DNA from: Euzebya rosea | GTDB taxonomy: Bacteria > Actinomycetota > Nitriliruptoria > Euzebyales > Euzebyaceae | Reading direction: 5' to 3' | Assembly: GCF_003073135.1 (NCBI RefSeq) | Contig: NZ_PGDQ01000008.1 | Span: 124,001-188,000, forward strand | DNA: 64,000 nt | Shown here: positions 1-64,000 of the stretch, piece after piece | Layout of the letters: each line of letters opens with the position of its first letter | Numbering within the stretch: position 1 is the first letter of the stretch | Program-made: the position numbers and the translations under genes | The notes under the pieces: generated by a model | Seen by the model: the letters and a program-made list of their open reading frames with translations, nothing else | The model's database searches: none | Told to the model about the DNA's origin: nothing

Positions 1-132
1 GGCCCAGCAGCCGGCGGGATCGTCGAGGCCTCGACGGTTGGCGGGGCCCCGGTGTGGGGCGGGGCCGCCGTGGGCGGCGGGGCCTCGGTGGTAGGCGCGG
101 CGTCGGTGGTCCTCGGGCCGCATCGCGGTCAT
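1..132. other. Unresolved coding edge next to the TadE gene
   Basis: No stop codon interrupts several frames here, so an edge-truncated gene is likely, but strand and frame cannot be settled. On the minus strand an ATG at 132 overlaps the TGA of the TadE-like gene as ATGA, which is how the preceding genes of this operon are joined, but the peptide it opens is not recognisable. The minus frame in register with TadE, beyond its stop, reads a Pro/Thr/Ala-rich linker with almost pure G/C third positions, yet has no start codon. The plus strand also reads an open Gly/Val/Ala-rich stretch that stops near 144. I cannot choose between them. Confidence 0.3.
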
Positions 133-602
133 CGCCCCCGGTAGGGGTCGAGGGCTCGGGCGTGCTCGCCGGTGACCGACGGGCCGTCGACGGTTCCACC
201 ACCGGGCAGTGTCACGGGCGCGGTCGGCAGGACCACCCTGACACGGACCTGCCCGTCGCGGGGCAGGGTCGGGCCGGACGGCAGGTCGACGGTCACGGTC
301 GCCTCGTCCGTCGGGAGCCCTCGGCGGTCGAGCACCTCCATGGCGGCCCGTGCCGCAGCCGCCCGCGCGGTGACGGCGTCGGTCGCGGCGGCGGCGGCCC
401 GGGCACCCTCCCGCGCCGCGACCGCCACGGTCTCGTGCCGTGCCGCCCAGCTCGGCAGGACGGCGATGACCAGCAGCGTCGGCACGACGAGCAACGCGAC
501 CCCGACCATCCACTCGGCTGTGACGAAGCCCCGGTCGTCGTGTGCCCGGCGGTGCCCGGTCGGTTGGTCACCGCCGGCGACACGTGCTGGCCGGGACGGC
601 AT
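129..602 (-). CDS. TadE-like pseudopilin, second of two
   Basis: 157-residue protein with a short charged N-terminus, then a prepilin-like motif GFVTAE followed by one long hydrophobic helix (roughly residues 35-60) and a mostly beta C-terminal region. A Gly before the hydrophobic stretch and a Glu at +5 is the processing signature of type IV prepilins and of TadE/TadF pseudopilins, which form or prime the Tad pilus at the membrane. The ATG overlaps the TGA of the preceding gene (ATGA), so translation is probably coupled. It is third in a minus-strand unit of prepilin, TadE-like and TadE-like genes, the order seen at the distal end of actinobacterial tad operons. The assembly genes lie 28-37 kb away in this window. 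Confidence 0.75.
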   Translation of the reverse strand: MPSRPARVAGGDQPTGHRRAHDDRGFVTAEWMVGVALLVVPTLLVIAVLPSWAARHETVAVAAREGARAAAAATDAVTARAAAARAAMEVLDRRGLPTDEATVTVDLPSGPTLPRDGQVRVRVVLPTAPVTLPGGGTVDGPSVTGEHARALDPYRGR

Positions 603-991
603 CAGTCGACGGCGAGCGCCGCGCTGTGGGCGGTGGCCGAGGTGACGTGCGTGGGGACGAGCGGCAGCCAGCCGCCGAACGTGGCGTGGACCTCGGCAGC
701 GGCACCCTCCGGGGCAACCGTGCAGGTGGCCGGGGCGGCATCCGACGCCATCGGCCCGAGTCCATCCGCCACGACCGACCCGACCCGTACGGCACACGAC
801 ACCGGGTCGCCGGTGGCCACGCCCTGGCGAACACCTTCCTCGACCGCGGCCTGCAGGATGCCGTCGGCGTAGCGCAGCACGAGCAGGTTCGCGACGACGA
901 CGAGGAGGAGCATCGTGAACCCGGTGGTCGCCACGAAGGCCGCCGTCACGTGGCCGCCGTCCCCGTCACGCCCTCGACGCGAGGGCCTCAC
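602..991 (-). CDS. TadE/TadG-like small membrane protein, first of two
   Basis: 129 residues when started at the GTG that overlaps the end of the prepilin gene (ATGTGA). The polypeptide has an N-terminal hydrophobic helix (about residues 20-42, starting after a TTGF sequence) and a periplasm-facing C-terminal domain with two Cys. Size, single N-terminal helix and position between a prepilin and a TadE-like gene indicate a minor pseudopilin of the Tad system. Unlike its neighbour it lacks the Glu at +5 of the helix, so prepilin-peptidase processing is doubtful. A longer upstream reading frame exists but would cover the whole prepilin gene and has no sensible N-terminus, so the GTG start is preferred. 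Confidence 0.65.
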   Translation of the reverse strand: MRPSRRGRDGDGGHVTAAFVATTGFTMLLLVVVANLLVLRYADGILQAAVEEGVRQGVATGDPVSCAVRVGSVVADGLGPMASDAAPATCTVAPEGAAAEVHATFGGWLPLVPTHVTSATAHSAALAVD

Positions 992-1176
992 ATGCCCAGC
1001 GCCGCGCGCATGCGGTCGATGAACTGGGCGCCCATGTCGCTGAGCCCGCCCCAGATGGCGACGATGACCGCCAGGGCGAGGGCGGCGTTGCCGAGGAGCT
1101 CGGCGGTGCTGAACCCCTCCTCCTCGCGCACGTCGGCGAGTCGTGTGGTCAGCCAGGTCACGACGGTCAGGTACAC
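988..1176 (-). CDS. Flp-type Tad prepilin
   Basis: 62-residue protein starting at GTG with a GAGGAG ribosome site 6 bases upstream. After a 21-residue leader comes GFSTAE: Gly at the cleavage position, Phe at +1 and Glu at +5, followed by a hydrophobic helix (about residues 27-43) and a short amphipathic tail. This is the architecture of type IVb (Flp/DUF4244-like) pilins, the major subunit of Tad pili. It heads the pilin/TadE unit and probably provides the fibre built by the TadA-TadB-TadC machine encoded at 28.9-37.2 kb. A longer in-frame start would add a 47-residue extension of unlikely composition ahead of the leader. Confidence 0.7.
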   Translation of the reverse strand: MYLTVVTWLTTRLADVREEEGFSTAELLGNAALALAVIVAIWGGLSDMGAQFIDRMRAALGM

Positions 1177-1243
1177 GGTGTCTCCTCGATGCACGGGCCC
1201 ACCCCGGGCCGGGTCGAGGGCGAACGCTACGGACGGGAAGGGG

Positions 1244-1273
1244 GCCCAGCACAAGGCCCAGCACAAGGCCCAG
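1244..1273. repeat. 12-bp direct repeat, 2.5 copies
   Basis: The unit GCCCAGCACAAG occurs at 1244-1255 and 1256-1267 and is followed by the half unit GCCCAG. It lies in the divergent intergenic region between the prepilin gene and the holin-X gene, so it could be a tandem binding site or simple slippage. Confidence 0.6.
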
Positions 1274-1368
1274 CCCGAACCGCAGGTGACCGTCGCGGCG
1301 TTTGCCCGTTCGCCCACCGGGAAGGTGTCCCGGCAACGAGCCCCGACCCCCAGAAGAGGTACGACCGC

Positions 1369-1782
1369 ATGGACACCGACCTACGACCCCCACGCGCCGA
1401 GGAGAGCCTCGGCGAGCTGGCCAAGCAGGCCAGCCAGCAGGCCTCGACCCTCATACGGGACGAGGTGGCCCTGGCGAAGATCGAGCTCAAGCAGGACATG
1501 CGCGAGGCCGTGGCCGGGATCAGCCTGTTCAGCGCCGCAGGTGTCACCGCCCTCCTGTCGGTGCTGATGCTCTCGGCCGCCGCCGGGTTCGGGATCGGCA
1601 CCGCCATGGGTGAGGGCTGGACGTGGGCCGGCTTCGCCATCGTCGGGATCGTGTACCTGGTCATCGCCGGCCTCGCTGCCGTGATGGGCCGCAAGCACAC
1701 CGAGGAGATCCCTCCGCCCGCCCCCCGCACCACCCGCCAGGTCAAGGAGACCGTCGCAGCGACCAAGGAGATCGGCCGATGA
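1369..1782 (+). CDS. Actinobacterial holin-X (phage holin superfamily III) protein
   Basis: 137-residue membrane protein. Residues 10-45 form an amphipathic helix with the typical sequence of the family (ELAKQASQQASTLIRDEVA), followed by two membrane helices at about 50-75 and 84-107 and a charged, proline-containing tail. Proteins of this type are chromosomal in most actinomycetes and sit at the envelope; their function is not known and the 'holin' name reflects only distant similarity. The ATG is preceded by AGAAGAGGT. The stop codon overlaps the start of the DUF3618 gene (ATGA), the common pairing of these two families. Confidence 0.85.
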   Translation: MDTDLRPPRAEESLGELAKQASQQASTLIRDEVALAKIELKQDMREAVAGISLFSAAGVTALLSVLMLSAAAGFGIGTAMGEGWTWAGFAIVGIVYLVIAGLAAVMGRKHTEEIPPPAPRTTRQVKETVAATKEIGR

Positions 1783-2114
1783 ACACCGAGACCGCATCGA
1801 ACGGCACCCCCACCTCCCCGGACGGCCTGGAGCGCGAGATCGAGCGCACCCGCGACGAGCTCGTCGGCACGGTCGACGCGATCGTCGAGCGTGTGCACCC
1901 CAAGGAGGTTGCCGACCGCAACGCCGAGCAGCTGAAGCGCGATGCCCAGCGTGCGCTCGACACCGCGCAGGAGCGCGCCGAGGAGCTGCAGGACCGGGCC
2001 TCGACCTTCGTCGAGGAGCACCCCGACCGCGCCAAGAACTACGCGATCGGTGCCGGCCTGTTCCTGGCCGTGCTGCTGCTGCGCCGTCGCCGTCGGCGCC
2101 GCGCCGCGAGCTGA
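1779..2114 (+). CDS. DUF3618 membrane-anchored protein
   Basis: 111-residue protein. Residues 18-40 match the DUF3618 signature (LEREIERTRDELVGTVDAI), followed by a long acidic/basic helix likely to form a coiled coil (to about residue 90) and a single C-terminal membrane helix capped by a run of arginines. The family occurs next to holin-X proteins in actinobacteria and is thought to act at the envelope, but no biochemical role is established. Translation is coupled to the upstream gene by a four-base ATGA overlap. A strong hairpin 50 bases downstream closes the two-gene unit. Confidence 0.85.
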   Translation: MNTETASNGTPTSPDGLEREIERTRDELVGTVDAIVERVHPKEVADRNAEQLKRDAQRALDTAQERAEELQDRASTFVEEHPDRAKNYAIGAGLFLAVLLLRRRRRRRAAS

Positions 2115-2164
2115 TCTCCACGACCTGACCACGACTGACGGGCCACGCCGTTCGCTGGTCCTCG

Positions 2165-2192
2165 AGGCCGCCGTCTCCTGCGACGGCGGCCT
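2165..2192 (+). terminator. Intrinsic-type terminator hairpin after the DUF3618 gene
   Basis: Perfect 11-bp stem (arms 2165-2175 and 2182-2192) around the six-base loop TCCTGC. There is no U-tract beyond TT, as is usual in high-GC actinobacteria. Confidence 0.8.
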
Positions 2193-2243
2193 TCGGCTGT
2201 CCGGTGTCGAGATGACCGATCGCCCGGCCTCGCCACCCGTGCC

Positions 2244-2696
2244 ATGCTCGCTCGTGTGACCTCACTCCCGCCGTCTCGTCACCTGCTTCGCGCCAGGGAC
2301 CTGGCCGACGCCCGCTACGCCGAGCCGATCCTCGTCGACGACATGGCCGCTGCGGCGGGGCTGTCCCGGGCCCACTTCATCCGCGAGTTCCGCAAGGCGT
2401 TCGGCGAGACACCGCACCAGTACCTGCTGACCCGTCGGCTGGAACGGGCAGCGTCACTGCTCCGCCGCACCGATCGCACCGTGGCGGCCATCTGCTACAT
2501 GGTCGGACTGGAGAGCGTGGGCTCGTTCACCTCCAGCTTCACCCGCATCCACGGGATGAGCCCGACGGCCTACCGAGCAGCGCATCCGCCGGCCCAGACG
2601 TTCGCCCGGGTCCCGGCGTGTGTGGTGCGAGCCAACTCCCGTCCCGCAAACCGCACTTTTCGAGAAGACGAACGGCCGGGCCCGTCCGTACCGTGA
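2244..2696 (+). CDS. AraC-family transcriptional regulator
   Basis: 150-residue protein that is almost only a DNA-binding domain. Two helix-turn-helix motifs typical of AraC/XylS are visible: the first around residues 30-55 (DDMAAAAGLSRAHFIREFRK) and the second around 80-105, ending in the family signature GMSPTAYR. No N-terminal ligand-binding domain is present, as in SoxS/MarA-like short regulators. An in-frame GTG at 2256 is an alternative start. It precedes a VOC-fold enzyme gene by about 80 bases on the same strand; short AraC proteins paired with glyoxalase-fold proteins are common in actinobacteria, so it probably controls that gene. Confidence 0.85.
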   Translation: MLARVTSLPPSRHLLRARDLADARYAEPILVDDMAAAAGLSRAHFIREFRKAFGETPHQYLLTRRLERAASLLRRTDRTVAAICYMVGLESVGSFTSSFTRIHGMSPTAYRAAHPPAQTFARVPACVVRANSRPANRTFREDERPGPSVP

Positions 2697-2777
2697 CCGC
2701 TGTCACCGCAACCGCCGCCCACGCCGGCAGCCGAGCGGCATCCGAACCCTTCGACGACACGGGAGATCCTCACCGAC

Positions 2778-3206
2778 ATGATGCGCATTTCGACCACACA
2801 GCTCTGGGTGCACGACCAGGACGAGGCGCTGGCCTTCTGGACCGACACGGTCGGCATGGAGGTCCGTGAGGACGTCACCCTGCCCGAGATGGGGAACTTC
2901 CGCTGGCTGACCGTCGGCCCTCCGGGTCAGGACGACATCGCGATCGTGCTCATGGCGATCCCCGGCCCCCCGATGATGGACCAGGCCACCACCCAGCAGC
3001 TGGCCGACCTGATGGGCAAGGGCTTCGCCGGCACCATGTTCCTGACCACCGACGACGTCCACGCCGAACATGCCCGCCTGACCGCCGCCGGCGTGGAGTT
3101 CACCGAGGCCCCCGAGGAACGCCCCTACGGCATCGACGCCGGGTTCCGTGACCCCTCGGGCAACAGCATCCGCCTGACCCAGCTGCTCGCCGCACCGGTC
3201 GGCTGA
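2778..3206 (+). CDS. VOC-family (glyoxalase/dioxygenase fold) protein
   Basis: 142-residue protein with two babbb modules. The first opens with TTQLWVHDQDEALAFW and the second carries TTDDVHAEHARLTAAG and ends in the signature FRDPSGNSIRL. Candidate metal ligands are His near the N-terminus and Glu/Asp/His in the second module. VOC proteins include glyoxalase I, fosfomycin-resistance enzymes, bleomycin-binding proteins and extradiol dioxygenases, so substrate cannot be assigned. It probably shares regulation with the AraC gene just upstream. Two tandem ATG codons occur at the start; the first is chosen. A strong hairpin follows the stop. Confidence 0.85.
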   Translation: MMRISTTQLWVHDQDEALAFWTDTVGMEVREDVTLPEMGNFRWLTVGPPGQDDIAIVLMAIPGPPMMDQATTQQLADLMGKGFAGTMFLTTDDVHAEHARLTAAGVEFTEAPEERPYGIDAGFRDPSGNSIRLTQLLAAPVG

Positions 3207-3222
3207 CCCACGACCCCGTGGC

Positions 3223-3248
3223 GACCGAGCGCCGGGTGGCGCTCGGTC
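3223..3248. terminator. Bidirectional terminator between convergent genes
   Basis: Perfect 11-bp stem (3223-3233 and 3238-3248) with the tetraloop GGGT. It lies between the VOC gene ending at 3206 and the convergent LVIVD-repeat gene ending at 3272, so it can serve both. Confidence 0.8.
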
Positions 3249-3271
3249 CGCGGTCGCCCGTGAGGGCTGTC

Positions 3272-4798
3272 CTACTGGGTCGTGCCCAGCAGCGACACGC
3301 CGACCCCGGTGTCGGTCGTGGGAGCGGCCGGCACGGTGGAGGGCAGCCGACAGCCGAACCGAGCAGGGCTGAGTCGCGGAGCGGCAGCCGGGTCCAGCCA
3401 GGCCCCGAGGATCGGGGCGATGACGCCGGGGGTGTCCTCCGGGGCGGTCTCGGGCAGCTCGACCTGCAGCACGTCGATGCCACGGACGGCGTCGTTCGTG
3501 TAGACGATGTTGGTGTCGTGGCCGGTGACGGCCCCGTCCTCGTCGCGCTCGGGAACCCAGTAGGCGTGCCAGGTCTCGGAGGTGTCGGCGGCGATGAAGT
3601 AGCCGACCTGGGTGATGTCGGACGGATCGCGCACGTCGAGGATGCGGGTGCCCTGCCCGTACCAGCCCTGGGCGACGAAGCCGGCCTCGTGGGTGGTGAA
3701 GTAGTGGGCCGAGCAGAGCGCGCCGGCGGGGGTGGCGATGCCGGTGTCGTACAGCTCGGTGTTCCAGGTGTCCAGCGGGTACACCGTGCCGGCGTCGCCC
3801 TTCAGCTCCGGGTTGTCGGCCAGGTGCTGGCCGGCGTCGAGGTAGGGCACCGCCCAGGTCGAGAAGCCACCCTCGGGTGCGTCGATGCCGACCGTGCCCT
3901 GGCAGTCGGGTGAGTCGTAGTCCTCCTCGGTGACCAGCAGCACGTTGCCGTTGTCGATGCTGAAGTCATCGGCGTTGGCCAGCGCCAGCTGGTCGTCCAG
4001 GTCCAGGGCCAGCAGGCGATCGGCGTTCTTGAGGTCGCCGTTGTGCTGGATGAAGTCGTTGTAGGGCGCGCGCGAGCCGTTCTGGTCGGTGGTGTTCAGC
4101 GGCACCGGAGCCAGCGGGTTGCTGACGTCGTAGACGCCGGTGCCGCGGCCGCCGGTCCCGACGACGGTGTCCTCGCCGACCATCGTCCACTGGTGCACGC
4201 CGTAGCTGGAGCCGTTGATGTTGCTCAGCTGCCCGATCTCGCGGGGTGCGGACAGGTCGGTGATGTCGACGGCGTGCATCTTGCCGCCGCCGTAGACGCC
4301 GGAGGTCCACGCCACGGTGCACTCGGGGTTCATGCACTGGATGGTGTGGGTGGAGGAGGTCACGTTCAGCCACGACCGCACGGTCGGGGCGCCCGGGTCG
4401 GTGACGTCCACGACGTAGACCGAGGAGCCGTCGACGGTGACCTGCCCGGGGCCGCCGGGGTTGACGCCGAACAGGTCGATGCCGATCAGCACGAACGTGG
4501 TGCCGTCCGCGCGCTGCCCGATCGCCATGCCCTCGTTCTCGAAGTGCGGCAGGACAAGGTTGCCCGCCGGCACCGGCAGCGCCGGGTCGCTGATGTCGAA
4601 CACCGTGATGCCCTCGGTGGTGTTGACGTACATGTAGGGCCGTGTCGGGTCGAAGGCCGTCGAGATCGCGCCCGCCAGGGGGATCGTGGACAGCAGCTCC
4701 ACGTTGTCGGACGCGATCACGGGGACCGGGACGGCGTTGGCGGGCAGCATGCCGCCGGCCAGGATCGCCACTGCCATCAACGCTGCGAGACGTCGCAC
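3272..4798 (-). CDS. Secreted LVIVD-repeat beta-propeller protein
   Basis: 508 residues from a GTG start with an AACGAGG ribosome site 6 bases upstream; an in-frame ATG at 4843 would only lengthen the leader. The N-terminus is a Sec signal peptide ending ANA. The mature part contains at least five copies of the LVIVD repeat core, for example ITVFDISDPALP, VYVVDVTDPGAP, MHAVDITDLSAP, TGVYDVSNPLAP and TRILDVRDPSDI, which build an extracellular beta-propeller. Such proteins are exported and often surface attached, but ligands are unknown. It is transcribed separately from, and in the same direction as, the cell-wall-binding-repeat gene upstream. Confidence 0.85.
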   Translation of the reverse strand: MRRLAALMAVAILAGGMLPANAVPVPVIASDNVELLSTIPLAGAISTAFDPTRPYMYVNTTEGITVFDISDPALPVPAGNLVLPHFENEGMAIGQRADGTTFVLIGIDLFGVNPGGPGQVTVDGSSVYVVDVTDPGAPTVRSWLNVTSSTHTIQCMNPECTVAWTSGVYGGGKMHAVDITDLSAPREIGQLSNINGSSYGVHQWTMVGEDTVVGTGGRGTGVYDVSNPLAPVPLNTTDQNGSRAPYNDFIQHNGDLKNADRLLALDLDDQLALANADDFSIDNGNVLLVTEEDYDSPDCQGTVGIDAPEGGFSTWAVPYLDAGQHLADNPELKGDAGTVYPLDTWNTELYDTGIATPAGALCSAHYFTTHEAGFVAQGWYGQGTRILDVRDPSDITQVGYFIAADTSETWHAYWVPERDEDGAVTGHDTNIVYTNDAVRGIDVLQVELPETAPEDTPGVIAPILGAWLDPAAAPRLSPARFGCRLPSTVPAAPTTDTGVGVSLLGTTQ

Positions 4799-4969
4799 AA
4801 CCAACCTCGTTCTGGGCTCGGGACCGTCGGGGCCGGGAGGCACCAGGTCGTTCGGCTGGTCTGTTCGACGCCGGCAGGGACTTCTCCTGCTCCGCCGGTT
4901 CAGCCCGACGCCATGACGTCCCCCCGATGCAGACGCGTGACGGGGCCCGAGGTCAGCGGGATCGACCGA

Positions 4970-6541
4970 TCACTCGCAGAACTGCAGGGCCCCGCCGCCG
5001 TAGAGGGAGGTCACCCGGGAGTCCGGGACGTTGCCGTCGAGGATGGCGTCGATCGGACCCCGGACGGTGTCGACGTAGCCGATGGGCGGGGGGAACTCCT
5101 CCGTCGACCCCTCGGCCAGGACGTAGTCGTGGGCGTGGATGGCCTCGAGCTCCCGGCTGGTGCTGCCGACCGTCACGCCCTCGGGGGTGGACAGCGCCCC
5201 GCCGTCGACGAACCACCCGTCGAAGAACATCTCGCCGACGACGGCTTCGGCGAACGTGGCGGTCAGCCCGTTGTCGAAGGTCACGTACCGCCCGGCGGGC
5301 CCGTCCGGACCGGCCAGCTCACAGGACGGCTGGACGCGTCCGGTGTCGTTGGTCGGTGCACCGAACTCCGCGATCATCGCCTCGAGGGCGACGTCGGCCG
5401 GCTGCCCGAAGTCGATGCCCCGGCCGAGCCCGTCACCCCGGAGCTCCACCGGTCCCGTCGGGGCGGATGCCCCACCACCGTCCGGACAGGTCTGCGCCCC
5501 GTCGACGCGTTCGTGGCTGACCATCGCGACCGGGCCGGCGACCAGCACCTCGGTGGGACGGGCGCACGCCAGGACGCCCTGGGTCGCCGCGGAGTCGACC
5601 TCGGGGTTGATGGCGAGGATGCCGCCGCCGTACTGGCCGACGACGGGGGCGGCGGCCAGGCCGTACGCCCATCCCTGCTCGTCGTACAGGTTGACCAGCG
5701 CCATCGGCCGAGGGGCGCCGTACCCGTCGCGCAGGACCTGGCGGAAGATGGCCGCCGCGGTTTCGTCTCGGGAGGATCCGGCCACCCGGCGGACCGGCGC
5801 GTCGACCTGCTGCATGGCTCCGGCGCTGATCGCCGAGGTCCCGCCCAGCACGGTCACGCGCCGGGGCGATCGACCCTCCAGCCACGAGGTGACGGAGGGG
5901 TGCAGCTCCTCGGTCGGGGTGAACAGGATCGGCCGACGGTCCCGGGCAGCGGCGGGGCCGGCGGCGACGCTGTCGGCCCACGCCGCGGTCGGGTTGCCGT
6001 CGGGGCCGAAGGCCCGCGCCAGGAAGACCTCGTAGGACGCGGGTGCGGCGTCGTCACCGAGGACGTAGTCGGCGACCGCGATCGCGGTCTCGTACCTGGT
6101 CGTTCCGGCGAGGCGGATGACGGGACGGTCGCCGGCCAGGGCAGCCAGCTGCGCCTCGACCTGCGGGTCGATGACGGCGGTGCCCCCGACGATGGTGAAC
6201 TCGCCCTGCGGATCGAGGACGACCCGGTCGAGCTCGGCCAGGGTGTCGTCGTCCAGCGGCTGGCCCGGACTGGCGAAGAAGATCGCCCCGAAGTCCGTCA
6301 GCGCGCTGGCGGCCAGCGCGTCAGCGAACGCGGCGTCGGAGACGATCACGCCCTTGTCGACGCCGAAGTCGTTGACGGCTCGTGACAGGTTCACCGCGTA
6401 CTCGGCCGGGGTGGCGCCGTCGATGCGGGCCACCGCGTCGGGCGTGTTGGAGAAGGGGGCGGGTGAGTACTGGGCGGCGGCGGGCACCGCTGACAGCACG
6501 AGCGCCAGGACGGTGACGAGCAGGGACGACGAGCGACGCAC
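4970..6541 (-). CDS. Secreted protein with type-2 cell-wall-binding repeats
   Basis: 523 residues with a Sec signal peptide ending AAAQ. Residues about 35-345 contain three type-2 cell-wall-binding (PF04122-like) modules, recognisable by paired motifs such as DAAFADALAAS, FTIVGGTAVI, IRLAGTTRYETA, VTVLGGTSAI and VRRVAGSSRDETA. This module anchors clostridial and actinobacterial proteins to the wall polymer. The C-terminal 160 residues form a separate domain with Cys residues near both ends, with no family I recognise. It is the only protein of the four repeat-bearing proteins here without an obvious enzyme domain. The AT-poor 170-base spacer downstream shows nothing notable. Confidence 0.85.
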   Translation of the reverse strand: MRRSSSLLVTVLALVLSAVPAAAQYSPAPFSNTPDAVARIDGATPAEYAVNLSRAVNDFGVDKGVIVSDAAFADALAASALTDFGAIFFASPGQPLDDDTLAELDRVVLDPQGEFTIVGGTAVIDPQVEAQLAALAGDRPVIRLAGTTRYETAIAVADYVLGDDAAPASYEVFLARAFGPDGNPTAAWADSVAAGPAAARDRRPILFTPTEELHPSVTSWLEGRSPRRVTVLGGTSAISAGAMQQVDAPVRRVAGSSRDETAAAIFRQVLRDGYGAPRPMALVNLYDEQGWAYGLAAAPVVGQYGGGILAINPEVDSAATQGVLACARPTEVLVAGPVAMVSHERVDGAQTCPDGGGASAPTGPVELRGDGLGRGIDFGQPADVALEAMIAEFGAPTNDTGRVQPSCELAGPDGPAGRYVTFDNGLTATFAEAVVGEMFFDGWFVDGGALSTPEGVTVGSTSRELEAIHAHDYVLAEGSTEEFPPPIGYVDTVRGPIDAILDGNVPDSRVTSLYGGGALQFCE

Positions 6542-6640
6542 GGGAATGGCTCCTGGACTCGGGGGACGCGGGGAGCGTAGTCGCGAGGCCGGTCGAACAC
6601 GGGCCGGTTCAGCGCCTCGTCACAACCGCCACCAGCCCCG

Positions 6641-7876
6641 TCAGCCGTAGGCGGCGCGGAGGGCGGCCAGTGCCGAGGCGACGACGGCACCGTCGTCCAG
6701 AGCCTCGAGGCGACGCGCGGTCGAGCCGGCGTTGAAGCCCATCAGGGCAGGCTGGCCGACGACCGGCAGCAGGTTGACCCACTCGGCCCATTCGCCGTCG
6801 GTGGTGCCGACGATGCGAATGCCGGCCGCGTCCTCGGCCCAGAACGGCTCGTCGAAGACCAGCACGGCCTTGTCGAGCACCCCCATGCCGAGCCGATCGA
6901 TGGCCCCTCGAGTCGCGGCCGGCAGCGGCGGATCGAACGTGATCGTCCCGGCCTTCAGGACGCCGAGCGGCACGGTGACGATGACCGCATCGGCCTCGAT
7001 CCGACCCCACGGCCCGGCGACCACCACCCCGTCGGGACCGTGGACGACGTCGGTCACGGGGGAGCCCAGTCGCAGGTCGTCGATCTCCTCCTCCAGCACC
7101 TCCAGCAGCGAGCGGTACCCGGCCGGCACGAGGGCGTCGCCGCCGCCGAGCTCGTCCCCCTCGCGGGCCGCATCGGGGGACACCTCGTCGAGGTCAGCGC
7201 CCAGGTCGCGCTCCAGCGACGCGACGGCCTCGTCGACGTCGTCGGTGCCCTCGTCGGTGTCCAGCTCGCGGCGATCGGCGTCGTCGTAGTCGAACTCGTG
7301 CAGGTCGACGGCGGCATCCTCGGCCAGGTCGGTCAGGGGGTTGCCGCGTGTCCCGTGGATCCAGCTGGCGCCGAGGTCCACGGGAAAGCCCAGCGAGCGG
7401 TCGGTCCACACGCGACCCCCGATCCGGTCCCGGGCCTCCAGGACCACGACGTCGATGTCCTCCTCGACCAGGGTGGCCGCGGCCGCCAGCCCTGCCGCGC
7501 CGGCGCCGATGACGACGACGGACCCGGCGTCGGCGTCGTAGGCCAGCTCCGCAGCGTCGATGCCGCTGAGCAGCGCCCCGTGCACGGTGGCCGGGTGGTC
7601 CTCGTGGACCGCTTCGCCGGCGAGGACGAGCGTGTCCCCGATCGGGGTGCGCAGGATCTCCCGGTCCTCGGGCGTCGAGCCGAGGGCGAGGAAGCTGTAG
7701 CTCCCGCCCGCCAGCGGATCAGCGGCCCAGCGGGTGACGAGGGCAGCGGTCGGCTGGGTGACGGGACGGCCGGTCGGCGGCTCGACCACCTCCTCGGCAC
7801 AGGCGCCCAGCAGGACCCCGCCGGTGGCGATCGCCGTGCGGAGGACCTGCCGGCGGGTCCACGAAGGCGCGGGCAT
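6641..7876 (-). CDS. Circularly permuted flavin monoamine oxidase, Tat-lipoprotein type
   Basis: 411 residues. The N-terminus has a twin-arginine motif (TRRQVL), a hydrophobic stretch and a lipobox LLGAC, so the mature enzyme is probably folded before export and lipid anchored. Residues 42-113 contain TRWAADPLAGGSYS, TLVLAGEAVHEDHPATVHGA and ALLSG, which in ordinary amine oxidases form the C-terminus and close the FAD site. The Rossmann motif VVVIGAGAAGLAAA, normally at the N-terminus, follows at residues 121-134, then GGRVWTD and the substrate region. The protein stops at ALAALRAAYG, just where the displaced segment would normally continue. Domain order is therefore rotated with little sequence lost. 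Substrate unknown. Start chosen at the ATG overlapping the DUF1232 stop (TGATG). Confidence 0.85.
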   Translation of the reverse strand: MPAPSWTRRQVLRTAIATGGVLLGACAEEVVEPPTGRPVTQPTAALVTRWAADPLAGGSYSFLALGSTPEDREILRTPIGDTLVLAGEAVHEDHPATVHGALLSGIDAAELAYDADAGSVVVIGAGAAGLAAAATLVEEDIDVVVLEARDRIGGRVWTDRSLGFPVDLGASWIHGTRGNPLTDLAEDAAVDLHEFDYDDADRRELDTDEGTDDVDEAVASLERDLGADLDEVSPDAAREGDELGGGDALVPAGYRSLLEVLEEEIDDLRLGSPVTDVVHGPDGVVVAGPWGRIEADAVIVTVPLGVLKAGTITFDPPLPAATRGAIDRLGMGVLDKAVLVFDEPFWAEDAAGIRIVGTTDGEWAEWVNLLPVVGQPALMGFNAGSTARRLEALDDGAVVASALAALRAAYG

Positions 7877-8280
7877 CAGGCCCGCTCCGCCCCGAGGAGG
7901 CGCTCGATGGTTGCCGGGTTCGCGGGCCACGCCTCCAGCAGTACCGACCTCGGGACCCGACGGGCGGCGAAGCGGAACGCCAGCGCCACGACGACCACGT
8001 CGTCCAGCGGCCCGATGACCGGCAGGAACTCGGGGATGAGGTCGATCGGTGACAGGACCCACAGGCCGGCCAGCGCCACGACGACCTTCGCCCGTCGGGG
8101 CACGTCCGGATGTGCCCGAAGCCGGCGGACGGTGGTCAGGCAGGCCGGGAGGAACCCCGCCAGCTCCTTCAGCGTCCCCTCGGGGAGCCGCGCGGCCAGC
8201 AGGACCATCACCGCCCACGAGGCCAGCACGACGCCGACTGTCCAGCCGACGACCTCCACGACCCGCATCGGGTCCATCAT
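7876..8280 (-). CDS. DUF1232 (YkvA-type) membrane protein
   Basis: 134 residues. An N-terminal membrane helix (about 8-30) is followed by the DUF1232 core, whose signature WVLSPIDLIPEFLPVIGPLD spans about residues 72-91 and continues into a second hydrophobic helix. The family is widespread, membrane associated and of unknown function. Its stop overlaps the start of the amine-oxidase gene by one base, so the two are co-transcribed. Three Met codons occur in the first five residues' region; the first is used. Confidence 0.85.
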   Translation of the reverse strand: MMDPMRVVEVVGWTVGVVLASWAVMVLLAARLPEGTLKELAGFLPACLTTVRRLRAHPDVPRRAKVVVALAGLWVLSPIDLIPEFLPVIGPLDDVVVVALAFRFAARRVPRSVLLEAWPANPATIERLLGAERA

Positions 8281-8336
8281 CGCCGATCCGTCCGCGCAGG
8301 GACGCGTCGCGGGTCGACCCCGGACGGCACCGCCGA

Positions 8337-12611
<4,275 letters not shown>

Positions 12612-12666
12612 GCCACCGGGGGCGCCGCGGGGGGAGCACCGCGGTCCGCGAGGTGGACGACGGATG

Positions 12667-12703
12667 TGCACGGCCATCCCCACGAAAGTGGAGGGGTGGT
12701 GCA
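12667..12703 (+). other. Hairpin in the leader of the subtilase gene
   Basis: TGCA at 12667 and 12700 flank CCA/TGG and CCCC/GGGG pairings closed by a CAC-GAAA-GTG tetraloop hairpin. It ends 11 bases before the start codon. It could be an mRNA leader structure; it matches no riboswitch class I know. Confidence 0.4.
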
Positions 12704-12714
12704 ATAATCCGACG

Positions 12715-15700
12715 ATGCGCCGCAGTCCCGCCGTCCTCGTCCTCGTGCTCGCGCTCCTCGCCGCGCTCCCTGCCCTCGCGCAGGGAAGCCGGTTCCCCAG
12801 CGACGACCCGGATCCCCGGGTCGGCACACCCAACGATCCGGGGTTCGACTGCAGCGAGCCCGACGACGAGGACGACGTCGACGCATGCCCGTCGGTCTAC
12901 GACGAGCAGTACAACCTGTTCGGCTTCGCGCCGGAATCGACGCGGCTGACCGCGACCCACGGGCCGGGCGACCCGATGGTGTCCGGCGTGTCGGCGGACC
13001 TGGCGTGGAAGACCACGACCGGTGACCCACGGGTGGCCATCGCCATCCTCGACACCGGCGTGCGGTGGCACGACACCGAGCTTCGCCGCAAGGTCTGGCT
13101 GAACGTCGGCGAGCTGCCGGTGCCGGAGGGGGCGACCACCCACGACGCCGATGGCGACGGGGCGGTCACCGTCGACGACTGGATCGACGACAGCCGGGTC
13201 ACCGACGCCAACGACAACGACCTGCTCGACGGGCAGGACCTGATCCGGGCGTTCAGCGACGGCACCGACGCCGACGACAACGGCTACGTCGACGACATCG
13301 CCGGCTGGGACTTCTTCGACGACGACAACGACCCCTCCGACGACTCCTCCTACTCCGCCGCCTCCGGCCACGGGACCGGCCGCGGTCGCGAGGCCGCCGC
13401 CGAGACCGACAACGCCCTCGGCGACGCCGGCGTGTGCCCTGACTGCCGGGTGATGATGCTGCGGGAGTACGACAGCTTCGTCCTCCCCGGTGACCGCTAC
13501 GCCGCCGCGACGGTCTACGCCGCCGACAACGGTGCGCTGGTGCAGGTGGTCGCCAACGGCGTGCTGACCAACTCCGCATCGGCCCGCGAGGCCGCGGCCC
13601 ACGCCGCGGCCAGCGGCATGGCGTTGATGCACGTCTCCTCCGACCTCAACACCGCCAACCACAACTACCCGACCAACTACCGCCAGAGCGTCTTCATCAA
13701 CGGCTGCGTCACCGACACCCACGGGCTGGGCACCGAGGTCCCCGGCCTGCAGCCGGTCGTGGACGCCCTCGGGATCATCGACTCCCAGGTGCCGCCGACG
13801 ACGTACTTCCGCCAGTCCAACCTCACCCAGCACGGCGAGCACGCTGCTGTCTGCTTCATGGCCGAGACGGGTTCGCAGGCGACCGGCCAGGCCGGCGGGG
13901 CGGCGGGCCTGCTGCACTCGCGCGCGCTGCAGGTGTTCGGCGAGCCGTTGACCAGCGACGAGGTCAAGCAGCTGCTGACCATGACCGCCGACGACGTCAC
14001 CGCGGCCGACACCGGCGTGGTCGGCACGCCCGACCCCGCCCAGGACGGCTTCGACCCGCACTTCGGCTACGGCCGGGCCAACCTCGCCGCCGCGGTCGCC
14101 GCCGTCGGGCCGGGCACCGTCCCGCCGGAGGCGTGGATCGACGACCCCGCCTGGTGGACGCTGGTCGACCCCGTCACCACGACCGAGCTGGAGGTCCGCG
14201 GTCACGTGGCGGCCGAGCGGTCCACCGGCTGGTCCTACGAGCTGCAGTGGGCCCCCGGCAACGCCCCGCTGGACACCGACTTCACCACCGTGGCCGAGGG
14301 CGACGGCACCGCGCCCGTCGACGAGCTGCTGGGGACGATCCCGATGGCCGACGTCGCCGCCGCCGTCCCCGGCGCGGCCGACGGCACACCGCCGTCGGAT
14401 CCCGACGAGCGGACCTTCACCGTCCGCCTGGTCGCCACCGACGCCGACGGCAACCGCGGCGAGGACCGCAAGGTCTACTTCGCCCACCACGACCCGGCCG
14501 CCCACGACGGCTGGCCGATCTTCACCGACTCCGGCGGGGAGACCTCGCTGGTGTTCGCCGACCTCGACGGCGACGGGACCAGCGAGATCATCGACGCCGA
14601 CTCCTCCGGTCGGCTGTGGGTCCGCGATCACACCGGCGGGACCGTCCCGTGGTTCAACGACGGCGATCCGTTCCTGCTGCCGCCGGCGTTCTTCCACCAC
14701 CCGGGGTCGGCCGCCCACACCACCGGTGCCGTCCCTGCGGTCACCGGTGGGTGGCGCACCCCGGCGGTGGCCGACATCGACGGCGACCTGTCGGCCGACA
14801 TCGTCGGCATGACCTTCGACGGTCGGCTGTTCGCGCTGGACCGCCACGGCGTCGTGCTCGACGGGTTCCCCGTGTCGGTCGACCCAGCGCTGGCGGCGAG
14901 TCCGACCAGCACCGACCATCGCAAGCGCGGGTTCCTGGCCGCTCCCACCATCGCCGACCTCGACGGCGACGGGACCCGCGAGGTCATCGCCGCCGCGCTG
15001 GACGGCCACCTCTACGTGTGGGCCGGCGACGGCACCCTCCACGACGGCTTCCCGCTGCGCCTGGCCGACCCCGCGGAGGAGGAGTACATCGGCGGCGAGC
15101 TGATCGGCACCCCCGCCGTCGGCGACGTCGACGGCGACGGGGACCTCGAGATCGTGTCGGGCTCCTCGGAGGTCTACGGCGCCACCCAGCCGACCCCGGG
15201 TGGCATCGAGGACACCGTCGGCGGGTTGGTGACCAACCTGGCGGCCAACGCCATCGGCGGATCCAGCCGCCTGTACGTGGTGCACCACGACGGCACGTTC
15301 GCCGACGGCTGGCCCGTTGCCGTCAACGGCCTGCTTCCCGACATCCTCCCCCTGGTCGGGCCGCAGCACATCCCGGCGCTGGCCGACGTCGACGGGGACG
15401 GCGACGACGAGATCGCCTACTCCATCACCACCGGCGACCTGACGCTGTACGACGGCGACGGGTCGACGATCCGCGCCTACACCGACGAGCTGCCCTCCAG
15501 TCCCACCCTGCCCGTGGCGCTGAACCTGTTCGAGTACCCCGCCATCGGCGACCTCGACGGCGACGGCGGCCTGGACGTGGTGAAGGGCGGGTTGTCGGCG
15601 ACCGGCGCGGTCAACCTGGTGCTGGTCGGGCAGAACCTGCCCCAGCAGCACCTGGTGCAGGCCTGGTCGATGGACGCCACCCCGGCCCGGCCCGGCTGGC

Positions 15701-17145
15701 CGGTCGAGCACGACGACTACCAGCTGCTGTCGGCCCCGGCGATCGCCGACGTCGACGGCGTGGCCGGTGCCGAGGTGCTCGCCACGTCGGGCCGGTACCT
15801 GCTGCGGGGCTACGGCGGCGACGGCAGCGAGGTCGACGGCTTCCCCAAGCTGACCGGTGGTTGGGTCATCGGGACCCCGCCGGTGGGTGACGTCGACGGT
15901 GACGGCCTGGTCGAGATCGGCGTGGGCACCCGCGAGGGCTGGCGGTTCCTGTGGGACACCGACACCCCGGTCGGGCAGCTGGACTGGACCAGCGAGGGCC
16001 ACGACCCGTGCCACACCGCCAACCACGGCACCGACTGCACGCCGCCGGCGCGGGTCACCGACCTCACCGTCGACGGGTCGACGGCGACGTTCGCCCCGAC
16101 CGGCGACGACGGCCGCATCGGCGAGGCGGTGCGCTACGAGGTCCGGGGGGCGTCCCGGCCGATCACCAGCTTCGAGGCGTGGACGGCCGCCACGGTCCTG
16201 ACCGACGACCTGACCCCGTCGACGGCCGACGGGCCGCTGGCAGTCGACCTTCCTGCCGGGGTCACGGAGGTCGCGGTCGTGGCCCACGACACGGCCGAGG
16301 TGGTCGTGGTCGCCCGGGCCGACGAGTACGCCGACGCCCTGGCGGGGGCCCCGCTCGCGGTGCAGGAGGACGCGCCGCTGCTGCTGTCCACCCGCGACGC
16401 GCTGTCCCCGGCGACGGCGGCGGAGGTGACCCGGCTGGGCGCGACCCGCGCGATCGTGCTGGGCGGCACCGCCGCGCTGGCGCCCGAGGTCGCCGAGGAC
16501 CTGGCCGAGCTGGGGGTGCAGGTGGCCCGCATCGAGGGGCCGACCCGGTTCCACACGGCCGCGGCGATCGCCGAGGCCTTCCCCGCCGATGGCGAGGCCC
16601 TGCTGGTGGAGGGGATCAACGCCGACCCGACCCGGGGCTGGCCGGATGCCCTGGCCGCCTCTGCCCTCGGCGGGACCGCCGGAGTGCCCGTCCTGCTGAC
16701 CGCTGCCGACGTGCTGCCACCGGCGACCGCCGTCGCCCTGGCCGGCCGGTCCGACGTGACGATCGTCGGTGGGACCGCGGCGGTGTCGCAGGCAGTGGCG
16801 ACCCAGGTGGAGGAGGCCGTGGGCAGGGTGACCCGGATCGCCGGGGCGACACGCACCGAGACCGCCCGCGTGGTCGCCGAGGAGGCGCTGGACCGCGGCG
16901 CCGCCGCGGCGGTCGTGTGGCTGGCGACGACGACGGCGTTCCCCGACGGACTGGTTGCCGGTGCGGCGGCCGCCCACGAGGGTGGTGTGCTGCTGCTGGT
17001 CGACCGGGACGCCCTGTCGGCCGACGCACCCGCCGCGGCGTTCCTGACCACCCACCGGGAGGCCCTGTCCCGCATCCGCATCGCCGGCGGTGTCGCCGCC
17101 GTCAGCACGGCAGTGCAGGAGGCGGTGGCCGCGCTGCTGGGGTGA
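12715..17145 (+). CDS. Secreted S8 subtilase with FG-GAP repeats and cell-wall-binding repeats
   Basis: 1476 residues. A Sec signal peptide (to about residue 23) is followed by an acidic prosegment and a subtilisin-fold protease with Asp113 (AIAILDTGVRWHD), His219 (ASGHGTGRG) and Ser387 (TGSQATGQAGGAAG). The Ser motif departs from the usual GTSMATPH, so activity or specificity may be unusual. A calcium-loop sequence DADGDGAVTVDDW is inserted early in the catalytic domain. Residues about 600-1090 carry eight FG-GAP/VCBS-type units (FADLDGDGTSEI, VGDVDGDGDLEI, LADVDGDGDDEI and similar), a beta-propeller. After a short linker domain, residues about 1180-1476 are type-2 cell-wall-binding repeats. 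Probably a wall-anchored extracellular protease. The start is the ATG directly before the signal peptide. Confidence 0.9.
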   Translation: MRRSPAVLVLVLALLAALPALAQGSRFPSDDPDPRVGTPNDPGFDCSEPDDEDDVDACPSVYDEQYNLFGFAPESTRLTATHGPGDPMVSGVSADLAWKTTTGDPRVAIAILDTGVRWHDTELRRKVWLNVGELPVPEGATTHDADGDGAVTVDDWIDDSRVTDANDNDLLDGQDLIRAFSDGTDADDNGYVDDIAGWDFFDDDNDPSDDSSYSAASGHGTGRGREAAAETDNALGDAGVCPDCRVMMLREYDSFVLPGDRYAAATVYAADNGALVQVVANGVLTNSASAREAAAHAAASGMALMHVSSDLNTANHNYPTNYRQSVFINGCVTDTHGLGTEVPGLQPVVDALGIIDSQVPPTTYFRQSNLTQHGEHAAVCFMAETGSQATGQAGGAAGLLHSRALQVFGEPLTSDEVKQLLTMTADDVTAADTGVVGTPDPAQDGFDPHFGYGRANLAAAVAAVGPGTVPPEAWIDDPAWWTLVDPVTTTELEVRGHVAAERSTGWSYELQWAPGNAPLDTDFTTVAEGDGTAPVDELLGTIPMADVAAAVPGAADGTPPSDPDERTFTVRLVATDADGNRGEDRKVYFAHHDPAAHDGWPIFTDSGGETSLVFADLDGDGTSEIIDADSSGRLWVRDHTGGTVPWFNDGDPFLLPPAFFHHPGSAAHTTGAVPAVTGGWRTPAVADIDGDLSADIVGMTFDGRLFALDRHGVVLDGFPVSVDPALAASPTSTDHRKRGFLAAPTIADLDGDGTREVIAAALDGHLYVWAGDGTLHDGFPLRLADPAEEEYIGGELIGTPAVGDVDGDGDLEIVSGSSEVYGATQPTPGGIEDTVGGLVTNLAANAIGGSSRLYVVHHDGTFADGWPVAVNGLLPDILPLVGPQHIPALADVDGDGDDEIAYSITTGDLTLYDGDGSTIRAYTDELPSSPTLPVALNLFEYPAIGDLDGDGGLDVVKGGLSATGAVNLVLVGQNLPQQHLVQAWSMDATPARPGWPVEHDDYQLLSAPAIADVDGVAGAEVLATSGRYLLRGYGGDGSEVDGFPKLTGGWVIGTPPVGDVDGDGLVEIGVGTREGWRFLWDTDTPVGQLDWTSEGHDPCHTANHGTDCTPPARVTDLTVDGSTATFAPTGDDGRIGEAVRYEVRGASRPITSFEAWTAATVLTDDLTPSTADGPLAVDLPAGVTEVAVVAHDTAEVVVVARADEYADALAGAPLAVQEDAPLLLSTRDALSPATAAEVTRLGATRAIVLGGTAALAPEVAEDLAELGVQVARIEGPTRFHTAAAIAEAFPADGEALLVEGINADPTRGWPDALAASALGGTAGVPVLLTAADVLPPATAVALAGRSDVTIVGGTAAVSQAVATQVEEAVGRVTRIAGATRTETARVVAEEALDRGAAAAVVWLATTTAFPDGLVAGAAAAHEGGVLLLVDRDALSADAPAAAFLTTHREALSRIRIAGGVAAVSTAVQEAVAALLG

Positions 17146-17165
17146 GCCCGACCGGCAGCTGGGGG

Positions 17166-17447
17166 TCAGTCGAGCCAGTCCACGGCGACCGCTTCGGTGG
17201 CGACGTCGTCGATCCAGGTCGCCGCCTCGACATGGACCGGGTGGACCTCGTAGGCCTCGAACGCCTCGCGATCGGCGAACCGCATCAGCGTGCCGACATC
17301 GAACGACCGCTCGGAGTGCAGCTGGTCCCGGCCCACGATCAGCTCCTCGACCTGCGGGAGCCTGTCCGCGAGCTCGTGGAGGCGCTCGATGACGGCCGCG
17401 GCAACCTCGTCGTCGGGGAACCTGAACATGACCATGTGGTTGAACAT
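17166..17447 (-). CDS. Dabb-family (stress-responsive A/B barrel) protein
   Basis: 93 residues that fit a single ferredoxin-like alpha/beta barrel domain: MFNHMVMFRFPDDEV at the start, a central helix LHELADRLPQVEELIVG, and the C-terminal YEVHPVHVEAATWIDD. The family forms dimeric barrels and includes stress proteins and small enzymes such as olivetolic acid cyclase. It is the last gene of the minus-strand catabolic cluster, 60 bases after the LeuB-like gene, and may be co-transcribed. Substrate unknown. Confidence 0.85.
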   Translation of the reverse strand: MFNHMVMFRFPDDEVAAAVIERLHELADRLPQVEELIVGRDQLHSERSFDVGTLMRFADREAFEAYEVHPVHVEAATWIDDVATEAVAVDWLD

Positions 17448-17507
17448 GCGAGCATCCTTTCGGACGACGAGGGTCGGGGTCGCTGTCGACCGCCCGCTGC
17501 GGGACTG

Positions 17508-18581
17508 TCAGGTGGCGGACGGGTCAGCGACGTGCTCGGCGATGCGGTCGCCCAGCTCGTCGGTCGAGCCGCCCATGGTCGGGCCGGCCATCGCCCCCAG
17601 CTCGGTGAGCAGGGTGGCGGCAGCGTCCTCGACCGCGTCCGCGGCGTCGACCTCACCCAGGTGGCGGAGGCACAACCCCAGGCTGAGGACAGCGGCGACC
17701 GGGTTGGCCCAGCCCTTCCCGGCGATGTCGGGTGCCGAGCCGTGGACCGGCTCGAACATCGACGGGTGCTCGCCGGTGGGGTCGATGTTGCCGCTGGCGG
17801 CAAGGCCCAAGCCGCCCTGCACGGCCGCACCGAGGTCGGTGATGATGTCGCCGAACAGGTTGTCGGTCACGACGACGTCGAACCGCTCCGGGGTGGTGAC
17901 CATGTACAGGCACATCGCGTCGGCGTGCACGTAGTCGCGCTCGACGTCGGGGAAGTCGGCCTCGCCGACCTCGGTGAACGTGCGCATCCACAGGTCACCG
18001 GCGAAGTTCAGCACGTTGGTCTTGTGCACCATCGTCAGGTGCCCCCGTCGTGCCTCCGCCCGGACGAAGGCGTCCCGGACCACGCGCTCGACCCCGTGAC
18101 GGGTGTTGATCGACTCCTGGGTGGCGACCTCGTGCGCCGTGCCGTCGAACAACAACCCGCCGGCACCTGCGTACATGCCCTCGGTGTTCTCGCGCACGAT
18201 GACCATGTCGCAGCGGTCGGGGGTCAGCCCGGCGATCGGCGTGGGCACGCCGGCCAGCAGCTTGACGGGACGCAGGTTGACGTACTGGTCGAAGGCGAAC
18301 CGCAGCTTCAGCAGCAGGCCGCGCTCGAGCACACCCGGCGGCACGTCGGGTGTCCCGACGGCACCGAGGAGGATCGCGTCCACCGCGTCGAGCTCGACCA
18401 GGGTGTCGTCGGACAGCACCTCGCCGGTCGTGCGGTAGCGGCGCCCGCCGAGGTCGTACTCGGTGCGGGTCGTGGAGAAGCCGAAGCGCTGCTCGGCGGC
18501 GTCGAGGACCTTCAGCGCCTGGGTCATCACCTCCGGCCCGATCCCGTCACCGGCGATGACGGCCAGTTCGTGTGTGGTCAT
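17508..18581 (-). CDS. LeuB-like beta-decarboxylating dehydrogenase (3-isopropylmalate dehydrogenase family)
   Basis: 357 residues. The family oxidises and decarboxylates 2-hydroxy-dicarboxylates such as 3-isopropylmalate, isocitrate, D-malate or tartrate. Visible motifs are [25 protein letters not shown], the Mg/substrate region [17 protein letters not shown], and the NAD site [16 protein letters not shown]. Overall it resembles actinobacterial LeuB, but where those carry REGTEGPYTGNGG it has [13 protein letters not shown], as in isocitrate and homoisocitrate relatives. It lies 10 bases downstream of an ABC ATPase gene in a catabolic operon and no other leu gene is nearby. So LeuB in leucine synthesis is possible, but a paralogue serving the catabolic pathway is as likely. 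ATG preceded by GAGGA. Confidence 0.8.
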
Positions 18582-18591
18582 GGACGGTTCC

Positions 18592-19692
18592 TCAGCAGAC
18601 GGGGTCGTGGTCAGGTTCGTCACGGACGGGGAGGGCCAGGCCCGAGTCGACGTCGAACAGGTGGATGCGGGCCATGTCGACGGTGATCCCGACCGCCTGG
18701 CCGACGTCGTGCGAGACGGTCGGCGCCGCCTTGACCCGGACGATGGTGTCGCCGACCTGCACGTCCAGGAGGACGCGGTCCCCCAGCGGTTCGACGGCAT
18801 ACACGGTTCCGCGCACGACGTGCGGGCCCTCGGCCTCGCCGGCCACGGACAGGTCCTCGGGACGGATGCCCAGCTCGAGGCGTGTCCCCTGTCCGGCGCT
18901 CGTGCGCGGGGCCGGCAGCCGCCACCCATCCGCGCCGACCAGCTCGGCGTCCTGCACCGTGCAGGCCAGGAGGTTCATGCGCGAGCTGCCCACGAACGTC
19001 GCCACGAAGCGGTTGACCGGGTGGTCGTACACCTCCTCCGGCGTGCCGACCTGCTGGATCCTCCCGTCGTGGAGCACGGCGATCCGATCGGCCATCGACA
19101 TCGCCTCGGCCTGATCGTTGCTGACGTAGATGAACGTCCGCCCCACGTGTCGGTGCAGGCGAGTGAGCTCGGCGCGCATCTCGACGCGCAGCTTGACGTC
19201 GAGGTTCGTGAGCGGCTCGTCCATCAGGAAGGCGCGGGGCTCGCGCACGAGGGCCCGGCCCAGCGCAACACGCTGCTGCTCCCCCCCGGACAGCTGCCCC
19301 GGATGGCGGTCCAGGAGGTGGTCGATGTGCAGCAGCGCTGCGATGTCCGCCACCTGCTTGTCGATCTCCTCGACCCGGATGTGCCGCGCGCGGAGCGGGG
19401 AGGCGATGTTCTCCGCGACCGTCTGCTTCGGGTACAGCGCGTAGCTCTGGAAGACCATGGCCACATCGCGGGCTGCGGGGGTTGCGTCACCTGCCGCCGC
19501 ACCGTCGAAGCTGACCTCGCCCGCGTCGGGCGCCTCGAGCCCGGCGATGACGCGCAGGGTGGTGGTCTTCCCCGCGCCGGACGGCCCGAGGAGCACGAAG
19601 AACGACCCGTCCTCGACATCGATGGACACGTCTGCGAGCGCCTGCACGTCACCGAAGGACTTGCTGATCCCGTCGAGCTTCACGCGGCTCAT
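18592..19692 (-). CDS. ABC importer ATPase, MalK/UgpC type (second copy)
   Basis: 366 residues. The nucleotide-binding domain shows Walker [21 protein letters not shown]-loop VFQSYALYP, signature [16 protein letters not shown], Walker [12 protein letters not shown] and a degenerate H-loop [10 protein letters not shown], where Asn-Asp replaces the usual Thr-His. If that reading is right the switch histidine is missing, suggesting this subunit is the weaker ATPase of a pair. The C-terminal third is an OB-fold regulatory domain typical of MalK/UgpC. It overlaps the other ATPase gene by four bases. Two different ATPases in one importer recall the GlpS/GlpT glycerol transporter of rhizobia. Confidence 0.9.
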
Positions 19693-20753
19693 GCGGCCAA
19701 CCTCCCGGTGCCCTCGTGGTACACGCGCGGTTCGGTCCCGACGAACGCGACGTCCACGTTGTCCTCGGCCTCGAAGCGCACGGTGGGTGGCGTGCGGACG
19801 TGGACACGATGCCCACCCATGTCCACCGCGTAGATCGTCTCGTCACCGAGCGCCTCGCGTGCGATCACCCGGGCGGCGCCCCGTCGATCACCGGTCGGGG
19901 CGGTGACGGACAACCACTCTGCGCGCACGCCAGCCACCAGCCCATCGGTCCGGGGAAGGCCGACCGGGATCGGCAGGCGAAGGCCCGACGGGGCTCGAAG
20001 GTCTCCGTCGTCCACCTCGACCGGCAGGATGTTCATCGCTGGCGTCCCGATGAACGTCGCGGCGAACAGCGACGCAGGACGGTCGTACACGTCGAGCGGG
20101 GCGCCGACCTGCTCCACGCGGCCCTCGTTGATCAGCGCGATGCGGTCACCCAGTGACATGGCTTCGACCTGGTCGTGGGTCACCATCACCATCGTCGAGC
20201 CCAACCGGTCCTGCAGGTGCTTCAGCTCCGTGCGCATGTCCAGCCGCAGCTCGGCGTCGAGGTTGGTCAGCGGCTCGTCGAGGAGGAACGCCTGGGGTTC
20301 GCGCACCATCGCACGCGCCAGGGCGATGCGCTGCTGCTCACCCCCGGAGAGCTTGTCGGGCTTGCGCCGCAGCAGGCCGTCGAGTCGCATCGTCCTCGCC
20401 ACGGCATCGACGCGCGCCTCCGCCTCGGCCCGGGGAACGCCAGCGGCCCGCAACGGGTAGCCGATGTTCTCGCGCGCGGTGAGGTGCGGGTAGAGGGCGT
20501 AGAACTGGAAGACCATCGCGATGTCTCGCTCGCCGGGCCGCAGGTCGTTGACGAGCCGGTCGCCGATGCGGATGTCACCGCTGGTCTGGGTCTCCAGGCC
20601 CGCGATGCAGCGCAGCGTCGTGGTCTTGCCGCAGCCGGAGGGCCCGAGCAGCACGAAGAGCTCACCGTCCTCGATCTCGAGGTCGATCTCGTGCACCGCC
20701 ACGGTCCCGTCGGGGAACCGCTTGTTGAGGGCCTGGATGGAGATACCGGCCAT
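19689..20753 (-). CDS. ABC importer ATPase, MalK/UgpC type (first copy)
   Basis: 354 residues. Complete ATPase motifs are present: Walker A LGPSGCGKTTTLRCIAGLE, Q-loop VFQFYALYPHLT, signature [16 protein letters not shown], Walker [12 protein letters not shown] and the H-loop MVTHDQVEAMSLGDRI with its histidine. The C-terminal OB-type domain is the regulatory or substrate-sensing part in this class. It energises uptake through the two permeases encoded upstream. Its start overlaps the stop of the permease gene (TGATG) and its end overlaps the second ATPase gene by four bases, so a mixed heterodimer is plausible. Confidence 0.92.
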   Translation of the reverse strand: MAGISIQALNKRFPDGTVAVHEIDLEIEDGELFVLLGPSGCGKTTTLRCIAGLETQTSGDIRIGDRLVNDLRPGERDIAMVFQFYALYPHLTARENIGYPLRAAGVPRAEAEARVDAVARTMRLDGLLRRKPDKLSGGEQQRIALARAMVREPQAFLLDEPLTNLDAELRLDMRTELKHLQDRLGSTMVMVTHDQVEAMSLGDRIALINEGRVEQVGAPLDVYDRPASLFAATFIGTPAMNILPVEVDDGDLRAPSGLRLPIPVGLPRTDGLVAGVRAEWLSVTAPTGDRRGAARVIAREALGDETIYAVDMGGHRVHVRTPPTVRFEAEDNVDVAFVGTEPRVYHEGTGRLAA

Positions 20754-21601
20754 CAGCGCCTCACTGCTCCGAAGGTCATGCCCGCCACGAGGTGGTTGCG
20801 GACGAGGTAGCCGAACACCAGGACCGGGAGCGCGAAGACCACCGCCGACGCCGCGACAACCCCCCACTGGGTCTCGGTGCCGCCGAAGAGGCCGGCGATG
20901 GCCGGAGGGGCGGTGCGAACCGCTCCACCACCCGGGGTCAGGAAGATGGCGAACACGAACTCGTTCCAGGTGAAGATGAGCGAGAAGACCGCCGTCGCGA
21001 AGATGCCGGGCCGCAGCAGCGGGAGCAGTACCTGCCTGAAGGCCTGGACGCGGGAGTAGCCATCGACCATCGCCGCGTCCTCGTACTCGGCGGGAATCTC
21101 GTCGACGAACCCCTTCAGCATCCAGATCGTGAAGGGCAGGTTGAACGCGGTGTACAGCAGGATCAGTCCGAGCCGGGAGTCCAGCAGCCCCAGCGTCCTG
21201 AACATCAGGAACAGCGGGATCACCGCGACCACCGGCGGCATGAACCGCGTCGACAGGATGAAGAACAGCTGGTCCTTGCCCGCCTTCAGCGGGAACCGCG
21301 AGTAGGCCCAGGCGGCCGGCGTACCAATCGCCGTCGCGAGGATCGTCGCGGACACGGCCACGACGACGCTGGTCCCGAAGTTGGTGACCAGCCCGGATGC
21401 CGCTCTCGCCTCGCCCTCGGTCCCGCGGGCGAAGAAGACGTCCCGGTAGTTGTCGAGGGTCGGCTCGAAGCCGACGAACGACGGCGGGTTGGCGAGGATC
21501 GTGGACTGGTCCTTCACCGATGCCTCGAGCATCCAGAAGATCGGGAAGACCATGAAGATCCCCAGCACCAGCAGCAGGGACTTCTCGATGACGGTTCTCA
21601 C
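20753..21601 (-). CDS. ABC importer permease, MalG/UgpE type
   Basis: 282 residues with six predicted membrane helices. The family's cytoplasmic coupling motif (EAA loop) is visible near residue 195 as EYEDAAMVDGYSRVQAFRQVLLPLLRPG. It forms the translocation pore with the other permease and contacts an ATPase subunit through this loop. N-terminus MRTVIEKSLLLVLGI is typical. It lies 10 bases downstream of the partner permease gene and overlaps the ATPase gene by one base. Confidence 0.92.
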   Translation of the reverse strand: MRTVIEKSLLLVLGIFMVFPIFWMLEASVKDQSTILANPPSFVGFEPTLDNYRDVFFARGTEGEARAASGLVTNFGTSVVVAVSATILATAIGTPAAWAYSRFPLKAGKDQLFFILSTRFMPPVVAVIPLFLMFRTLGLLDSRLGLILLYTAFNLPFTIWMLKGFVDEIPAEYEDAAMVDGYSRVQAFRQVLLPLLRPGIFATAVFSLIFTWNEFVFAIFLTPGGGAVRTAPPAIAGLFGGTETQWGVVAASAVVFALPVLVFGYLVRNHLVAGMTFGAVRR

Positions 21602-21611
21602 GTGATCACGC

Positions 21612-22565
21612 TCACTTCGACTGCAGCCTCTCGAGGTACTTGATGAAGAAGACGGCCATGACGTTGACGACGACGAGCATCAGGACCCCGTACGCCGAGG
21701 CCAGCCCGGTCTGGAAGTTGCGGATCGCCAGCTTGTAGATGTGGAAGCTGAGGGTCTCCGTGGTGCCGCCGGGACCGCCGCCCGTGACGATCAGGACGAT
21801 GTCGAACAGCCGGAACGCGTCGATGACGCGGAAGAGGATCGCGATCAGGAGGATCGGCCACACGATCGGCAGGGTGATGCTCTTGAACTTGAACCAGTCG
21901 CTCGCCTGGTCGATGTCGGCTGCCTCGTACAGATAGGCGGGCACGGCGTTGAGGCCTGCCAGCGCGATCACCATGATGAACGGGGTCCATTGCCAGGTGT
22001 CGACGAAGATCAACGACACCAGCGCAACACCTTGCTGGCTGAGCCACTGCGGCCCGTCGACGCCGATCAGGGAGAGCGTGCCGTTGACCACCCCGAAGCT
22101 GGAGTCCAGCATCAGGCGCCAGAACGCCCCGACGATGACCGGTGACAGCATCATCGGGATGAGGAACAGCACGGTGAGGAAGCCCCCGCCGCGCTTCTGG
22201 CGATGGACGAGGTAGGCCAGGCCGAACCCGAGGACCGTCTGCAGGCCGACCGCGCCGATGACGAACAGCACGGTCGTGAGCGCCTTGGCCCGGACCTGGT
22301 CGCTGGTGAGCAGCCGGCCGTAGTTCTCCAGGCCCACGCCGTTGACGGCCTGGTTCCCGCTGGCGGAGAAGTCGGTGAACGACAGGACGAGGACGTACAG
22401 CAGCGGGAAGATGAACAACCCGAACAGCAGCAGCAGCGTCGGGGCCACCGACAGCCTGGCCAGCCAGCGGTCGGGCAGCCATCGCCAGCGCGCCGCCGCC
22501 GGTGGCGGAGCGAAGATCGGCGTCCGCCCTGCCACGTCTTCGGTCGGCGGCGCGCTGGCAGTCAT
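21612..22565 (-). CDS. ABC importer permease, MalF/UgpA type
   Basis: 317 residues. An extended, Pro/Ala-rich cytoplasmic N-terminus (about 40 residues) precedes six membrane helices. The coupling loop reads YLYEAADIDQASDWFKFKSITLPIVWP near residue 225. A Gly-rich extracellular turn VTGGGPGGTTETLSFHIYK is typical of carbohydrate and polyol permeases. The start ATG overlaps the stop of the binding-protein gene (TGATG). Confidence 0.92.
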   Translation of the reverse strand: MTASAPPTEDVAGRTPIFAPPPAAARWRWLPDRWLARLSVAPTLLLLFGLFIFPLLYVLVLSFTDFSASGNQAVNGVGLENYGRLLTSDQVRAKALTTVLFVIGAVGLQTVLGFGLAYLVHRQKRGGGFLTVLFLIPMMLSPVIVGAFWRLMLDSSFGVVNGTLSLIGVDGPQWLSQQGVALVSLIFVDTWQWTPFIMVIALAGLNAVPAYLYEAADIDQASDWFKFKSITLPIVWPILLIAILFRVIDAFRLFDIVLIVTGGGPGGTTETLSFHIYKLAIRNFQTGLASAYGVLMLVVVNVMAVFFIKYLERLQSK

Positions 22566-24040
22566 CAGATACCGCCGTCCAGGATCGTCTGTTCCTGCTC
22601 GGCCAGGGAGTCGAGGGCCTCCGCCGGTCCCTGCGTCCCCGTGATCGCGGCGTTCGCCTGGGTGGAGTGGACGTCGATCATCTGGAAGAACTCGGGGATG
22701 GCCCAGAAGTCCTTCAGGCTGTCCACGGAGTCGGTGAACGCCTGGTTCCACGGTCGCGCGCTCAGGAAGGCCTCGGAGTTGAGGGCGTCGGTCCGGGCGG
22801 GAACACCGCCGGCCTCGGCCCACATCTGCTGGACCTCCGCGCTCTGGAACCACTCCATGAACGCCAGCGCCTCCGCCTGGTTGGGCGAGTAGGCCGACAC
22901 GTGCATGCCCATGCCACCCATCGGGGAGACATCCGCGGCGCCGTCCGGCAGCTCGGCGAACCCGAGCTTCTCGAGGATCTCCTCCTCGGTGTCGCCGAGG
23001 GTGGAGTTGGCCGGGTCCTGCATGCCCTCGAGGCCCGCGACCCAGTTCATGCCCATGCAGGCCTGTCCCTGGTTGATCGCGGCGTTGACCTCGCCGATGA
23101 ACGCCGTCCCGACGCCGTCGGGTGCGAGCGGGACCATCTCGTTGACGAGCTGGTCGATGGCGGCGAGGCCGACCTCGTCGTTGATGATGCCCTCGACCTG
23201 TCCCTCGCCGTCCCAGATCTCACCGCCGTTCACCCAGATGACCTGGTTCAGCGTGATCCCTGCGGTGTCGTAGTCAGGCGCGCCGTGGAAGGCCAGGCCG
23301 GCCATGTCGGGGTTGTCCGCCTGACACTGCGCGGCGACCTCGAGCATCTCCTCCCAGCTGCCGGGCGGCTGCTCGCCGACGAGGTCCTTCCGGTAGACGA
23401 GCACCCAGGTATCGGCGAGCAGGGGCAGCCCGTAGACGTCCCCGTCTGGGTCGAACTGTCCGTCCGGTGCGACCGGGTACTGCGAGTACGCGGCCAGGAG
23501 GTTCGACGGGTAGGCGTCGAGGTCGATGTTGTCGTTGGCGAACTCCGTCAGGGTGGCGATGTGGTTCCCGGTCACGGCCTCGCCGATGAACTGGCTGTCG
23601 AGGATGGGGATGTCGAAGCTGGTCTCGCCGGCGGCGAACTGGGTGAAGATCGCGTCGTGCCACTGGCCGAACGGCACCGTCTCGACCTCGAAGCTGATGT
23701 TCGGATCCACCTCGGCGTAGTGGGTGTTGGCGAACTCCTCCAGCGCCTGGGCTGGTGCCCATTCGAACCACACCATGCGCAGGGTGACCTCCTCGTCGGA
23801 GGAGGCATCCTCCTGGCCGGGGTCCTCCTGATCGGTACCGTCCTGATCAGCACCGTCCTGATCGGCACCGTCGCCGTCGTCCTGGCCGGCGTCGGCCTGG
23901 CCGGTTTCGCTGTCCGACGCGGGAGGGTCAGCGCCCTCCCCGGCGGATCCGTCACCGCAGGCAACGGCCAGCAGCGCAAGGGTCAGGGCCATCACCAGCA
24001 GGCGGTGCAGGCGGAAGCGGGCGTGGGGGGTTGCGATCAT
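22565..24040 (-). CDS. Extracellular solute-binding lipoprotein of the ABC importer
   Basis: 491 residues. A lipoprotein signal ends at AVACG, followed by an acidic low-complexity linker of about 60 residues rich in Asp, Gln and Gly with near-repeats of DQDGADQDGTDQ. The folded domain begins at VTLRMVWFEWAPAQALEEFA and has the family 1 (carbohydrate/polyol) fold, with clamp motifs YGLPLLADTWVLVYRKDL and WEEMLEVAAQ. It delivers substrate to the permeases; the substrate is probably a sugar, polyol or derivative, but cannot be read from sequence. It is first of the transporter genes, 38 bases after the hydrolase gene. Confidence 0.92.
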   Translation of the reverse strand: MIATPHARFRLHRLLVMALTLALLAVACGDGSAGEGADPPASDSETGQADAGQDDGDGADQDGADQDGTDQEDPGQEDASSDEEVTLRMVWFEWAPAQALEEFANTHYAEVDPNISFEVETVPFGQWHDAIFTQFAAGETSFDIPILDSQFIGEAVTGNHIATLTEFANDNIDLDAYPSNLLAAYSQYPVAPDGQFDPDGDVYGLPLLADTWVLVYRKDLVGEQPPGSWEEMLEVAAQCQADNPDMAGLAFHGAPDYDTAGITLNQVIWVNGGEIWDGEGQVEGIINDEVGLAAIDQLVNEMVPLAPDGVGTAFIGEVNAAINQGQACMGMNWVAGLEGMQDPANSTLGDTEEEILEKLGFAELPDGAADVSPMGGMGMHVSAYSPNQAEALAFMEWFQSAEVQQMWAEAGGVPARTDALNSEAFLSARPWNQAFTDSVDSLKDFWAIPEFFQMIDVHSTQANAAITGTQGPAEALDSLAEQEQTILDGGI

Positions 24041-24078
24041 CTGTCGGCTCCTGGATCGGGGTCGTGTCTGGCTCGGGT

Positions 24079-25023
24079 TCAGCTGGCGAGCAGGTCGGTC
24101 AGGGCAGCGAGGTCGGCGGTGATGGCCTGCACGGCAGGCGGTACGGCGTCCATCAGGGCGTAGGCGTGCACCAGGCCGTCGTGGCGGCGATGGACGGTGG
24201 GCACTCCGGCGTCGAGCAGGCGGTGGGCGTAGGCATCGCCCTCGTCGCGGAGCGGGTCATGGCCTGCGGTCGTCACGACGGCGGGCGGCAGGCCGGTGAG
24301 GTCCTCGGCGGCCAGCGGGGAGGCGTCGGGATCGTCGGCCGGGGCACCGTAGTGGCCGATGAACCAGGCCATCGTGGCCGCCGTCAGGCCCTTGCCCGTC
24401 GCCATCTCGACGTAGGAGGCGTGCGACATGGTCAGGTCGGTCACGGGGTAGAGCAGCAGCTGCCCGGCCAGCGACGGACCTCCGGCGTCCCGAGCTCGCC
24501 GCGCGATGACCGCGGCCATCGCGCCACCGGCGCTGTCCCCGGCGACCACCAGCGCATCGGGGTCCCCGCCGAGTTCGCCGACGTGTGCGGCCACCCAGCG
24601 GGTCGCCGCCTCACCATCCTCGATCGCCGCTGGGAAGGGGTGTTCAGGCGCCAGGGAGTAGTCCACGGCCACGACCACCGCCGGAAGTGCCGCCGAGATC
24701 CGGCGGCACAGCGCCTCGTGGGTGTCGAGATCGCCGATGACCCAGCCACCGCCACGGAAGAACACCACCGTCGCCACGGCAGGGCGTGCCGCTGGCTCGG
24801 GGCGGTGGATGCGCAGCACGACGGTCCGATCGCCGACCTCGATCGCCCGGTCGGCGACGCTGCCGGGGGGAGGGGGGCGGTGGTCGGCCCCGCGCCGGGC
24901 AGCCGCGACCGCCGTGAACTGGGCACGGGCGTCGGCCGGTGTCAGCTCTTCGTAGGGGCGCAGGCCCATCGCGGCGCTGTCTGCCAGGTGGGCGGCGACC
25001 GCGGGGTGGAGGTTCGTCGACAT
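24079..25023 (-). CDS. HSL-type alpha/beta hydrolase with altered oxyanion motif
   Basis: 314 residues of the hormone-sensitive-lipase (family IV) group. The nucleophile is Ser164 in AGDSAGGAMA, the acid is in AGHDPLRDEG and the His in DGLVHAYALM, so the triad is complete. The family's oxyanion motif HGGGW is RGGGW here (Arg90, codon CGT), an unusual change in an otherwise intact enzyme. Probably a cytosolic carboxylesterase releasing the imported compound from an ester or lactone. The gene lies between the SDR gene (25 bases upstream) and the transporter genes. Start at ATG 25023. Confidence 0.88.
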   Translation of the reverse strand: MSTNLHPAVAAHLADSAAMGLRPYEELTPADARAQFTAVAAARRGADHRPPPPGSVADRAIEVGDRTVVLRIHRPEPAARPAVATVVFFRGGGWVIGDLDTHEALCRRISAALPAVVVAVDYSLAPEHPFPAAIEDGEAATRWVAAHVGELGGDPDALVVAGDSAGGAMAAVIARRARDAGGPSLAGQLLLYPVTDLTMSHASYVEMATGKGLTAATMAWFIGHYGAPADDPDASPLAAEDLTGLPPAVVTTAGHDPLRDEGDAYAHRLLDAGVPTVHRRHDGLVHAYALMDAVPPAVQAITADLAALTDLLAS

Positions 25024-25048
25024 GATCGTGGGATGGCCGCGCGGGCGA

Positions 25049-25834
25049 TCAGACGTCGCGGCCGCCGTCGACCTCGAGGCCGTGGCCGGTGACGAGCGAC
25101 GACTCGTCGGAGGCCAGGTACACCGCGGCCCACGCGATGTCGTCGGGGGTGGACATGCGACCCAGCGGGATGGTGCCCACGACCGCGGCACGGCGGTCGT
25201 TGTCCATCTCCTCCTCACCGGTGAAGACCTTCAGCATGCCGGTCTCGCCCATGACGGGATTGATGGCGTTGACCCGGATCCGGTCCGGTGCCAGCTCCAG
25301 CGCGAGGGTCTTGGTCAGGTTGAGGGTGAAGGCCTTGGAGGCGTTGTAGAGGTTCAGCAGCGGCCTCGGGCGCACCGCGGCGGTCGATGCCGTGTTGATG
25401 ATGACGCCACCTCCCTGCGCCTTCATGACCGGCACGACGGCCCGACATCCCGCGAAGACGCCGTACATGTTCACGGCAACGAGCTGATCGAAGAGCTCGT
25501 CGGTGGCGTCCTCGATCCTCGTCGGGGCCTGGGCGATGCCCGCGTTGTTCACCATGACGTCCACGCGGCCCCATCGATCCACGGCGAGACCCACCGCGCG
25601 CCTGACGTCGGCGTCGGCCGTGACGTCGGTGGCGGCGGCGATGGCGTCGTGCCCCGCCTCCCGCAGGTCCTTGGCAACCACCTCGACGTTCTCGCCGTCG
25701 AGATCGGCAAGGAGCACACGGGCACCCTCGGCGCAGAAGCGTCGGGCGATGCCCTCGCCGAAGCCCGCGGCGGCGCCCGTGACGACCGCGACCTTGCCCG
25801 CCAGTCGACCCCCTGGAGCGGCCCCGTCAGCCAC
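25049..25834 (-). CDS. SDR-family NAD(P)-dependent dehydrogenase
   Basis: 261 residues, classical short-chain dehydrogenase length. Cofactor motif TGAAAGFGEG at residues 19-28, DLDG at the end of the second strand favouring NAD(H), the NNAGIAQ motif, catalytic Ser in NTASTAAV and YNASK as the Tyr-Lys pair, and the C-terminal VTGHGLEVDGG. It probably oxidises an alcohol of the imported substrate. It overlaps the DJ-1/PfpI gene by 8 bases, showing tight operon structure. Confidence 0.92.
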   Translation of the reverse strand: MADGAAPGGRLAGKVAVVTGAAAGFGEGIARRFCAEGARVLLADLDGENVEVVAKDLREAGHDAIAAATDVTADADVRRAVGLAVDRWGRVDVMVNNAGIAQAPTRIEDATDELFDQLVAVNMYGVFAGCRAVVPVMKAQGGGVIINTASTAAVRPRPLLNLYNASKAFTLNLTKTLALELAPDRIRVNAINPVMGETGMLKVFTGEEEMDNDRRAAVVGTIPLGRMSTPDDIAWAAVYLASDESSLVTGHGLEVDGGRDV

Positions 25835-26405
25835 GGGACGCCTCGGATTCCAGGTGGGCCTCCAGGACGGCCATGAAGGCCCGCGACCACTCGGGGAGGT
25901 CCGGCCAGCCGGTGCAGGACACGATCTTGCCGTCCACGACGTCCTTGCCCGCGCGATAGATCGCCCCGGAGTTGACGATGTCGCTCTCCAGCGGCGGGTA
26001 CCCGGAGGTGGTCCGTCCCGAGAGCAGGCCGAACGCCTGCGGCACCTGCGTGCCGTGGCAGATCAGGCCGATCGGCTTGTCCTCGTCGAAGAAGTGTCGG
26101 GTGATGCGCTCGCAGTCGGGGTCCAGGCGAATCCACTCCGGCGCACGCCCACCGGGGATGACGATGGCGGCGTAGTCCTCGGGCCGGACGTCGGCGAAGG
26201 TGACGTCCACGGGCAGGTGTCGCCCCGGCCGCTCGGTGTAGGCGTCCCACCCGTCCTCGAAGTCGTGGACGACCAGCTTGATGAGCTTCGACGTGGGAGA
26301 GGCAACCACCGCGTCGTATCCGGCCTCCCGCAGCCGGAAGATCGGGTACATCGCGTCGAGGTCCTCTGCGGCGTCCCCAGCGAGGATCAGCACCTTGGCG
26401 GGCAT
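25827..26405 (-). CDS. DJ-1/PfpI-family protein
   Basis: 192 residues. Start ATG has an AAGGAG site at the ideal distance. The nucleophile elbow reads GLICHGTQV with the catalytic Cys, and the conserved Glu lies in GDAAEDLDAMY. Family members act as proteases, isonitrile hydratases, glyoxalase III or deglycases. Large active-site differences make the activity unpredictable; a role in detoxifying a reactive aldehyde made by the pathway fits the neighbours. First gene of the ten-gene operon, with a palindromic operator 36-51 bases upstream. Confidence 0.88.
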   Translation of the reverse strand: MPAKVLILAGDAAEDLDAMYPIFRLREAGYDAVVASPTSKLIKLVVHDFEDGWDAYTERPGRHLPVDVTFADVRPEDYAAIVIPGGRAPEWIRLDPDCERITRHFFDEDKPIGLICHGTQVPQAFGLLSGRTTSGYPPLESDIVNSGAIYRAGKDVVDGKIVSCTGWPDLPEWSRAFMAVLEAHLESEASRG

Positions 26406-26440
26406 GGCTCGGCTCCTTGAATCGACAATCGTTGACTTGC

Positions 26441-26456
26441 AGATTGTTGACAATCT
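26441..26456 (-). promoter_or_regulatory. Palindromic GntR-type operator before the catabolic operon
   Basis: AGATTGTTGACAATCT is a perfect dyad with 7-bp arms and two central bases. On the minus strand it overlaps a candidate -10 (TAGATT) lying 18 bases after a weak -35 (TTGCGC). A further half-like sequence GACAATC is at 26424-26430. The same core recurs at 27271-27284. Confidence 0.75.
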
Positions 26457-26528
26457 AGGAGCAGACTTTGTCGTTGCGCAAGACAAATTATCGAGAATCC
26501 GACCACCCGCGCTCGGACACCCCGTGTC

Positions 26529-27224
26529 TCAGAGCTCGGGGAACAGCACCCCGTCGTCCCCCAGCTGCAGCACGACCGCTCGCCGCATGTGCCCGTGCAC
26601 CAGGGCCAGCGCGGCGGCTTCGTCGCCGGACCGGATGGCCTCCACGAGGTCCTGGTGCTGGGGGACGATTTCCGCGGGCACCGGATAGGCGGGCTTCAAC
26701 CGCATGAGGCACATCCGCGTCTCGACGAGCAGCGTCGCGAACATGCGTGCGAGGCGCTTGCTGCCCGAGGCTGCCACCAGCGCTTCGTGGAAGCGCAGGT
26801 CGACCCTCGCGATCCGCTTCCAGTCGCCGTCCCGGGCCGCCGCGGCCAGGTCCTCCGCCGCAGCCTCGAGCTCCTGCAGTCCCCGCCCGCCGCCGGCCAT
26901 GATCAGCCTGACCGCGGCGGCCTCGGTGACCGCACGACAGCGGTACACGTCGAGCACGTCCTCCGGCTCGAGGGTCGCCACGAACACGCCGCGCCCACGG
27001 TGCGACACGAGCACGCCCTGGGCCACCAGGCGCTGGAGGGCTTCCCGGATCGGGCCGCGGCTGACCCCCAGCCGCTCCGCGAGTCGCGCCTCGGTGAGCT
27101 TGGACCCGGCAGGGATGCTGCCGTCCATGATCCCCTCCAGGATGCGGTCGGCGATGAGCGCGTTGGTCGGGGCTGCCGCGAGCGGCTGGAGGTTGTCGAA
27201 AGCGGTCACGGGGCGTACTCCCAT
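26529..27224 (-). CDS. GntR-family (FadR subfamily) transcriptional regulator
   Basis: 231 residues from an ATG with GGAGGT 7 bases upstream. The winged helix spans residues about 18-80, with the typical KLTEARLAERLGVSRGPIRE and ALQRLVAQGVLVSHRGRGVF. The remainder is the all-helical FCD effector domain; probable metal/ligand residues lie in RVDLRFHEALVAASG and VPQHQDLVEAI. FadR/FCD regulators usually repress catabolic genes until a carboxylic acid or sugar acid binds. Identical palindromic cores on both sides of this gene suggest it controls the operon downstream, itself, and the divergent aldehyde dehydrogenase. Confidence 0.9.
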   Translation of the reverse strand: MGVRPVTAFDNLQPLAAAPTNALIADRILEGIMDGSIPAGSKLTEARLAERLGVSRGPIREALQRLVAQGVLVSHRGRGVFVATLEPEDVLDVYRCRAVTEAAAVRLIMAGGGRGLQELEAAAEDLAAAARDGDWKRIARVDLRFHEALVAASGSKRLARMFATLLVETRMCLMRLKPAYPVPAEIVPQHQDLVEAIRSGDEAAALALVHGHMRRAVVLQLGDDGVLFPEL

Positions 27225-27267
27225 TCGCACGCACCTCCGACGGGACATCACCGAGGCACGGTCTTTA

Positions 27268-27288
27268 GTAGATTGTTGACAATCGTAC
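27268..27288. promoter_or_regulatory. Palindromic operator in the gntR/aldehyde dehydrogenase divergent promoter
   Basis: The core GATTGTTGACAATC (27271-27284) is a 6-bp-arm dyad, GATTGT-TG-ACAATC, flanked by GTA on both sides. It matches the site at 26441-26456 over 15 consecutive bases. It lies 44 bases upstream of gntR and about 60 upstream of the dehydrogenase start, placing both under one regulator. Confidence 0.75.
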
Positions 27289-27344
27289 AGGCGCTCTGGT
27301 TGTGTGGGAACTCGCCACCCTATCGCCTCGCCGAAAGCGTCCCT

Positions 27345-28766
27345 GTGAACACCGTGCCCACGTCCGCGCCCGTCGGGGATGACCCAGTCGTCGTGCGCAA
27401 CCCCTTCGACGGCAGCGTCCTCGGCCGTGTGCCCCGTCACGGTCCAGAGGACGTGGACCGTGCCTGCACCGCCGCCCAGCAGATGCTCGAGGCCAACCTG
27501 CGAGGCGACATCTTCCCCCAGCACGCACGCGCGTCGACCCTGGATCGTGCGGCGGTGCTGCTGGACGCGCAGTCCGATGCGTTCGCACGGCTGATCAGCG
27601 GCGAGGCAGGGAAGCCGATCACCGCCGCCAGGGGGGAGGTGGCACGCTGCATCGACACACTGCGCTTCTCCGCGGCCGAGGCGCGTTCGCTGGTCGGGGA
27701 GATGGTCCCGATGGAGGCGTCCGAACCGGGGGCCGGTCGCCTGGGGTTCGCGCTGCGTGTCCCGCTCGGCGTCGTCGCCGCCATCACCCCGTTCAACTTC
27801 CCGCTCAACCTCGTGGCGCACAAGGTCGCCCCAGCCGTCGCGGCCGGCTGCCCCGTCGTGCTGAAGCCAGCCCCCCAGACCCCACTGACCTCCTTGCGCT
27901 TCGTGGCGCTCCTCGAGGAGGCCGGCATGCCGGCCGGCTGGGTGCAGACGCTGACCGATGGCGGCCGAGAGGCCGGCGAGCCGTTGGTCACCCACCCTGT
28001 GCCGCGCATGGTCACGTTCACCGGCAGCGTCGGGGTGGGCTGGGCCATCGCGGCTGCTGCCCCGAGGAAGCGGGTTGCGCTCGAGCTCGGCTCCAACGCC
28101 CCGGTCATCGTGACGGCCGATGCCGACGTCGGCCTGGTCGCCGGGAAGGTACGTGCCGGTGGCTTCGCCTACGCCGGCCAGAGCTGCATCTCCGTCCAGC
28201 GGGTCCTCGTCGACCGGACGATCCACGCAGACCTCCGCGATGCCCTCACCCGCGAGGTGGGGCAGATCGTCGTCGGGGATCCAGCGCTCGAGGCCACCGA
28301 GGTCGGGCCGATGATCTCCGATCGCGAGACCCAGCGCCTGCAGGGGTGGATCGACGACGCGGCGGCGGCCGGTGCGACCGTGCTCGTCGGCGGGAAGGTC
28401 GACGACGGCATCATGCTGCCCACCGTCATCGACGACCCGCCGGCCGATGCGGATCTCTGCCGGAGGGAGGCCTTCGGGCCGGTGGTCGTCATCATCCCGT
28501 TCGACACCCTCGACGAGGCGTTCGCCATCGCCAACGACACCGACTTCGGGCTGCACGCGTCGGTCTTCACCGATGACCTCGGCGTCGCGATGAGGGCCGT
28601 CCGCGAGCTGGACTTCGGCGGGGTCGTCGTCAATGACGTCCCGACGGTCCGGGTCGACCAGCAGCCCTACGGCGGGGTACGTGACGCCGGCAACACCCGT
28701 GAGGGGCCTGCGCACACCGTGCGCGAGATGACCGAGCTCCGTTTCGTGTCCCTGCCCTTCGCCTGA
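27345..28766 (+). CDS. NAD(P)-dependent aldehyde dehydrogenase
   Basis: 473 residues from GTG. The family oxidises aldehydes to acids through a thiohemiacetal. Visible are the cofactor region ITPFNFPLNLVAHKVAPA, FTGSVGVGWAIA, the general base Glu in ALELGSNAPVI and the catalytic Cys in AYAGQSCISVQRV. The QSCISVQR form is typical of glyceraldehyde/lactaldehyde-type dehydrogenases. It is divergent from gntR with a shared operator and is thus probably the oxidation step of the same pathway. Open reading extends far upstream but covers gntR in antisense. Confidence 0.9.
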   Translation: MNTVPTSAPVGDDPVVVRNPFDGSVLGRVPRHGPEDVDRACTAAQQMLEANLRGDIFPQHARASTLDRAAVLLDAQSDAFARLISGEAGKPITAARGEVARCIDTLRFSAAEARSLVGEMVPMEASEPGAGRLGFALRVPLGVVAAITPFNFPLNLVAHKVAPAVAAGCPVVLKPAPQTPLTSLRFVALLEEAGMPAGWVQTLTDGGREAGEPLVTHPVPRMVTFTGSVGVGWAIAAAAPRKRVALELGSNAPVIVTADADVGLVAGKVRAGGFAYAGQSCISVQRVLVDRTIHADLRDALTREVGQIVVGDPALEATEVGPMISDRETQRLQGWIDDAAAAGATVLVGGKVDDGIMLPTVIDDPPADADLCRREAFGPVVVIIPFDTLDEAFAIANDTDFGLHASVFTDDLGVAMRAVRELDFGGVVVNDVPTVRVDQQPYGGVRDAGNTREGPAHTVREMTELRFVSLPFA

Positions 28767-28892
28767 GCCGCGCGGCATCGTTCGTCGGCGACGCTCCTCC
28801 GTGGACCTCCCGCTGGCGCGATCGGTGATCTCGTGCGACAGGTCGTGCGTCGATTCGACGCGGCGTCGACACAGGACCCCCTGTTCGTCTCG

Positions 28893-29828
28893 TCAGCCGC
28901 CGAGCAGCGAGGGCAGGGGCGCGGCGACGAAGAGGAGCATCAACGGGGCGAGCAGGCCGATGATCGGCAGCAGCAGGGTCGCCCGCCGCCTGGTCGCCTC
29001 GCGTCGCAGGCGGGTCAGGTGGTGTTCGCGGCCCTCGCGAGCGAGGCGAAGCAGCTCGGGCGCCACGTCCAGCCCGTAACGCATCCCACCGGCGAGCAGC
29101 CGGTACAGGCGAGCCGCCTCGGGTTCGGGTGTGGTCGACGCCAGCGTCTCGAGCGCGTCCTCCAGCGGCCTGCCGGCACGGTGCTGGGAGAGCGCATCCC
29201 CGAGGTCGTCGGCGACCAGTCCGTGACAGCGATCTGCGGTTGCCACGAGCGCGGTGGTGATCGAACCGCCGGCGCGCGCCCGCATCGCCAGCAGCTGGGC
29301 GACGGGGGGCAGCTCGGCGCGCATCCGTTCACGACGACGGGTGATGGCACGGTCGACCGCACCGCTGGGCCGCGCGACCCCGGCAACCAGTCCCACCACA
29401 CCGAGGGCGACCGTCCCCACCCCCGACAGGCCCACCGCGGTGCCGGCTGCGGTGGCGGCGACGATCCCGATGACACCAGCCAGCACCTGGCGGACCCGGT
29501 GCTCGCCGACCAGCCGCTGCTCCGGCACGGCGTAGACCTTGGCCTGCACCAGCCTTCGATGCAGCGCGTCGTCGGCGTCCCCACGCAACAGCAGGAGCTC
29601 GACCGCACGCTCCAGCAGCCCGCCGAGTCCGGCCCGCCCCGGCGCCACCTCACCCGAGGCGATTCGGACCGAGCGGGCATCGACGGGCCGGCCGAGCGCG
29701 CTCAGCGACGACAGGGCGTACGGGCGGACGCGTCCGGCCAGCCGGCGCTTCGGCCGCAGGACCGTCCAGATCACCGAGGCCACGAAGGCGCCGGTGGCCG
29801 TGGCGGCCAGCAGGTCCACGCCGGTCAT
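28893..29828 (-). CDS. tadC: Tad pilus inner-membrane platform protein TadC-like
   Basis: 311 residues with hydrophobic helices near both ends and in the middle (about 7-25, 110-160, 283-308) and a cytoplasmic type II secretion F domain in between, recognisable from ELPPVAQLLAMRARAGGSITTAL and MRYGLDVAPELLRLAREGREHHL. TadB and TadC form the platform that couples the TadA ATPase to pilin extrusion. It follows tadB by 22 bases and ends the tadB-tadC unit. Confidence 0.85.
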   Translation of the reverse strand: MTGVDLLAATATGAFVASVIWTVLRPKRRLAGRVRPYALSSLSALGRPVDARSVRIASGEVAPGRAGLGGLLERAVELLLLRGDADDALHRRLVQAKVYAVPEQRLVGEHRVRQVLAGVIGIVAATAAGTAVGLSGVGTVALGVVGLVAGVARPSGAVDRAITRRRERMRAELPPVAQLLAMRARAGGSITTALVATADRCHGLVADDLGDALSQHRAGRPLEDALETLASTTPEPEAARLYRLLAGGMRYGLDVAPELLRLAREGREHHLTRLRREATRRRATLLLPIIGLLAPLMLLFVAAPLPSLLGG

Positions 29829-29850
29829 GCCGTCACCGGTCGGAGGGAGC

Positions 29851-30726
29851 TCACTCGGCCGCCTGCGGGCGCAGCACCCGCGGTTCGTCGGGAATCCGCG
29901 ACAGCCGGCTGACCAGGGCCACGCCGATCAGCGACACGACCGCGCCGAGGCCGATCACGATCGCCCCGCCGGGTCCCGAGTAGAACTCGGCGAACGGGCC
30001 GGGCCGTGCGGTCAACACGACCAGCACGACCCACGGGAGGGCGAAGACCAGGCGGGCGTTCAGCTTGCCCTCCAGGGACAGGGTGTCGATCTCCTCGCCG
30101 GCCTGGACCTCCGCGCCGATGCTGTGGGCCAGGTCGGCCACGACGTCGGTGACGATGCGGCCACCCTCGGCGTGGGCCAGGCACAGCACCTCCACGACCC
30201 GGTCGGTCACCGGGTCGCCGACGGTGTCGGCCACCGCCTGGAGTGCGGGGACCAGCCCGACGGTCTGGATGCGCGCGGCGAGACCGGCCATCGGACCGCG
30301 CAGGGCAACCGGTCCGTCCAGCGACACGTCCACCACGGCATGGCTCAGCGGCCGCCCGCTGCGGACGCTGCCGCCGATCATCGCCAGCGCGTCGGGCCAG
30401 GCCTCGCGAACCGACCGAACGCGCGTCAGCGCACGGCGGCGCAGCAGCGCCTGTGGTGCGGCCAGCACGAGCGCCCCGGGGACCAGTGCCATTGCCGGGA
30501 TCCCGGTCATCGCCCAGACGAGGGCGGCGACCAGCACGGCACCCACGACCGTGACCGCGCGAACCTGCAGGGGCGTCCACGTCACCCCGGCCTGCTGCAG
30601 CTGGACCACCAACGCCGAAGGCCCGCGCGGTCGCGGAGTGCGCCTGAGTGCCGGCAGCCCGCCGGAGCACATCGCGACCAGCAGGGCCACGAAGACCCCC
30701 GTGGACAGCGCGGCCACCACGGTCAT
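29851..30726 (-). CDS. tadB: Tad pilus inner-membrane platform protein TadB-like
   Basis: 291 residues. Membrane helices at about 2-24, 57-90 and 235-285 frame a type II secretion F domain containing AWPDALAMIGGSVRSGRPLSHAV and LCLAHAEGGRIVTDVVADLAHSI. Together with TadC it makes the platform of the Tad machine. In most actinobacteria it directly follows tadA; here a large hydrolase gene and an RDD gene lie between them (30.85-33.8 kb), on the same strand. Confidence 0.85.
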   Translation of the reverse strand: MTVVAALSTGVFVALLVAMCSGGLPALRRTPRPRGPSALVVQLQQAGVTWTPLQVRAVTVVGAVLVAALVWAMTGIPAMALVPGALVLAAPQALLRRRALTRVRSVREAWPDALAMIGGSVRSGRPLSHAVVDVSLDGPVALRGPMAGLAARIQTVGLVPALQAVADTVGDPVTDRVVEVLCLAHAEGGRIVTDVVADLAHSIGAEVQAGEEIDTLSLEGKLNARLVFALPWVVLVVLTARPGPFAEFYSGPGGAIVIGLGAVVSLIGVALVSRLSRIPDEPRVLRPQAAE

Positions 30727-30852
30727 CGGCCAACCCGACGGGCAGGGGTCCGCGACGCGATGGCGTGGACGTCGGCGGTGTGATGCACGAGGTCTGGTCT
30801 ACGGGTGTCGAGGGGCCCAGCGGCAGGCCCAACGCGGGGGACGCCCGGCGAC

Positions 30853-33129
30853 TCAGTCCTTCCTGGTGGAGTACACGGGCGTGCCGTCGAGGTAGAAGAC
30901 GACCTCCAGGTCCTCTCCGGCGGCAGGCGCCGGCGCCTGGGACTCCTCGGCGGTCGGCTGGGAACCGGCCTCCACGGATGTCGCCATGGCGGGCACCTCG
31001 TCCGCCATCTCCACCTCGTCCGCCATCTCCACCTCGTCCGCCATCTCCACCTCGTCCGCCATCTCCACCTCGTCCGCCATCTCCACCTCGTTGGGCTCAA
31101 CCGCGCCGTCCACGTCCGGGGCTGCGTCCGCCAACGGCCCGGCCTGGGCGGCGAGGACGTCGACGGTCACCGTCGGCGCCCAGCGTCGGTCGATTGCGCG
31201 GCCGCTGGCCCACGTCGTGACGAGGCGGAACACCGCCACCGCAACGCCGACGACCACCAGGCTCTCCAGCCGACCGGCGGACATGGCCGTCCATTCCACG
31301 ACCCGGTCCCGGACGCCGGCGGGGATCCAGCCGACCGGCAGGGCGACCGGGATCGGCGGACCGAACAGGCCATAGGCGAGGAAGGCGCTGTACCCCAGCA
31401 CGCGGGCGTACCAGTTGAACACGCCGTAGCCGCGACGCAGCGCCTGCCCCTCCTCGCCCGCATCCCGGTGGCCCGCCCGCAACGTCCAGTCCGCCGGCAG
31501 CAGCATGGCCACGACCGTGGTCACGAAGTCGTGCCGGTTGGCCCAGTAGCTGGTGTGGTCGCCCAGGATCGACTGGCGGTTCACGACGCCGCGGGAGGAG
31601 AACGCCCCCGCCGGGGCGCCGGCAGGGGTCCGGAGCGCCCCGCCGGGCACGGGGTCCGACGTCGCCCACAGGTCGGTCCACGTGCGCAGCGTCGAGGGCC
31701 AGGAGAGGTGGACACGCAGGCCGTGGGACCGTGCGGTGTTGGCCCGCTGCTCGGCGGTGGTCGCCGCGGCACCCGTCAGCCCGGGGGCCAACGCCACGGC
31801 CGGCGTCCGTGCATGACGCCACAGCTGGATGGCACCGACGAACATGGCGACGCCGACGAGGCCGACCAGGGCCACCGCCGACCGGTCGACGTCCATGGCC
31901 ATCGCCCCGATGAGCTGCCACCAGCCGGCCACCACTGCCGCCAGCCCGGCCAGCAGCCAGCCGAGTCCGGCGTGCAGCCACGGACGCACGCTGGAGGCCA
32001 GCCGGTCCACGTCGTCGGACGGGGCCCCGCCGAGAGCCCGCCCCATGCGGCGGATCAGCGGTCGGACGGACTCCAGCGACCACAGCCACCGTCCGAGCAG
32101 CACCAACAGGGCTGTCGCCGTCAGCGGGACGAGGCCGAGCAGGACGACCTCGGCCGCCTCGGGCAGGCCGTCGACCGCGTCACGACGGATCACCCACCAC
32201 CCGGCCACTCCGGTGACCGCCGACATCAGGTAGGGGATCGTGACGAACCAGGCGTCGCGCAGCGGGACGCGGATCCGCTCGACCTTGGTCAGCCCCTGAC
32301 CGAACGTGACCAGGTCGACCGGCCGGGACGGCGGCGTCCCCTCCGTCAACGCGTAGTACGTGACCGCCGCACCCTGGGAGTGGGCAAGGACGGTGATGGG
32401 CGCGTCGGGGCCGACGTCGTGGATGGCGGCGCCGATGGCCTGCTTGACCCGGTCCACGACGTAGGCCCGCTGCATGTCGTTGGTGGTGATGTAGGCGGTG
32501 TCGCCAACGGAGGTGGCGACCACCTTCTGCAACGCCTTGGCCGGGCCCCTGAGGACCGGGACGAGCGCGACCAGGCCCAGCACCCAGACGGCAGCGACGG
32601 CCAGCAGCCCTGCAGCCGCGCCGAAGGTCAGGGCCAGCAGCATGACCGGGAGGAGGACGACGGTCGCAACGGCCCGCATGACCCCCCGCAGCCGTGTCGC
32701 CCAGCCGTCGTCGGCGAGGTCGGCCAAACTCTGCTCCGGCCAGACCATGACCAGGCTGAGGAGGTGGTGGCTGATGACCTTCGGGAGGATCGACGCCGAC
32801 CAGCGGACCAGCGTGGTGAACGACGGCGGTCTGATGACATCGGCCCAGAAGGCCTCGTACAGCCGCACCCTCGTCGTGACCGTGTCGATGCCTGCCGGGT
32901 GGCCGAGCACCACGTCGGCCCACGCCGGTCCGTCATCGTCGGTATGCACCCGGTCGATCTGGGCCCGCAGTCCCTCGGTGTCCTCGACCCAGCCGAGGAT
33001 GGCCTGCACCCAGCCGCTGAGGACGGTGCCGCGCTGCTGGCTGCCGATGCCGTGCACGAGCACGACGGCACGGTCCGGCACGGACTCCCCGCCGGCTGGT
33101 GCGGTCCGGTCCTCCTGGGCCATGGCCAT
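30853..33129 (-). CDS. Membrane-embedded alpha/beta-hydrolase-like protein with acidic repeat tail
   Basis: 758 residues. The N-terminus has the first-strand and oxyanion-like motif VVLVHGIGSQQRG (residues 22-34). The likely nucleophile is Ser251 in TVLAHSQGAAVTYYAL. A hydrophobic hairpin of two membrane helices (about 150-192) is inserted between these two parts, and several more helices follow (about 295-345, 390-440, 590-670). Such lipase-like HGIG...HSQG proteins are found in actinobacteria and proteobacteria, function unknown. The C-terminal cytoplasmic tail has five perfect six-residue repeats (DEVEMA). The gene is embedded in the tad locus on the same strand, but a pilus role is not shown. 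Confidence 0.8.
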   Translation of the reverse strand: MAMAQEDRTAPAGGESVPDRAVVLVHGIGSQQRGTVLSGWVQAILGWVEDTEGLRAQIDRVHTDDDGPAWADVVLGHPAGIDTVTTRVRLYEAFWADVIRPPSFTTLVRWSASILPKVISHHLLSLVMVWPEQSLADLADDGWATRLRGVMRAVATVVLLPVMLLALTFGAAAGLLAVAAVWVLGLVALVPVLRGPAKALQKVVATSVGDTAYITTNDMQRAYVVDRVKQAIGAAIHDVGPDAPITVLAHSQGAAVTYYALTEGTPPSRPVDLVTFGQGLTKVERIRVPLRDAWFVTIPYLMSAVTGVAGWWVIRRDAVDGLPEAAEVVLLGLVPLTATALLVLLGRWLWSLESVRPLIRRMGRALGGAPSDDVDRLASSVRPWLHAGLGWLLAGLAAVVAGWWQLIGAMAMDVDRSAVALVGLVGVAMFVGAIQLWRHARTPAVALAPGLTGAAATTAEQRANTARSHGLRVHLSWPSTLRTWTDLWATSDPVPGGALRTPAGAPAGAFSSRGVVNRQSILGDHTSYWANRHDFVTTVVAMLLPADWTLRAGHRDAGEEGQALRRGYGVFNWYARVLGYSAFLAYGLFGPPIPVALPVGWIPAGVRDRVVEWTAMSAGRLESLVVVGVAVAVFRLVTTWASGRAIDRRWAPTVTVDVLAAQAGPLADAAPDVDGAVEPNEVEMADEVEMADEVEMADEVEMADEVEMADEVPAMATSVEAGSQPTAEESQAPAPAAGEDLEVVFYLDGTPVYSTRKD
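31001..31090. repeat. Five perfect 18-bp tandem repeats inside the membrane hydrolase gene
   Basis: Unit TCCGCCATCTCCACCTCG, in frame, at 31001, 31019, 31037, 31055 and 31073. The repeat encodes the six-residue unit DEVEMA on the minus strand. Copies are identical at the DNA level, indicating recent expansion by slippage. Confidence 0.95.
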
Positions 33130-33228
33130 CCCTCTCCCTCCGACGCCGTCGAGGACGTCGGGGGGAGCGTACTCCTGTGCTGTGTCAGCCGGCCGGCAGC
33201 GGCGTCGCGCCCCGCACGGGGCCGACGG

Positions 33229-33774
33229 CTACACGTCGACGACGACGCTGTTGGACACCTTGGCGGCGACGGACTGGTTCTGCTTGTCCCACAGCGGCAT
33301 GAACGACAGCACGCCGAGGGTCAGGGTGCTGGCGAGGCCGCCCACGAAGCCGCCGACGATGCCGCGCATGCCGACGTAGCTCCCCCACGACAGCGGCGCT
33401 CCGGTGCGAGCATCGACGACCTGCATGCCCATCAGCTTCTTGCCGGGGGTCTGCCCTGCGGATGCGGTGATGCATGCCCACACCAGCCAGCCGATGCTGA
33501 GGGTGACGATCATCAGGATGCCGTCGAGGAGGGCGGCCAGGATGAGCCTGCCGACCGAGGACAGGGAACGGGGCCCCGCGGCGTACCCGTCCACCGGCAG
33601 GTGGGAGGCCACGGGGACGCCCACCGGGGCACCGACGGAGTGCTGCACCGGTGCAGACGCAGGTGGCTGTGTGCCGGTGGCCGGGAGCAGGTCGGCGCCG
33701 ATCACGGCCGTGGCGGCGGGGTCGAACGTGGGCGGGGTGGCCTGGGACGGTCCCGTGGGGTCTGGAGTGGTCAT
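33229..33774 (-). CDS. RDD-family membrane protein
   Basis: 181 residues. A Pro/Ala/Thr-rich disordered N-terminus of about 75 residues precedes an RDD domain with membrane helices at about 78-105 and 135-155. The family's polar motif between helices is seen in GQTPGKKLMGMQVVDARTG. RDD proteins are multi-pass membrane proteins, some acting as ion exchangers, most unknown. ATG at 33774. It lies between tadA and the membrane hydrolase. The 225-base spacer upstream shows no further gene. Confidence 0.85.
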   Translation of the reverse strand: MTTPDPTGPSQATPPTFDPAATAVIGADLLPATGTQPPASAPVQHSVGAPVGVPVASHLPVDGYAAGPRSLSSVGRLILAALLDGILMIVTLSIGWLVWACITASAGQTPGKKLMGMQVVDARTGAPLSWGSYVGMRGIVGGFVGGLASTLTLGVLSFMPLWDKQNQSVAAKVSNSVVVDV

Positions 33775-33999
33775 CGAGCACGTGCTTTCGGTTGGGCGAC
33801 GTCGCGCTGGTGATGACACGCGCGAACGTCGGCGAGGTGGGTGCGGGTGGATCCTGGGCATCGGCAGCATCGGCGATCCGTCCTGCAGCGACACCGCGGA
33901 CCCAGCCTCAACCCCCGCCCCCTGCTCCTGACACGGCGTGCGCCGCGACTCCCGACATGCGCATACAACGCGTTCCGGAGCGGCCCGTCAACGGCGTCT

Positions 34000-35358
34000 T
34001 CAGCCGACCCCGGCCAGCGGATCCGGGTCGAACGATGCCGGCCGTGGGCGAGGGACGGTGGCGCCCGCGGTGCGGTCCCCGGTGGCGGTGATCCCCGGTG
34101 GCTGGTCGACCGCGGAGAGCACGTCGCGCAGGGTCCGACCCGCTGGCAGCAAGCGCGCCAACCGCTCGAGCGTCGGGGGGACCAGGCCGGTCCACTGCAG
34201 CGGAGTGCCGGGGCCGGCGGGGCGAGTGAAGATCGGCTCGGTGGCGAAGGTCTCGGCGACGGCCGGCATGACCGCGACGATCTCGCGCACCTCCCGCCGG
34301 GGACCGCCCCCGTCACCCCGGTCGTGCAGGTCGGCGTGCACCACCAGGTCGATGGCGGAGGAGAAGACCTTGCGGACCAGCGACTCGGGCACGTTCTCCC
34401 CAGCCATGATCGCGGCGTTGGTGATGGCCTCCAGCGCGTCACGCCCCGAGTTGGCGTGGACGGTGCATGCGAAGCCGCAGCCGGCGTTGACCGCCCTCGT
34501 CAGCTCGAAGGCCTCCGCCCCTCTGACCTCACCCACGACGAGCAGCTCGCAGCGCATGCCGAGGCAGAACTTCAGCAGGTCCCGAAGGGTGATCGCCGCG
34601 TCGCCGGAGGCCGAGGGTGGCCGCGTCTCGTAGTACGAGCCGTGGGTCAGCGGCACCGTCAGCTCGCGGATCTCCTCGCACACCCGCACGCAGCGTTCCG
34701 ACGGGACTGCCCCCAGCAGCGCGGTCAGCAACGAGGTCTTGCCGGCACCCGGCTGGCCGGAGACGAGGACGCTGGACCAGCCCTGCATGCACAGGGTCAG
34801 CAGATCGGCGGCCGGCTGGGACAACGACCCCGTGCCGACGAGGTCGCCCAGGCTGTGACGCCGGCGGGTGTGCCGGCGGATCGTCGCCGACAGCCCCTCG
34901 GCCACCGGCGGCACCGCAACCGACAGCCGTGCCGCACCGTCCAGCACGCGGGCCTGCACCATCGGGTTGCGGGTGTCCAGGCTGCGGCTGGTCGGGACCA
35001 GCAGCCGGTCGATGACGGCGCGGTTCTCCTCCTCCGTCGTGGGGACGTCCAGCCCGTGCAGCCGGCCGGTGCGATCCATCCAGGTGACCCGCGGCCCCTC
35101 GACGAAGATCTCCTCCACGTCCGGGGCGGCGAGGATGTGGGTCAGCGGCCCGTAGGCGGTGACGGACTCGACCAGCCGGGTGGCCATCTGCCCGACGTCG
35201 CGCAGCCTGGCCTCGGTGCCGATCTCGGCGTCGCGCTGATACTCCGCGACCAGCCGGGCGACGATGGTGCGGACCCGGTCGGGCTGGTCGGCCGGGTCGA
35301 TGCGGTCGCTGTCCAGGCGGTCCAGGAGCTGCCGTCGCAGCCGGTCGTAGGTGGTCAC
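34000..35358 (-). CDS. tadA: Tad pilus assembly ATPase TadA/CpaF
   Basis: 452 residues from a GTG overlapping the stop of the tadZ-like gene (GTGA). The hexameric secretion ATPase energises pilus assembly. Walker A GQPGAGKTS is at residues 201-209, followed by the Asp box VCEEIRELTVP, Walker B CELLVVGEVRGAEAFEL and the His box CTVHANSGRDALEAI. The N-terminal domain has VEEIFVEGPRVTWMDRTGRL, typical of CpaF. The C-terminal 60 residues are Pro/Arg-rich and probably disordered. Confidence 0.93.
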   Translation of the reverse strand: MTTYDRLRRQLLDRLDSDRIDPADQPDRVRTIVARLVAEYQRDAEIGTEARLRDVGQMATRLVESVTAYGPLTHILAAPDVEEIFVEGPRVTWMDRTGRLHGLDVPTTEEENRAVIDRLLVPTSRSLDTRNPMVQARVLDGAARLSVAVPPVAEGLSATIRRHTRRRHSLGDLVGTGSLSQPAADLLTLCMQGWSSVLVSGQPGAGKTSLLTALLGAVPSERCVRVCEEIRELTVPLTHGSYYETRPPSASGDAAITLRDLLKFCLGMRCELLVVGEVRGAEAFELTRAVNAGCGFACTVHANSGRDALEAITNAAIMAGENVPESLVRKVFSSAIDLVVHADLHDRGDGGGPRREVREIVAVMPAVAETFATEPIFTRPAGPGTPLQWTGLVPPTLERLARLLPAGRTLRDVLSAVDQPPGITATGDRTAGATVPRPRPASFDPDPLAGVG

Positions 35359-36521
35359 GTCGACGCCCAGCCGCAGCCCGCGACGACTCTGGCCACCGCC
35401 GTGCAGAAGCGGCCCCGGTCGGCCCGTTCGCCCTGCCAGGCCGCCCGGGCGACGCGACGGTCCTCGGGCACCGTGTGCACCACGTCGACGGCCAGGCCGC
35501 GTCGGAGCTCGGCGATGGCTTCCTCGATGGCCCAACGATCCTTGCCCACCCGGTTCAGCACGACGTGGACGCGCTGCCGATCCTGCGGTGTCCCGTGGTG
35601 CACCCGGCTGAACAGCTCGATCGTGCGGGCGATGGCGATGGGCGTCGGGGCGGTGACCAGCACCAGGTCGGTGCACGCCCGCGCCGTGCCCAGCGCGTGC
35701 CCGAACCGCGGCCCGCCCGCCCCCTCCACCACCTCGGGGCAGTGTCCCAGATCCATGACCAGGCGCGACCGTTGGCGCTGGAGGTCCGCCGTCAGCTCGG
35801 CCACGGCGCCGCGTGGGACGTGGGTCCAGTCCTGCCCGGTGGTCATGCCGGGGAGGGCCTGGAGCGGGTGTCGTCGGGACAGCCGATGCAGCCCGAGGGT
35901 GACGTCGGCACGTCGGCGGGTTGCGTCGATCGCACCCAGCAGGTTGGGCTGGAGTGCGAGTGCGAGCCGTTGGGCGTGGCACGGCCCGAGCTCGTCGAGG
36001 TCCATCAACACCGTGTGCCGTCCGGTCGTGCCCAGCACGGCGGCGATCTCGATGGCGATCTCGGTGACCCCGACGCCGCCCGTCGGACCGGTCACCCCGA
36101 TCGTCATCGCGTCGCGGCGCACGGGCGTGGCGATCGGTGTTGCGGGTGCCTCGGGATCGGCGATCCGGCGGTTGCCCGCCAGCCCGCGGATGGCGCCGAC
36201 CAGCTCGTCGGGGTCGGCCTCGGCGCTGACCAGCGCGTCGACGCCGGCGTCGACCAGGTCGCCCTTGCCCTGCGGATCGTCGGGGTCGAACACGCCGAGC
36301 ACCGCCCGGCCGGCCTCGTGCACCGCCGCGACCAGCGCCGGGGTCAGGAACGAGGTGATGTCGTCGACGACCAGGACGTCGCACTGCTCCCGGCGGGCGT
36401 CGGGGTCGGTCAGCACGGTCGCCCGCACCACGATCCCGCCGTGGTCGGCGGCGTGGGCGTGCAGGGTCGATGCCCACGCCCGCGGGGTCGCCGCGAGCAC
36501 CACGAACGGGTCCTCGATCAC
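35355..36521 (-). CDS. TadZ/CpaE-like localisation protein with degenerate P-loop
   Basis: 388 residues. The N-terminal 120 residues resemble an atypical receiver domain (DVLVVDDITSFLTPALVAA). The following ParA/MinD-like domain has the deviant Walker motif as GPTGGVGVTE (residues 145-154), where the usual GGVGKT lysine is Val. TadZ/CpaE proteins place the Tad machine at the cell pole, and several members are known to have lost ATPase residues. Its start overlaps cpaB by four bases and its end overlaps tadA, so the three are co-translated. Confidence 0.82.
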   Translation of the reverse strand: MIEDPFVVLAATPRAWASTLHAHAADHGGIVVRATVLTDPDARREQCDVLVVDDITSFLTPALVAAVHEAGRAVLGVFDPDDPQGKGDLVDAGVDALVSAEADPDELVGAIRGLAGNRRIADPEAPATPIATPVRRDAMTIGVTGPTGGVGVTEIAIEIAAVLGTTGRHTVLMDLDELGPCHAQRLALALQPNLLGAIDATRRRADVTLGLHRLSRRHPLQALPGMTTGQDWTHVPRGAVAELTADLQRQRSRLVMDLGHCPEVVEGAGGPRFGHALGTARACTDLVLVTAPTPIAIARTIELFSRVHHGTPQDRQRVHVVLNRVGKDRWAIEEAIAELRRGLAVDVVHTVPEDRRVARAAWQGERADRGRFCTAVARVVAGCGWAST

Positions 36522-37177
36522 CCGCCTGCCCCACCCGCGGTCCGGACCATGTCCAGCTCGGACCGTCGCATCGCCGTGGACAACGCGATGGCGTCGTCCT
36601 CGTCGACCGACAGCACCACCGCGAGGGTGCTGGTGGACGCGAAGCCGTCCCCGCCGGTGGCGACGTCGAGCACCTCCGCGTCGTCGACGATCACCACCAC
36701 GTCCTCGTCGACCTCGGCGAGGACGTCGACGACGTCGCCCGGCGCGATCGCCCCGGCGACCGCCCGGCTGGCGTCGATCGGCACGCTCATCGCCGCCCTC
36801 GAGTGGTCGGCCGCCGGGCGCAGGTCACCCTCGCGCAGCAGGTCGCCCTCGGCGAGCCGGGTGGAGGTGACGGTGCCCGACAGCCCGGCCCCCATCCGCT
36901 CCGGCGTGATCAGGTGCAGCCCCGCGGGGTCGTCCACGGCCAGCGTGACGACGGTCGTGGCCAGCTGGCCCACGGGGGTGCCCGGCGGGGTGTCGGTGGC
37001 GACCGCGAGCACCTCGACCCCGTCAGTGCCGCCGCCCAGGGCGACGAGGTTGGCGACCGCGGCGATCAGCCCGGCGACGACCATCAGCGCCCAACCCCGA
37101 TGCACCCGCGGGCCGGATGAGGGGGGCCGGCCCGCGGGTGCGGGTGTCGATGTGGTCCGGTCGATCTGCTGGGTCAC
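36518..37177 (-). CDS. cpaB: CpaB/RcpC-like SAF-domain pilus assembly protein
   Basis: 219 residues. A Pro-rich N-terminus is followed by one membrane helix (about 28-48) and an extracytoplasmic SAF domain beginning at VLAVATDTPPGTPVGQL, with the second part containing MSVPIDASRAVAGAIAPGDVVDVL. CpaB proteins assist pilus biogenesis at the envelope. It is the first gene of the cpaB-tadZ-tadA unit; the intergenic region of about 180 bases upstream is shared with a divergent HTH gene. Confidence 0.85.
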   Translation of the reverse strand: MTQQIDRTTSTPAPAGRPPSSGPRVHRGWALMVVAGLIAAVANLVALGGGTDGVEVLAVATDTPPGTPVGQLATTVVTLAVDDPAGLHLITPERMGAGLSGTVTSTRLAEGDLLREGDLRPAADHSRAAMSVPIDASRAVAGAIAPGDVVDVLAEVDEDVVVIVDDAEVLDVATGGDGFASTSTLAVVLSVDEDDAIALSTAMRRSELDMVRTAGGAGG

Positions 37178-37360
37178 GGCGATGGGTCGTTCCTCGGCCG
37201 GGAGCGGCCGTCGACGGCGACGCTACGGCCGGTCGGGGACCCAGCGGCAGGCCCAGACGCACCGTCCGTTCGGCCTCCGCTCGGATGTGGAGAACTCCCG
37301 TTGGTCCACCCCGTCACCGCTAGACTCGCCCCGAACACCCCCGACTTCGAGGAGGCCAGC

Positions 37361-37597
37361 ATGGCCGACCACAAAGGGCTGGACGAGTTCCCGGACATCC
37401 TCACCGCCGCCCACGTCGCGGAGATGCTGGGCATGAACCTGGACTACGTCCGCAAGATGTCGCGGCAGGGCAAGATCCCGGCGCACAAGATGCCGGGCGG
37501 ACGTGCGTTCAGGTACTTCAAGGACGAGGTCGTGGAGTGGCTGCGGGGCCTGCCCGCCCACGAGACCGAGGTCGAGGAGCAGGCCTCCTCCAGCTGA
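37361..37597 (+). CDS. Small excisionase/MerR-type helix-turn-helix protein
   Basis: 78 residues. The winged-helix core ILTAAHVAEMLGMNLDYVRK and SRQGKIPAHKMPGGRAFRY, followed by FKDEVVEWLRG, matches the excisionase family HTH also used by BldC-like regulators. GAGGAGG lies 7 bases before the ATG. TAGACT at 37321-37326 could be a -10. It is divergent from cpaB, sharing the intergenic region, so it could regulate the tad genes; no integrase or phage gene is near, which argues against a true excisionase. Confidence 0.85.
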   Translation: MADHKGLDEFPDILTAAHVAEMLGMNLDYVRKMSRQGKIPAHKMPGGRAFRYFKDEVVEWLRGLPAHETEVEEQASSS

Positions 37598-37652
37598 CCG
37601 GCGTTGCCGGCATCCGACCGGCACGGCGGCCTCGGCACGCGTTCCGCTTCGG

Positions 37653-38195
37653 TCAGGCCAGCCAGGCGAGCGCGACACGGGAGAGCGGCACGACCCGCTG
37701 CCCCTGGCGGCTGTCCAGCAGCACGTGGTCGGCAGCCACCGCCATGACAGTCCCGTCGACCTGCACCCCGTCGTCGAGCACCAGCACGACCGAGGCGGCG
37801 GCGACCTCGTGCTCGGTCAGGCGTGCCACGAACGTGCGCGGGCCCGGGCCGGGAGGCACCCCACCGCGGTCGGCGGAACGGACCAGCCGCAGCAGGGGGC
37901 TGGCCGCCACCGCCACGTCGACCCGGCCACGCAGGTCCGTCTGCAGCACGATCAGGTCCGTGCCGGTGTGGATGACCGTCCCGACCAGCGTCACGCCGCC
38001 GACGGCGACCTCGACGGTGTCGCCGTGCACCATCCAGGCCCGCGCGACGTCGACGATCCGCCGGGCACGCCAGGCGGCCTGCATCGCCATGGCCTCGTAC
38101 TCCGCCTGCTCGGCCCGGATCTCCGCGTCCAGCTCGGCGGCCATGCGGCCGAGCTCGAGGTCCAGCTCCGGCGGCAGCGCGTCGTCGTTGCTCAT
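37653..38195 (-). CDS. Hypothetical protein with two small beta-barrel-like repeats
   Basis: 180 residues, family not recognised. Residues 8-45 form a helical, probably coiled-coil segment (LELGRMAAELDAEIRAEQAE). Two related beta-rich units follow, about 55-100 (GDTVEVAVGGVTLVGTVIHT) and 120-178 (VVLVLDDGVQVDGTVMAVAA), each with the pattern of a strand, GTV, strand, DxxxL, resembling an SH3/LSm-type fold duplicated in tandem. No signal peptide. Divergent from a methyltransferase gene across 65 bases containing a 20-bp tandem repeat. Confidence 0.7.
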   Translation of the reverse strand: MSNDDALPPELDLELGRMAAELDAEIRAEQAEYEAMAMQAAWRARRIVDVARAWMVHGDTVEVAVGGVTLVGTVIHTGTDLIVLQTDLRGRVDVAVAASPLLRLVRSADRGGVPPGPGPRTFVARLTEHEVAAASVVLVLDDGVQVDGTVMAVAADHVLLDSRQGQRVVPLSRVALAWLA

Positions 38196-38205
38196 CGCCC
38201 GCCAC

Positions 38206-38245
38206 TCTGGCACGAGCCGGGCGGTTCTGGCACGAGACGGGCGGT
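38206..38245. repeat. 20-bp tandem repeat in a divergent promoter
   Basis: TCTGGCACGAGCCGGGCGGT (38206-38225) is followed directly by a copy differing only at one base (38226-38245). It fills most of the 65 bases between two divergent genes and could be a double operator. Confidence 0.75.
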
Positions 38246-38260
38246 GGCAGGATCGGACCC

Positions 38261-39058
38261 ATGAGCGACCCCTCCGATGGACCCGCCGCCCGGTCCTGGC
38301 GCGCGCAGCTGGAGGCGTGGGCGATCCCCGAGCCCATCCTGCGCGCCGCACCCGCGAACCCCTACGCCTTCCCACCGGGGACGATCACGACGCCGACCGT
38401 CGATCCGCTGACGACCCCGACGGGCCTGCGCGTGCTGGAACGGCTCGCACCGGGTGAGTCACTGCTGGACGTGGGCTGCGGGGCTGGGAGGATCTCCGGG
38501 GCGTTCACCGACACCTTCCGTGTCGTCGGCGTCGAGCCCCGCGATGGGCTGGCCGACACGGCCGCCGAACGCGGGATCGACGTCCACCGAGGCCGCTGGC
38601 CGGAGCTGGCGCCCGCGGTGGGAACGGCACCCGTGGTGCTGTCCACCCACGTCCTCTACGACGTGCAGGACGTGGGCCCCTTCCTGCGTGCGCTGCACGA
38701 CGCCGCCGAACGACGTGTCGTGCTCGAGCTGACCGCCACCCATCCGTGGAGCGACACCTCCCCGCTGTTCAGGCGGTTCCACGACCTCCACCGTCCCGAT
38801 GGGCCCACGGTGGAGCTGCTCGGGGAGGTCATCGAGGAGGTGCTGGGCGTCACCGCCCTGATGGAGGGCCACACCCGGCCGAGCGGCCGCTACGACGCCC
38901 TCGCGGAGCTGGTCGCCCATCAGCGCCAGCGGCTGTGCCTGACCGCCGACCACGATCCAGCCATCGCCGACGCGCTCGCGGAGGTGGTCGTGACCGACGA
39001 CCACGGGCGGGTGCGGATGCCCGACCAGCCCCTGACCACCCTGTGGTGGGATCGGTGA
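38261..39058 (+). CDS. Class I SAM-dependent methyltransferase
   Basis: 265 residues. SAM motif I is LLDVGCGAGRISGAF with the acidic motif II in VVGVEPRDGLADTA; motif IV-like region VVLSTHVLYDVQDVGPFL. The sequence fits the Methyltransf_11/23-like group; substrate unknown. Starts with ATG 65 bases from the divergent hypothetical gene. Its stop overlaps the next gene by four bases (GTGA), so the two form a unit. Confidence 0.88.
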   Translation: MSDPSDGPAARSWRAQLEAWAIPEPILRAAPANPYAFPPGTITTPTVDPLTTPTGLRVLERLAPGESLLDVGCGAGRISGAFTDTFRVVGVEPRDGLADTAAERGIDVHRGRWPELAPAVGTAPVVLSTHVLYDVQDVGPFLRALHDAAERRVVLELTATHPWSDTSPLFRRFHDLHRPDGPTVELLGEVIEEVLGVTALMEGHTRPSGRYDALAELVAHQRQRLCLTADHDPAIADALAEVVVTDDHGRVRMPDQPLTTLWWDR

Positions 39059-39453
39059 GCGACGAGCTGGACCGGGCTGCCCTTCGACGGGTCCTCCGCG
39101 AGCGATATCCGTTCCTCGCCGAGACCGACCGCGGCCCCCAGTCGGTCGCGGCAGGCGAGTGCGATCGCTGCGGCCACGAGCCACGGATGGTGCAGCCCTG
39201 TGGGCCGCCACCCGCCGGCTTGTCCGGGCCTGCCACCCCCGACTGGGCGCTCGGCCGCCGCTGCGCCATCGCCGCCGGAGTGGAGGGCTGGTGCGACGGC
39301 CACGCCGAGGAGGCGGCCGAGGCCATCGCATGGGTGCAGGCGCTGCCGCCCGAGGCCGACGACATCGCCAGGTTGTGGTGGATCGCCACCGGTGAGGTGC
39401 GGGCCACACCCGACGCGACACGTCGGGCACGGGCGCTGCTCGCCGGCACCTGA
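39055..39453 (+). CDS. Hypothetical Cys-containing protein coupled to the methyltransferase
   Basis: 132 residues from the GTG overlapping the methyltransferase stop. An N-terminal helix LRRVLRERYPFLAET is followed by CDRCGHEPRMVQPCG and later RRCAIAAGVEGWCDGHAEEA. The first pair plus later Cys/His could bind zinc. No family recognised. Tight coupling suggests it assists or is modified by the methyltransferase. Confidence 0.7.
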   Translation: MSDELDRAALRRVLRERYPFLAETDRGPQSVAAGECDRCGHEPRMVQPCGPPPAGLSGPATPDWALGRRCAIAAGVEGWCDGHAEEAAEAIAWVQALPPEADDIARLWWIATGEVRATPDATRRARALLAGT

Positions 39454-39544
39454 CGGGCGACCGTCACGCTCCGTCCCGGACCCGGCCGACGGGGCGAGGC
39501 CCCGGCGCCCGACGCACCCGGCCCCACGACGTACAGTGCCGCCG

Positions 39545-40114
39545 ATGACCTCCCGCCCCGACCCAACGACCTTCGCCGTCTGTGTGTTCACCGCGTCCTC
39601 GGAACGGGTGGCCGACAGCTACCGCGTCCTGGCCCGCGACGTCGGGACCGCCATCGCGAAGGCCGGCTGGAGGCTGGTCTACGGCGGCGGCCAGGTCGGG
39701 CTGATGGGTGAGGTCGCTCGGGCGGCGCTGGCCGCCGGCGGTCCGGTCACGGGCATCATCCCGCACTCGCTGAACCGCCGTGAGGTCGCCTTCGACGACA
39801 TCGACGACCTGGTGCTGTGCGACACCCTCGCCGAACGCAAGCAGCTGATGGACGACCGGACCGACGCCTACGTCGTCCTGCCGGGCGGCATCGGCACCCT
39901 CGACGAGCTGGTCGAGGTGCTGACCACCCGCTCGCTGGGGTACCACGACAAGGCCATCGTGCTGGTCGACGTCGACGGGTACTGGGCGCCCCTCCACGCC
40001 CTGCTGGACCACATGGTCGACGCCGGCACGCTGCGTCCCGACGTGCGCGACCTGGTCGAGACCGTCACCGACCTCGACGGCATGGTCGAGCGCCTCTTCA
40101 AGGAAACCCCGTGA
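39545..40114 (+). CDS. LOG-family nucleotide 5'-monophosphate phosphoribohydrolase-like protein
   Basis: 189 residues with the Rossmann-like TIGR00730 fold. Motifs VYGGGQVGLMGEVARAAL and PGGIGTLDELVEVLTTRSLG correspond to the catalytic signature of LONELY GUY enzymes, which release cytokinin-type bases from their ribotides; bacterial members often act on AMP or modified adenylates. The second motif has Asp where most have Glu (PGGxGTxEE). The ATG at 39545 is used. The stop overlaps the amidotransferase gene start by four bases. Confidence 0.87.
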   Translation: MTSRPDPTTFAVCVFTASSERVADSYRVLARDVGTAIAKAGWRLVYGGGQVGLMGEVARAALAAGGPVTGIIPHSLNRREVAFDDIDDLVLCDTLAERKQLMDDRTDAYVVLPGGIGTLDELVEVLTTRSLGYHDKAIVLVDVDGYWAPLHALLDHMVDAGTLRPDVRDLVETVTDLDGMVERLFKETP

Positions 40115-40809
40115 CCCGCCTGCTGATCGTCCAGCACCTGCCCCACGAACACGAAGGCGTGCTCGGCGAGGTGCTGGTGACCCGCGACATCGACGTCGTC
40201 CGCTGCCGTGCCTGGGCCGAGCCGGTCCCGACGACCCTGGACGGGATGGACGCGCTGGTCGTCCTCGGCGGGGACATGAACACCGACGAGGAGCAGGACT
40301 GGCCACACCTCCGCGAGGTCCGCGACCTGCTCCGCGTGGCGCTGGACGAGGCCGTCCCCACGCTGGGCCTGTGCCTCGGTGCGCAGCTGCTGGCCGAAGC
40401 CGGCGGTGGGTCGGTGCACCACGGCACGCCCGAGATCGGCTGGATCCCCATCGAGCTGACCGAGGAGGGCCGGGACGACCCGGTCGTCGCCGCCGTCCCC
40501 GACGGCACGCCCTTCTTCAACGCCCACGCCGACTTCGTGTCCCTGCCCCCGGGCGCGTCGCTGCTGTCGCGTTCCGCCGACACCGACGTCCACGCCTTCC
40601 GGCTGTCCGCGGCGCTCGGACTGCAGCACCACCCCGAGATCGACGCCTCCTTCGTGGCCGGCTACGTCGAGGCGCCCGGCGTGGCCCGCTACCTGGGGGC
40701 CAACGGCTGGACGCCCGAGGAGCTCGTGACCGAGGCACGCCGTCGCAACGCGGCACACCGCGCCGCCGGGCAGACCCTCTTCGAGGCATGGGTGGACACG
40801 CTGGGCTGA
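40111..40809 (+). CDS. Class I glutamine amidotransferase-like protein
   Basis: 232 residues. The triad is recognisable: Cys in TLGLCLGAQLLA, His and Glu in LGLQHHPEID. The N-terminus VTRLLIVQHLPHEHEGVLG is typical of stand-alone GATase1 proteins annotated as GMP synthase-like. No synthetase partner is adjacent. It may remove ammonia or a gamma-glutamyl group from a small compound. Translation is coupled to the LOG gene by GTGA. Confidence 0.87.
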   Translation: MTRLLIVQHLPHEHEGVLGEVLVTRDIDVVRCRAWAEPVPTTLDGMDALVVLGGDMNTDEEQDWPHLREVRDLLRVALDEAVPTLGLCLGAQLLAEAGGGSVHHGTPEIGWIPIELTEEGRDDPVVAAVPDGTPFFNAHADFVSLPPGASLLSRSADTDVHAFRLSAALGLQHHPEIDASFVAGYVEAPGVARYLGANGWTPEELVTEARRRNAAHRAAGQTLFEAWVDTLG

Positions 40810-40822
40810 GGCCGACCGGACC

Positions 40823-40836
40823 GGTTGTCCACAACC
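40823..40836. promoter_or_regulatory. DnaA-box-like palindrome upstream of the first ssb
   Basis: GGTTGTCCACAACC is a dyad with 6-bp arms. It contains TTGTCCACA (40825-40833), the DnaA box used in high-GC actinobacteria. It is 87 bases upstream of the ssb start and could alternatively be an operator for another dimeric regulator. Confidence 0.45.
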
Positions 40837-40922
40837 CGGCCGAAGAAGTCGGACGGGGTCGGACGCTGCTGCCTACGGTGCGCTCATCGCACCCAACAGC
40901 CGTCCAGAAAGGACCCCGTGCC

Positions 40923-41381
40923 ATGACCTCCGTCAACACCATCACCGTGTCGGGCAACCTCACCGCCGACCCCGAGCTGCGCCGCACCAGCGCCGAGGTG
41001 CCGTTCGCGCGGATGCGCGTCGCCGTCAGCCGACGCGTGCAGAACACCGAAACCAAGGAGTGGGAGGACCGCCAGGACGGGTTCTTCAACGTGACCGCGT
41101 GGCGCGACCTCGGCCAGCACGCCGCCACGGCCCTGCGCAAGGGGGACCGGGTCACCGTCGTCGGCCGGATGATGCGCCGCCCCTACGAGGCCGACCTGGG
41201 GGAGGGAAAGACCGAGACGCGCTACACCCACGAGATCGAGGCCGAGGAGCTGGGGCCGTCGTTGCGCTGGCAGGCCTGGACCCGGCTGGAGCCGCGCCCG
41301 GTGGCCACCCACCAGGACCCCGACGACGACTCGGGTTCGACGGCCGAGGCCACCCCCGAGCTGGCCGCCCGCGCCGCCTGA
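40923..41381 (+). CDS. ssbB: Single-stranded DNA-binding protein, secondary copy (SsbB-like)
   Basis: 152 residues. The OB fold runs over residues 5-115, with TVSGNLTADPELRRTS, FFNVTAWRDLGQHAATALRKGDRVTVVGR and YTHEIEAEELGPSLRWQ. The C-terminus ends ARAA and lacks the acidic DDxPF tip that recruits replication partners, so it is not the main replicative SSB; SsbB-type proteins serve in recombination, competence or sporulation-like segregation. It sits upstream of rpsF, separated by 146 bases. Confidence 0.88.
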   Translation: MTSVNTITVSGNLTADPELRRTSAEVPFARMRVAVSRRVQNTETKEWEDRQDGFFNVTAWRDLGQHAATALRKGDRVTVVGRMMRRPYEADLGEGKTETRYTHEIEAEELGPSLRWQAWTRLEPRPVATHQDPDDDSGSTAEATPELAARAA

Positions 41382-41527
41382 CCCCCGGTCGGCGCCGACG
41401 ACCGGACAAGGCCTCGACGAGCCGATCAGCCGGGATCGGTGTACGCTTTCGCGTCCGTCCTGTCCTCCACGCGTGCGAACCGCGCACTCGACGTGAGGGC
41501 CGCTACTAGTCCAAAGGATGGTTTGCG

Positions 41528-41830
41528 ATGCGAACCTACGAACTCATGATGATCTCCCGCGGCGACCTCGACGACGTCGCGGTCGACACCAACATCCGCC
41601 GGTTCACCGGCCTGATCGGCGAGCAGGGCGGCAAGGTCCTCAACGTCGACCACTGGGGCAAGCGCGAGTTTGCCTACGAGATCAACCACATGAACAGCGG
41701 CTACTACACCGTTGTCGACCTCGAGATCGACGGCGACGGCCTGAAGGAGCTCGACCGTCAGCTCGGCAACGCCGAAGAGGTCGTGCGCCACAAGTTCGTG
41801 CGCCCCGAGGTCCGCAGCAAGAAGCTCTGA
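41528..41830 (+). CDS. rpsF: 30S ribosomal protein S6
   Basis: 100 residues, normal length. Signature MRTYELMMISR at the start and HWGKREFAYEINHMNSGYYTV in the middle. S6 binds S18 on the platform of the small subunit. AAAGGATGG precedes the ATG. A TACGCT element at about 41441 may be its -10. In many bacteria the S6-S18 complex represses this operon through its leader, but I cannot identify that element here. Confidence 0.97.
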   Translation: MRTYELMMISRGDLDDVAVDTNIRRFTGLIGEQGGKVLNVDHWGKREFAYEINHMNSGYYTVVDLEIDGDGLKELDRQLGNAEEVVRHKFVRPEVRSKKL

Positions 41831-41927
41831 CCCGGCTGCTCGGGCCTCGTCGCCCGACCCGGCGCCTGCCGCTGTCGCACCCCTGTGGTACGAATCCTCC
41901 AACTTCAGTCCGAGGAGCACACACACT

Positions 41928-42383
41928 GTGGCGAACGAGCAGAACAACATCACCGTCATCGGCAACCTCACCAAGGATCCCGATCTCCGCTACACGCAGT
42001 CCGGCATCGCCGTGGCCAGCCTGAGCGTCGCCGTCAACCGGCGCGTGCGGAACAAGGACACCAACGAGTGGGAGGACAAGCTCGACGGGTACTTCGACGT
42101 CAACATCTGGCGTGACCACGCCGAGAACGTCGCCGAGTCGCTGAACAAGGGCGACCGGGTCGTCGTGATCGGTCGGCTGACCAAGAGGTCCTGGGAGGAC
42201 CGCGACGGCCAGACCCGCTGGTCCACCGAGATCGAGGCCGACGAGGTCTGCCCCAGCCTGCGCTGGGCCAAGACGAGCGTCAGCAAGGTCCGCAGCGGTG
42301 GCGGTGGACCCCGCCCGTCCAGCGGAGGAGGCAGCGCGCCGCCCCCGGCCGAACCGCCCACCCCGGACGACGTCCCCTTCTAG
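41928..42383 (+). CDS. ssb: Single-stranded DNA-binding protein, replicative copy
   Basis: 151 residues from GTG with CGAGGAG upstream. The OB fold has ITVIGNLTKDPDLRYTQSG, FDVNIWRDHAENVAESLNKGDRVVVIGRL and TEIEADEVCPSLRWA. A Gly/Pro-rich linker leads to the C-terminal tip PTPDDVPF, the conserved partner-docking motif of replicative SSB. Position between rpsF and rpsR is the standard bacterial arrangement, but here a strong terminator follows directly and rpsR comes 3 kb later. Confidence 0.96.
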   Translation: MANEQNNITVIGNLTKDPDLRYTQSGIAVASLSVAVNRRVRNKDTNEWEDKLDGYFDVNIWRDHAENVAESLNKGDRVVVIGRLTKRSWEDRDGQTRWSTEIEADEVCPSLRWAKTSVSKVRSGGGGPRPSSGGGSAPPPAEPPTPDDVPF

Positions 42384-42414
42384 TACAGCCACGAGCCAGT
42401 ACAGCCACGAGCTT

Positions 42415-42446
42415 CACGAGCCGGCATCACCCGATGCCGGCTCGTG
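42415..42446 (+). terminator. Strong terminator after ssb
   Basis: Perfect 14-bp stem (42415-42428 and 42433-42446) with the loop ACCC, 32 bases after the ssb stop. Upstream of it AGTACAGCCACGAGC is directly repeated (42382 and 42398). It separates the rpsF-ssb transcript from the arsenic genes. Confidence 0.88.
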
Positions 42447-42476
42447 CCGTTGTGTTCGCGTGGCGCTCCTCCTGGC

Positions 42477-42527
42477 ATACATATACACGAGGACTATTTG
42501 ATCTAATTATTCCTCGTATGTATTGTC
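42477..42527 (+). promoter_or_regulatory. ArsR-type operator/promoter 1, before the first arsC
   Basis: An AT-rich island in GC-rich DNA. Arms ATACATATACACGAGGA (42477-42493) and TTCCTCGTATGTAT (42510-42523) form an imperfect dyad. The right half, ATTTG-8 bases-ATTCCTCG (42496-42516), recurs before the second arsC. Confidence 0.65.
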
Positions 42528-42575
42528 GTGGTGTCGCATTCGTGACCCATGACCCCACGGGGAGGAGCCAGACAC

Positions 42576-43211
42576 ATGCACGACCCCAGCCCGGAGCAGC
42601 AGTACCTGATCGCCAACAGCACCACCCGCCTGCACCGCCGGTTCGCGGGCGTCGCCGGTCCCGAGACCATCGAGCGGCTGCTGCTGGAGTCCCTCGACCA
42701 GCTGGCCTCCGCCAGGGTCACGTCGTGGCTGCCCGTCCTTGCGGAGCGCTTCGCCGCCGACCGCCTGCGAGCCCTCGCCAAGCTGGAGCACCTGGTGGCC
42801 GGCGACCGACCCCACGTCCTGTTCCTGTGCACCCACAACGCCGGCCGGTCGCAGATGGCTGCAGCATGGACGACCCACCTGTCCGGCGGCGCCGTGGAGG
42901 TGTTCTCCGGTGGCTCCGAACCCGCCAGCGAGGTCAACACGGCTGCGGTCGAGGCGATGGCGGAGGTCGGCATCGACATGGCCGCCGCCTACCCGAAGCC
43001 CTGGACCGACGAGGTGGTGTGCGCCGCCGCCGTCGTCATCACGATGGGCTGCGGCGACGCCTGCCCCATCTTCCCCGGCAAGCGGTACGAGGACTGGGCC
43101 ATCACCGACCCCGCCGGCAAGGACCTCGAGGCCGTCCGCCCGATCCGCGACGAGATCAGGGGCCGGGTCGAGGGACTGCTCAGCGAGCTGAAGGTGGCGC
43201 TGCCGGCCTGA
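42576..43211 (+). CDS. arsC: Arsenate reductase (arsenate-mycothiol transferase type) with N-terminal helical domain
   Basis: 211 residues from an ATG with GGGGAGGAG upstream. Residues 1-80 form the three-helix domain found in actinobacterial arsenate-mycothiol transferases. The catalytic domain is of the low-molecular-weight phosphatase fold: P-loop FLCTHNAGRSQMAAAW (CX5R), GCGDACPIFPGKRYEDW and the Asp in DPAGKDLEAVRPIRDEI. It converts arsenate to an arseno-mycothiol adduct that mycoredoxin reduces to arsenite. First gene of a four-gene arsenic cluster. Confidence 0.9.
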   Translation: MHDPSPEQQYLIANSTTRLHRRFAGVAGPETIERLLLESLDQLASARVTSWLPVLAERFAADRLRALAKLEHLVAGDRPHVLFLCTHNAGRSQMAAAWTTHLSGGAVEVFSGGSEPASEVNTAAVEAMAEVGIDMAAAYPKPWTDEVVCAAAVVITMGCGDACPIFPGKRYEDWAITDPAGKDLEAVRPIRDEIRGRVEGLLSELKVALPA

Positions 43212-43222
43212 ACTCCGGCGTC

Positions 43223-43256
43223 ATTTGGTTCAACAATTCCTCGCGTATATGATGTC
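43223..43256 (+). promoter_or_regulatory. ArsR-type operator/promoter 2, before the second arsC
   Basis: ATTTG (43223-43227), 8 bases, then ATTCCTCG (43236-43243) and an A/T-rich tail ending GTCG, the same arrangement as at 42496-42527. It lies 33 bases upstream of the second arsC. Confidence 0.6.
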
Positions 43257-43288
43257 GGCGTCCGCCCACGCCCTGTTCGGAGCACCCC

Positions 43289-43741
43289 ATGACCACCGCC
43301 CCCGATCGCCCCACGACCGACCGGCCCGGCACCGATCGACCCCGCGTCCTCTTCCTCTGCGTCCACAACGCCGGCAGGTCACAGATGGCCGCCGCCTGGA
43401 CGCAGCACCTCGCCGACGGCGCCGTCGACGTGTTCTCCGGCGGGTCCGAGCCCGCCGATGAGGTCAACCCGGCCGCGGTCGAGGCGATGCAGGAGGTCGG
43501 CATCGACATCACGGCGGCCCAGCCGACCCGCTGGACCGACGACGAGGTGCTCGCCGCCGACGTCGTGATCACCATGGGCTGCGGCGACACCTGCCCCGTC
43601 TTCCCCGGCAAGCGGTACGAGGACTGGGCCATCACCGACCCCGCCGGCAAGGGCGTGGAGTCCGTCCGACCGATCCGCGACGAGATCCGCCAGCGGGTCG
43701 AGGCGCTGCTGGCCGACCTGCAGGTGCCGGTGGCCGGATGA
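43289..43741 (+). CDS. arsC: Arsenate reductase, second copy without helical domain
   Basis: 150 residues. Only the phosphatase-fold catalytic domain is present: FLCVHNAGRSQMAAAW, then FSGGSEPADEVNPAAVEAM, GCGDTCPVFPGKRYEDW and DPAGKGVESVRPIRDEI. It is closely similar to the catalytic part of the first arsC, so the pair arose by duplication. The stop overlaps the regulator gene start (ATGA). Confidence 0.9.
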   Translation: MTTAPDRPTTDRPGTDRPRVLFLCVHNAGRSQMAAAWTQHLADGAVDVFSGGSEPADEVNPAAVEAMQEVGIDITAAQPTRWTDDEVLAADVVITMGCGDTCPVFPGKRYEDWAITDPAGKGVESVRPIRDEIRQRVEALLADLQVPVAG

Positions 43742-44448
43742 CCGACGACGTCACGTCCAACGCGACGTTGCCGGACCCCGCCGACGCCGCCCGCGCCGAC
43801 CGGGCCCGGGTGCACGCGGCCCTGGGCGACCCGGTGCGGCTGGCGATCGTGGAGGCGCTGCTCGACAGCGACCTGGCGCCCGACGAGGTCGCGGCGGCCC
43901 TCGGCATGCCGCCCAACGGCCTTGCCCACCACCTGAAGGTGCTGGACCAGACCGGCCTGGTGCAGCGGCAGCGGTCCCACGCCGACGGCCGGCGCCGCTA
44001 CCTGGTGCTGGACCGCTCGCGGCTCGACGGGCTCATCGGGGCCCGGTCCTGGACCGCGTCCTCGGTCCTGTTCGTGTGCACGGCCAACGCCGCGCGGTCG
44101 CAGATGGCCGCCGCGATCTGGCAGTCGGTGTCGACGGTGCCCGCCGCGTCGGCCGGCCACATGCCGGCCGCCGCCGTCCCCGAGGCCACCGTCGCGCTGC
44201 TGCGACGTCACGGCCTGCCCGAGCCCGCCGACGCCCCACGCGGCTACGGCGACATCGACACCCCACCGCAGCTCGTCGTGTCGGTCTGCGACCTCGCCCG
44301 GGAGGCCGGGCCGCCGTTCGACGCCCCACGCCTGCACTGGTCCATCCCCGACCCGCTGGCCGACGGCCGCCAGGAGGCGTTCGACCACGCCTTCGACGAG
44401 CTCCAGCGCCGTGTCAACGACCTCGCACCCAGGGTGAGCGCCGCATGA
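43738..44448 (+). CDS. ArsR-type regulator fused to a low-molecular-weight phosphatase-like domain
   Basis: 236 residues. Residues 20-100 are a winged helix of the ArsR family (VHAALGDPVRLAIVEALLDS, PPNGLAHHLKVLDQTGLVQR). Residues about 106-236 are a second LMW-phosphatase/arsenate-reductase-like domain with P-loop FVCTANAARSQMAAAIW. The usual ArsR arsenite-binding CxC in the recognition helix is absent; Cys in the second domain may sense the metalloid instead. Probably represses the cluster via the AT-rich sites. It overlaps arsC and aquaporin genes by four bases each. Confidence 0.88.
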   Translation: MTDDVTSNATLPDPADAARADRARVHAALGDPVRLAIVEALLDSDLAPDEVAAALGMPPNGLAHHLKVLDQTGLVQRQRSHADGRRRYLVLDRSRLDGLIGARSWTASSVLFVCTANAARSQMAAAIWQSVSTVPAASAGHMPAAAVPEATVALLRRHGLPEPADAPRGYGDIDTPPQLVVSVCDLAREAGPPFDAPRLHWSIPDPLADGRQEAFDHAFDELQRRVNDLAPRVSAA

Positions 44449-45197
44449 GCACGCCGACATCCGCCCACACGCCCGACCTGACCGCGGAGATCGCCGACAC
44501 CGAACGCGACGTCCCCCCTGCGCTCGGCCGGCTCGTGCTGGCCGAGGGCATCGGCACGGCGCTGCTGCTGATCGCCGTCGTCGGCTCGGGGATCATGGCG
44601 GCGACACGCAGCCCGCTGGACGAGGGGTTGCAGCTGCTCGAGGCGGCCCTGGCGACCGGGATGGGACTGGCCGCCATCATCATGGCGATCGGCCCGGTCT
44701 CCGGCGCCCACCTCAATCCGGCGGTCACCCTCGCCGACCAGCTGCTGCACCCCGACGGCTGGCGGCGACCGGGGGCCTGGACGCGCACCGGCAGCTTCGT
44801 CCTCGCCCAGCTGGCCGGCGGCGCGGTCGGCGTGGTGATCGCCAACGCCATGTTCGACCTCGACGCGGTGACGTTCGGGACGACCCGGCGGACGGGTGCC
44901 GGCCAGTGGCTCGGCGAGGCCGTCGCGACCTATGGCCTGGTGCTGGTCATCTTCCTGATGGTCCGGGCGCGGGCCAGCGTCCCCGCGATCGCCGTGGCGG
45001 TCGGGGCGTTCGTCGCCGGCGCCCATTGGTTCACCTCCTCCACCAGCTTCGCCAACCCCGCCGTCACGTTCTCGCGGATGCTGACCGACACCTTCGCCGG
45101 GATCTCCCCGGCCGACGTGCTGCCGTTCGTGTCCGTCCAGCTGCTCGCCGCCCTCGCGGCGGCCGCCACCGTGGCCCTGCTGCGCCCGGCCGACTGA
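44445..45197 (+). CDS. Aquaporin-family channel (AqpS-like arsenite channel)
   Basis: 250 residues with six membrane helices and two half-helix loops bearing NPA boxes, SGAHLNPAVTLA and TSFANPAVTFSRM. Replacement of an arsenite pump by an aquaglyceroporin in an ars operon is known from AqpS of Sinorhizobium meliloti, where arsenite made by ArsC leaks out down its gradient. No ArsB or Acr3 pump is in the cluster, so this channel is the likely exit. Its ATG overlaps the regulator stop. The next 263 bases lead to rpsR and hold no other gene. Confidence 0.88.
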   Translation: MSTPTSAHTPDLTAEIADTERDVPPALGRLVLAEGIGTALLLIAVVGSGIMAATRSPLDEGLQLLEAALATGMGLAAIIMAIGPVSGAHLNPAVTLADQLLHPDGWRRPGAWTRTGSFVLAQLAGGAVGVVIANAMFDLDAVTFGTTRRTGAGQWLGEAVATYGLVLVIFLMVRARASVPAIAVAVGAFVAGAHWFTSSTSFANPAVTFSRMLTDTFAGISPADVLPFVSVQLLAALAAAATVALLRPAD

Positions 45198-45460
45198 CCG
45201 ACGCGGCCGAGCCGTCCCGGGCTGTGCCCGATCCGTCGGCCGTGCTACCCTCGTTGGCTGATTGCCTCGGTGCCGTTATCGCCGGGCGGTGAGTGGGGCG
45301 CATTCGACGCCCGCTCGACCCCGCCCGTCCCGGCTGGGGCCCTTCATCCAAGGCTCCGCCACCTCACCGTTGCGCGGGGCGCGGGGCGCATCCCGCTCTT
45401 CCAGACCCCTCCAGGCCCACCGCCCACGGGCCCTTCCCCATCCAGCACAAAGGACGACCC

Positions 45461-45703
45461 ATGGCACGTACTCAGCCCCAGCGGCAGCAGCGGCCCGCCA
45501 AGAAGAAGGAAGACTTCTTCAAGGCCAACAAGATCACCTACATCGACTACAAGGACGTCGAGATGCTGCAGCGTTTCGTGTCCGAGCGCGGCAAGCTCCG
45601 TTCCGCTCGCGTGACCGGTGTCAACCCGCAGCAGCAGCGACTCCTCGCAAAGGCGATCAAGAACGCCCGCGAGATGGCGCTGATGCCCTACACGAACCGC
45701 TAG
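45461..45703 (+). CDS. rpsR: 30S ribosomal protein S18
   Basis: 80 residues, typical length. Core motif [21 protein letters not shown] followed by [36 protein letters not shown] is diagnostic for S18. The ATG at 45461 has AAAGGA upstream. Its transcript probably starts in the 45198-45460 spacer because the usual upstream partner genes rpsF and ssb are terminated 3 kb away. Lacks the CXXC zinc motif, so it is the zinc-independent type. Confidence 0.95.
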
Positions 45704-45718
45704 GAGCGCTGGTCTGCG

Positions 45719-46303
45719 ATGAAGATCATCCTGAAGGCGTTCGTCGACAACCTCGGTGACGCCGGGGACATCGTCGACGTGGCCAACGGCTACGCCAACA
45801 ACTACCTGATCCCCCAGAACCTGGCGATGCGTGCCACCAAGGGCGCCGTCGCCGACGCCGAGGCCCTGCGCCGGTCCCGCCTGAAGCGCGAGGCCGTCGA
45901 GATCGCCGACGCCGAAGAGGTCAAGAAGGGCCTCGAGGGTCGCACGCTCGTCATCACCGCCACCGCGGGCGAGGACGGCACGCTGTACGGCTCCGTCGGC
46001 AAGCGCGACATCGCCGAGGCCGTCGTCTCCACGACGGGTGTGCAGGTCGACCACAAGAAGATCGTCCTGGACCGTGCCCTCAAGGAGGTCGGCCAGCACG
46101 AGGTCGGCGTCAAGCTCCACCGCGAGGTCATCGCCAACGTCATCGTCGACATCGTCGCCGACGAGATCATCGAGTCCGGTGACCTCGAGTCCGCCCTCGA
46201 GGACGCCGACAACGCGGCCGAGACCCCCGAGGTCCCCGCCGTCGACGCCGACGCCGACGAGGCAGAGGTCGACGCGGCGGTTGCCGCCTCCGCCGACGCG
46301 TAG
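45719..46303 (+). CDS. rplI: 50S ribosomal protein L9 with acidic C-terminal extension
   Basis: 194 residues against the usual 148-150. N-terminal 23S-binding domain has VDNLGDAGDIVDVANGYANNYLIP, followed by the long connecting helix and the C-terminal domain ending near residue 150. About 45 extra residues rich in Ala, Asp and Glu (AETPEVPAVDADADEAEVDA) form an acidic tail not part of the L9 fold. Follows rpsR by 15 bases; a terminator lies 37 bases downstream. Confidence 0.95.
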   Translation: MKIILKAFVDNLGDAGDIVDVANGYANNYLIPQNLAMRATKGAVADAEALRRSRLKREAVEIADAEEVKKGLEGRTLVITATAGEDGTLYGSVGKRDIAEAVVSTTGVQVDHKKIVLDRALKEVGQHEVGVKLHREVIANVIVDIVADEIIESGDLESALEDADNAAETPEVPAVDADADEAEVDAAVAASADA

Positions 46304-46339
46304 GCCAGACACACAGCCAGCCACACAGCCAGGCATCCG

Positions 46340-46368
46340 ACGACCCCGCGCCCACGGCGCGGGGTCGT
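46340..46368 (+). terminator. Terminator after rplI
   Basis: Perfect 13-bp stem (46340-46352 and 46356-46368) closed by the loop CAC, followed by TTG. Closes the rpsR-rplI unit. Confidence 0.88.
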
Positions 46369-46394
46369 TGCGGTTGTCCCGCCGCGATCACGAA

Positions 46395-46479
46395 GTGCAG
46401 TTCAGCCACTCGGCTGGCAAAGGTGCACATCTCGGAGCGGCGCCGGTGCAGCTCGGCCGACGAGCCGGCAGAGCTGCAC
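46395..46479. repeat. Pair of 34-bp REP-like hairpin elements
   Basis: Two related 34-base elements at 46395-46428 and 46446-46479, 17 bases apart. Both begin GTGCAG and end TGCAC, with GGCA near the right arm. The second has perfect 9-bp arms, GTGCAGCTC/GAGCTGCAC; the first is imperfect. They lie in the 299-base spacer between rplI and sdaA, with no gene. Confidence 0.75.
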
Positions 46480-46496
46480 AATTCGCCGGGACCCCC

Positions 46497-46570
46497 GACC
46501 CGCGGGCCCCCGACCCGCGGGATGCCCGACCCGCGGGCCCGTCCGACCCGCGGGATGCCCGACCCGCGGG
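46497..46570. repeat. Array of five GACCCGCGGG boxes
   Basis: GACCCGCGGG occurs at 46497, 46512, 46528, 46545 and 46561, a 15-17 base period. The last four are organised as two copies of a 33-base unit. The core CCCGCGGG is palindromic. Confidence 0.85.
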
Positions 46571-46602
46571 CCCGTCCGCGCTGCGCCGGCAGGAACGGGC
46601 CG

Positions 46603-47988
46603 TCAGCACTCGGGGAAGGAGACGGCCAGGCCGCCCTCGGAGGTCTCCTTGTACTCGCGGCGCATGTCGTCGCCGGTGCGCTTCATGACCTTGATGACCT
46701 TGTCGAGGCTGACGACGCCCGCCACGACGGAGTGGAGGGCCAGCTGGGCGGCCGAGTGGGCCTTGGCCACCCCCATGGCGTTGCGCTCGATGCAGGGGGC
46801 CTGGACCAGCCCCTTGATGGGATCGCAGGTCAGGCCGAGGTTGTGCTCCATGGCGATCTCGGCGGCGTTGGCGACCTGGTCGATCGTGCCGCCCATCAGC
46901 TGGCACAGCGCGGCGGCCGCCATCGACGTGGCCGTACCGACCTCGCCCTGGCAGCCGACCTCGGCGCCGGAGATCGAGGCGTGGGTCTTGACCAGCATGG
47001 CGATCGCCGCCGCTGTGGCCAGGGCGGCGTGGATCTCCTCGCGGGAGTGGCCCTTGCGGTCGGCGGCCTCCACCAGCACCGCCGGGACGATGCCGGCGGC
47101 CCCGTTGGTCGGCGCGGTGACGACCCGGCCGCCCGCGGCGTTCTCCTCCTGCACCGCGAAGGCGTAGGCCTGGGCCCGGGCGATGTCGGCGTAGGCCTCG
47201 CTGACCTGCCCCTCGCCGATGCGATCCAGCAGCAGCCGGGCGCGACGCTGGACCGCGAGCCCGCCGGGCAGCTCGCCGGTGGTCGTGGTGCCCCGCTCGA
47301 TGCAGGAGAGGAAGGTCTCCCACACCGCGTCGAGGTGGGCGACGGCCGACGCGCCGTCGTCGTCGGACAGCGCCCGCTCGTTGGCCAGCACGACGTCGCC
47401 GAGGGTCCCGCCGATCTCCCTCGCCCGCTGCATCAGGGACTCGGCATCGTTGAAGGGGTGTGGAACCTCACGGGGCTTGCCGGGCCCGTCGTCGCCCCCG
47501 GCCACCTCCTCGGGACGGCGGATGAACCCCCCACCGATCGAGCACCACGTCGAGGATGTCGTCGACCCGTCGTCGAAGGTGGCGTGGAAGACCATCGTGT
47601 TGGGGTGGGGCAACACCTCACCCTTGGTGTCGCGGGCCCGCAGGAACACCACGTCGTCGGGGTGCAGTCGCACCCGCGCGCCGCCGGACCACGCGACGTG
47701 GGGGTCGGCCGACAGCGTCTCGCGCAGGGCCAGCACCGCGTCGATGTCGCAGTCGTGAGGTTCCCAGCCGTGCAGGCCGGCCAGGACCGCCAGGTCGGAG
47801 TGGTGGCCCCGCCCCGTGGCCCCCAACGACCCCTTCAGCTCCACCCTGAGGGACCGGGGCACACCGCCGTGCCCGATGAGCTCGGCCCTGGCGAAGGCAG
47901 CCGCCCGCATCGGTCCGACGGTGTGGCTCGAGGAGGGGCCCACACCGATCCGGTACAGGTTGGCCAGACGGATGTTGATGGGGTTCAT
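46603..47988 (-). CDS. sdaA: L-serine ammonia-lyase (iron-sulfur type, single chain)
   Basis: 461 residues, the fused one-chain form. It deaminates L-serine to pyruvate. The N-terminal beta domain has [19 protein letters not shown]. The alpha domain has the SDH signature [19 protein letters not shown] and [18 protein letters not shown]. Cys residues in [15 protein letters not shown] and QAPCIERNA are the expected [4Fe-4S] ligands. Convergent with rplI and divergent from dnaB, interrupting the common rplI-dnaB adjacency. Confidence 0.95.
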
Positions 47989-48081
47989 GCGTCCATCGTC
48001 GCCGAAGATTCGCCGGCCGCAGGCAGCTCCTGCGAAGAACCGGCCACGGACACGAGGATCTCGGACGATCCGACGGTGGGG

Positions 48082-48143
48082 TGTGGACAACCCCGTGGAC
48101 AAGCCGCTGTTCTCGTGGATGGCCCGGCGCAGCGTGTGGAGAA
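48082..48143. promoter_or_regulatory. Cluster of DnaA-box-like sequences upstream of dnaB
   Basis: TGTGGACAA (48082-48090) is an exact reverse complement of the actinobacterial DnaA box TTGTCCACA. CGTGGACAA (48094-48102) and TGTGGAGAA (48135-48143) each differ by one base, and CGTGGATGG (48114-48122) by more. All are in the same orientation, in the 292-base sdaA-dnaB spacer, which holds no gene. Confidence 0.6.
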
Positions 48144-48280
48144 GCCGCCCGCTCCTGTGGGTGGACCCAACGATCCCCCGCAGGTCGTCCGGATCGGTCG
48201 CGACCGATAGCGGATGTCACACCCCACAGGCATCCTCCCACGGACGCCCCCTCACGACCGACGGTGTCTGGAGACCGCCC

Positions 48281-49732
48281 GTGGCAACCGTTCCCGATTA
48301 CGACGCACCCTCCCCCGAAGGGGGGTACCAGCGCACGCCTCCCTACTCGCTGGAGGCAGAGATCAGCGTCCTCGGCAGCATGCTGCTGTCCGCCGACGCG
48401 ATCGCCGAGGTGTCGGAGTCGGTCAACCCCGCGGACTTCTACCGCGGGGCCCATCGCACGATGTTCGAGGCGATGTGCGACCTCTACGACAAGGGCGAAC
48501 CGGTCGACACCGTCACCCTCGCCGACGAGCTCGAGCGGCGGGGCAAGCTCGCCGACGTCGGCGGCGCCATCGCCATCGCCGACATCTCCGCCCAGGTCCC
48601 CACGCCCGCCAACGCCGTCTACTACGCCCGGATCGTCACCGACCGCGCCCTCAAGCGACGGCTGATCGAGGCCGGCTCGACGCTGACCAAGCTGGGCTTC
48701 GACCTGGAGAAGACCGGTGCCGACGCCGTCGACGAGGCCGAGGCCCACGTCTTCGACCTGGCCAACAAGCAGCGCAAGGGCGAGTTCGTGCCCATGCGAG
48801 ACCTGCTGTCGGAAGCCTTCGACCTGATCGAGAAGCTGCACGAGTCCGACTCGACCATCACCGGCCTCGAGACCGGCTTCACCGACCTCGACCAGCTGAC
48901 GTCGGGCCTGCAGCCCGGCCAGCTGATCATCCTCGCGGCGCGACCCGCGATGGGGAAGTCGACGCTGGTGACCAACATCATCACCAACGTCGCCGCCGGC
49001 CAGCGCAAGCCCGCCGCCATCTTCTCCCTCGAGATGGGCCAGATGGAGATCGTGCAGCGCATGCTGTCGGCGGAGGCCAAGCTCGACTCCGACCGGCTCC
49101 GCACCGGCAAGCTGCGCCACGACGACTGGCCCAAGCTGTCCAAGGCGATGGGCAAGCTGTCGGAGGCGCCGCTCTTCATCGACGACACGCCGGGCATCAC
49201 CATGATGGAGATCCGCTCGAAGTGTCGCCGGATCGCCCAGCGCCACGGCCTGTCGCTGATCGTCGTGGACTACCTGCAGCTGATGGAGTCCCACAAGAAG
49301 TCCGACGGCCGTGTGCAGGAGGTCGCGGAGTTCTCGCGTGGCCTGAAGGTGCTCGCCAAGGAAATCGGCTGCCCGGTCATCGCGCTGTCGCAGCTGTCGC
49401 GAAAGCCGGAGGAGCGGACCGACCGCCGCCCGATGCTGTCGGACCTGCGTGAGTCCGGTGCGATCGAGCAGGACGCCGACATCGTCGGGTTCATCTACCG
49501 CGACGAGGTCTACAACCCCGACACCGAGGCCAAGGGCGAGGCCGAGCTGATCATCGCCAAGCACCGTGCCGGTCGGCTGGCCACGGTCCGCCTGTCGTTC
49601 CTGGGCCACCACTCGCGGTTCGCCAACATCGCCCGCACCCCCGGACCCCCGCCCGGTTCCGGTGGCGGTGGGGGCGGCTACGCACCGCCGCCGGCCGCAC
49701 CCGCCTACCCCTCCACGGGTGGGGCCATCTGA
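48281..49732 (+). CDS. dnaB: Replicative DNA helicase DnaB
   Basis: 483 residues, normal length and without intein. The hexameric helicase unwinds DNA at the fork and recruits primase. The N-terminal domain begins TPPYSLEAEISVLGSMLLS, followed by a linker helix. The RecA-like motor has Walker A AARPAMGKSTL, Walker B LIVVDYLQLM, the motif IALSQLSRKPEERTDRRP and LSDLRESGAIEQDADIV. The Gly/Pro-rich C-terminus is flexible. Start is a GTG with GGAGA upstream. Stop is one base from the convergent nitroreductase gene. Confidence 0.96.
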   Translation: MATVPDYDAPSPEGGYQRTPPYSLEAEISVLGSMLLSADAIAEVSESVNPADFYRGAHRTMFEAMCDLYDKGEPVDTVTLADELERRGKLADVGGAIAIADISAQVPTPANAVYYARIVTDRALKRRLIEAGSTLTKLGFDLEKTGADAVDEAEAHVFDLANKQRKGEFVPMRDLLSEAFDLIEKLHESDSTITGLETGFTDLDQLTSGLQPGQLIILAARPAMGKSTLVTNIITNVAAGQRKPAAIFSLEMGQMEIVQRMLSAEAKLDSDRLRTGKLRHDDWPKLSKAMGKLSEAPLFIDDTPGITMMEIRSKCRRIAQRHGLSLIVVDYLQLMESHKKSDGRVQEVAEFSRGLKVLAKEIGCPVIALSQLSRKPEERTDRRPMLSDLRESGAIEQDADIVGFIYRDEVYNPDTEAKGEAELIIAKHRAGRLATVRLSFLGHHSRFANIARTPGPPPGSGGGGGGYAPPPAAPAYPSTGGAI

Positions 49733-49733
49733 G

Positions 49734-50426
49734 TCAGCGCCAGACGACGACCTCGTCGAGCGGCTTGCGGTCGATGTCGGGAACGACGGCGTCGGGGGCC
49801 GGATAACCGACGGGCAGCACCAGGTAGGGCTGCTCGTGCTCGGGCCGCTGGAGGATCTCGGTCAGGAAGCCCATGGGGCTCGGGGTGTGAGGCAGCGTGG
49901 CCAGCCCCATCTGGTGCAGCGCCGCGATCAGGAACCCGGCGGCGATGCCGCAGGACTCGCTGGAGTAGTAGTTCTTCGACCGGCTGCCGTCGGGCTGGAC
50001 GGTCCACCGGTGACGCAGCATCACGATCAGCCACGGCGCGTCGGTCAGGTGGGTCTTGACGTCGTCGGTGCCGAGCGGGGCGAGGGCACGCAGCCATTCC
50101 TCCGGGGCCCGGTCAGCGTAGAAGGCCCGTTCCTCCTCCTCGGCCGCCTCGCGGATCCGCCGGCGTTCCTCGGGGTCGGCGACCACCACGAAGGTCCAGG
50201 GCTGCCGGTGCGCACCGGACGGGGCCGACGCAGCGACCTCGAGCGCCGCCTCCACCAGCTCGCGGGGGACCGGGTCGGTGGCGAAGGACCTGACCGAGCG
50301 TCGGGTGCGCATCACCTCCCGCAGGTGGGTGGAGGTGGCGAGCATCGTCGCCTCGTCCTGGCGCCGGAAGTCCAGCGGGCGCATCACGGCCGGGGGCATG
50401 GGGGCGGGGGGATCGGCAGGCGTCAT
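49734..50426 (-). CDS. Nitroreductase-family flavoprotein
   Basis: 230 residues. The FMN-binding N-terminal motif RTRRSVRSFATDPVPRELVEAAL and SAPSGAHRQPWTFVVV identify the NfsA/FRP-type fold, with FLIAALHQMGLATLPHTPSP and VLPVGYPAPDA typical of the C-terminal half. The SGAHRQPW form is close to the iodotyrosine-deiodinase/BluB branch rather than classical nitroreductases. Substrate unknown. Start ATG 50426; several in-frame Met codons lie within the first 30 residues. Confidence 0.87.
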   Translation of the reverse strand: MTPADPPAPMPPAVMRPLDFRRQDEATMLATSTHLREVMRTRRSVRSFATDPVPRELVEAALEVAASAPSGAHRQPWTFVVVADPEERRRIREAAEEEERAFYADRAPEEWLRALAPLGTDDVKTHLTDAPWLIVMLRHRWTVQPDGSRSKNYYSSESCGIAAGFLIAALHQMGLATLPHTPSPMGFLTEILQRPEHEQPYLVLPVGYPAPDAVVPDIDRKPLDEVVVWR

Positions 50427-50528
50427 CGGCCGGAGCCTACGACCGTGATCGGTGACGGAACCCTTTCGTGGAAACCCGGGGGTGATCGGCGGCGTCGGAC
50501 CGGGCACGCGACCACCCGGAGGACCCCC

Positions 50529-51695
50529 ATGGAACACACCCACAGCCCGATGCCCCGCCGCAGCCAGGCCCCCAGCCGACGGCGGCGATGGACCCTCCGG
50601 CGGTCAGCTGCGGTTGCCGTCCTCCTGCTGTTGCTCGCCGGGGCCTGCTCCTCCGACGACGCCGGCGACATCGCCAGCACCGACACCGCCGAGCGCAGCG
50701 ACATCGCCGCAGACGACGCCGGCACGTTCGACGAGGAGGCCTCGGATCGCCTCGGAGAAGAGGAGTTCGGGTTCGGCGAGGCCGCGGTCGCCGAGGCCGA
50801 GGCGCCGGCACCCGCCGAGGACGCCGGCGACGCCGGTGACGGCGGTGACGCCGAGGACGCCGGCGACGCCGGTGACGGCGGTGACGCCGACGCGGTCGGA
50901 CCGACCGGCTCGGTCCCCACGAGCGTGCCCGACACCGCCACGACGGGGGAACGGATCATCAAGGAGGGCACGGTGACCCTCGAGGTCGACCCCGGCGCCT
51001 TCGACACCGCGTTCGGCCAGGTCATCGCCCGCGCCCAGGCCCTCGGTGGCCACGTCTCCGGGTCGTCGTCCTCCACCGACACCGAAGGGCTCGTGCAGGG
51101 ACAGGTGACCGTCCGGGTCCCTGTCCGCAGCTTCGAGGACCTGCTGACCGCCGTCGGTGAGGCAGGCGACATCGTGGACCGCAACGTCACCAGCCAGGAC
51201 GTCAGCGAGGAGTTCACCGACCTCGAGTCCCGCCGGCGCAACCTGCGGGCCCAGGAGGGCTTCTACCTCGGCCTGCTCGCCGACGCGACGAACGTGTCGG
51301 ACGCCATCGCGATCCAGCAGCAGCTGGAGGACATCCAGCGACGCATCGAGGAGATCACCGGCCGGCTGAACCTGCTGGCGGACCGCTCGTCGTTCTCCAC
51401 CCTCACCGTCCGCATCCACGAGCTCGGCGCCGACGCCGTCGAGGAGGTCGTCGAGGACGGCCCACAGCTGGGCACCTACGTCGAGACCGCCCGCAACACG
51501 CTGATCGACGTCATCGGTGGACTCCTGGTGATCGCCACGGTCCTGCTGCCCTTCGTGCTCCTCGGGCTCGGCGTCTGGGCGATCGTCCGGACCCTGCGCC
51601 GCCGTCGGCCGCCGGTCGCGGTGCAGCACCACGTGCACCCGGCCTCGACGCCGGTCACCCCCGAGCCGGAGCGGGTCACCGAACCCCAGGGCTGA
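50529..51695 (+). CDS. DUF4349 lipoprotein
   Basis: 388 residues. A basic N-terminus and hydrophobic helix end in the lipobox LLAGACS. A long acidic low-complexity segment (about 50-130) rich in Asp, Ala and Gly follows, containing a duplicated 12-residue unit. The DUF4349 domain (about 140-300) has IIKEGTVTLEVDPGAFDTAF and the coiled-coil IQQQLEDIQRRIEEITGRL. A C-terminal membrane helix (about 325-350) leads to a basic cytoplasmic tail, so the protein is anchored at both ends. Function unknown. Confidence 0.88.
   Translation: MEHTHSPMPRRSQAPSRRRRWTLRRSAAVAVLLLLLAGACSSDDAGDIASTDTAERSDIAADDAGTFDEEASDRLGEEEFGFGEAAVAEAEAPAPAEDAGDAGDGGDAEDAGDAGDGGDADAVGPTGSVPTSVPDTATTGERIIKEGTVTLEVDPGAFDTAFGQVIARAQALGGHVSGSSSSTDTEGLVQGQVTVRVPVRSFEDLLTAVGEAGDIVDRNVTSQDVSEEFTDLESRRRNLRAQEGFYLGLLADATNVSDAIAIQQQLEDIQRRIEEITGRLNLLADRSSFSTLTVRIHELGADAVEEVVEDGPQLGTYVETARNTLIDVIGGLLVIATVLLPFVLLGLGVWAIVRTLRRRRPPVAVQHHVHPASTPVTPEPERVTEPQG
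50820..50891. repeat. 36-bp in-frame duplication in the DUF4349 gene
   Basis: Two copies (50820-50855 and 50856-50891) differing at the last base, encoding an Asp/Ala/Gly repeat in the acidic linker. Confidence 0.9.
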
Positions 51696-51793
51696 CCCGG
51701 CCCGGACGCTCCCGACTCCGGATGCCCCTCGACGGTGGCGGCCTACAGTGGCCGCCACCGTCGTCGTGCCCCCGAAGGACTGATCCTGCCGTG

Positions 51794-52048
51794 ATGACCC
51801 CCGAGACGTGGATGGACCTCGTCAACTGGATGCTGCTCGCCCTCGGCGCGGCGATGGCCGGGGGGACCGGGGTGGCGCTGTTCCGCTTCCATCGGACGGG
51901 CCTGTTCCCGGGGCAGCCCATCGACGACGACGGCAACCCGGTGGGCACGCCGTCGATCCCCTCCGCCTGGGTCAAGGTCGCGGGGGGCGGCATCCTCGTC
52001 CTGTGGGGACTGGCCGGCCTTGCGTCCGGCGAGATCTTCGGATTCTGA
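51794..52048 (+). CDS. Hypothetical small membrane protein
   Basis: 84 residues with two membrane helices, about 7-30 (MDLVNWMLLALGAAMAGG) and 58-80 (VKVAGGGILVLWGLAGLAS), joined by a polar loop with Pro, Asp and Gly. An in-frame GTG directly precedes the ATG. No family recognised. Next to the DUF4349 gene on the same strand with about 100 bases between. Confidence 0.65.
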   Translation: MTPETWMDLVNWMLLALGAAMAGGTGVALFRFHRTGLFPGQPIDDDGNPVGTPSIPSAWVKVAGGGILVLWGLAGLASGEIFGF

Positions 52049-52294
52049 CGACCCGAGGGCAAGGACCCGCGACCGTTCGCACCCGGTTGACACAACGGCC
52101 GTTGGTACACCCCTTCCGCCCCGAACTGTCTCCCATGACGTCTTGCAGCGAAGGCGCCCCTCACGCACACTGCATGACAAGAGTTGACTAGTTCTCCACA
52201 CGATCAGTCCGAAATTTCGTCACGCGGGCAGGTACCGGTCGTTGGACAGGCAAGAACCTCTCGTCAACCTCCACTCGTCCCAGAGGAGTCAGTC

Positions 52295-52474
52295 ATGCGT
52301 CGCAAGGTCCTCGCGCTGTCAATCGCTGCCCTGTCCGCCCTCGCCATGGTGTCGCCGGCCGGCGCCGAGTCCCCCGTGGACATCGACTCCGATTCCGGCG
52401 GTCCGTACGTCTGCCTGAAGTCCCGCCCGTTGTGGGGCGAGGACCGCGTCTGCATCCGCACCTGGGACGCCTGA
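52295..52474 (+). CDS. Small secreted peptide with two cysteines
   Basis: 59 residues from an ATG with AGAGGAG upstream. A clear Sec signal peptide (about residues 1-24, ending AGA) leaves a mature peptide of about 35 residues with two Cys about 14 residues apart (YVCLKSRPLWGEDRVCIRTW), likely a single disulfide hairpin. No family recognised. The stop is 7 bases before the start of an ECF sigma factor gene, so the two are almost certainly co-transcribed. Confidence 0.75.
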   Translation: MRRKVLALSIAALSALAMVSPAGAESPVDIDSDSGGPYVCLKSRPLWGEDRVCIRTWDA

Positions 52475-52481
52475 TCCGTCG

Positions 52482-53531
52482 GTGACCGCCCTCCTCCCGC
52501 CGCAGCGGGGCACCACCTTCGCCGACGCGCTCCTGGGCGACCAGGACGCCCTCGACGAGCTGCTCCGCCGGCATCGTCCCTCCGTCGAGGCCGTCTGCTT
52601 CCGTCGCCTGCGTTCGCGCACCGACGCGGAGGACGCGGTGCAGGAGACGATGGTGCGGGGCATGCGGTCACTCCAGCACGTCGACGATCCGACGAGGCTG
52701 CGGAGCTACCTTTGCCGGATCGCCGAACGGGTGTGCCTGGACATGCTCCGAGCCGGGGCCAAGGCGATGCCCTACGTCGTCGACGACGTGCTCGACAGCT
52801 CCGACGGCACCGACGAACCCGAGACGGTCGCGCTGGAACGCGAACGGGCGCGCTTGGTCCACGAGACCCTGCAGGCCCTCAGCGAACGACAGGCCACGGC
52901 GCTGTGGATGCGCGACGCGCTGGGTGAACCGGTCCCCGTCGTCGCCGAGCGGCTCGGCGTGACCGAGGGATCGGCCCGGGTCCTGCTGACCCGGGCGCGC
53001 GCCAAGATGCGCGACGGCTGGGCCAAGGTCGCGGCGCTCCTGCCCGGCGCGGGCTTCAAGCTGCCGGCGTTCGCCGCGAAGACCGCCCACCTCGGCCCGA
53101 TCGCCGCGGTACCTGCGCTCGTGATCGTTGCGGCCGTGGCCGTGATCAGCCCGACCGCGTTCCAGGCCCTCCAGGACGACGGGCAGGTCATCCGGATGGC
53201 TCCGGGCAGCGTCGCCACCAAGGGCAGCGCCACCCAGGTGTCGGTCCCGATCGACTTCGGGTCCACCCCGACGTCCACGGATGTCGTCGTGATCAGCACG
53301 CCGGTGACGACCGCGCCGACCGTCGGCACCGGCACGCAGGCCACGGAGCAGGCCCGTCCGCGGCTGGACGTCGGCGTCGCCTCCGTCGGGCGGGAGCCCG
53401 ACACCGGCGAGGACGATCCGGTCACCGTCGGCGACGAGGACCTGCTCGAGGTCGGCGCCGGACTGGGCGAACAGGTCGAGGGGCTGGTCCGCGAGACCGG
53501 GCTGCCCGAGGTCATCGGCGTCGGCCGCTGA
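52482..53531 (+). CDS. ECF-type sigma factor with C-terminal membrane anchor
   Basis: 349 residues from GTG. Region 2 (about 25-92) has HRPSVEAVCFRRLRSRTDAEDAVQETMVRG; region 4 (about 125-180) has LSERQATALWMRDALGEPVPVVAERLGVTEGSARVLLTRARAKM. After a linker there is one membrane helix (about 206-224, VPALVIVAAVAVIS) and a 120-residue extracytoplasmic tail rich in Thr, Val, Asp and Glu. Sigma factor and sensor/anchor seem fused in one chain and no separate anti-sigma gene is adjacent. Probably membrane held until a signal releases it. Confidence 0.88.
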   Translation: MTALLPPQRGTTFADALLGDQDALDELLRRHRPSVEAVCFRRLRSRTDAEDAVQETMVRGMRSLQHVDDPTRLRSYLCRIAERVCLDMLRAGAKAMPYVVDDVLDSSDGTDEPETVALERERARLVHETLQALSERQATALWMRDALGEPVPVVAERLGVTEGSARVLLTRARAKMRDGWAKVAALLPGAGFKLPAFAAKTAHLGPIAAVPALVIVAAVAVISPTAFQALQDDGQVIRMAPGSVATKGSATQVSVPIDFGSTPTSTDVVVISTPVTTAPTVGTGTQATEQARPRLDVGVASVGREPDTGEDDPVTVGDEDLLEVGAGLGEQVEGLVRETGLPEVIGVGR

Positions 53532-53622
53532 CCCCCATCGGACCTGCGGCGAACTTTTCTCCGCGAGGGTGTTAACGCCGTGACGCCTCGTCCGTCTACC
53601 CATCAGCAGCGCACCGTGCGTT

Positions 53623-54234
53623 GTGGATGGACTCGGACGGACCGGCACTGTGACCACGATCACCCACACGTCCCACGACGCCCTCGCCGTGGCGGCTCGC
53701 GCGGGCGACGACGGTGCCCTGCGCCTGCTGGTCGAGCGGTTCCGTCCGATGGTGCGGGCGATGGCACGGGAGCGCTTCATCCCCGGGGGTGACCACGACG
53801 ACCTGGTGCAGGAGGGCATGGTCGGCCTGTGGCACGCCATCCGTGACTTCGACCCGACCGCGGGCCCCTTCGGACCGTTCGCCCGGCTCTGCGTCGATCG
53901 CCAGATGTGGGCCGCGGTGACCAAGGCCAACCGGTACCGCCACCGTGTCCTGCACGACGCGTCGGTGTACGAGGACTGGATGGACATCGCCGTCACCGAG
54001 GAGGACCCGGCGGTCATCAGCGACTCCATGGAGTCCGTGGAGATGCTGCAGCGTCACATCCGCGCCACCCTCAGCAGCCTGGAGACGCAGGTCCTGCAGA
54101 TGTACGCCGCCGGCGCGTCCTACGACGACATCGCCGACCGCCTCGAGATGCACCGCAAGCGGATCGACAACGCCCTGCAGCGTGCCCGTCGGAAGATCTC
54201 GGAGTACCGCGACCGCGAGCTCGCCCTCGTCTGA
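53623..54234 (+). CDS. RNA polymerase sigma factor, SigH (Spo0H) type
   Basis: 203 residues from ATG; an in-frame GTG at 53650 is an equally possible start. Region 2 has ALRLLVERFRPMVRAMARERF and DHDDLVQEGMVGLWHAIRDFD; region 4 has LSSLETQVLQMYAAGASYDDIADRLEMHRKRIDNAL. The DLVQEGMxGLxxAIRDFD form is that of the SigH/Spo0H group rather than classical ECF. It follows the membrane-anchored ECF gene on the same strand with about 90 bases between, so coordinated control is possible. Confidence 0.88.
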   Translation: MDGLGRTGTVTTITHTSHDALAVAARAGDDGALRLLVERFRPMVRAMARERFIPGGDHDDLVQEGMVGLWHAIRDFDPTAGPFGPFARLCVDRQMWAAVTKANRYRHRVLHDASVYEDWMDIAVTEEDPAVISDSMESVEMLQRHIRATLSSLETQVLQMYAAGASYDDIADRLEMHRKRIDNALQRARRKISEYRDRELALV

Positions 54235-54292
54235 CGCCACCCGGCGGGGCCGCCCGTCCCCACCGGCCGGCACGGGTCCGAACGGTCCTGCC

Positions 54293-55972
54293 TCAGGTGC
54301 CGGTCAGCTCGGCGGGCAGCGGGAACCAGCGCAGCTGCTCGAAGTCGGCGGTGACCTCCGGCCAGCCCGGATCGGTCACGGTCGGCCCCCGGTCCAGGAT
54401 CTCCTCGGCGGTGCGCAGGTGCGAGGACAGGTCGACCTCACCCGTCGGCGCGGGGCGACGGTGCGCGGGGGCGAAGCCGTCTGGCCCGATGACGAGGTCG
54501 GTCAGCCGCTCGACACCGCGGTCGTCCGCCGCCCGATGGCGCCACAACCCGGTGCGGGCGTCGAAGCGGTAGTCGGGCAGCAGCGCCGCGCCCCGGTCGG
54601 CGACGAGCTCGACTGCCGACAGCACGTAGTCGAACTCGGCCTCGTCGATGAAGTAGTTGAAGTTGACCCTGACCCAGCCGGGCTTGATGCCCTCGCATCC
54701 CGTGCCGATCTCGCGTTCGAAAGCTCGGGAGGTGTCCAGGTCGATGCCGAGCAGCCGGTGGCCGTAGGGGCCGGCACACGAGCAGCCGCCCCGTGACTGG
54801 ATGCCGAACAGGTCGTTGAGCAACGCCACGACGTAGTTGTGGTGCAGGTAGCGACCGGCATCGCCGTGGCGGACCACGAAGGACACGATCGACAGCCGTT
54901 CGTGCTCGCGGTTGCCGAGGATCTCGATCCGCGGATGGGCGCACCAGCGCTCGATCGCGCGGGTGATGAACGCGGTCTCGCGACGGCGGATCTCCTCGGC
55001 CCCGACGGCGTCCTTGAGCGCGAACACCAGCCCGGCCCGGATGGCGCCGACGATGTCGGGGGTGCCGCCCTCCTCGCGGTGCTCGATGTCGTCGAGGTAG
55101 TGGTGGTCGTCGGGGTTGACGTACCAGACCGTCCCGCCGCCGGGCACCCCGGGGACCCGGTTGGTGAACAGGTCCTTGCGGGCCACGAGCAGGCCGGGGG
55201 TCCCGGGGCCGCCGACGAGCTTGTGGGGCGAGATCACGATGGCGTCGAAGTAGTGGTCGGGGTCACCGTCGTCGGGTGCCACGTCGATCGGCACGTACGG
55301 CGCGGCGGCCGCGTAGTCCCAGAACGACAGCGCACCGTGCTGGTGCAGCAACCGGCTGATCGCCTCGGTGTCGGAGGTGATGCCGGTCACGTTGGAGGCC
55401 GCAGAGAACGACCCGATCTTCAGCGGCCGGTCGGCGTGGTCGATCAGGGCCTTCTCGAGGTCGGCCAGGTCGATGCCCCCGTCGAGGTCCTCGTGGATCG
55501 TGACGACGTCGGCCACCGACTCACGCCACGGCAGGTCGTTGGAGTGGTGCTCGAACGGCCCGATGAACACGACCGGCCGTTCCTCGGGGGCGATCTCGAT
55601 CCGGTCAGCCCACTGCTCGGGGATGCGCAGGCCGAGGACGGTGACCAGGCGGTCGATCGCCCCGGTGGAGCCCGACCCGCAGAACAGCACCGCGTGGTCC
55701 TCGGTCGCGCCGACGCAGCGACGGATGATCTCCCGTGCGTCCTCGCGGAAGCGGGTCGTCTGCAGCCCGGTGCCGGAGGACTCGGTGTGGGTGTTGGCGT
55801 ACTTCGGCAGGACGTGCTCGCGGATCGCGTCCTCCACGAGGTCCAGCGCCCGCCCCGACGCGGTGTAGTCGGCGTACACGACGGGTCGATCCCCGTAGGG
55901 GCCGATGACCGTCTCGTCGCGTCCGATGACGCCGTCCCTGATGCGCGCCACCAGCGCTGCCCTGTCAGCCAT
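54293..55972 (-). CDS. Class V PLP-dependent aminotransferase/cysteine-desulfurase-like enzyme
   Basis: 559 residues, longer than usual desulfurases (about 400). N-terminal VVYADYTASGRALDLVEDAI and THTESSGTGLQTTRFREDA; the PLP lysine in VISPHKLVGGPGTPG; substrate region REEGGTPDIVGAIRAGL; and a Cys-rich loop SRGGCSCAGPYGHRLLGI where a desulfurase nucleophile could lie. The C-terminal 80 residues are an extra region of unknown role. Related long proteins are annotated as selenocysteine lyase or isopenicillin N epimerase-like; substrate not known. Confidence 0.87.
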   Translation of the reverse strand: MADRAALVARIRDGVIGRDETVIGPYGDRPVVYADYTASGRALDLVEDAIREHVLPKYANTHTESSGTGLQTTRFREDAREIIRRCVGATEDHAVLFCGSGSTGAIDRLVTVLGLRIPEQWADRIEIAPEERPVVFIGPFEHHSNDLPWRESVADVVTIHEDLDGGIDLADLEKALIDHADRPLKIGSFSAASNVTGITSDTEAISRLLHQHGALSFWDYAAAAPYVPIDVAPDDGDPDHYFDAIVISPHKLVGGPGTPGLLVARKDLFTNRVPGVPGGGTVWYVNPDDHHYLDDIEHREEGGTPDIVGAIRAGLVFALKDAVGAEEIRRRETAFITRAIERWCAHPRIEILGNREHERLSIVSFVVRHGDAGRYLHHNYVVALLNDLFGIQSRGGCSCAGPYGHRLLGIDLDTSRAFEREIGTGCEGIKPGWVRVNFNYFIDEAEFDYVLSAVELVADRGAALLPDYRFDARTGLWRHRAADDRGVERLTDLVIGPDGFAPAHRRPAPTGEVDLSSHLRTAEEILDRGPTVTDPGWPEVTADFEQLRWFPLPAELTGT

Positions 55973-56120
55973 GGCCGAAGGGTATCGGCCTGCCGGACCA
56001 GACGAGGGGAGCGCCCTGTCGACGTCGTCGGACCACCCCTCGTACCGACCGCATCACCCACCGGGGTCTTTCTCGACGGCGCCCTCGTGGCCCCCCACGG
56101 ATCTGCGAGGGTCTGTCGAC

Positions 56121-58385
56121 ATGACCAGAGTCACCTTCTCGATCCTGTCCACCGTCGCCCTCCTGATCGGCCTGCTCGCCGCACCCGCCGCCGCACAGGC
56201 ACCGGAACCCCCCGACTACGTCGTCGTCGACCCTGCCTTCGAGGCCCTGCCCGGCGCGCAGGCCTTCGCCGGCACCCTCGAGACCGACGGCGCCGAACAC
56301 GCCTACCGCATCGAGGTGCCCGACGACTGGAACGGCACACTGGTGCTCTACGCCCACGGCTTCGTCGGTCCCCAGCAGGCCGAGCTGGTCGTCCAGGACC
56401 CACCGCTGCGGCCCCTGTTCGTGCAGCAGGGCATCGCCTGGGCCGCCTCCAGCTACTCCGCCAACGGCTATGTCATCGACGGGCCGGTCGACCAGACCCA
56501 GGACCTCGCCGACCGCTTCCCCGAGCTGACGGGGGAGGACGCCCCCACGGCCACGATCATCCACGGGTTCTCCATGGGCGGCCACATCACCGGTGTGGCG
56601 CTCGAGCGCTACCCCGACGCCTACGTCGGGGCCCTCCCCGCCTGCGGGGTCATGGGTGACGTCGAGCTGTTCGAGTACTTCACCGACGTCAACCTCGTCG
56701 CCGGCGCCCTCGCCGGTGTCGACGTGCCGGTTCCCGGGGGGTTGCCGTTCCTCGGCGGTCCGGCCCAGCAGATCTCCGCGGCCCTCGGCCTGCAGACTGG
56801 GCTGACGACACCGGCCGGCGTCCAGTACGCCGACGTCGTCGAGGCACTCAGCGGTGGCGAGCGGCCGACGTTCGAGGAATCCCTGACCTTCTGGAACACC
56901 CTCGCCGCGGTGGACCTCGACGGTGAGGACGGGGACGCGCCGACGGTGCCGTTCCTGCAGGCCCTCTACGGAAACGCCCTGTCGGAGGGCATCCCGACCC
57001 CCGTCGGGGTCGAGGGAGTCTACGACAACGCCGACACCATCTACGGGTTCCCCAACGCCACCAGCGCCGAGCCGTCCGCCCAGGAGCAGGCCCTCAACGC
57101 CGCCGTGTCCCGGGTGAGCAACGACGGCGAGCCGCCCTTCCCCATCATCGAGGGCACCCCGCAGGTGCCGACCCTGTCGTTGCACACCACCGGCGACCTG
57201 TTCGTGCCGCTGCGCAACCAGGTCGTGTACGCCGAGGAGGTCGCGGCCAACGACCTGTCGGCCAACCTCGTCCAGCGGACCATCCGTGCACCCGGTCACT
57301 GCGACTTCACCGCCGAGGAGCTCGGCGGGGCGTTCGTGGACCTGCTGACGTGGATCCAGACCGGCACCGCACCTGCCGGCGAGGACCTGATCGACCCGGC
57401 GGTCCGCGCCGACCGCTCGTTGGGCTGCGCGTTCACCTCCGAGACGCGGCCGGGCATGCCCGCCTGTGCGCCGCCCACCGCGGGAGTCATCGACGGGACG
57501 GACGCGGTCGCCACCGCCATCGCGGTGTCGTCGGCACGACCCGCGGCATCCACCGCGGTGCTGGCCCGTGCCGACGAGTACGCCGACGCGCTCACCGGGT
57601 CGGCCCTCGCCGGCGCGCTCGACGCACCGCTGCTGCTGAACCCCAGCGACGCGCTCGACCCGACCGTGCTGGCCGAGCTGCAGCGCCTGGGCGTGGCCGA
57701 CGTCGTCCTGCTGGGCGGAACCGCCGCCCTGTCCTCGGCCGTCGAGCAGGCGCTCGCGGATGCGGACATCCAGGTCAGCCGGGTGGCCGGTACCAACCGG
57801 TTCGGCACGGCCGGGGCGGTGGCCGACGTGATCGCCAGCGCGACGGGCCAGCCGAGCGACGTCTTCGTCGCCGACGGCGGGGACTTCCCCGACGCGGTCG
57901 GCGTCGCTGGCCTCGCCGCATTCCTCGGGCAGCCCATCCTGCTGGTGGAGACCGACCGGATGCCCTCGGAGACCACCGACGCGATGACCGCGCTCGGCGA
58001 CCCGCAGGTGACCGTGCTCGGCGGTGTCGCCGCCGTGTCGGACGACGTCGCCGGCGACGCCCCACGGCTGGCGGGTGACACCCGCTACGGCACCTCTGCC
58101 GCGGTCGTCGACGCGTCCCGCAACGCCGGCCTGCGGATCAACCAGCCGTGGGTCGCGACCGGTGAGGCCTTCGCCGATGCGCTGGTGGCCGGGCCCGCTG
58201 CAGCAGCGGCAGGACAGGTGCTGGTCCTCGTCGACGGTGGCGACCTCGAGGCGTCAGCGGAGTCCACGGCCGTGCTCGAGGGCCTGTCCGGCCTCGTGCA
58301 GGGTGTGACCGTGGTGTCCTCCGGCGGGGCGGTCACCGACGGCGCGGTCACCGCGCTCGAGGCGACGGTGGCGCCAGCCGGCTGA
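56121..58385 (+). CDS. Secreted alpha/beta hydrolase with type-2 cell-wall-binding repeats
   Basis: 754 residues. A Sec signal peptide ends AAAQ. Residues 60-450 form an alpha/beta hydrolase: LVLYAHGFVGPQQAEL, nucleophile Ser in IIHGFSMGGHITG, and candidate acid and His in TLSLHTTGDLFVPL and APGHCDFTAEE. Residues about 485-754 contain three cell-wall-binding modules (ARADEYADALTGSALAG, VLLGGTAALSSAVEQ, SRVAGTNRFGTAG and similar). Probably a wall-anchored esterase or lipase. Confidence 0.9.
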   Translation: MTRVTFSILSTVALLIGLLAAPAAAQAPEPPDYVVVDPAFEALPGAQAFAGTLETDGAEHAYRIEVPDDWNGTLVLYAHGFVGPQQAELVVQDPPLRPLFVQQGIAWAASSYSANGYVIDGPVDQTQDLADRFPELTGEDAPTATIIHGFSMGGHITGVALERYPDAYVGALPACGVMGDVELFEYFTDVNLVAGALAGVDVPVPGGLPFLGGPAQQISAALGLQTGLTTPAGVQYADVVEALSGGERPTFEESLTFWNTLAAVDLDGEDGDAPTVPFLQALYGNALSEGIPTPVGVEGVYDNADTIYGFPNATSAEPSAQEQALNAAVSRVSNDGEPPFPIIEGTPQVPTLSLHTTGDLFVPLRNQVVYAEEVAANDLSANLVQRTIRAPGHCDFTAEELGGAFVDLLTWIQTGTAPAGEDLIDPAVRADRSLGCAFTSETRPGMPACAPPTAGVIDGTDAVATAIAVSSARPAASTAVLARADEYADALTGSALAGALDAPLLLNPSDALDPTVLAELQRLGVADVVLLGGTAALSSAVEQALADADIQVSRVAGTNRFGTAGAVADVIASATGQPSDVFVADGGDFPDAVGVAGLAAFLGQPILLVETDRMPSETTDAMTALGDPQVTVLGGVAAVSDDVAGDAPRLAGDTRYGTSAAVVDASRNAGLRINQPWVATGEAFADALVAGPAAAAAGQVLVLVDGGDLEASAESTAVLEGLSGLVQGVTVVSSGGAVTDGAVTALEATVAPAG

Positions 58386-58455
58386 CCAGGGAGGGCCTGA
58401 CCACGAAACGGTGAGGACAGCGAAGGACCGGGCGCGGCGGGATTACCCTCCGCAG

Positions 58456-61272
58456 ATGCCGAAGAGCCGAGTCCTCGCTGTCCTCGCCGTGCTCGCCTGC
58501 GTGGGTGCCCTCGCCAGCCCCGTGCGCGCCCAGGACCCACCGCAGGCGTACGAGCGCACCCCGGGGATGCTGGAGACCACGACGGGTCCCGACGAGACCT
58601 ACCCGGTCACCCTCGACCACGACATCTGGGTGCCGGAGGGGGCGTCGGCCGCCGACCCGCGGCCGGCGATGGTGATCGCCCACGGGTTCGGCAACAGCAA
58701 GGACGTCGGCGAGGTCACCACCCTGGCGGCCTTCTTCGCCGGCAAGGGGTACGTGGTGATCGCCAGCACCCATCAGGGGTTCGGGCAGTCCTCCGGTTGC
58801 GTGGCGCTTGACTCGGTGGACTACGACGCCCGCAACGTCAGCCGGCTGATCGACCTGCTGGCCGCCCGCGACGACGTGCTGATGGACGCCCCCGGCGACC
58901 CACGGGTCGGCATGGCCGGTGGCTCCTACGGCGGCGGGCACCAGGGGCTGGTCGCGGCCACCGACCCTCGGCTGGACGCCATCGCCCCTGCCCGCACGTG
59001 GAACTCCCTGCAGTTCTCACTCGTGCCCAACAACCTGATCGGGGACGGCGGCACGTCCGACCTCGAGCACTACGAGCAGGGGGTCTTCAAGTCGACGTGG
59101 TCCTCGTTGTTCACGACGGTGGCAGCCACGCAGCCTGCGATGGGCAACGGCGGCTGCGACCCCGTGACCCAGCAGACCCTCTACCCGGGCCAGCCGCCCT
59201 GCCCGGGGTTCGACCCGATGGTCTGCCCGATCTTCGCGAGCCTGTCCACCACGGGTGACGTGACCGCCGAGCAGCGTGCGTTCGTCGCCAGGTCCAGCGT
59301 GGCCAACGTCATCGACGACGTGACGGTGCCCGTGCTGCTGACGCAGGGCCAGTCCGACACCCTGTTCACGCCGGTCGAGGCCACCGCCACGTTCGAGGCG
59401 CTCCGGGCCGCCGGCAACGACGACGTGTTCATGCTGTGGAACTGGGGCGGGCACGGCTACGCCCCGCGGCCCGGTGAGGGCGAGCCCTACAACAGCGCCT
59501 ACGACGACTCGCCCGAGGCGCAGGAGGCCTTCCGGGCCACGACCTACGCCGACCGCATCGGCCGCTTCTTCGACCACTACCTGCGGGGCATCGGCCATCC
59601 CGGTCCACGGTTCAGCGTCTTCCGGGACTGGGTCGAGTACTCGGTCCCCACGGTGGGGGACCGTCCCGTCGGCAACGCCGACGCCGCCTACGCCACGGTC
59701 GGCCGCGGACCCGCCGAACCCGGGTTCGCCGGTGGCGCCGGAACCAGCTACCGGCTGACCGACGAGGGGCTCGAGCCGATCGGTGCGGGCCCCCACACCG
59801 ACGACGCGCCGATCCTCTCCGCGACACTCCTCAACCCACCCAACGGCCTGCCGGCCGCACACTCCGAAACCCCCAACTTCACCGACGAGGGGCAGCCGGG
59901 CGCCGGCATCCCACCGTCGGAGGTCCCGGGCCAGCACGTCGCGCTGGACACGCCGCCGTTCACCGCACCGGCAGAGGTCGTGGGCATCCCCACGCTTCGT
60001 CTGCACGTCGCCAACAGCAACGGCCGTGACGCGGTGCTGTTCACCAAGCTCTACGACGTCGCCCCCGACGGGACGGCCACGCTGATCAAGCGCATGGTCG
60101 CGGCCAGCCGGATCCCCGCGGACCTGCTGCCCGGCATGGTCGAGCTCCGCCTGCCCGCGGCCGTCCACCGCTTCGAGACGGGGCACGCGGCCCGTCTCGT
60201 CGTGGCGACCACCGACGACAGCTACCGCAACGCCCCCGTCGCCGATCGGATCACCCTGTCCACCGATGGGACGGTGCCCTCGATCCTGCGCCTGCCGCTG
60301 GTCGGCGGCGACACGGTCGGCCGGATCGCCGGTGACGACCGGATCGCCACGGCCGTCGCGTTGTCGGAGGAGGCGTTCGGGGAGGCCCGCGACGCAGTCC
60401 TGGTGAACGCCGACGCCTTCCCCGACGCGCTGACGGCCGGCCCGCTGGCCGCCGCCGTCGAGGGTCCGACCCTGCTGACCTCGGGCGCAGCCCTCGACCC
60501 CCGAGTCGCCGACGACCTGTACCGGCTGGGAGTCGACCGCGTCCACCTCGTCGGCGGCACGGGTGTGCTGGGCGACGCCGTGCGCACGTCCCTGGAAGGC
60601 ATGGGCATCGAGGTCGTGCGCCTGGCCGGCAGCAACCGCATCACCACAGCAGGCATCGTGGCCGACCGCATCGCGGCGCTGACCGGGGGACCGGCACCCA
60701 CGGCGATCGTGGCCCGCGCCGACGACTTCGCCGACGCCCTGGCCGCCGGCGGGCTGGCCGTGGTCGGGGGCGGGGTCGGCGGGACCGCCCAGCGAACGCC
60801 GGTCCCGATCCTGCTGGTCGACGACGCCAGCGTGGCCGAGGTGGCGCGCATCGTGCAGCGCGTGACCCTCGCCGACGCCCCCCTCGTGGTGGCTGGTGGC
60901 GCCCGGGCGGTCTCCACCGCCGCCGCCGACGGCCTCGGCCGTGCCGTCCGACGGCTGGCCGGCGCCGACCGCTACCAGACCGCGGTCGCCCTGGCGTCGG
61001 CGGCCACCGACGCCGGGGCCGGACTCGACATGCTGCTGCTCGCATCGGGTGTCCGCTTCCCCGACGCCCTCGCGGGGGTGCCGGCCGCCGCGGCGATGGG
61101 CGGGATCGTGCTCATCGTGCCGCCCGACGGCCTGGCCGACGCGTCCTCCGGGGCCGGGTTCCTGCGGGCCAGCGCCACCGTCGCCGACCGCGCGGCGCTG
61201 ATCGGCGGCACCGCCGTCCTGCCCGACGAGCTGCGCAGCAGCATCGGGCCCCTGCTGGTCGCCGAGGAGTAG
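58456..61272 (+). CDS. Secreted CocE/S15-type acyl hydrolase with type-2 cell-wall-binding repeats
   Basis: 938 residues. Signal peptide ends VRAQ. The hydrolase has ADPRPAMVIAHGFGNSKD, nucleophile Ser in GMAGGSYGGGHQG, and the acid/His region LLTQGQSDTLFTPVEA and WNWGGHGYAPRP. A jelly-roll domain of the X-Pro dipeptidyl-peptidase/CocE kind (about 480-620) follows, including GIPTLRLHVANSNGRDAVLF. The last 300 residues are cell-wall-binding modules (LPLVGGDTVGRIAGDDRIAT, VHLVGGTGVLGDAV, RRLAGADRYQTAVALAS). It follows the preceding hydrolase gene by 70 bases; the pair probably shares a transcript or a recent duplication of design. Confidence 0.9.
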   Translation: MPKSRVLAVLAVLACVGALASPVRAQDPPQAYERTPGMLETTTGPDETYPVTLDHDIWVPEGASAADPRPAMVIAHGFGNSKDVGEVTTLAAFFAGKGYVVIASTHQGFGQSSGCVALDSVDYDARNVSRLIDLLAARDDVLMDAPGDPRVGMAGGSYGGGHQGLVAATDPRLDAIAPARTWNSLQFSLVPNNLIGDGGTSDLEHYEQGVFKSTWSSLFTTVAATQPAMGNGGCDPVTQQTLYPGQPPCPGFDPMVCPIFASLSTTGDVTAEQRAFVARSSVANVIDDVTVPVLLTQGQSDTLFTPVEATATFEALRAAGNDDVFMLWNWGGHGYAPRPGEGEPYNSAYDDSPEAQEAFRATTYADRIGRFFDHYLRGIGHPGPRFSVFRDWVEYSVPTVGDRPVGNADAAYATVGRGPAEPGFAGGAGTSYRLTDEGLEPIGAGPHTDDAPILSATLLNPPNGLPAAHSETPNFTDEGQPGAGIPPSEVPGQHVALDTPPFTAPAEVVGIPTLRLHVANSNGRDAVLFTKLYDVAPDGTATLIKRMVAASRIPADLLPGMVELRLPAAVHRFETGHAARLVVATTDDSYRNAPVADRITLSTDGTVPSILRLPLVGGDTVGRIAGDDRIATAVALSEEAFGEARDAVLVNADAFPDALTAGPLAAAVEGPTLLTSGAALDPRVADDLYRLGVDRVHLVGGTGVLGDAVRTSLEGMGIEVVRLAGSNRITTAGIVADRIAALTGGPAPTAIVARADDFADALAAGGLAVVGGGVGGTAQRTPVPILLVDDASVAEVARIVQRVTLADAPLVVAGGARAVSTAAADGLGRAVRRLAGADRYQTAVALASAATDAGAGLDMLLLASGVRFPDALAGVPAAAAMGGIVLIVPPDGLADASSGAGFLRASATVADRAALIGGTAVLPDELRSSIGPLLVAEE

Positions 61273-61320
61273 CGGCGAGGCGGTTTCGGGCCGTCGGCGG
61301 ATGGACATGGTCAGTCGGTC

Positions 61321-62436
61321 ATGACCACCGCCGACCGGCCGCTCTGGCAGGACCGCTTCCCGCCCATCGCCTACTGGGTGAAGGTCGCCGCGCTCGTGCT
61401 GCTGCTGGTCATCAGCATCCGCATGCTGGCCATCCTCCAGGGGCTGCTCATCGTGCTCGCCGCCTCGGCGGTGCTGGCGATCGGCCTGCAGCCGGCGATC
61501 GAGTGGCTGCAGGACCGTGGGCTGCCACGCGGGGCGGCGATGGCCGTGATCATCGCCATCGGCATCGCCGTCACGGGCGCGGCCCTGTTCCTGATCGTCC
61601 CCGTCGTCGTGGACCAGGTCGGCACGCTGGTCGAGACCTTGCCGGAGTACGTGGAGGGCCTGGAGCAGGACAGCCCCTTCATCGCCGACCTGACCGCGCG
61701 GATCGACCCGATGGAGCAGGTCGGATCGGCGGTCGGCCAGCTGCCGGACGGGGCGATGAGCGCCGTCGGCGGGGTGTTCTCCGCGGTCTTCGACCTGCTG
61801 CTGGTCCTCACGCTGACGCCGTACTTCGCGATGGCCCTGCCGCGCATCAAGCGCTGGGGCGTTCGCCTGCTGGTGCGCGAGGACCGCGAGGGGTTCCTCC
61901 GCCTCCTGAACCGCTCCACCAGCCTGATGGCCAACTACATCGCCGGCAACCTCCTGGTCAGCGCCATCGCCGGTGTCGTGGCATGGATCGCGCTGACCGC
62001 CATCGGCGTGCCCTACGCGGCCGCGCTGGCCGTCTTCATCGCCCTGACCGACATGGTCCCGGCCGTCGGCGCCACCGTCGGGGCCGCCGCCGCGGTCGGG
62101 GTCGCCCTCACCCAGGGGGTCGGCCAGGCCCTGCTGACCGGTGCCGTGCTGCTGACCTACCAGCAGGTCGAGAACTACGTGATCGTGCCCCGGGTCATGC
62201 GCGACGCCATCGACGTCTCGCCGGCCATCGGCATCGTGGCGCTGCTGATCGGCGGCACCCTCGCCGGCCCCGTCGGTGCCCTCCTCGCGCTGCCCGTGGC
62301 CGCGATGATCCGGGTGCTGCTGGAGGAGTTCGTCCTGAAGGAACGCATCCGTGCGGTCCGGGAGGCCGACGCGGAGGAGCAGGCCAACGGGGGGCGTCGT
62401 CGGCCACGCGGCATCCGCGAACGCGTCCTGCCCTGA
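61321..62436 (+). CDS. AI-2E-family transporter
   Basis: 371 residues with about eight membrane helices. The family topology is visible: paired N-terminal helices (LLLVISIRMLAILQGLLIVL), a coiled soluble loop (LVETLPEYVEGLEQDSPF), and the C-terminal conserved ALTDMVPAVGATVGAAAAV and VENYVIVPRVM. Members export small molecules or sodium; AI-2 export by TqsA is only one case and no lux gene is here. It follows the CocE gene by about 50 bases. Confidence 0.9.
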   Translation: MTTADRPLWQDRFPPIAYWVKVAALVLLLVISIRMLAILQGLLIVLAASAVLAIGLQPAIEWLQDRGLPRGAAMAVIIAIGIAVTGAALFLIVPVVVDQVGTLVETLPEYVEGLEQDSPFIADLTARIDPMEQVGSAVGQLPDGAMSAVGGVFSAVFDLLLVLTLTPYFAMALPRIKRWGVRLLVREDREGFLRLLNRSTSLMANYIAGNLLVSAIAGVVAWIALTAIGVPYAAALAVFIALTDMVPAVGATVGAAAAVGVALTQGVGQALLTGAVLLTYQQVENYVIVPRVMRDAIDVSPAIGIVALLIGGTLAGPVGALLALPVAAMIRVLLEEFVLKERIRAVREADAEEQANGGRRRPRGIRERVLP

Positions 62437-62464
62437 ACGGGCTCGGCGACCGTCGGCCGACCAC

Positions 62465-62493
62465 TTCACAGACTTACTTGGATGTCCTAGTAT
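62465..62493 (+). promoter_or_regulatory. Promoter with overlapping dyad before icmF
   Basis: TTCACA (62465-62470), 17-base spacer, TAGTAT (62488-62493): a strong housekeeping-type promoter in GC-rich surroundings. TACTTGGATGTCCTAGTA (62475-62492) is a dyad with 8-bp arms (one mismatch) covering the spacer and -10, a position suited to repression. Confidence 0.7.
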
Positions 62494-62536
62494 CGGACTT
62501 CCAACCGCTGTGTCCCCTTCCCAGGCTGGAGCCGCC

Positions 62537-64000
62537 GTGAGCACCGAGTCGTCCCTGCACGTCCCCACCAACCCCGTCCGGATCGTGACCGCCGGGTCGC
62601 TGTTCGACGGGCACGACGCCGCGATCAACATCATGCGACGGCTGCTGCAGTCGCAGGGTGCGGAGGTCATCCACCTCGGCCACGACCGCTCCGTCGCCGA
62701 GGTCGTCACCGCCGCGATCCAGGAGGACGCCCAGGGGGTCGCCGTCAGCTCCTACCAGGGCGGGCACGTCGAGTACTTCACCTACCTGCGCGAGCTGCTC
62801 GACGAGAAGGGCGCCACCCACGTCCGCGTCTACGGCGGTGGCGGCGGGACGATCGTGCCGGCAGAGATCGAGCTGCTGCACTCCCGCGGCATCGACCGCA
62901 TCTTCTCCCCGGGCGACGGGCAGGAGCTGGGGCTGCCCGGGATGATCAACCAGATCATCCGGACCTGCGACGTGTCGTTGTCGTCGGGTGAGGAGCCCAG
63001 CGCCGACGCCGTGCAGACCGGCGACGAGACCGCCATCGGTCGGCTGATCACCCGCATCCAGGACGGGCAGGTGCCGACGTGGCTGCCCGAGGCCGCAGCC
63101 GCGCGCACCGTGCCGGTGCTGGGCATCACGGGGACCGGCGGCGCGGGCAAGTCCTCGCTGACCGACGAGCTGGTCCGTCGCATCCGCCGTGACCACGAGG
63201 ACAAGCTGCGGGTGGCCGTGCTGGCCATCGACCCGTCGCGTCGTCGTGGTGGCGGGGCGCTGCTGGGCGACCGCATCCGCATGAACACCGTCGAGCCGGG
63301 GCTGGTCTTCTTCCGCTCCCTCGCCACCCGCACGCCGGGCGCGGAGGTGCCCGACAACCTCGACGCCGTCATCGACGCCTGCAAGGCCGGTGGCTTCGAC
63401 CTGGTCATCGTCGAGACCCCCGGCATCGGCCAGGGCAACGCCGCCATCACCGACCACGTCGACGTGTCGATGTACGTCATGACCCCCGAGTTCGGCGCGG
63501 CCAGCCAGCTGGAGAAGATCGACATGCTCGACTTCGCCGACGTCGTGGCCATCAACAAGTTCGAGCGTCGCGGCGCCGAGGACGCCATGCGCGACGTGGC
63601 CCGCCAGATGGTCCGCAACCGCCAGGCGTTCGGCACCCCGTGGGAGGAGATGCCCGTCTTCGGCACCTCCGCCGCCCGCTTCGACGACGACGGCGTGACC
63701 GCCCTGTACCAGGAGCTGAAGGCCCTGCTGACCCCGAAGGGCCTGCCGGAGGGTGGGGGTGCGCTGCCCCGGGTCGACGTGCGCCACTCCTCGCACCTGT
63801 CGGTCATCGTGCCGGGCGAGCGGGAGCGGTACCTCGCCGACATCGCCTCGACGGTCCGCAGCTACCACGCCATGACCGAGGAGCAGGCCGTGCTGGCCGG
63901 CAAGCTGCAGGCCGCCCAGCGGACCAGCCGGATGCTGGAAGCCGGCGACGCGGCCGACGCCGTCGACGCGCTGGTCGACGAGCTCGAGGGCCAGATGGAC
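62537..64000 (+). CDS. icmF: Isobutyryl-CoA mutase fused (IcmF), 5' part
   Basis: The first 488 codons from a GTG with CTGGAG upstream; the gene runs off the window. IcmF fuses a B12-binding domain, a MeaB-like G-protein chaperone and the substrate-binding mutase. Residues 10-140 are the B12 domain (SLFDGHDAAINIMRRLLQSQ, VSSYQGGHVEYFTYL, RVYGGGGGTIVP). From about residue 195 is the GTPase: Walker A GITGTGGAGKSSLTDEL, DPSRRRGGGALLGDRIRM, Walker B region VIVETPGIGQGN and guanine motif AINKFERRGAED. It interconverts isobutyryl- and butyryl-CoA, or related acyl-CoAs. The mutase part is beyond the edge. Confidence 0.93.
   Translation, partial: MSTESSLHVPTNPVRIVTAGSLFDGHDAAINIMRRLLQSQGAEVIHLGHDRSVAEVVTAAIQEDAQGVAVSSYQGGHVEYFTYLRELLDEKGATHVRVYGGGGGTIVPAEIELLHSRGIDRIFSPGDGQELGLPGMINQIIRTCDVSLSSGEEPSADAVQTGDETAIGRLITRIQDGQVPTWLPEAAAARTVPVLGITGTGGAGKSSLTDELVRRIRRDHEDKLRVAVLAIDPSRRRGGGALLGDRIRMNTVEPGLVFFRSLATRTPGAEVPDNLDAVIDACKAGGFDLVIVETPGIGQGNAAITDHVDVSMYVMTPEFGAASQLEKIDMLDFADVVAINKFERRGAEDAMRDVARQMVRNRQAFGTPWEEMPVFGTSAARFDDDGVTALYQELKALLTPKGLPEGGGALPRVDVRHSSHLSVIVPGERERYLADIASTVRSYHAMTEEQAVLAGKLQAAQRTSRMLEAGDAADAVDALVDELEGQMD

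Follow-up and report, generated by a model that had tools for sequence, protein, structure and literature searches.

Monoamine oxidases (MAO), polyamine oxidases and LSD1 are among the most studied flavoenzymes and are drug targets. In their chains the Rossmann motif comes first and the FAD-closing segment last, and to our knowledge this order has been taken as fixed. The protein described here is encoded by Euzebya rosea in a window of 64,000 nucleotides (the whole stretch of DNA that was analysed) and has the three blocks, the FAD motifs, the catalytic lysine and the predicted fold in common with LSD1/LSD2 (KDM1A/KDM1B) and the polyamine and spermine oxidases. Judged by sequence comparison and by the predicted model, it is closest to LSD1/LSD2 and the polyamine oxidases. 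It differs from them in the cyclic shift of its blocks, in a smaller helical part of the substrate domain and in the position of its two chain termini, which lie where the substrate domain borders on the FAD-closing segment. With the natural circular permutations of other protein families it shares the kind of event, the joined old ends, the new ends placed in a loop and a fold that is predicted to be unchanged. The NicA2/Pnao-type amine dehydrogenases, which belong to the same superfamily and are likewise Tat-exported, have an adjacent cytochrome c gene (PMC12224317), whereas none was found for the window protein. The open literature (subscription papers and the full protein databases were outside the scope) yielded no account of a flavin amine oxidase with permuted order, and the word stem 'permut' is absent from a 2025 survey of the superfamily, in agreement with the first-pass annotation, which knew of no earlier description of the arrangement.

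Results

As outlined in the following list (positions in the window), the oxidase chain runs from a leader via the C-terminal FAD segment (VTRWAADPLAGGSYS...LAGEAVHEDHPATVHGALLSGIDAAEL) and a few residues to the Rossmann motif and finally to the substrate/FAD block.

6641..7876 (-), permuted flavin amine oxidase gene, 411 aa; start ATG 7874-7876, stop 6641-6643
7796..7876 (-), Tat-type leader, residues 1-27; R8R9 and lipobox LGAC26, from sequence
7541..7747 (-), displaced C-terminal FAD segment, residues 44-112; TRW..DP...GSYS..GEA...PATVHGALLSG; Pfam, LSD2 and HMM matches
7526..7540 (-), linker between the former C- and N-termini, residues 113-117; from the segment spacing of the family
7289..7525 (-), Rossmann block, residues 118-196; GxGxxG, E147, GGR, WIHG; Pfam, residue conservation and HMM
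7145..7288 (-), shortened helical part of the substrate domain, residues 197-244; from the spacing between Rossmann and Mid blocks
6650..7144 (-), substrate/FAD-domain (Mid) block, residues 245-409; K336 (codon 6869-6871); LSD2 and HMM matches
7876..8280 (-), DUF1232 (PF06803) membrane protein gene, directly upstream of the oxidase

Both TRWAADPLAGGSYS (residues 48-61) and LAGEAVHEDHPATVHGA (85-101) stand before SVVVIGAGAAGLAAA (from 118/119), the Rossmann motif reads VVVIGAGAAGL...EARDRIGGR...WIHG, and about 7 residues (111-118) separate the C-segment from it. The chain terminates in LRAAYG*, the exact point where standard proteins run on into (x)PxPT..VTRW, confirming the earlier claim that it ends where the moved segment would normally continue. 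The twin arginine (residues 8-9) and the lipobox cysteine C26, both invariant in the six-member alignment A1, lie immediately N-terminal to the moved segment, so that the direct joining of a Tat/lipobox leader to the displaced segment was described correctly as well. From this leader, recognized by inspection, it is inferred that the window protein is a Tat-exported lipoprotein. Standard-order Tat/lipobox amine oxidases of Actinomycetota (L051, L054) share the leader type and the putative export route; in standard-order relatives, however, the leader, where present, joins the first Rossmann strand and not the C-terminal FAD segment.

The DUF1232 gene overlaps the start of the oxidase by one base (TGATG) and, as far as this arrangement can tell, is probably on the same transcript. 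As a functional or required partner it was rejected, since another species of the genus (G022, locus L031) has lost about 270 bp, most of the gene, while keeping the oxidase. Beyond close relatives no conserved gene neighbours were found, the commonest being generic families such as transporters and SDR dehydrogenases, and consequently no substrate can be assigned. Directly downstream of the oxidase, a protein with cell wall binding repeats 2 (PF04122) is encoded at 4970-6541 (-), which is also present in the block syntenic with G022.

The order of the segments was confirmed in several ways. The Pfam profile PF01593, proposed as a check in the first-pass annotation, scored 219 bits with the oxidase (cut-off 19.8), the match being split over three stretches, and it matched all 44 members of the permuted alignment A2. 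Alignment with human LSD2 assigned query residues 100-196, 219-409 and 38-109 to LSD2 residues 319-416, 495-694 and 699-770, respectively, which is a cyclic shift. Furthermore, HMMs built from standard-order proteins only located the C-segment at residues 46-110 (91.7 bits), the Rossmann segment at 120-193 (111 bits) and the Mid segment at 245-407 (190 bits), scores which are far beyond chance. All three comparisons thus bear out the claim that the C-terminal FAD segment precedes the Rossmann motif. After reordering to the standard arrangement, the oxidase was 48% identical over 366 aa to the G048 protein, which belongs to the same class and has standard order, with 89% agreement of predicted secondary structure, a local score of 680 versus 537 in natural order and a gap of three residues between the oxidase's new ends. 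Evidently, the protein contains one complete set of segments, cyclically shifted and with the old ends joined by a short linker, as required for a circular permutation. The standard PF01593 order (Rossmann, substrate domain, C-terminal FAD segment) is not met, and with its order C-segment, Rossmann, Mid the oxidase is a permuted variant of the PF01593 superfamily rather than a regular member.

Structure prediction, which had been proposed as a further check, gave a confident AlphaFold2 model from 44 permuted sequences (pLDDT 92.1, pTM 0.89; moved segment about 94-98). By sequence and by fold, LSD1/LSD2 and the polyamine and spermine oxidases are the best solved relatives, with LSD2 foremost by sequence. 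Foldseek, which aligns collinearly, yielded a TMq of 0.65 for the permuted model against LSD2, whereas the standard-order control L041 (pLDDT 94, pTM 0.92) reached 0.91 to the same structures; a difference of this size is what a displacement of about 70 residues together with the leader would produce if the chains are otherwise much alike. The two-domain FAD/substrate fold is therewith met by prediction rather than by a solved structure, and among the best 60 PDB chains none matched the permuted profile collinearly through the junction.

The second species of the genus, whose genome consists of 2 contigs, carries the gene in the same order with 91% identity to the window protein. For this pair dN/dS was 0.16 over the whole gene and low in each segment, the leader, the moved segment and the remainder all showing more synonymous than non-synonymous change, and a second pair gave 0.07. 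The same order in related genomes, for which the first-pass annotation had suggested a search, was accordingly found in one species of the genus but not in two other genomes of it (G023, G024), which gave no permuted match and carry standard-order relatives.

Relatives were gathered by a phylum search, by a scan of named genomes with the permuted alignment and by further searches, and were sorted by the order of the three segment profiles inside one open frame. In the scan of genome contigs matches were obtained with the alignment as query, none with a single protein. In all, 64 different proteins of permuted order and 81 of standard order were obtained, and two C-segments in one protein were not found in either set. 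The initial picture of a single unusual protein was therefore too narrow, and with at least 60 different bacterial proteins sharing the rearrangement the permutation is not a glitch. Permuted proteins occur in Actinomycetota (group codes f18, f27, f62 and f70, records of Acidimicrobiales and of Microbacteriaceae with Cryobacterium and Leifsonia), in Alpha- and Gammaproteobacteria and in Verrucomicrobiota, the carriers outside Actinomycetota including Nitratireductor, Devosiaceae, Sphingomonadaceae and Hyphomicrobiales records as well as one MAG each of Opitutaceae and of Gammaproteobacteria. For some MAGs the label (e.g. Bifidobacterium breve, L133) may stem from faulty binning. Of 397 Actinomycetota genomes drawn evenly, 9 gave a permuted match with E at or below 1e-70, so the permuted form is uncommon but scattered. 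Break point and linker are alike in all permuted proteins, and the spacing of the segment envelopes from C-segment to Rossmann segment varies between 3 and 12 residues (median 7, 62 members).

Two sets of candidates were discarded. Weak matches to residues 55-172 (G002, G003, G007, G008, G019) had suggested distant permuted forms; the ones that were read proved to be alcohol dehydrogenases, phytoene-desaturase-like proteins and further Rossmann proteins, the frame in G002 remaining unresolved. Plasmid matches from Haloarcula, Synechocystis pSYSM and Nostoc appeared permuted only by the way in which the search joins pieces, the proteins being in standard order. The standard-order plasmid relatives L204 (Synechocystis PCC 6803 pSYSM), L203 and L206 (both Haloarcula) are about 43-45% identical in the matched pieces. 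Separately, one permuted homologue (L050/L200, G381), whose frame is broken and whose middle part is missing, is apparently a decaying copy.

The region ahead of the C-segment varies within the family. A Tat/lipobox-type leader was detected by pattern in 37 of the 64 permuted members. In L157, L159 and L164 only a few residues stand before the C-segment, and these members are, by that feature, probably cytosolic. In three actinobacterial genomes a GNAT acetyltransferase-like domain lies in frame ahead of the permuted oxidase (L191-L193; the same genes lie at L166, L167 and L161), with PF00583 found by Pfam in L191 and L192 and L193 similar by eye. It is possible that these fusions are acetylate-then-oxidise enzymes.

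With respect to the FAD-binding residues (GxGxxG, the ribose-binding E, GGR and the GE(A) of the C-segment), G124, G126, G129, E147, G154 and R155 are present in 64/64 permuted proteins, G87 in 63 and E88 in 62 of them, and W50 is nearly invariant; the window protein also keeps K336 and W346. K336, which aligns with the conserved lysine of the family, is kept in 56/64 and is the equivalent of LSD1 Lys661 (K661). In NicA2, K340 is the active-site lysine near the flavin N5 (PMC12224317). The exceptions for K336 include L237 and L238, which are cut by contig ends, and one actinobacterial family (L211, L213, L215, L217; group f62). In these four permuted lipoproteins the catalytic lysine and the WxHG motif are lost and the reading frames are still open; on these grounds the family may have lost catalysis, and its members are candidate pseudo-enzymes. 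The spacing between Rossmann and Mid segments is 47 aa in the window protein versus 76-110 in most permuted members, and a short helical part was found in 11/64 permuted (the window protein included) and 0/79 standard proteins. With the helical part of the substrate domain reduced, the substrate may be unusual and its handling may differ.

Discussion

Taken together, we consider it highly probable that the window protein is a permuted PF01593 member with the predicted fold, an inferred exported and O2-using amine oxidase, and a descendant of probably one origin. For the rearrangement itself, it is proposed that the chain was opened in the loop by which the substrate domain's last helix connects to the strand leading into the C-terminal FAD segment, and that the old ends, i.e. 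the final helix and the first Rossmann strand, were joined by a linker of few residues. The mechanism would be a tandem duplication with loss of the outer parts. This proposal of the first-pass annotation agrees with the break points and with the shortness of the linker; an intermediate of such a duplication was not found, however, as neither a C- nor a Mid-segment lies within 900 bp on either side of the 64 permuted loci.

Whether there were several independent permutations, each in another subfamily of amine oxidases, was judged from trees of order-normalised sequences. Free quick trees divide the permuted proteins into several groups and imply 7, 5, 6 and 7 changes of order; as these short searches need 5-7 changes, more than one origin is not excluded. 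When the permuted proteins were constrained to one clade, however, the likelihood rose by 50.6 log units (p-AU 0.93; 50 permuted vs 64 standard rows) and, for a larger set, by 49.0 (p-AU 0.83; 60 vs 72 rows), the latter 132-row test being run under a simpler model instead of the mixture model. One origin is thus favoured, not proven. Since, in addition, no starred branch forces more than one change and break point and linker are identical throughout, repeated origins seem unlikely to us, and a single origin, followed by vertical and horizontal spread, would be the most probable course.

Regarding its function, the window protein is most likely an O2-using oxidase of LSD/polyamine-oxidase type, Tat-exported, lipid-anchored and with a reduced substrate domain, where activity and substrate represent no more than an inferred class. 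Conserved residues and knowledge of the family suggest that FAD would be bound non-covalently and take a hydride from the amine, that the electrons would pass to O2 with the help of Lys336, and that an aldehyde, ammonia or an amine and H2O2 would be released outside the membrane. A protein which keeps the fold and has no catalysis, i.e. a pseudo-enzyme or binding protein, could be suspected from the short substrate domain and from the four relatives without the catalytic lysine. The window protein, however, retains K336, W346, W50, GxGxxG, E147 and GGR, and the comparison with G022 places the constraint over the whole chain, which makes this reading quite improbable.

The protein could also hand its electrons to a cytochrome c rather than to O2, in the manner of NicA2 and Pnao, with which it shares Tat export (PMC12224317). 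For such a dehydrogenase the leader is present and the CxxCH neighbour is absent: no CxxCH protein adjoins the permuted oxidase at any of 50 loci, and the first 20 kb of the window contain only two CxxCH matches, both in short frames and the nearer one overlapping the DUF1232 gene. Tat-only family members without a cytochrome c neighbour react fast with O2 (PMC12224317). We consequently give the dehydrogenase little credit and infer a Tat-exported, H2O2-making lipoprotein oxidase.

The joining of two adjacent amine oxidase genes by read-through or fusion, combining a C-terminal with an N-terminal piece instead of a complete permuted domain, is the state from which a permutation by duplication would start. 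It is already contradicted by the block counts and the flanks and hardly tenable: every protein holds one full set of three blocks, the 900-bp flanks devoid of C- and Mid-blocks contain only two weak Rossmann matches (downstream of L230/L231), and tandem amine oxidase genes were found at only two mycobacterial loci, both in standard order. Finally, a faulty assembly, or a pseudogene that has decayed or been rearranged in one genome, for which the 40 contigs of the window genome and the broken frame of the permuted relative L050 might be quoted, is refuted by the orthologues and practically ruled out, because G022 shares the order under purifying selection and 62 other distinct permuted proteins exist, several of them in genomes of 1-4 contigs (G301, G272, G311). 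The first-pass annotation was hence right in inferring a real permutation, and neither a misassembly nor a broken copy among related homologues all of standard order, which it had named as refuting, applies.

Conclusions

The existence of a conserved permuted class means that the fold can accommodate new termini close to the border between its two domains. Such proteins are ready templates for amine oxidase engineering, offering new points for fusion or immobilisation and a smaller substrate domain, and the family provides a test case for the rise and spread of permutations. Domain-based annotation can hide rearrangements of this kind. In animals, SSAT and PAOX are separate proteins. It is conceivable, if rather doubtful at present, that one ancient permutation gave rise to a separate, dispersed oxidase class whose freed N-terminus allowed lipid anchors and GNAT fusions, perhaps including an acetylate-then-oxidise polyamine enzyme. 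If true, the N-terminus freed at the boundary of substrate domain and FAD segment would have opened a site for anchoring and fusions, used for lipid anchors in many lineages and for GNAT domains in some Actinomycetota, and the GNAT fusion would be a one-chain parallel to the separate SSAT and PAOX of animals.

Follow-up and report, generated by a model that had tools for sequence, protein, structure and literature searches.

The locus analysed here raises the question of how an ECF sigma factor that carries its own membrane-anchored tail is regulated when no anti-sigma gene adjoins it, and whether a small secreted protein encoded immediately beside it takes part in this regulation. Control of ECF sigma factors without an anti-sigma gene is poorly known, and many of those described below, from several actinobacterial families, carry a candidate partner of this kind. 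The window, i.e. the whole 64,000-nt stretch of Euzebya rosea DNA that was analysed, contains one such pair of genes (Table 1).

Anatomy of the gene pair

The upstream gene encodes a mini-protein composed of a signal peptide (residues 1-24, MRRKVLALSIAALSALAMVSPAGA) with a cleavage-like site between AGA and ES, and a 35-residue mature part (ESPVDIDSDSGGPYVCLKSRPLWGEDRVCIRTWDA) that contains both cysteines, Cys40 and Cys53, in a C-x12-C arrangement. Both this signal peptide and the membrane helix of the sigma factor were called from hydropathy and charge only. Comparison of the host with its congener G003 gave a dN/dS of 0.28 for the mini-protein, which identifies it as a coding gene. No Pfam or NCBIfam family matched the 59-aa product, Pfam likewise had no match for two-Cys mini-proteins of this kind in general, and no similar entry was found among the solved structures searched with the mini-proteins. 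At 46-81 aa and without a family model, such genes are likely to be missed by annotation. An AF2 single-sequence model of the window mini-protein (pLDDT about 75) places strands at residues 38-43 and 50-55, so that Cys40 and Cys53 would face each other on adjacent strands; according to this model the mature mini-protein is probably a disulfide-closed beta-hairpin.

The product of the downstream gene matched PF04542 (region 2, 5e-16) and PF08281 (region 4, 9e-12), both above the gathering cut-off, and its match to TIGR02937 also exceeded the cut-off of that model; no region-3 family was among its Pfam matches. The core ends near residue 180 and is followed by a short basic linker and the helix, whose best hydrophobic segment spans residues 204-222 (Kyte-Doolittle 2.59). 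The only cysteines of the protein are Cys39, Cys78 and Cys85. Since all of them sit in the core, an HxxxCxxC zinc finger is lacking. Pfam detected neither an anti-sigma domain, including FecR-like ones, in the sigma factor nor any known domain, including a carbohydrate-binding ectodomain, in its tail. Between host and G003, dN/dS amounted to 0.04 in the core, 0.31 in the linker and helix and 0.48 in the initial tail segment, and to 0.14 in the last 60 residues, indicating that the end of the tail is constrained although it carries no known domain. The quality of a single-sequence structure model of the sigma factor was too low for use.

These data bear out the anatomy described in the first-pass annotation, namely a signal-peptide-bearing two-Cys product of 59 residues ending 7 bases before an ECF gene (coordinates and frames are correct) and a sigma factor with a C-terminal membrane helix and an external part. 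The helix spans residues about 204-224, and about 125 external residues follow it. The adjacent anti-sigma gene that it had reported as missing is indeed absent: the Pfam-scanned neighbours (a nitroreductase, a SigH-like sigma factor, a class-V aminotransferase and CWB2 hydrolases) include no anti-sigma factor, and a 108-aa ORF upstream of the pair (51722-52048) had no Pfam match. At the level of sequence, the genetic linkage of the two genes, the coding nature of the mini-protein gene and the anatomy of the sigma factor are thereby established.

At the 3' end of the mini-protein gene, 55 consecutive bases (52416-52470) are the same in G003, while third positions elsewhere diverge freely; this may reflect either an additional constraint at the nucleotide level (coupling, regulatory site) or a recent exchange. 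When an RNA switch was sought between the end of the mini-protein gene and the start of the sigma gene, the predicted fold was no better than those of shuffled sequences.

Table 1. Coordinates of the gene pair, its parts and adjoining elements in the window.
Feature	Position	Strand	Basis or remark
Intergenic block, near-identical in G003; probable operon promoter/leader	52170..52240	+	Alignment
Shine-Dalgarno sequence AGAGGAG of the mini-protein gene	52280..52286	+	Sequence; AGGAG retained in G003
Secreted mini-protein gene	52295..52474	+	ATG 52295, stop ends 52474, 59 aa
ECF sigma factor gene, membrane-anchored C-terminal tail, 349 aa	52482..53531	+	GTG 52482; PF04542, PF08281
Sigma regions 2 to 4, residues 27-177	52560..53012	+	Pfam; dN/dS 0.04 for residues 1-180
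Transmembrane helix, residues about 204-224	53091..53153	+	Hydropathy, Cys positions
External tail, about 125 residues, Cys-free; Thr/Ser/Pro part, then C-terminal part	53154..53528	+	dN/dS
Possible copy of the tail motif, QARPRLDVGVASVGREPDTGE	53346..53408	+	Top-scoring held-out tail, suggestive; motif from another order
SigH-like sigma gene, neighbour outside the conserved module	53650..54234	+	Adjoins the pair in G003, not in G050

Recurrence of the pair in other actinobacteria

Among the three congeners compared, G003 has the two genes in an unchanged arrangement, spacing included (identity 86% for the mini-protein and 84% for the sigma factor), and the search of G001 and G002 gave an orthologue of neither gene. 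In G050, a member of another family of the same class, the nearest sigma factor (35% over residues 13-323) is likewise membrane-tailed, and a 68-aa secreted protein ending in ...GACAKAHVMWVKVDRTCVWVGWPPG is encoded downstream, overlapping the sigma stop codon. Alignment of the mature parts of the G050 and window mini-proteins revealed C-x-K, W, D-R-x-C and W in common; a regular expression for this C-K-W-DR-C-W-type pattern had no further match among the loci then collected. Matches beyond G003 in a search with the single peptide were mostly noise, several apparent small ORFs dissolving on inspection, and a whole-sigma scan of genome contigs returned mainly TIGR02960/SigX5-like and other ECF factors that are alike only in regions 2 and 4 and were left out as relatives.

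Two surveys, one of 397 genomes of the phylum and a second of 148 genomes of the order to which G760 belongs, relied on similarity to query alignments, and the counts given here are loci found, not phylum totals. The phylum survey yielded further membrane-tailed ECF factors without a zinc finger, and a check for the zinc-finger pattern in the surveyed tails found none. An overlapping two-Cys mini-protein gene lies downstream of a membrane-tailed ECF gene in G311 (L383), and another such pair was found in G760. In the G760 order, 15 distinct sigma factors (L375, L377-L386, including the G311 gene, L394, L396, L397 and L400; L376 is nearly identical to L375) are directly followed by a gene for a secreted protein of 46-81 aa whose mature part contains two Cys. 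The mini-protein start overlaps the sigma stop by 4 bp at 14 of the 15 loci, the remaining one (L396) having a gap of 158 bp, and none of the 15 sigma tails contains a cysteine. The mini-proteins of this order have a common hairpin-like core, roughly C-[VL]-x-[VI]-x3-[DN]-[VLI]-G-x-C-x3-P, and those of L375 and L376 differ mainly in third positions (dN/dS 0.13). The possibility, raised in the first-pass annotation, that homologous sigma genes lack the small gene as a neighbour is thus contradicted by the neighbourhood search, the pair being present in G003, G050 and the G760 order. The mini-protein is dispensable to the membrane-tailed architecture as such, since 12 of the 27 membrane-tailed sigma factors in the G760-order clade lack one.

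Larger secreted proteins follow other membrane-tailed, zinc-finger-less ECF genes (L301/L333, L306, L325, L280, L260 and L267). The products are S8-protease-like at L301/L306, 442 aa long at L325 and secreted proteins at L260, L267 and L280, and the adjoining of such sigma factors to secreted products is a wider habit.

Four further membrane-tailed ECF factors are encoded in the host (L175, L180, L181 and L182); L184 and L187 were also flagged by hydropathy and then rejected. Unlike the Cys-free tail of the window sigma factor, the tails of these paralogues end in a two-Cys segment, e.g. ...FCELVDPVPDALVDCRVAN and ...ACDVVAVAPDPVSCHNER. Tails ending in such a C-x7-12-C segment were found at L171, L172, L175, L180, L181, L182, L327 and in a sigma factor on contig C25 of G050, which has its Cys pair in the tail only. 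Small secreted ORFs with a C-terminal Cys pair are convergent with the sigma gene and stop about 20 bp or less from its 3' end at L180, its G003 orthologue L172, and L181. A convergent secreted Cys-pair ORF beside a sigma factor with a Cys-pair-ended tail recurs at L266 and L327, giving five convergent loci in total. Cys-less tails thus go with mini-proteins encoded on the same strand and Cys-ended tails with convergent ones. Homology between the Cys segment of the paralogue tails and the free mini-protein is unsupported, as 109 to 394 of 500 shuffled sequences scored at least as high.

The convergent genes L180:1265-1423 and L172:2965-3126 lack a Shine-Dalgarno sequence. About 23 nt upstream of the ATG, both share a conserved (G/C)GAACC that resembles the ECF -35 element of a leaderless gene; they are possible targets of the adjacent sigma factor. 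On contig C25 of G050, two ECF genes lie in tandem (L239:3858-4685 and 4829-6094), the product of the first being helix-less and that of the second having a membrane tail that ends in a Cys pair.

As a control for chance occurrence, host sequence was filtered for ORFs that begin like a signal peptide and have a Cys pair at the C-terminal end. The mini-protein gene at 52295 was the sole match in the 64-kb window. The same filter gave L180, L181 and one implausible ORF in 177 kb around 41 other host sigma loci, and one convincing case (L251) in 400 kb of other host sequence. This last ORF (L251:15761-15913, minus strand, contig C6 of G000) encodes a 50-aa secreted two-Cys protein upstream of a gene for a Cys-rich protein, and no sigma gene was found near it.

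In a tree of sigma cores, the window, G003 and G050 proteins form one clade (97/97) separate from the G760-order clade (99/99); mini-protein-linked sigma factors are hence split over at least two distinct, well-supported sets, and those with a convergent mini-protein gene belong to further sets. Scored against the G760-order model, the window mini-protein tops most shuffles in which the cysteines were kept fixed, albeit not significantly (37 of 500 were as good), so that, apart from the Cys pair, its likeness to the G760-order proteins is weak. The history is either that of an ancient pair with a fast-evolving mini-protein or that of an association with repeated origins, and each of the two speaks for functional coupling. 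Judged from gene arrangement, recurrence in several sigma clades and in three gene orders points to such a coupling.

A tail motif, P-x5-GP-x3-G-x-DP, was present in 10 of the 15 mini-protein-linked tails of the G760 order, mostly about 40 residues from the end, whereas none of 22 membrane tails without a mini-protein scored near (Fisher p=9e-6, a value that is optimistic because related rows are not independent). Because the motif instances were selected by eye from this order ahead of scoring, discovery and testing of the association partly share one data set; in a leave-one-out scoring, 9 of the 10 were significant. With this G760-order motif, the window tail scored 5.1 (shuffle p=0.056) and the congener tail gave p=0.12. 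Eleven mini-protein-less sigma factors that group within the G760-order clade have low-complexity tails, as if motif and mini-protein had been lost together. The recurrence of the pairing across families and sigma lineages and the co-occurrence of the tail motif argue that mini-protein and external tail probably act together.

Candidate mechanism and alternatives

We tentatively favour a two-gene signalling module in which a membrane-held sigma factor would be freed by proteolysis and the secreted mini-protein would be the sensing or gating partner of its tail. The sigma core would lie inside and the tail outside, with membrane tethering keeping the sigma factor off promoters until regulated proteolysis of the tail or the helix sets it free. 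Made together with the sigma factor and exported, the mini-protein would close through its Cys pair into a hairpin that docks, on the outer side of the membrane, onto the constrained stretch of the tail. It would most likely be both a sensing and a gating partner, in the role that an RseB-type co-regulator or an anti-sigma ectodomain has elsewhere, and its stimulus-driven loss, reduction or displacement would expose the tail to cleavage. Cognate anti-sigma genes usually occupy the position just downstream of an ECF gene, overlapping it by 4 bp. Occupation of this position by the mini-protein gene, together with the lack of an anti-sigma gene, is the reason to prefer a gating partner over an autocrine ligand or a mere target; in the window, where the mini-protein gene comes first, it may be less tightly coupled to the sigma factor in stoichiometry. 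Taken beyond the window, it is plausible, if still short of likely, that such membrane-tethered one-protein sigma factors, with a tail that is the receptor for, or is gated by, a secreted disulfide hairpin whose translation is coupled to theirs, replace the anti-sigma factor, and that this arrangement arose or was rewired in several ECF lineages, with the Cys-pair segment fused to the tail in the paralogues.

The mini-protein might instead be a product of the sigma regulon only, e.g. a secreted protein with an effector, antimicrobial or envelope role, and make no contact with the tail. This is rather unlikely, yet it stays alive because of the large secreted proteins encoded after several membrane-tailed ECF factors (L301/L306, L325, L260, L267 and L280), and the convergent L180/L172 copies, with their ECF-like -35 just before the ATG, resemble targets. 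However, the tail motif tracks the mini-protein (10/15 versus 0/22), and a correlation between gene strand and tail cysteines is not expected for unrelated target genes. Moreover, the mini-protein gene lies upstream of the sigma gene in the host and downstream with an overlap in the other order, which implies that the two form one expression unit.

The first-pass annotation had suggested a ligand-receptor or autocrine circuit. Its core, that the mini-protein belongs with membrane-tailed ECF factors, is upheld by the recurrence of the pair and by the tail motif; the autocrine role is not, a gating partner fitting at least equally well. An autocrine or quorum ligand, i.e. a secreted disulfide peptide that accumulates outside, binds the sigma tail and switches the sigma factor on, would agree with a short, secreted, disulfide-type product paired with a receptor-like membrane tail, and with mini-proteins being more variable than the sigma cores. 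Nevertheless, translation coupled through a 4-bp overlap is typical of a stoichiometric partner and not of a diffusible pheromone, and the hydrophobic hairpin core (CVAV...GVC) is not hypervariable but conserved from family to family. Furthermore, the genes flanking the pair in the window gave no sign of an exporter or processing protease dedicated to the mini-protein. Altogether, we regard the ligand role as unlikely.

Thiol or redox sensing, in which the Cys pair of the mini-protein or of the other tails would sense extracytoplasmic oxidation and thereby control the sigma factor, could account for the Cys pair being the sole invariant feature of the mini-proteins and for paralogue tails that themselves end in a C-x7-12-C segment. 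It appears improbable, as the simplest role for two cysteines in a secreted hairpin is a structural one, and the hydrophobic core and Pro residues are also conserved. A chance neighbour or mis-called ORF, conceivable for a small ORF in a GC-rich genome, is hardly credible and already contradicted by the neighbourhood survey, given the conservation of the pair in G003, G050 and many families and its coding-type substitutions.

Relation to known systems and to neighbouring genes

In PMC8999054 and PMC5826349, the actinobacterial groups ECF48, ECF52 and ECF53 (SCO4117 type) are described as having a C-terminal membrane-spanning extension of one to two helices that replaces a separate anti-sigma factor. 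According to PMC8999054, a ZAS zinc-finger domain lies between sigma factor and helix in these groups, the ECF52 ectodomain is Pro-rich with a carbohydrate-binding part, and release by proteolysis, reviewed for IutY, is expected for them. As far as these descriptions go, the window sigma factor resembles the three groups in its C-terminal helix extension (one helix, by hydropathy only) and differs in that it lacks a zinc finger, its tail is short and its candidate partner is encoded separately as a secreted peptide, for which these descriptions have no counterpart; unlike ECF52, it has no match to a carbohydrate-binding ectodomain. IutY (ECF243), as presented in PMC8999054, is a sigma factor fused to a FecR-like anti-sigma factor that acts in Gram-negative cell-surface siderophore signalling through stepwise intramembrane proteolysis. 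The window sigma factor is, going by that account, likewise membrane-anchored, but it contains no fused FecR-like part, and the small disulfide peptide is present here only.

In the RseA-RseB/sigma-E system, a secreted protein shields from proteolysis what a membrane-held sigma system exposes outside the cytoplasm, which likens it to the mini-protein by analogy only; RseB is far larger and acts on a separate anti-sigma factor, and no homology was seen. Two-Cys peptide pheromones of Gram-positive bacteria are also short, secreted and of the disulfide type, and are encoded beside a membrane-bound regulator. These pheromones, however, act on kinases or transporters, whereas the partner here would be a sigma factor with its own ectodomain, and the mini-proteins match no family. 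A literature search, in which subscription journals were thinly covered and the main ECF classification paper lay outside the results, returned no description of a secreted mini-protein partner of such sigma factors. Recurrence of the pairing in many actinobacteria that are only distantly related suggests an undescribed route for passing an outside signal to genes. If true, the pair would constitute a compact two-part genetic switch from outside to inside, and as the pairing names the mini-protein, the tail segment and both natural pairs and non-pairs, the question is testable.

The first-pass annotation had further considered the SigH-type neighbour as a potential target of the pair. This was not substantiated: the gene adjoins the pair in the congener only, the nearest SigH-like gene of G050 sits on a different contig from the pair, and a shared promoter element was not demonstrated. 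A pattern built from the sites of the mini-protein operon and the SigH-like gene matched there only, but about two matches were also expected, and the conserved block upstream of the pair is single-copy in the host genome. The pattern is therefore uninformative as to a promoter shared by the two. Further downstream in the window (55905-61272), two adjoining genes encode secreted hydrolase-type proteins with three CWB2 cell-wall-binding repeats each.
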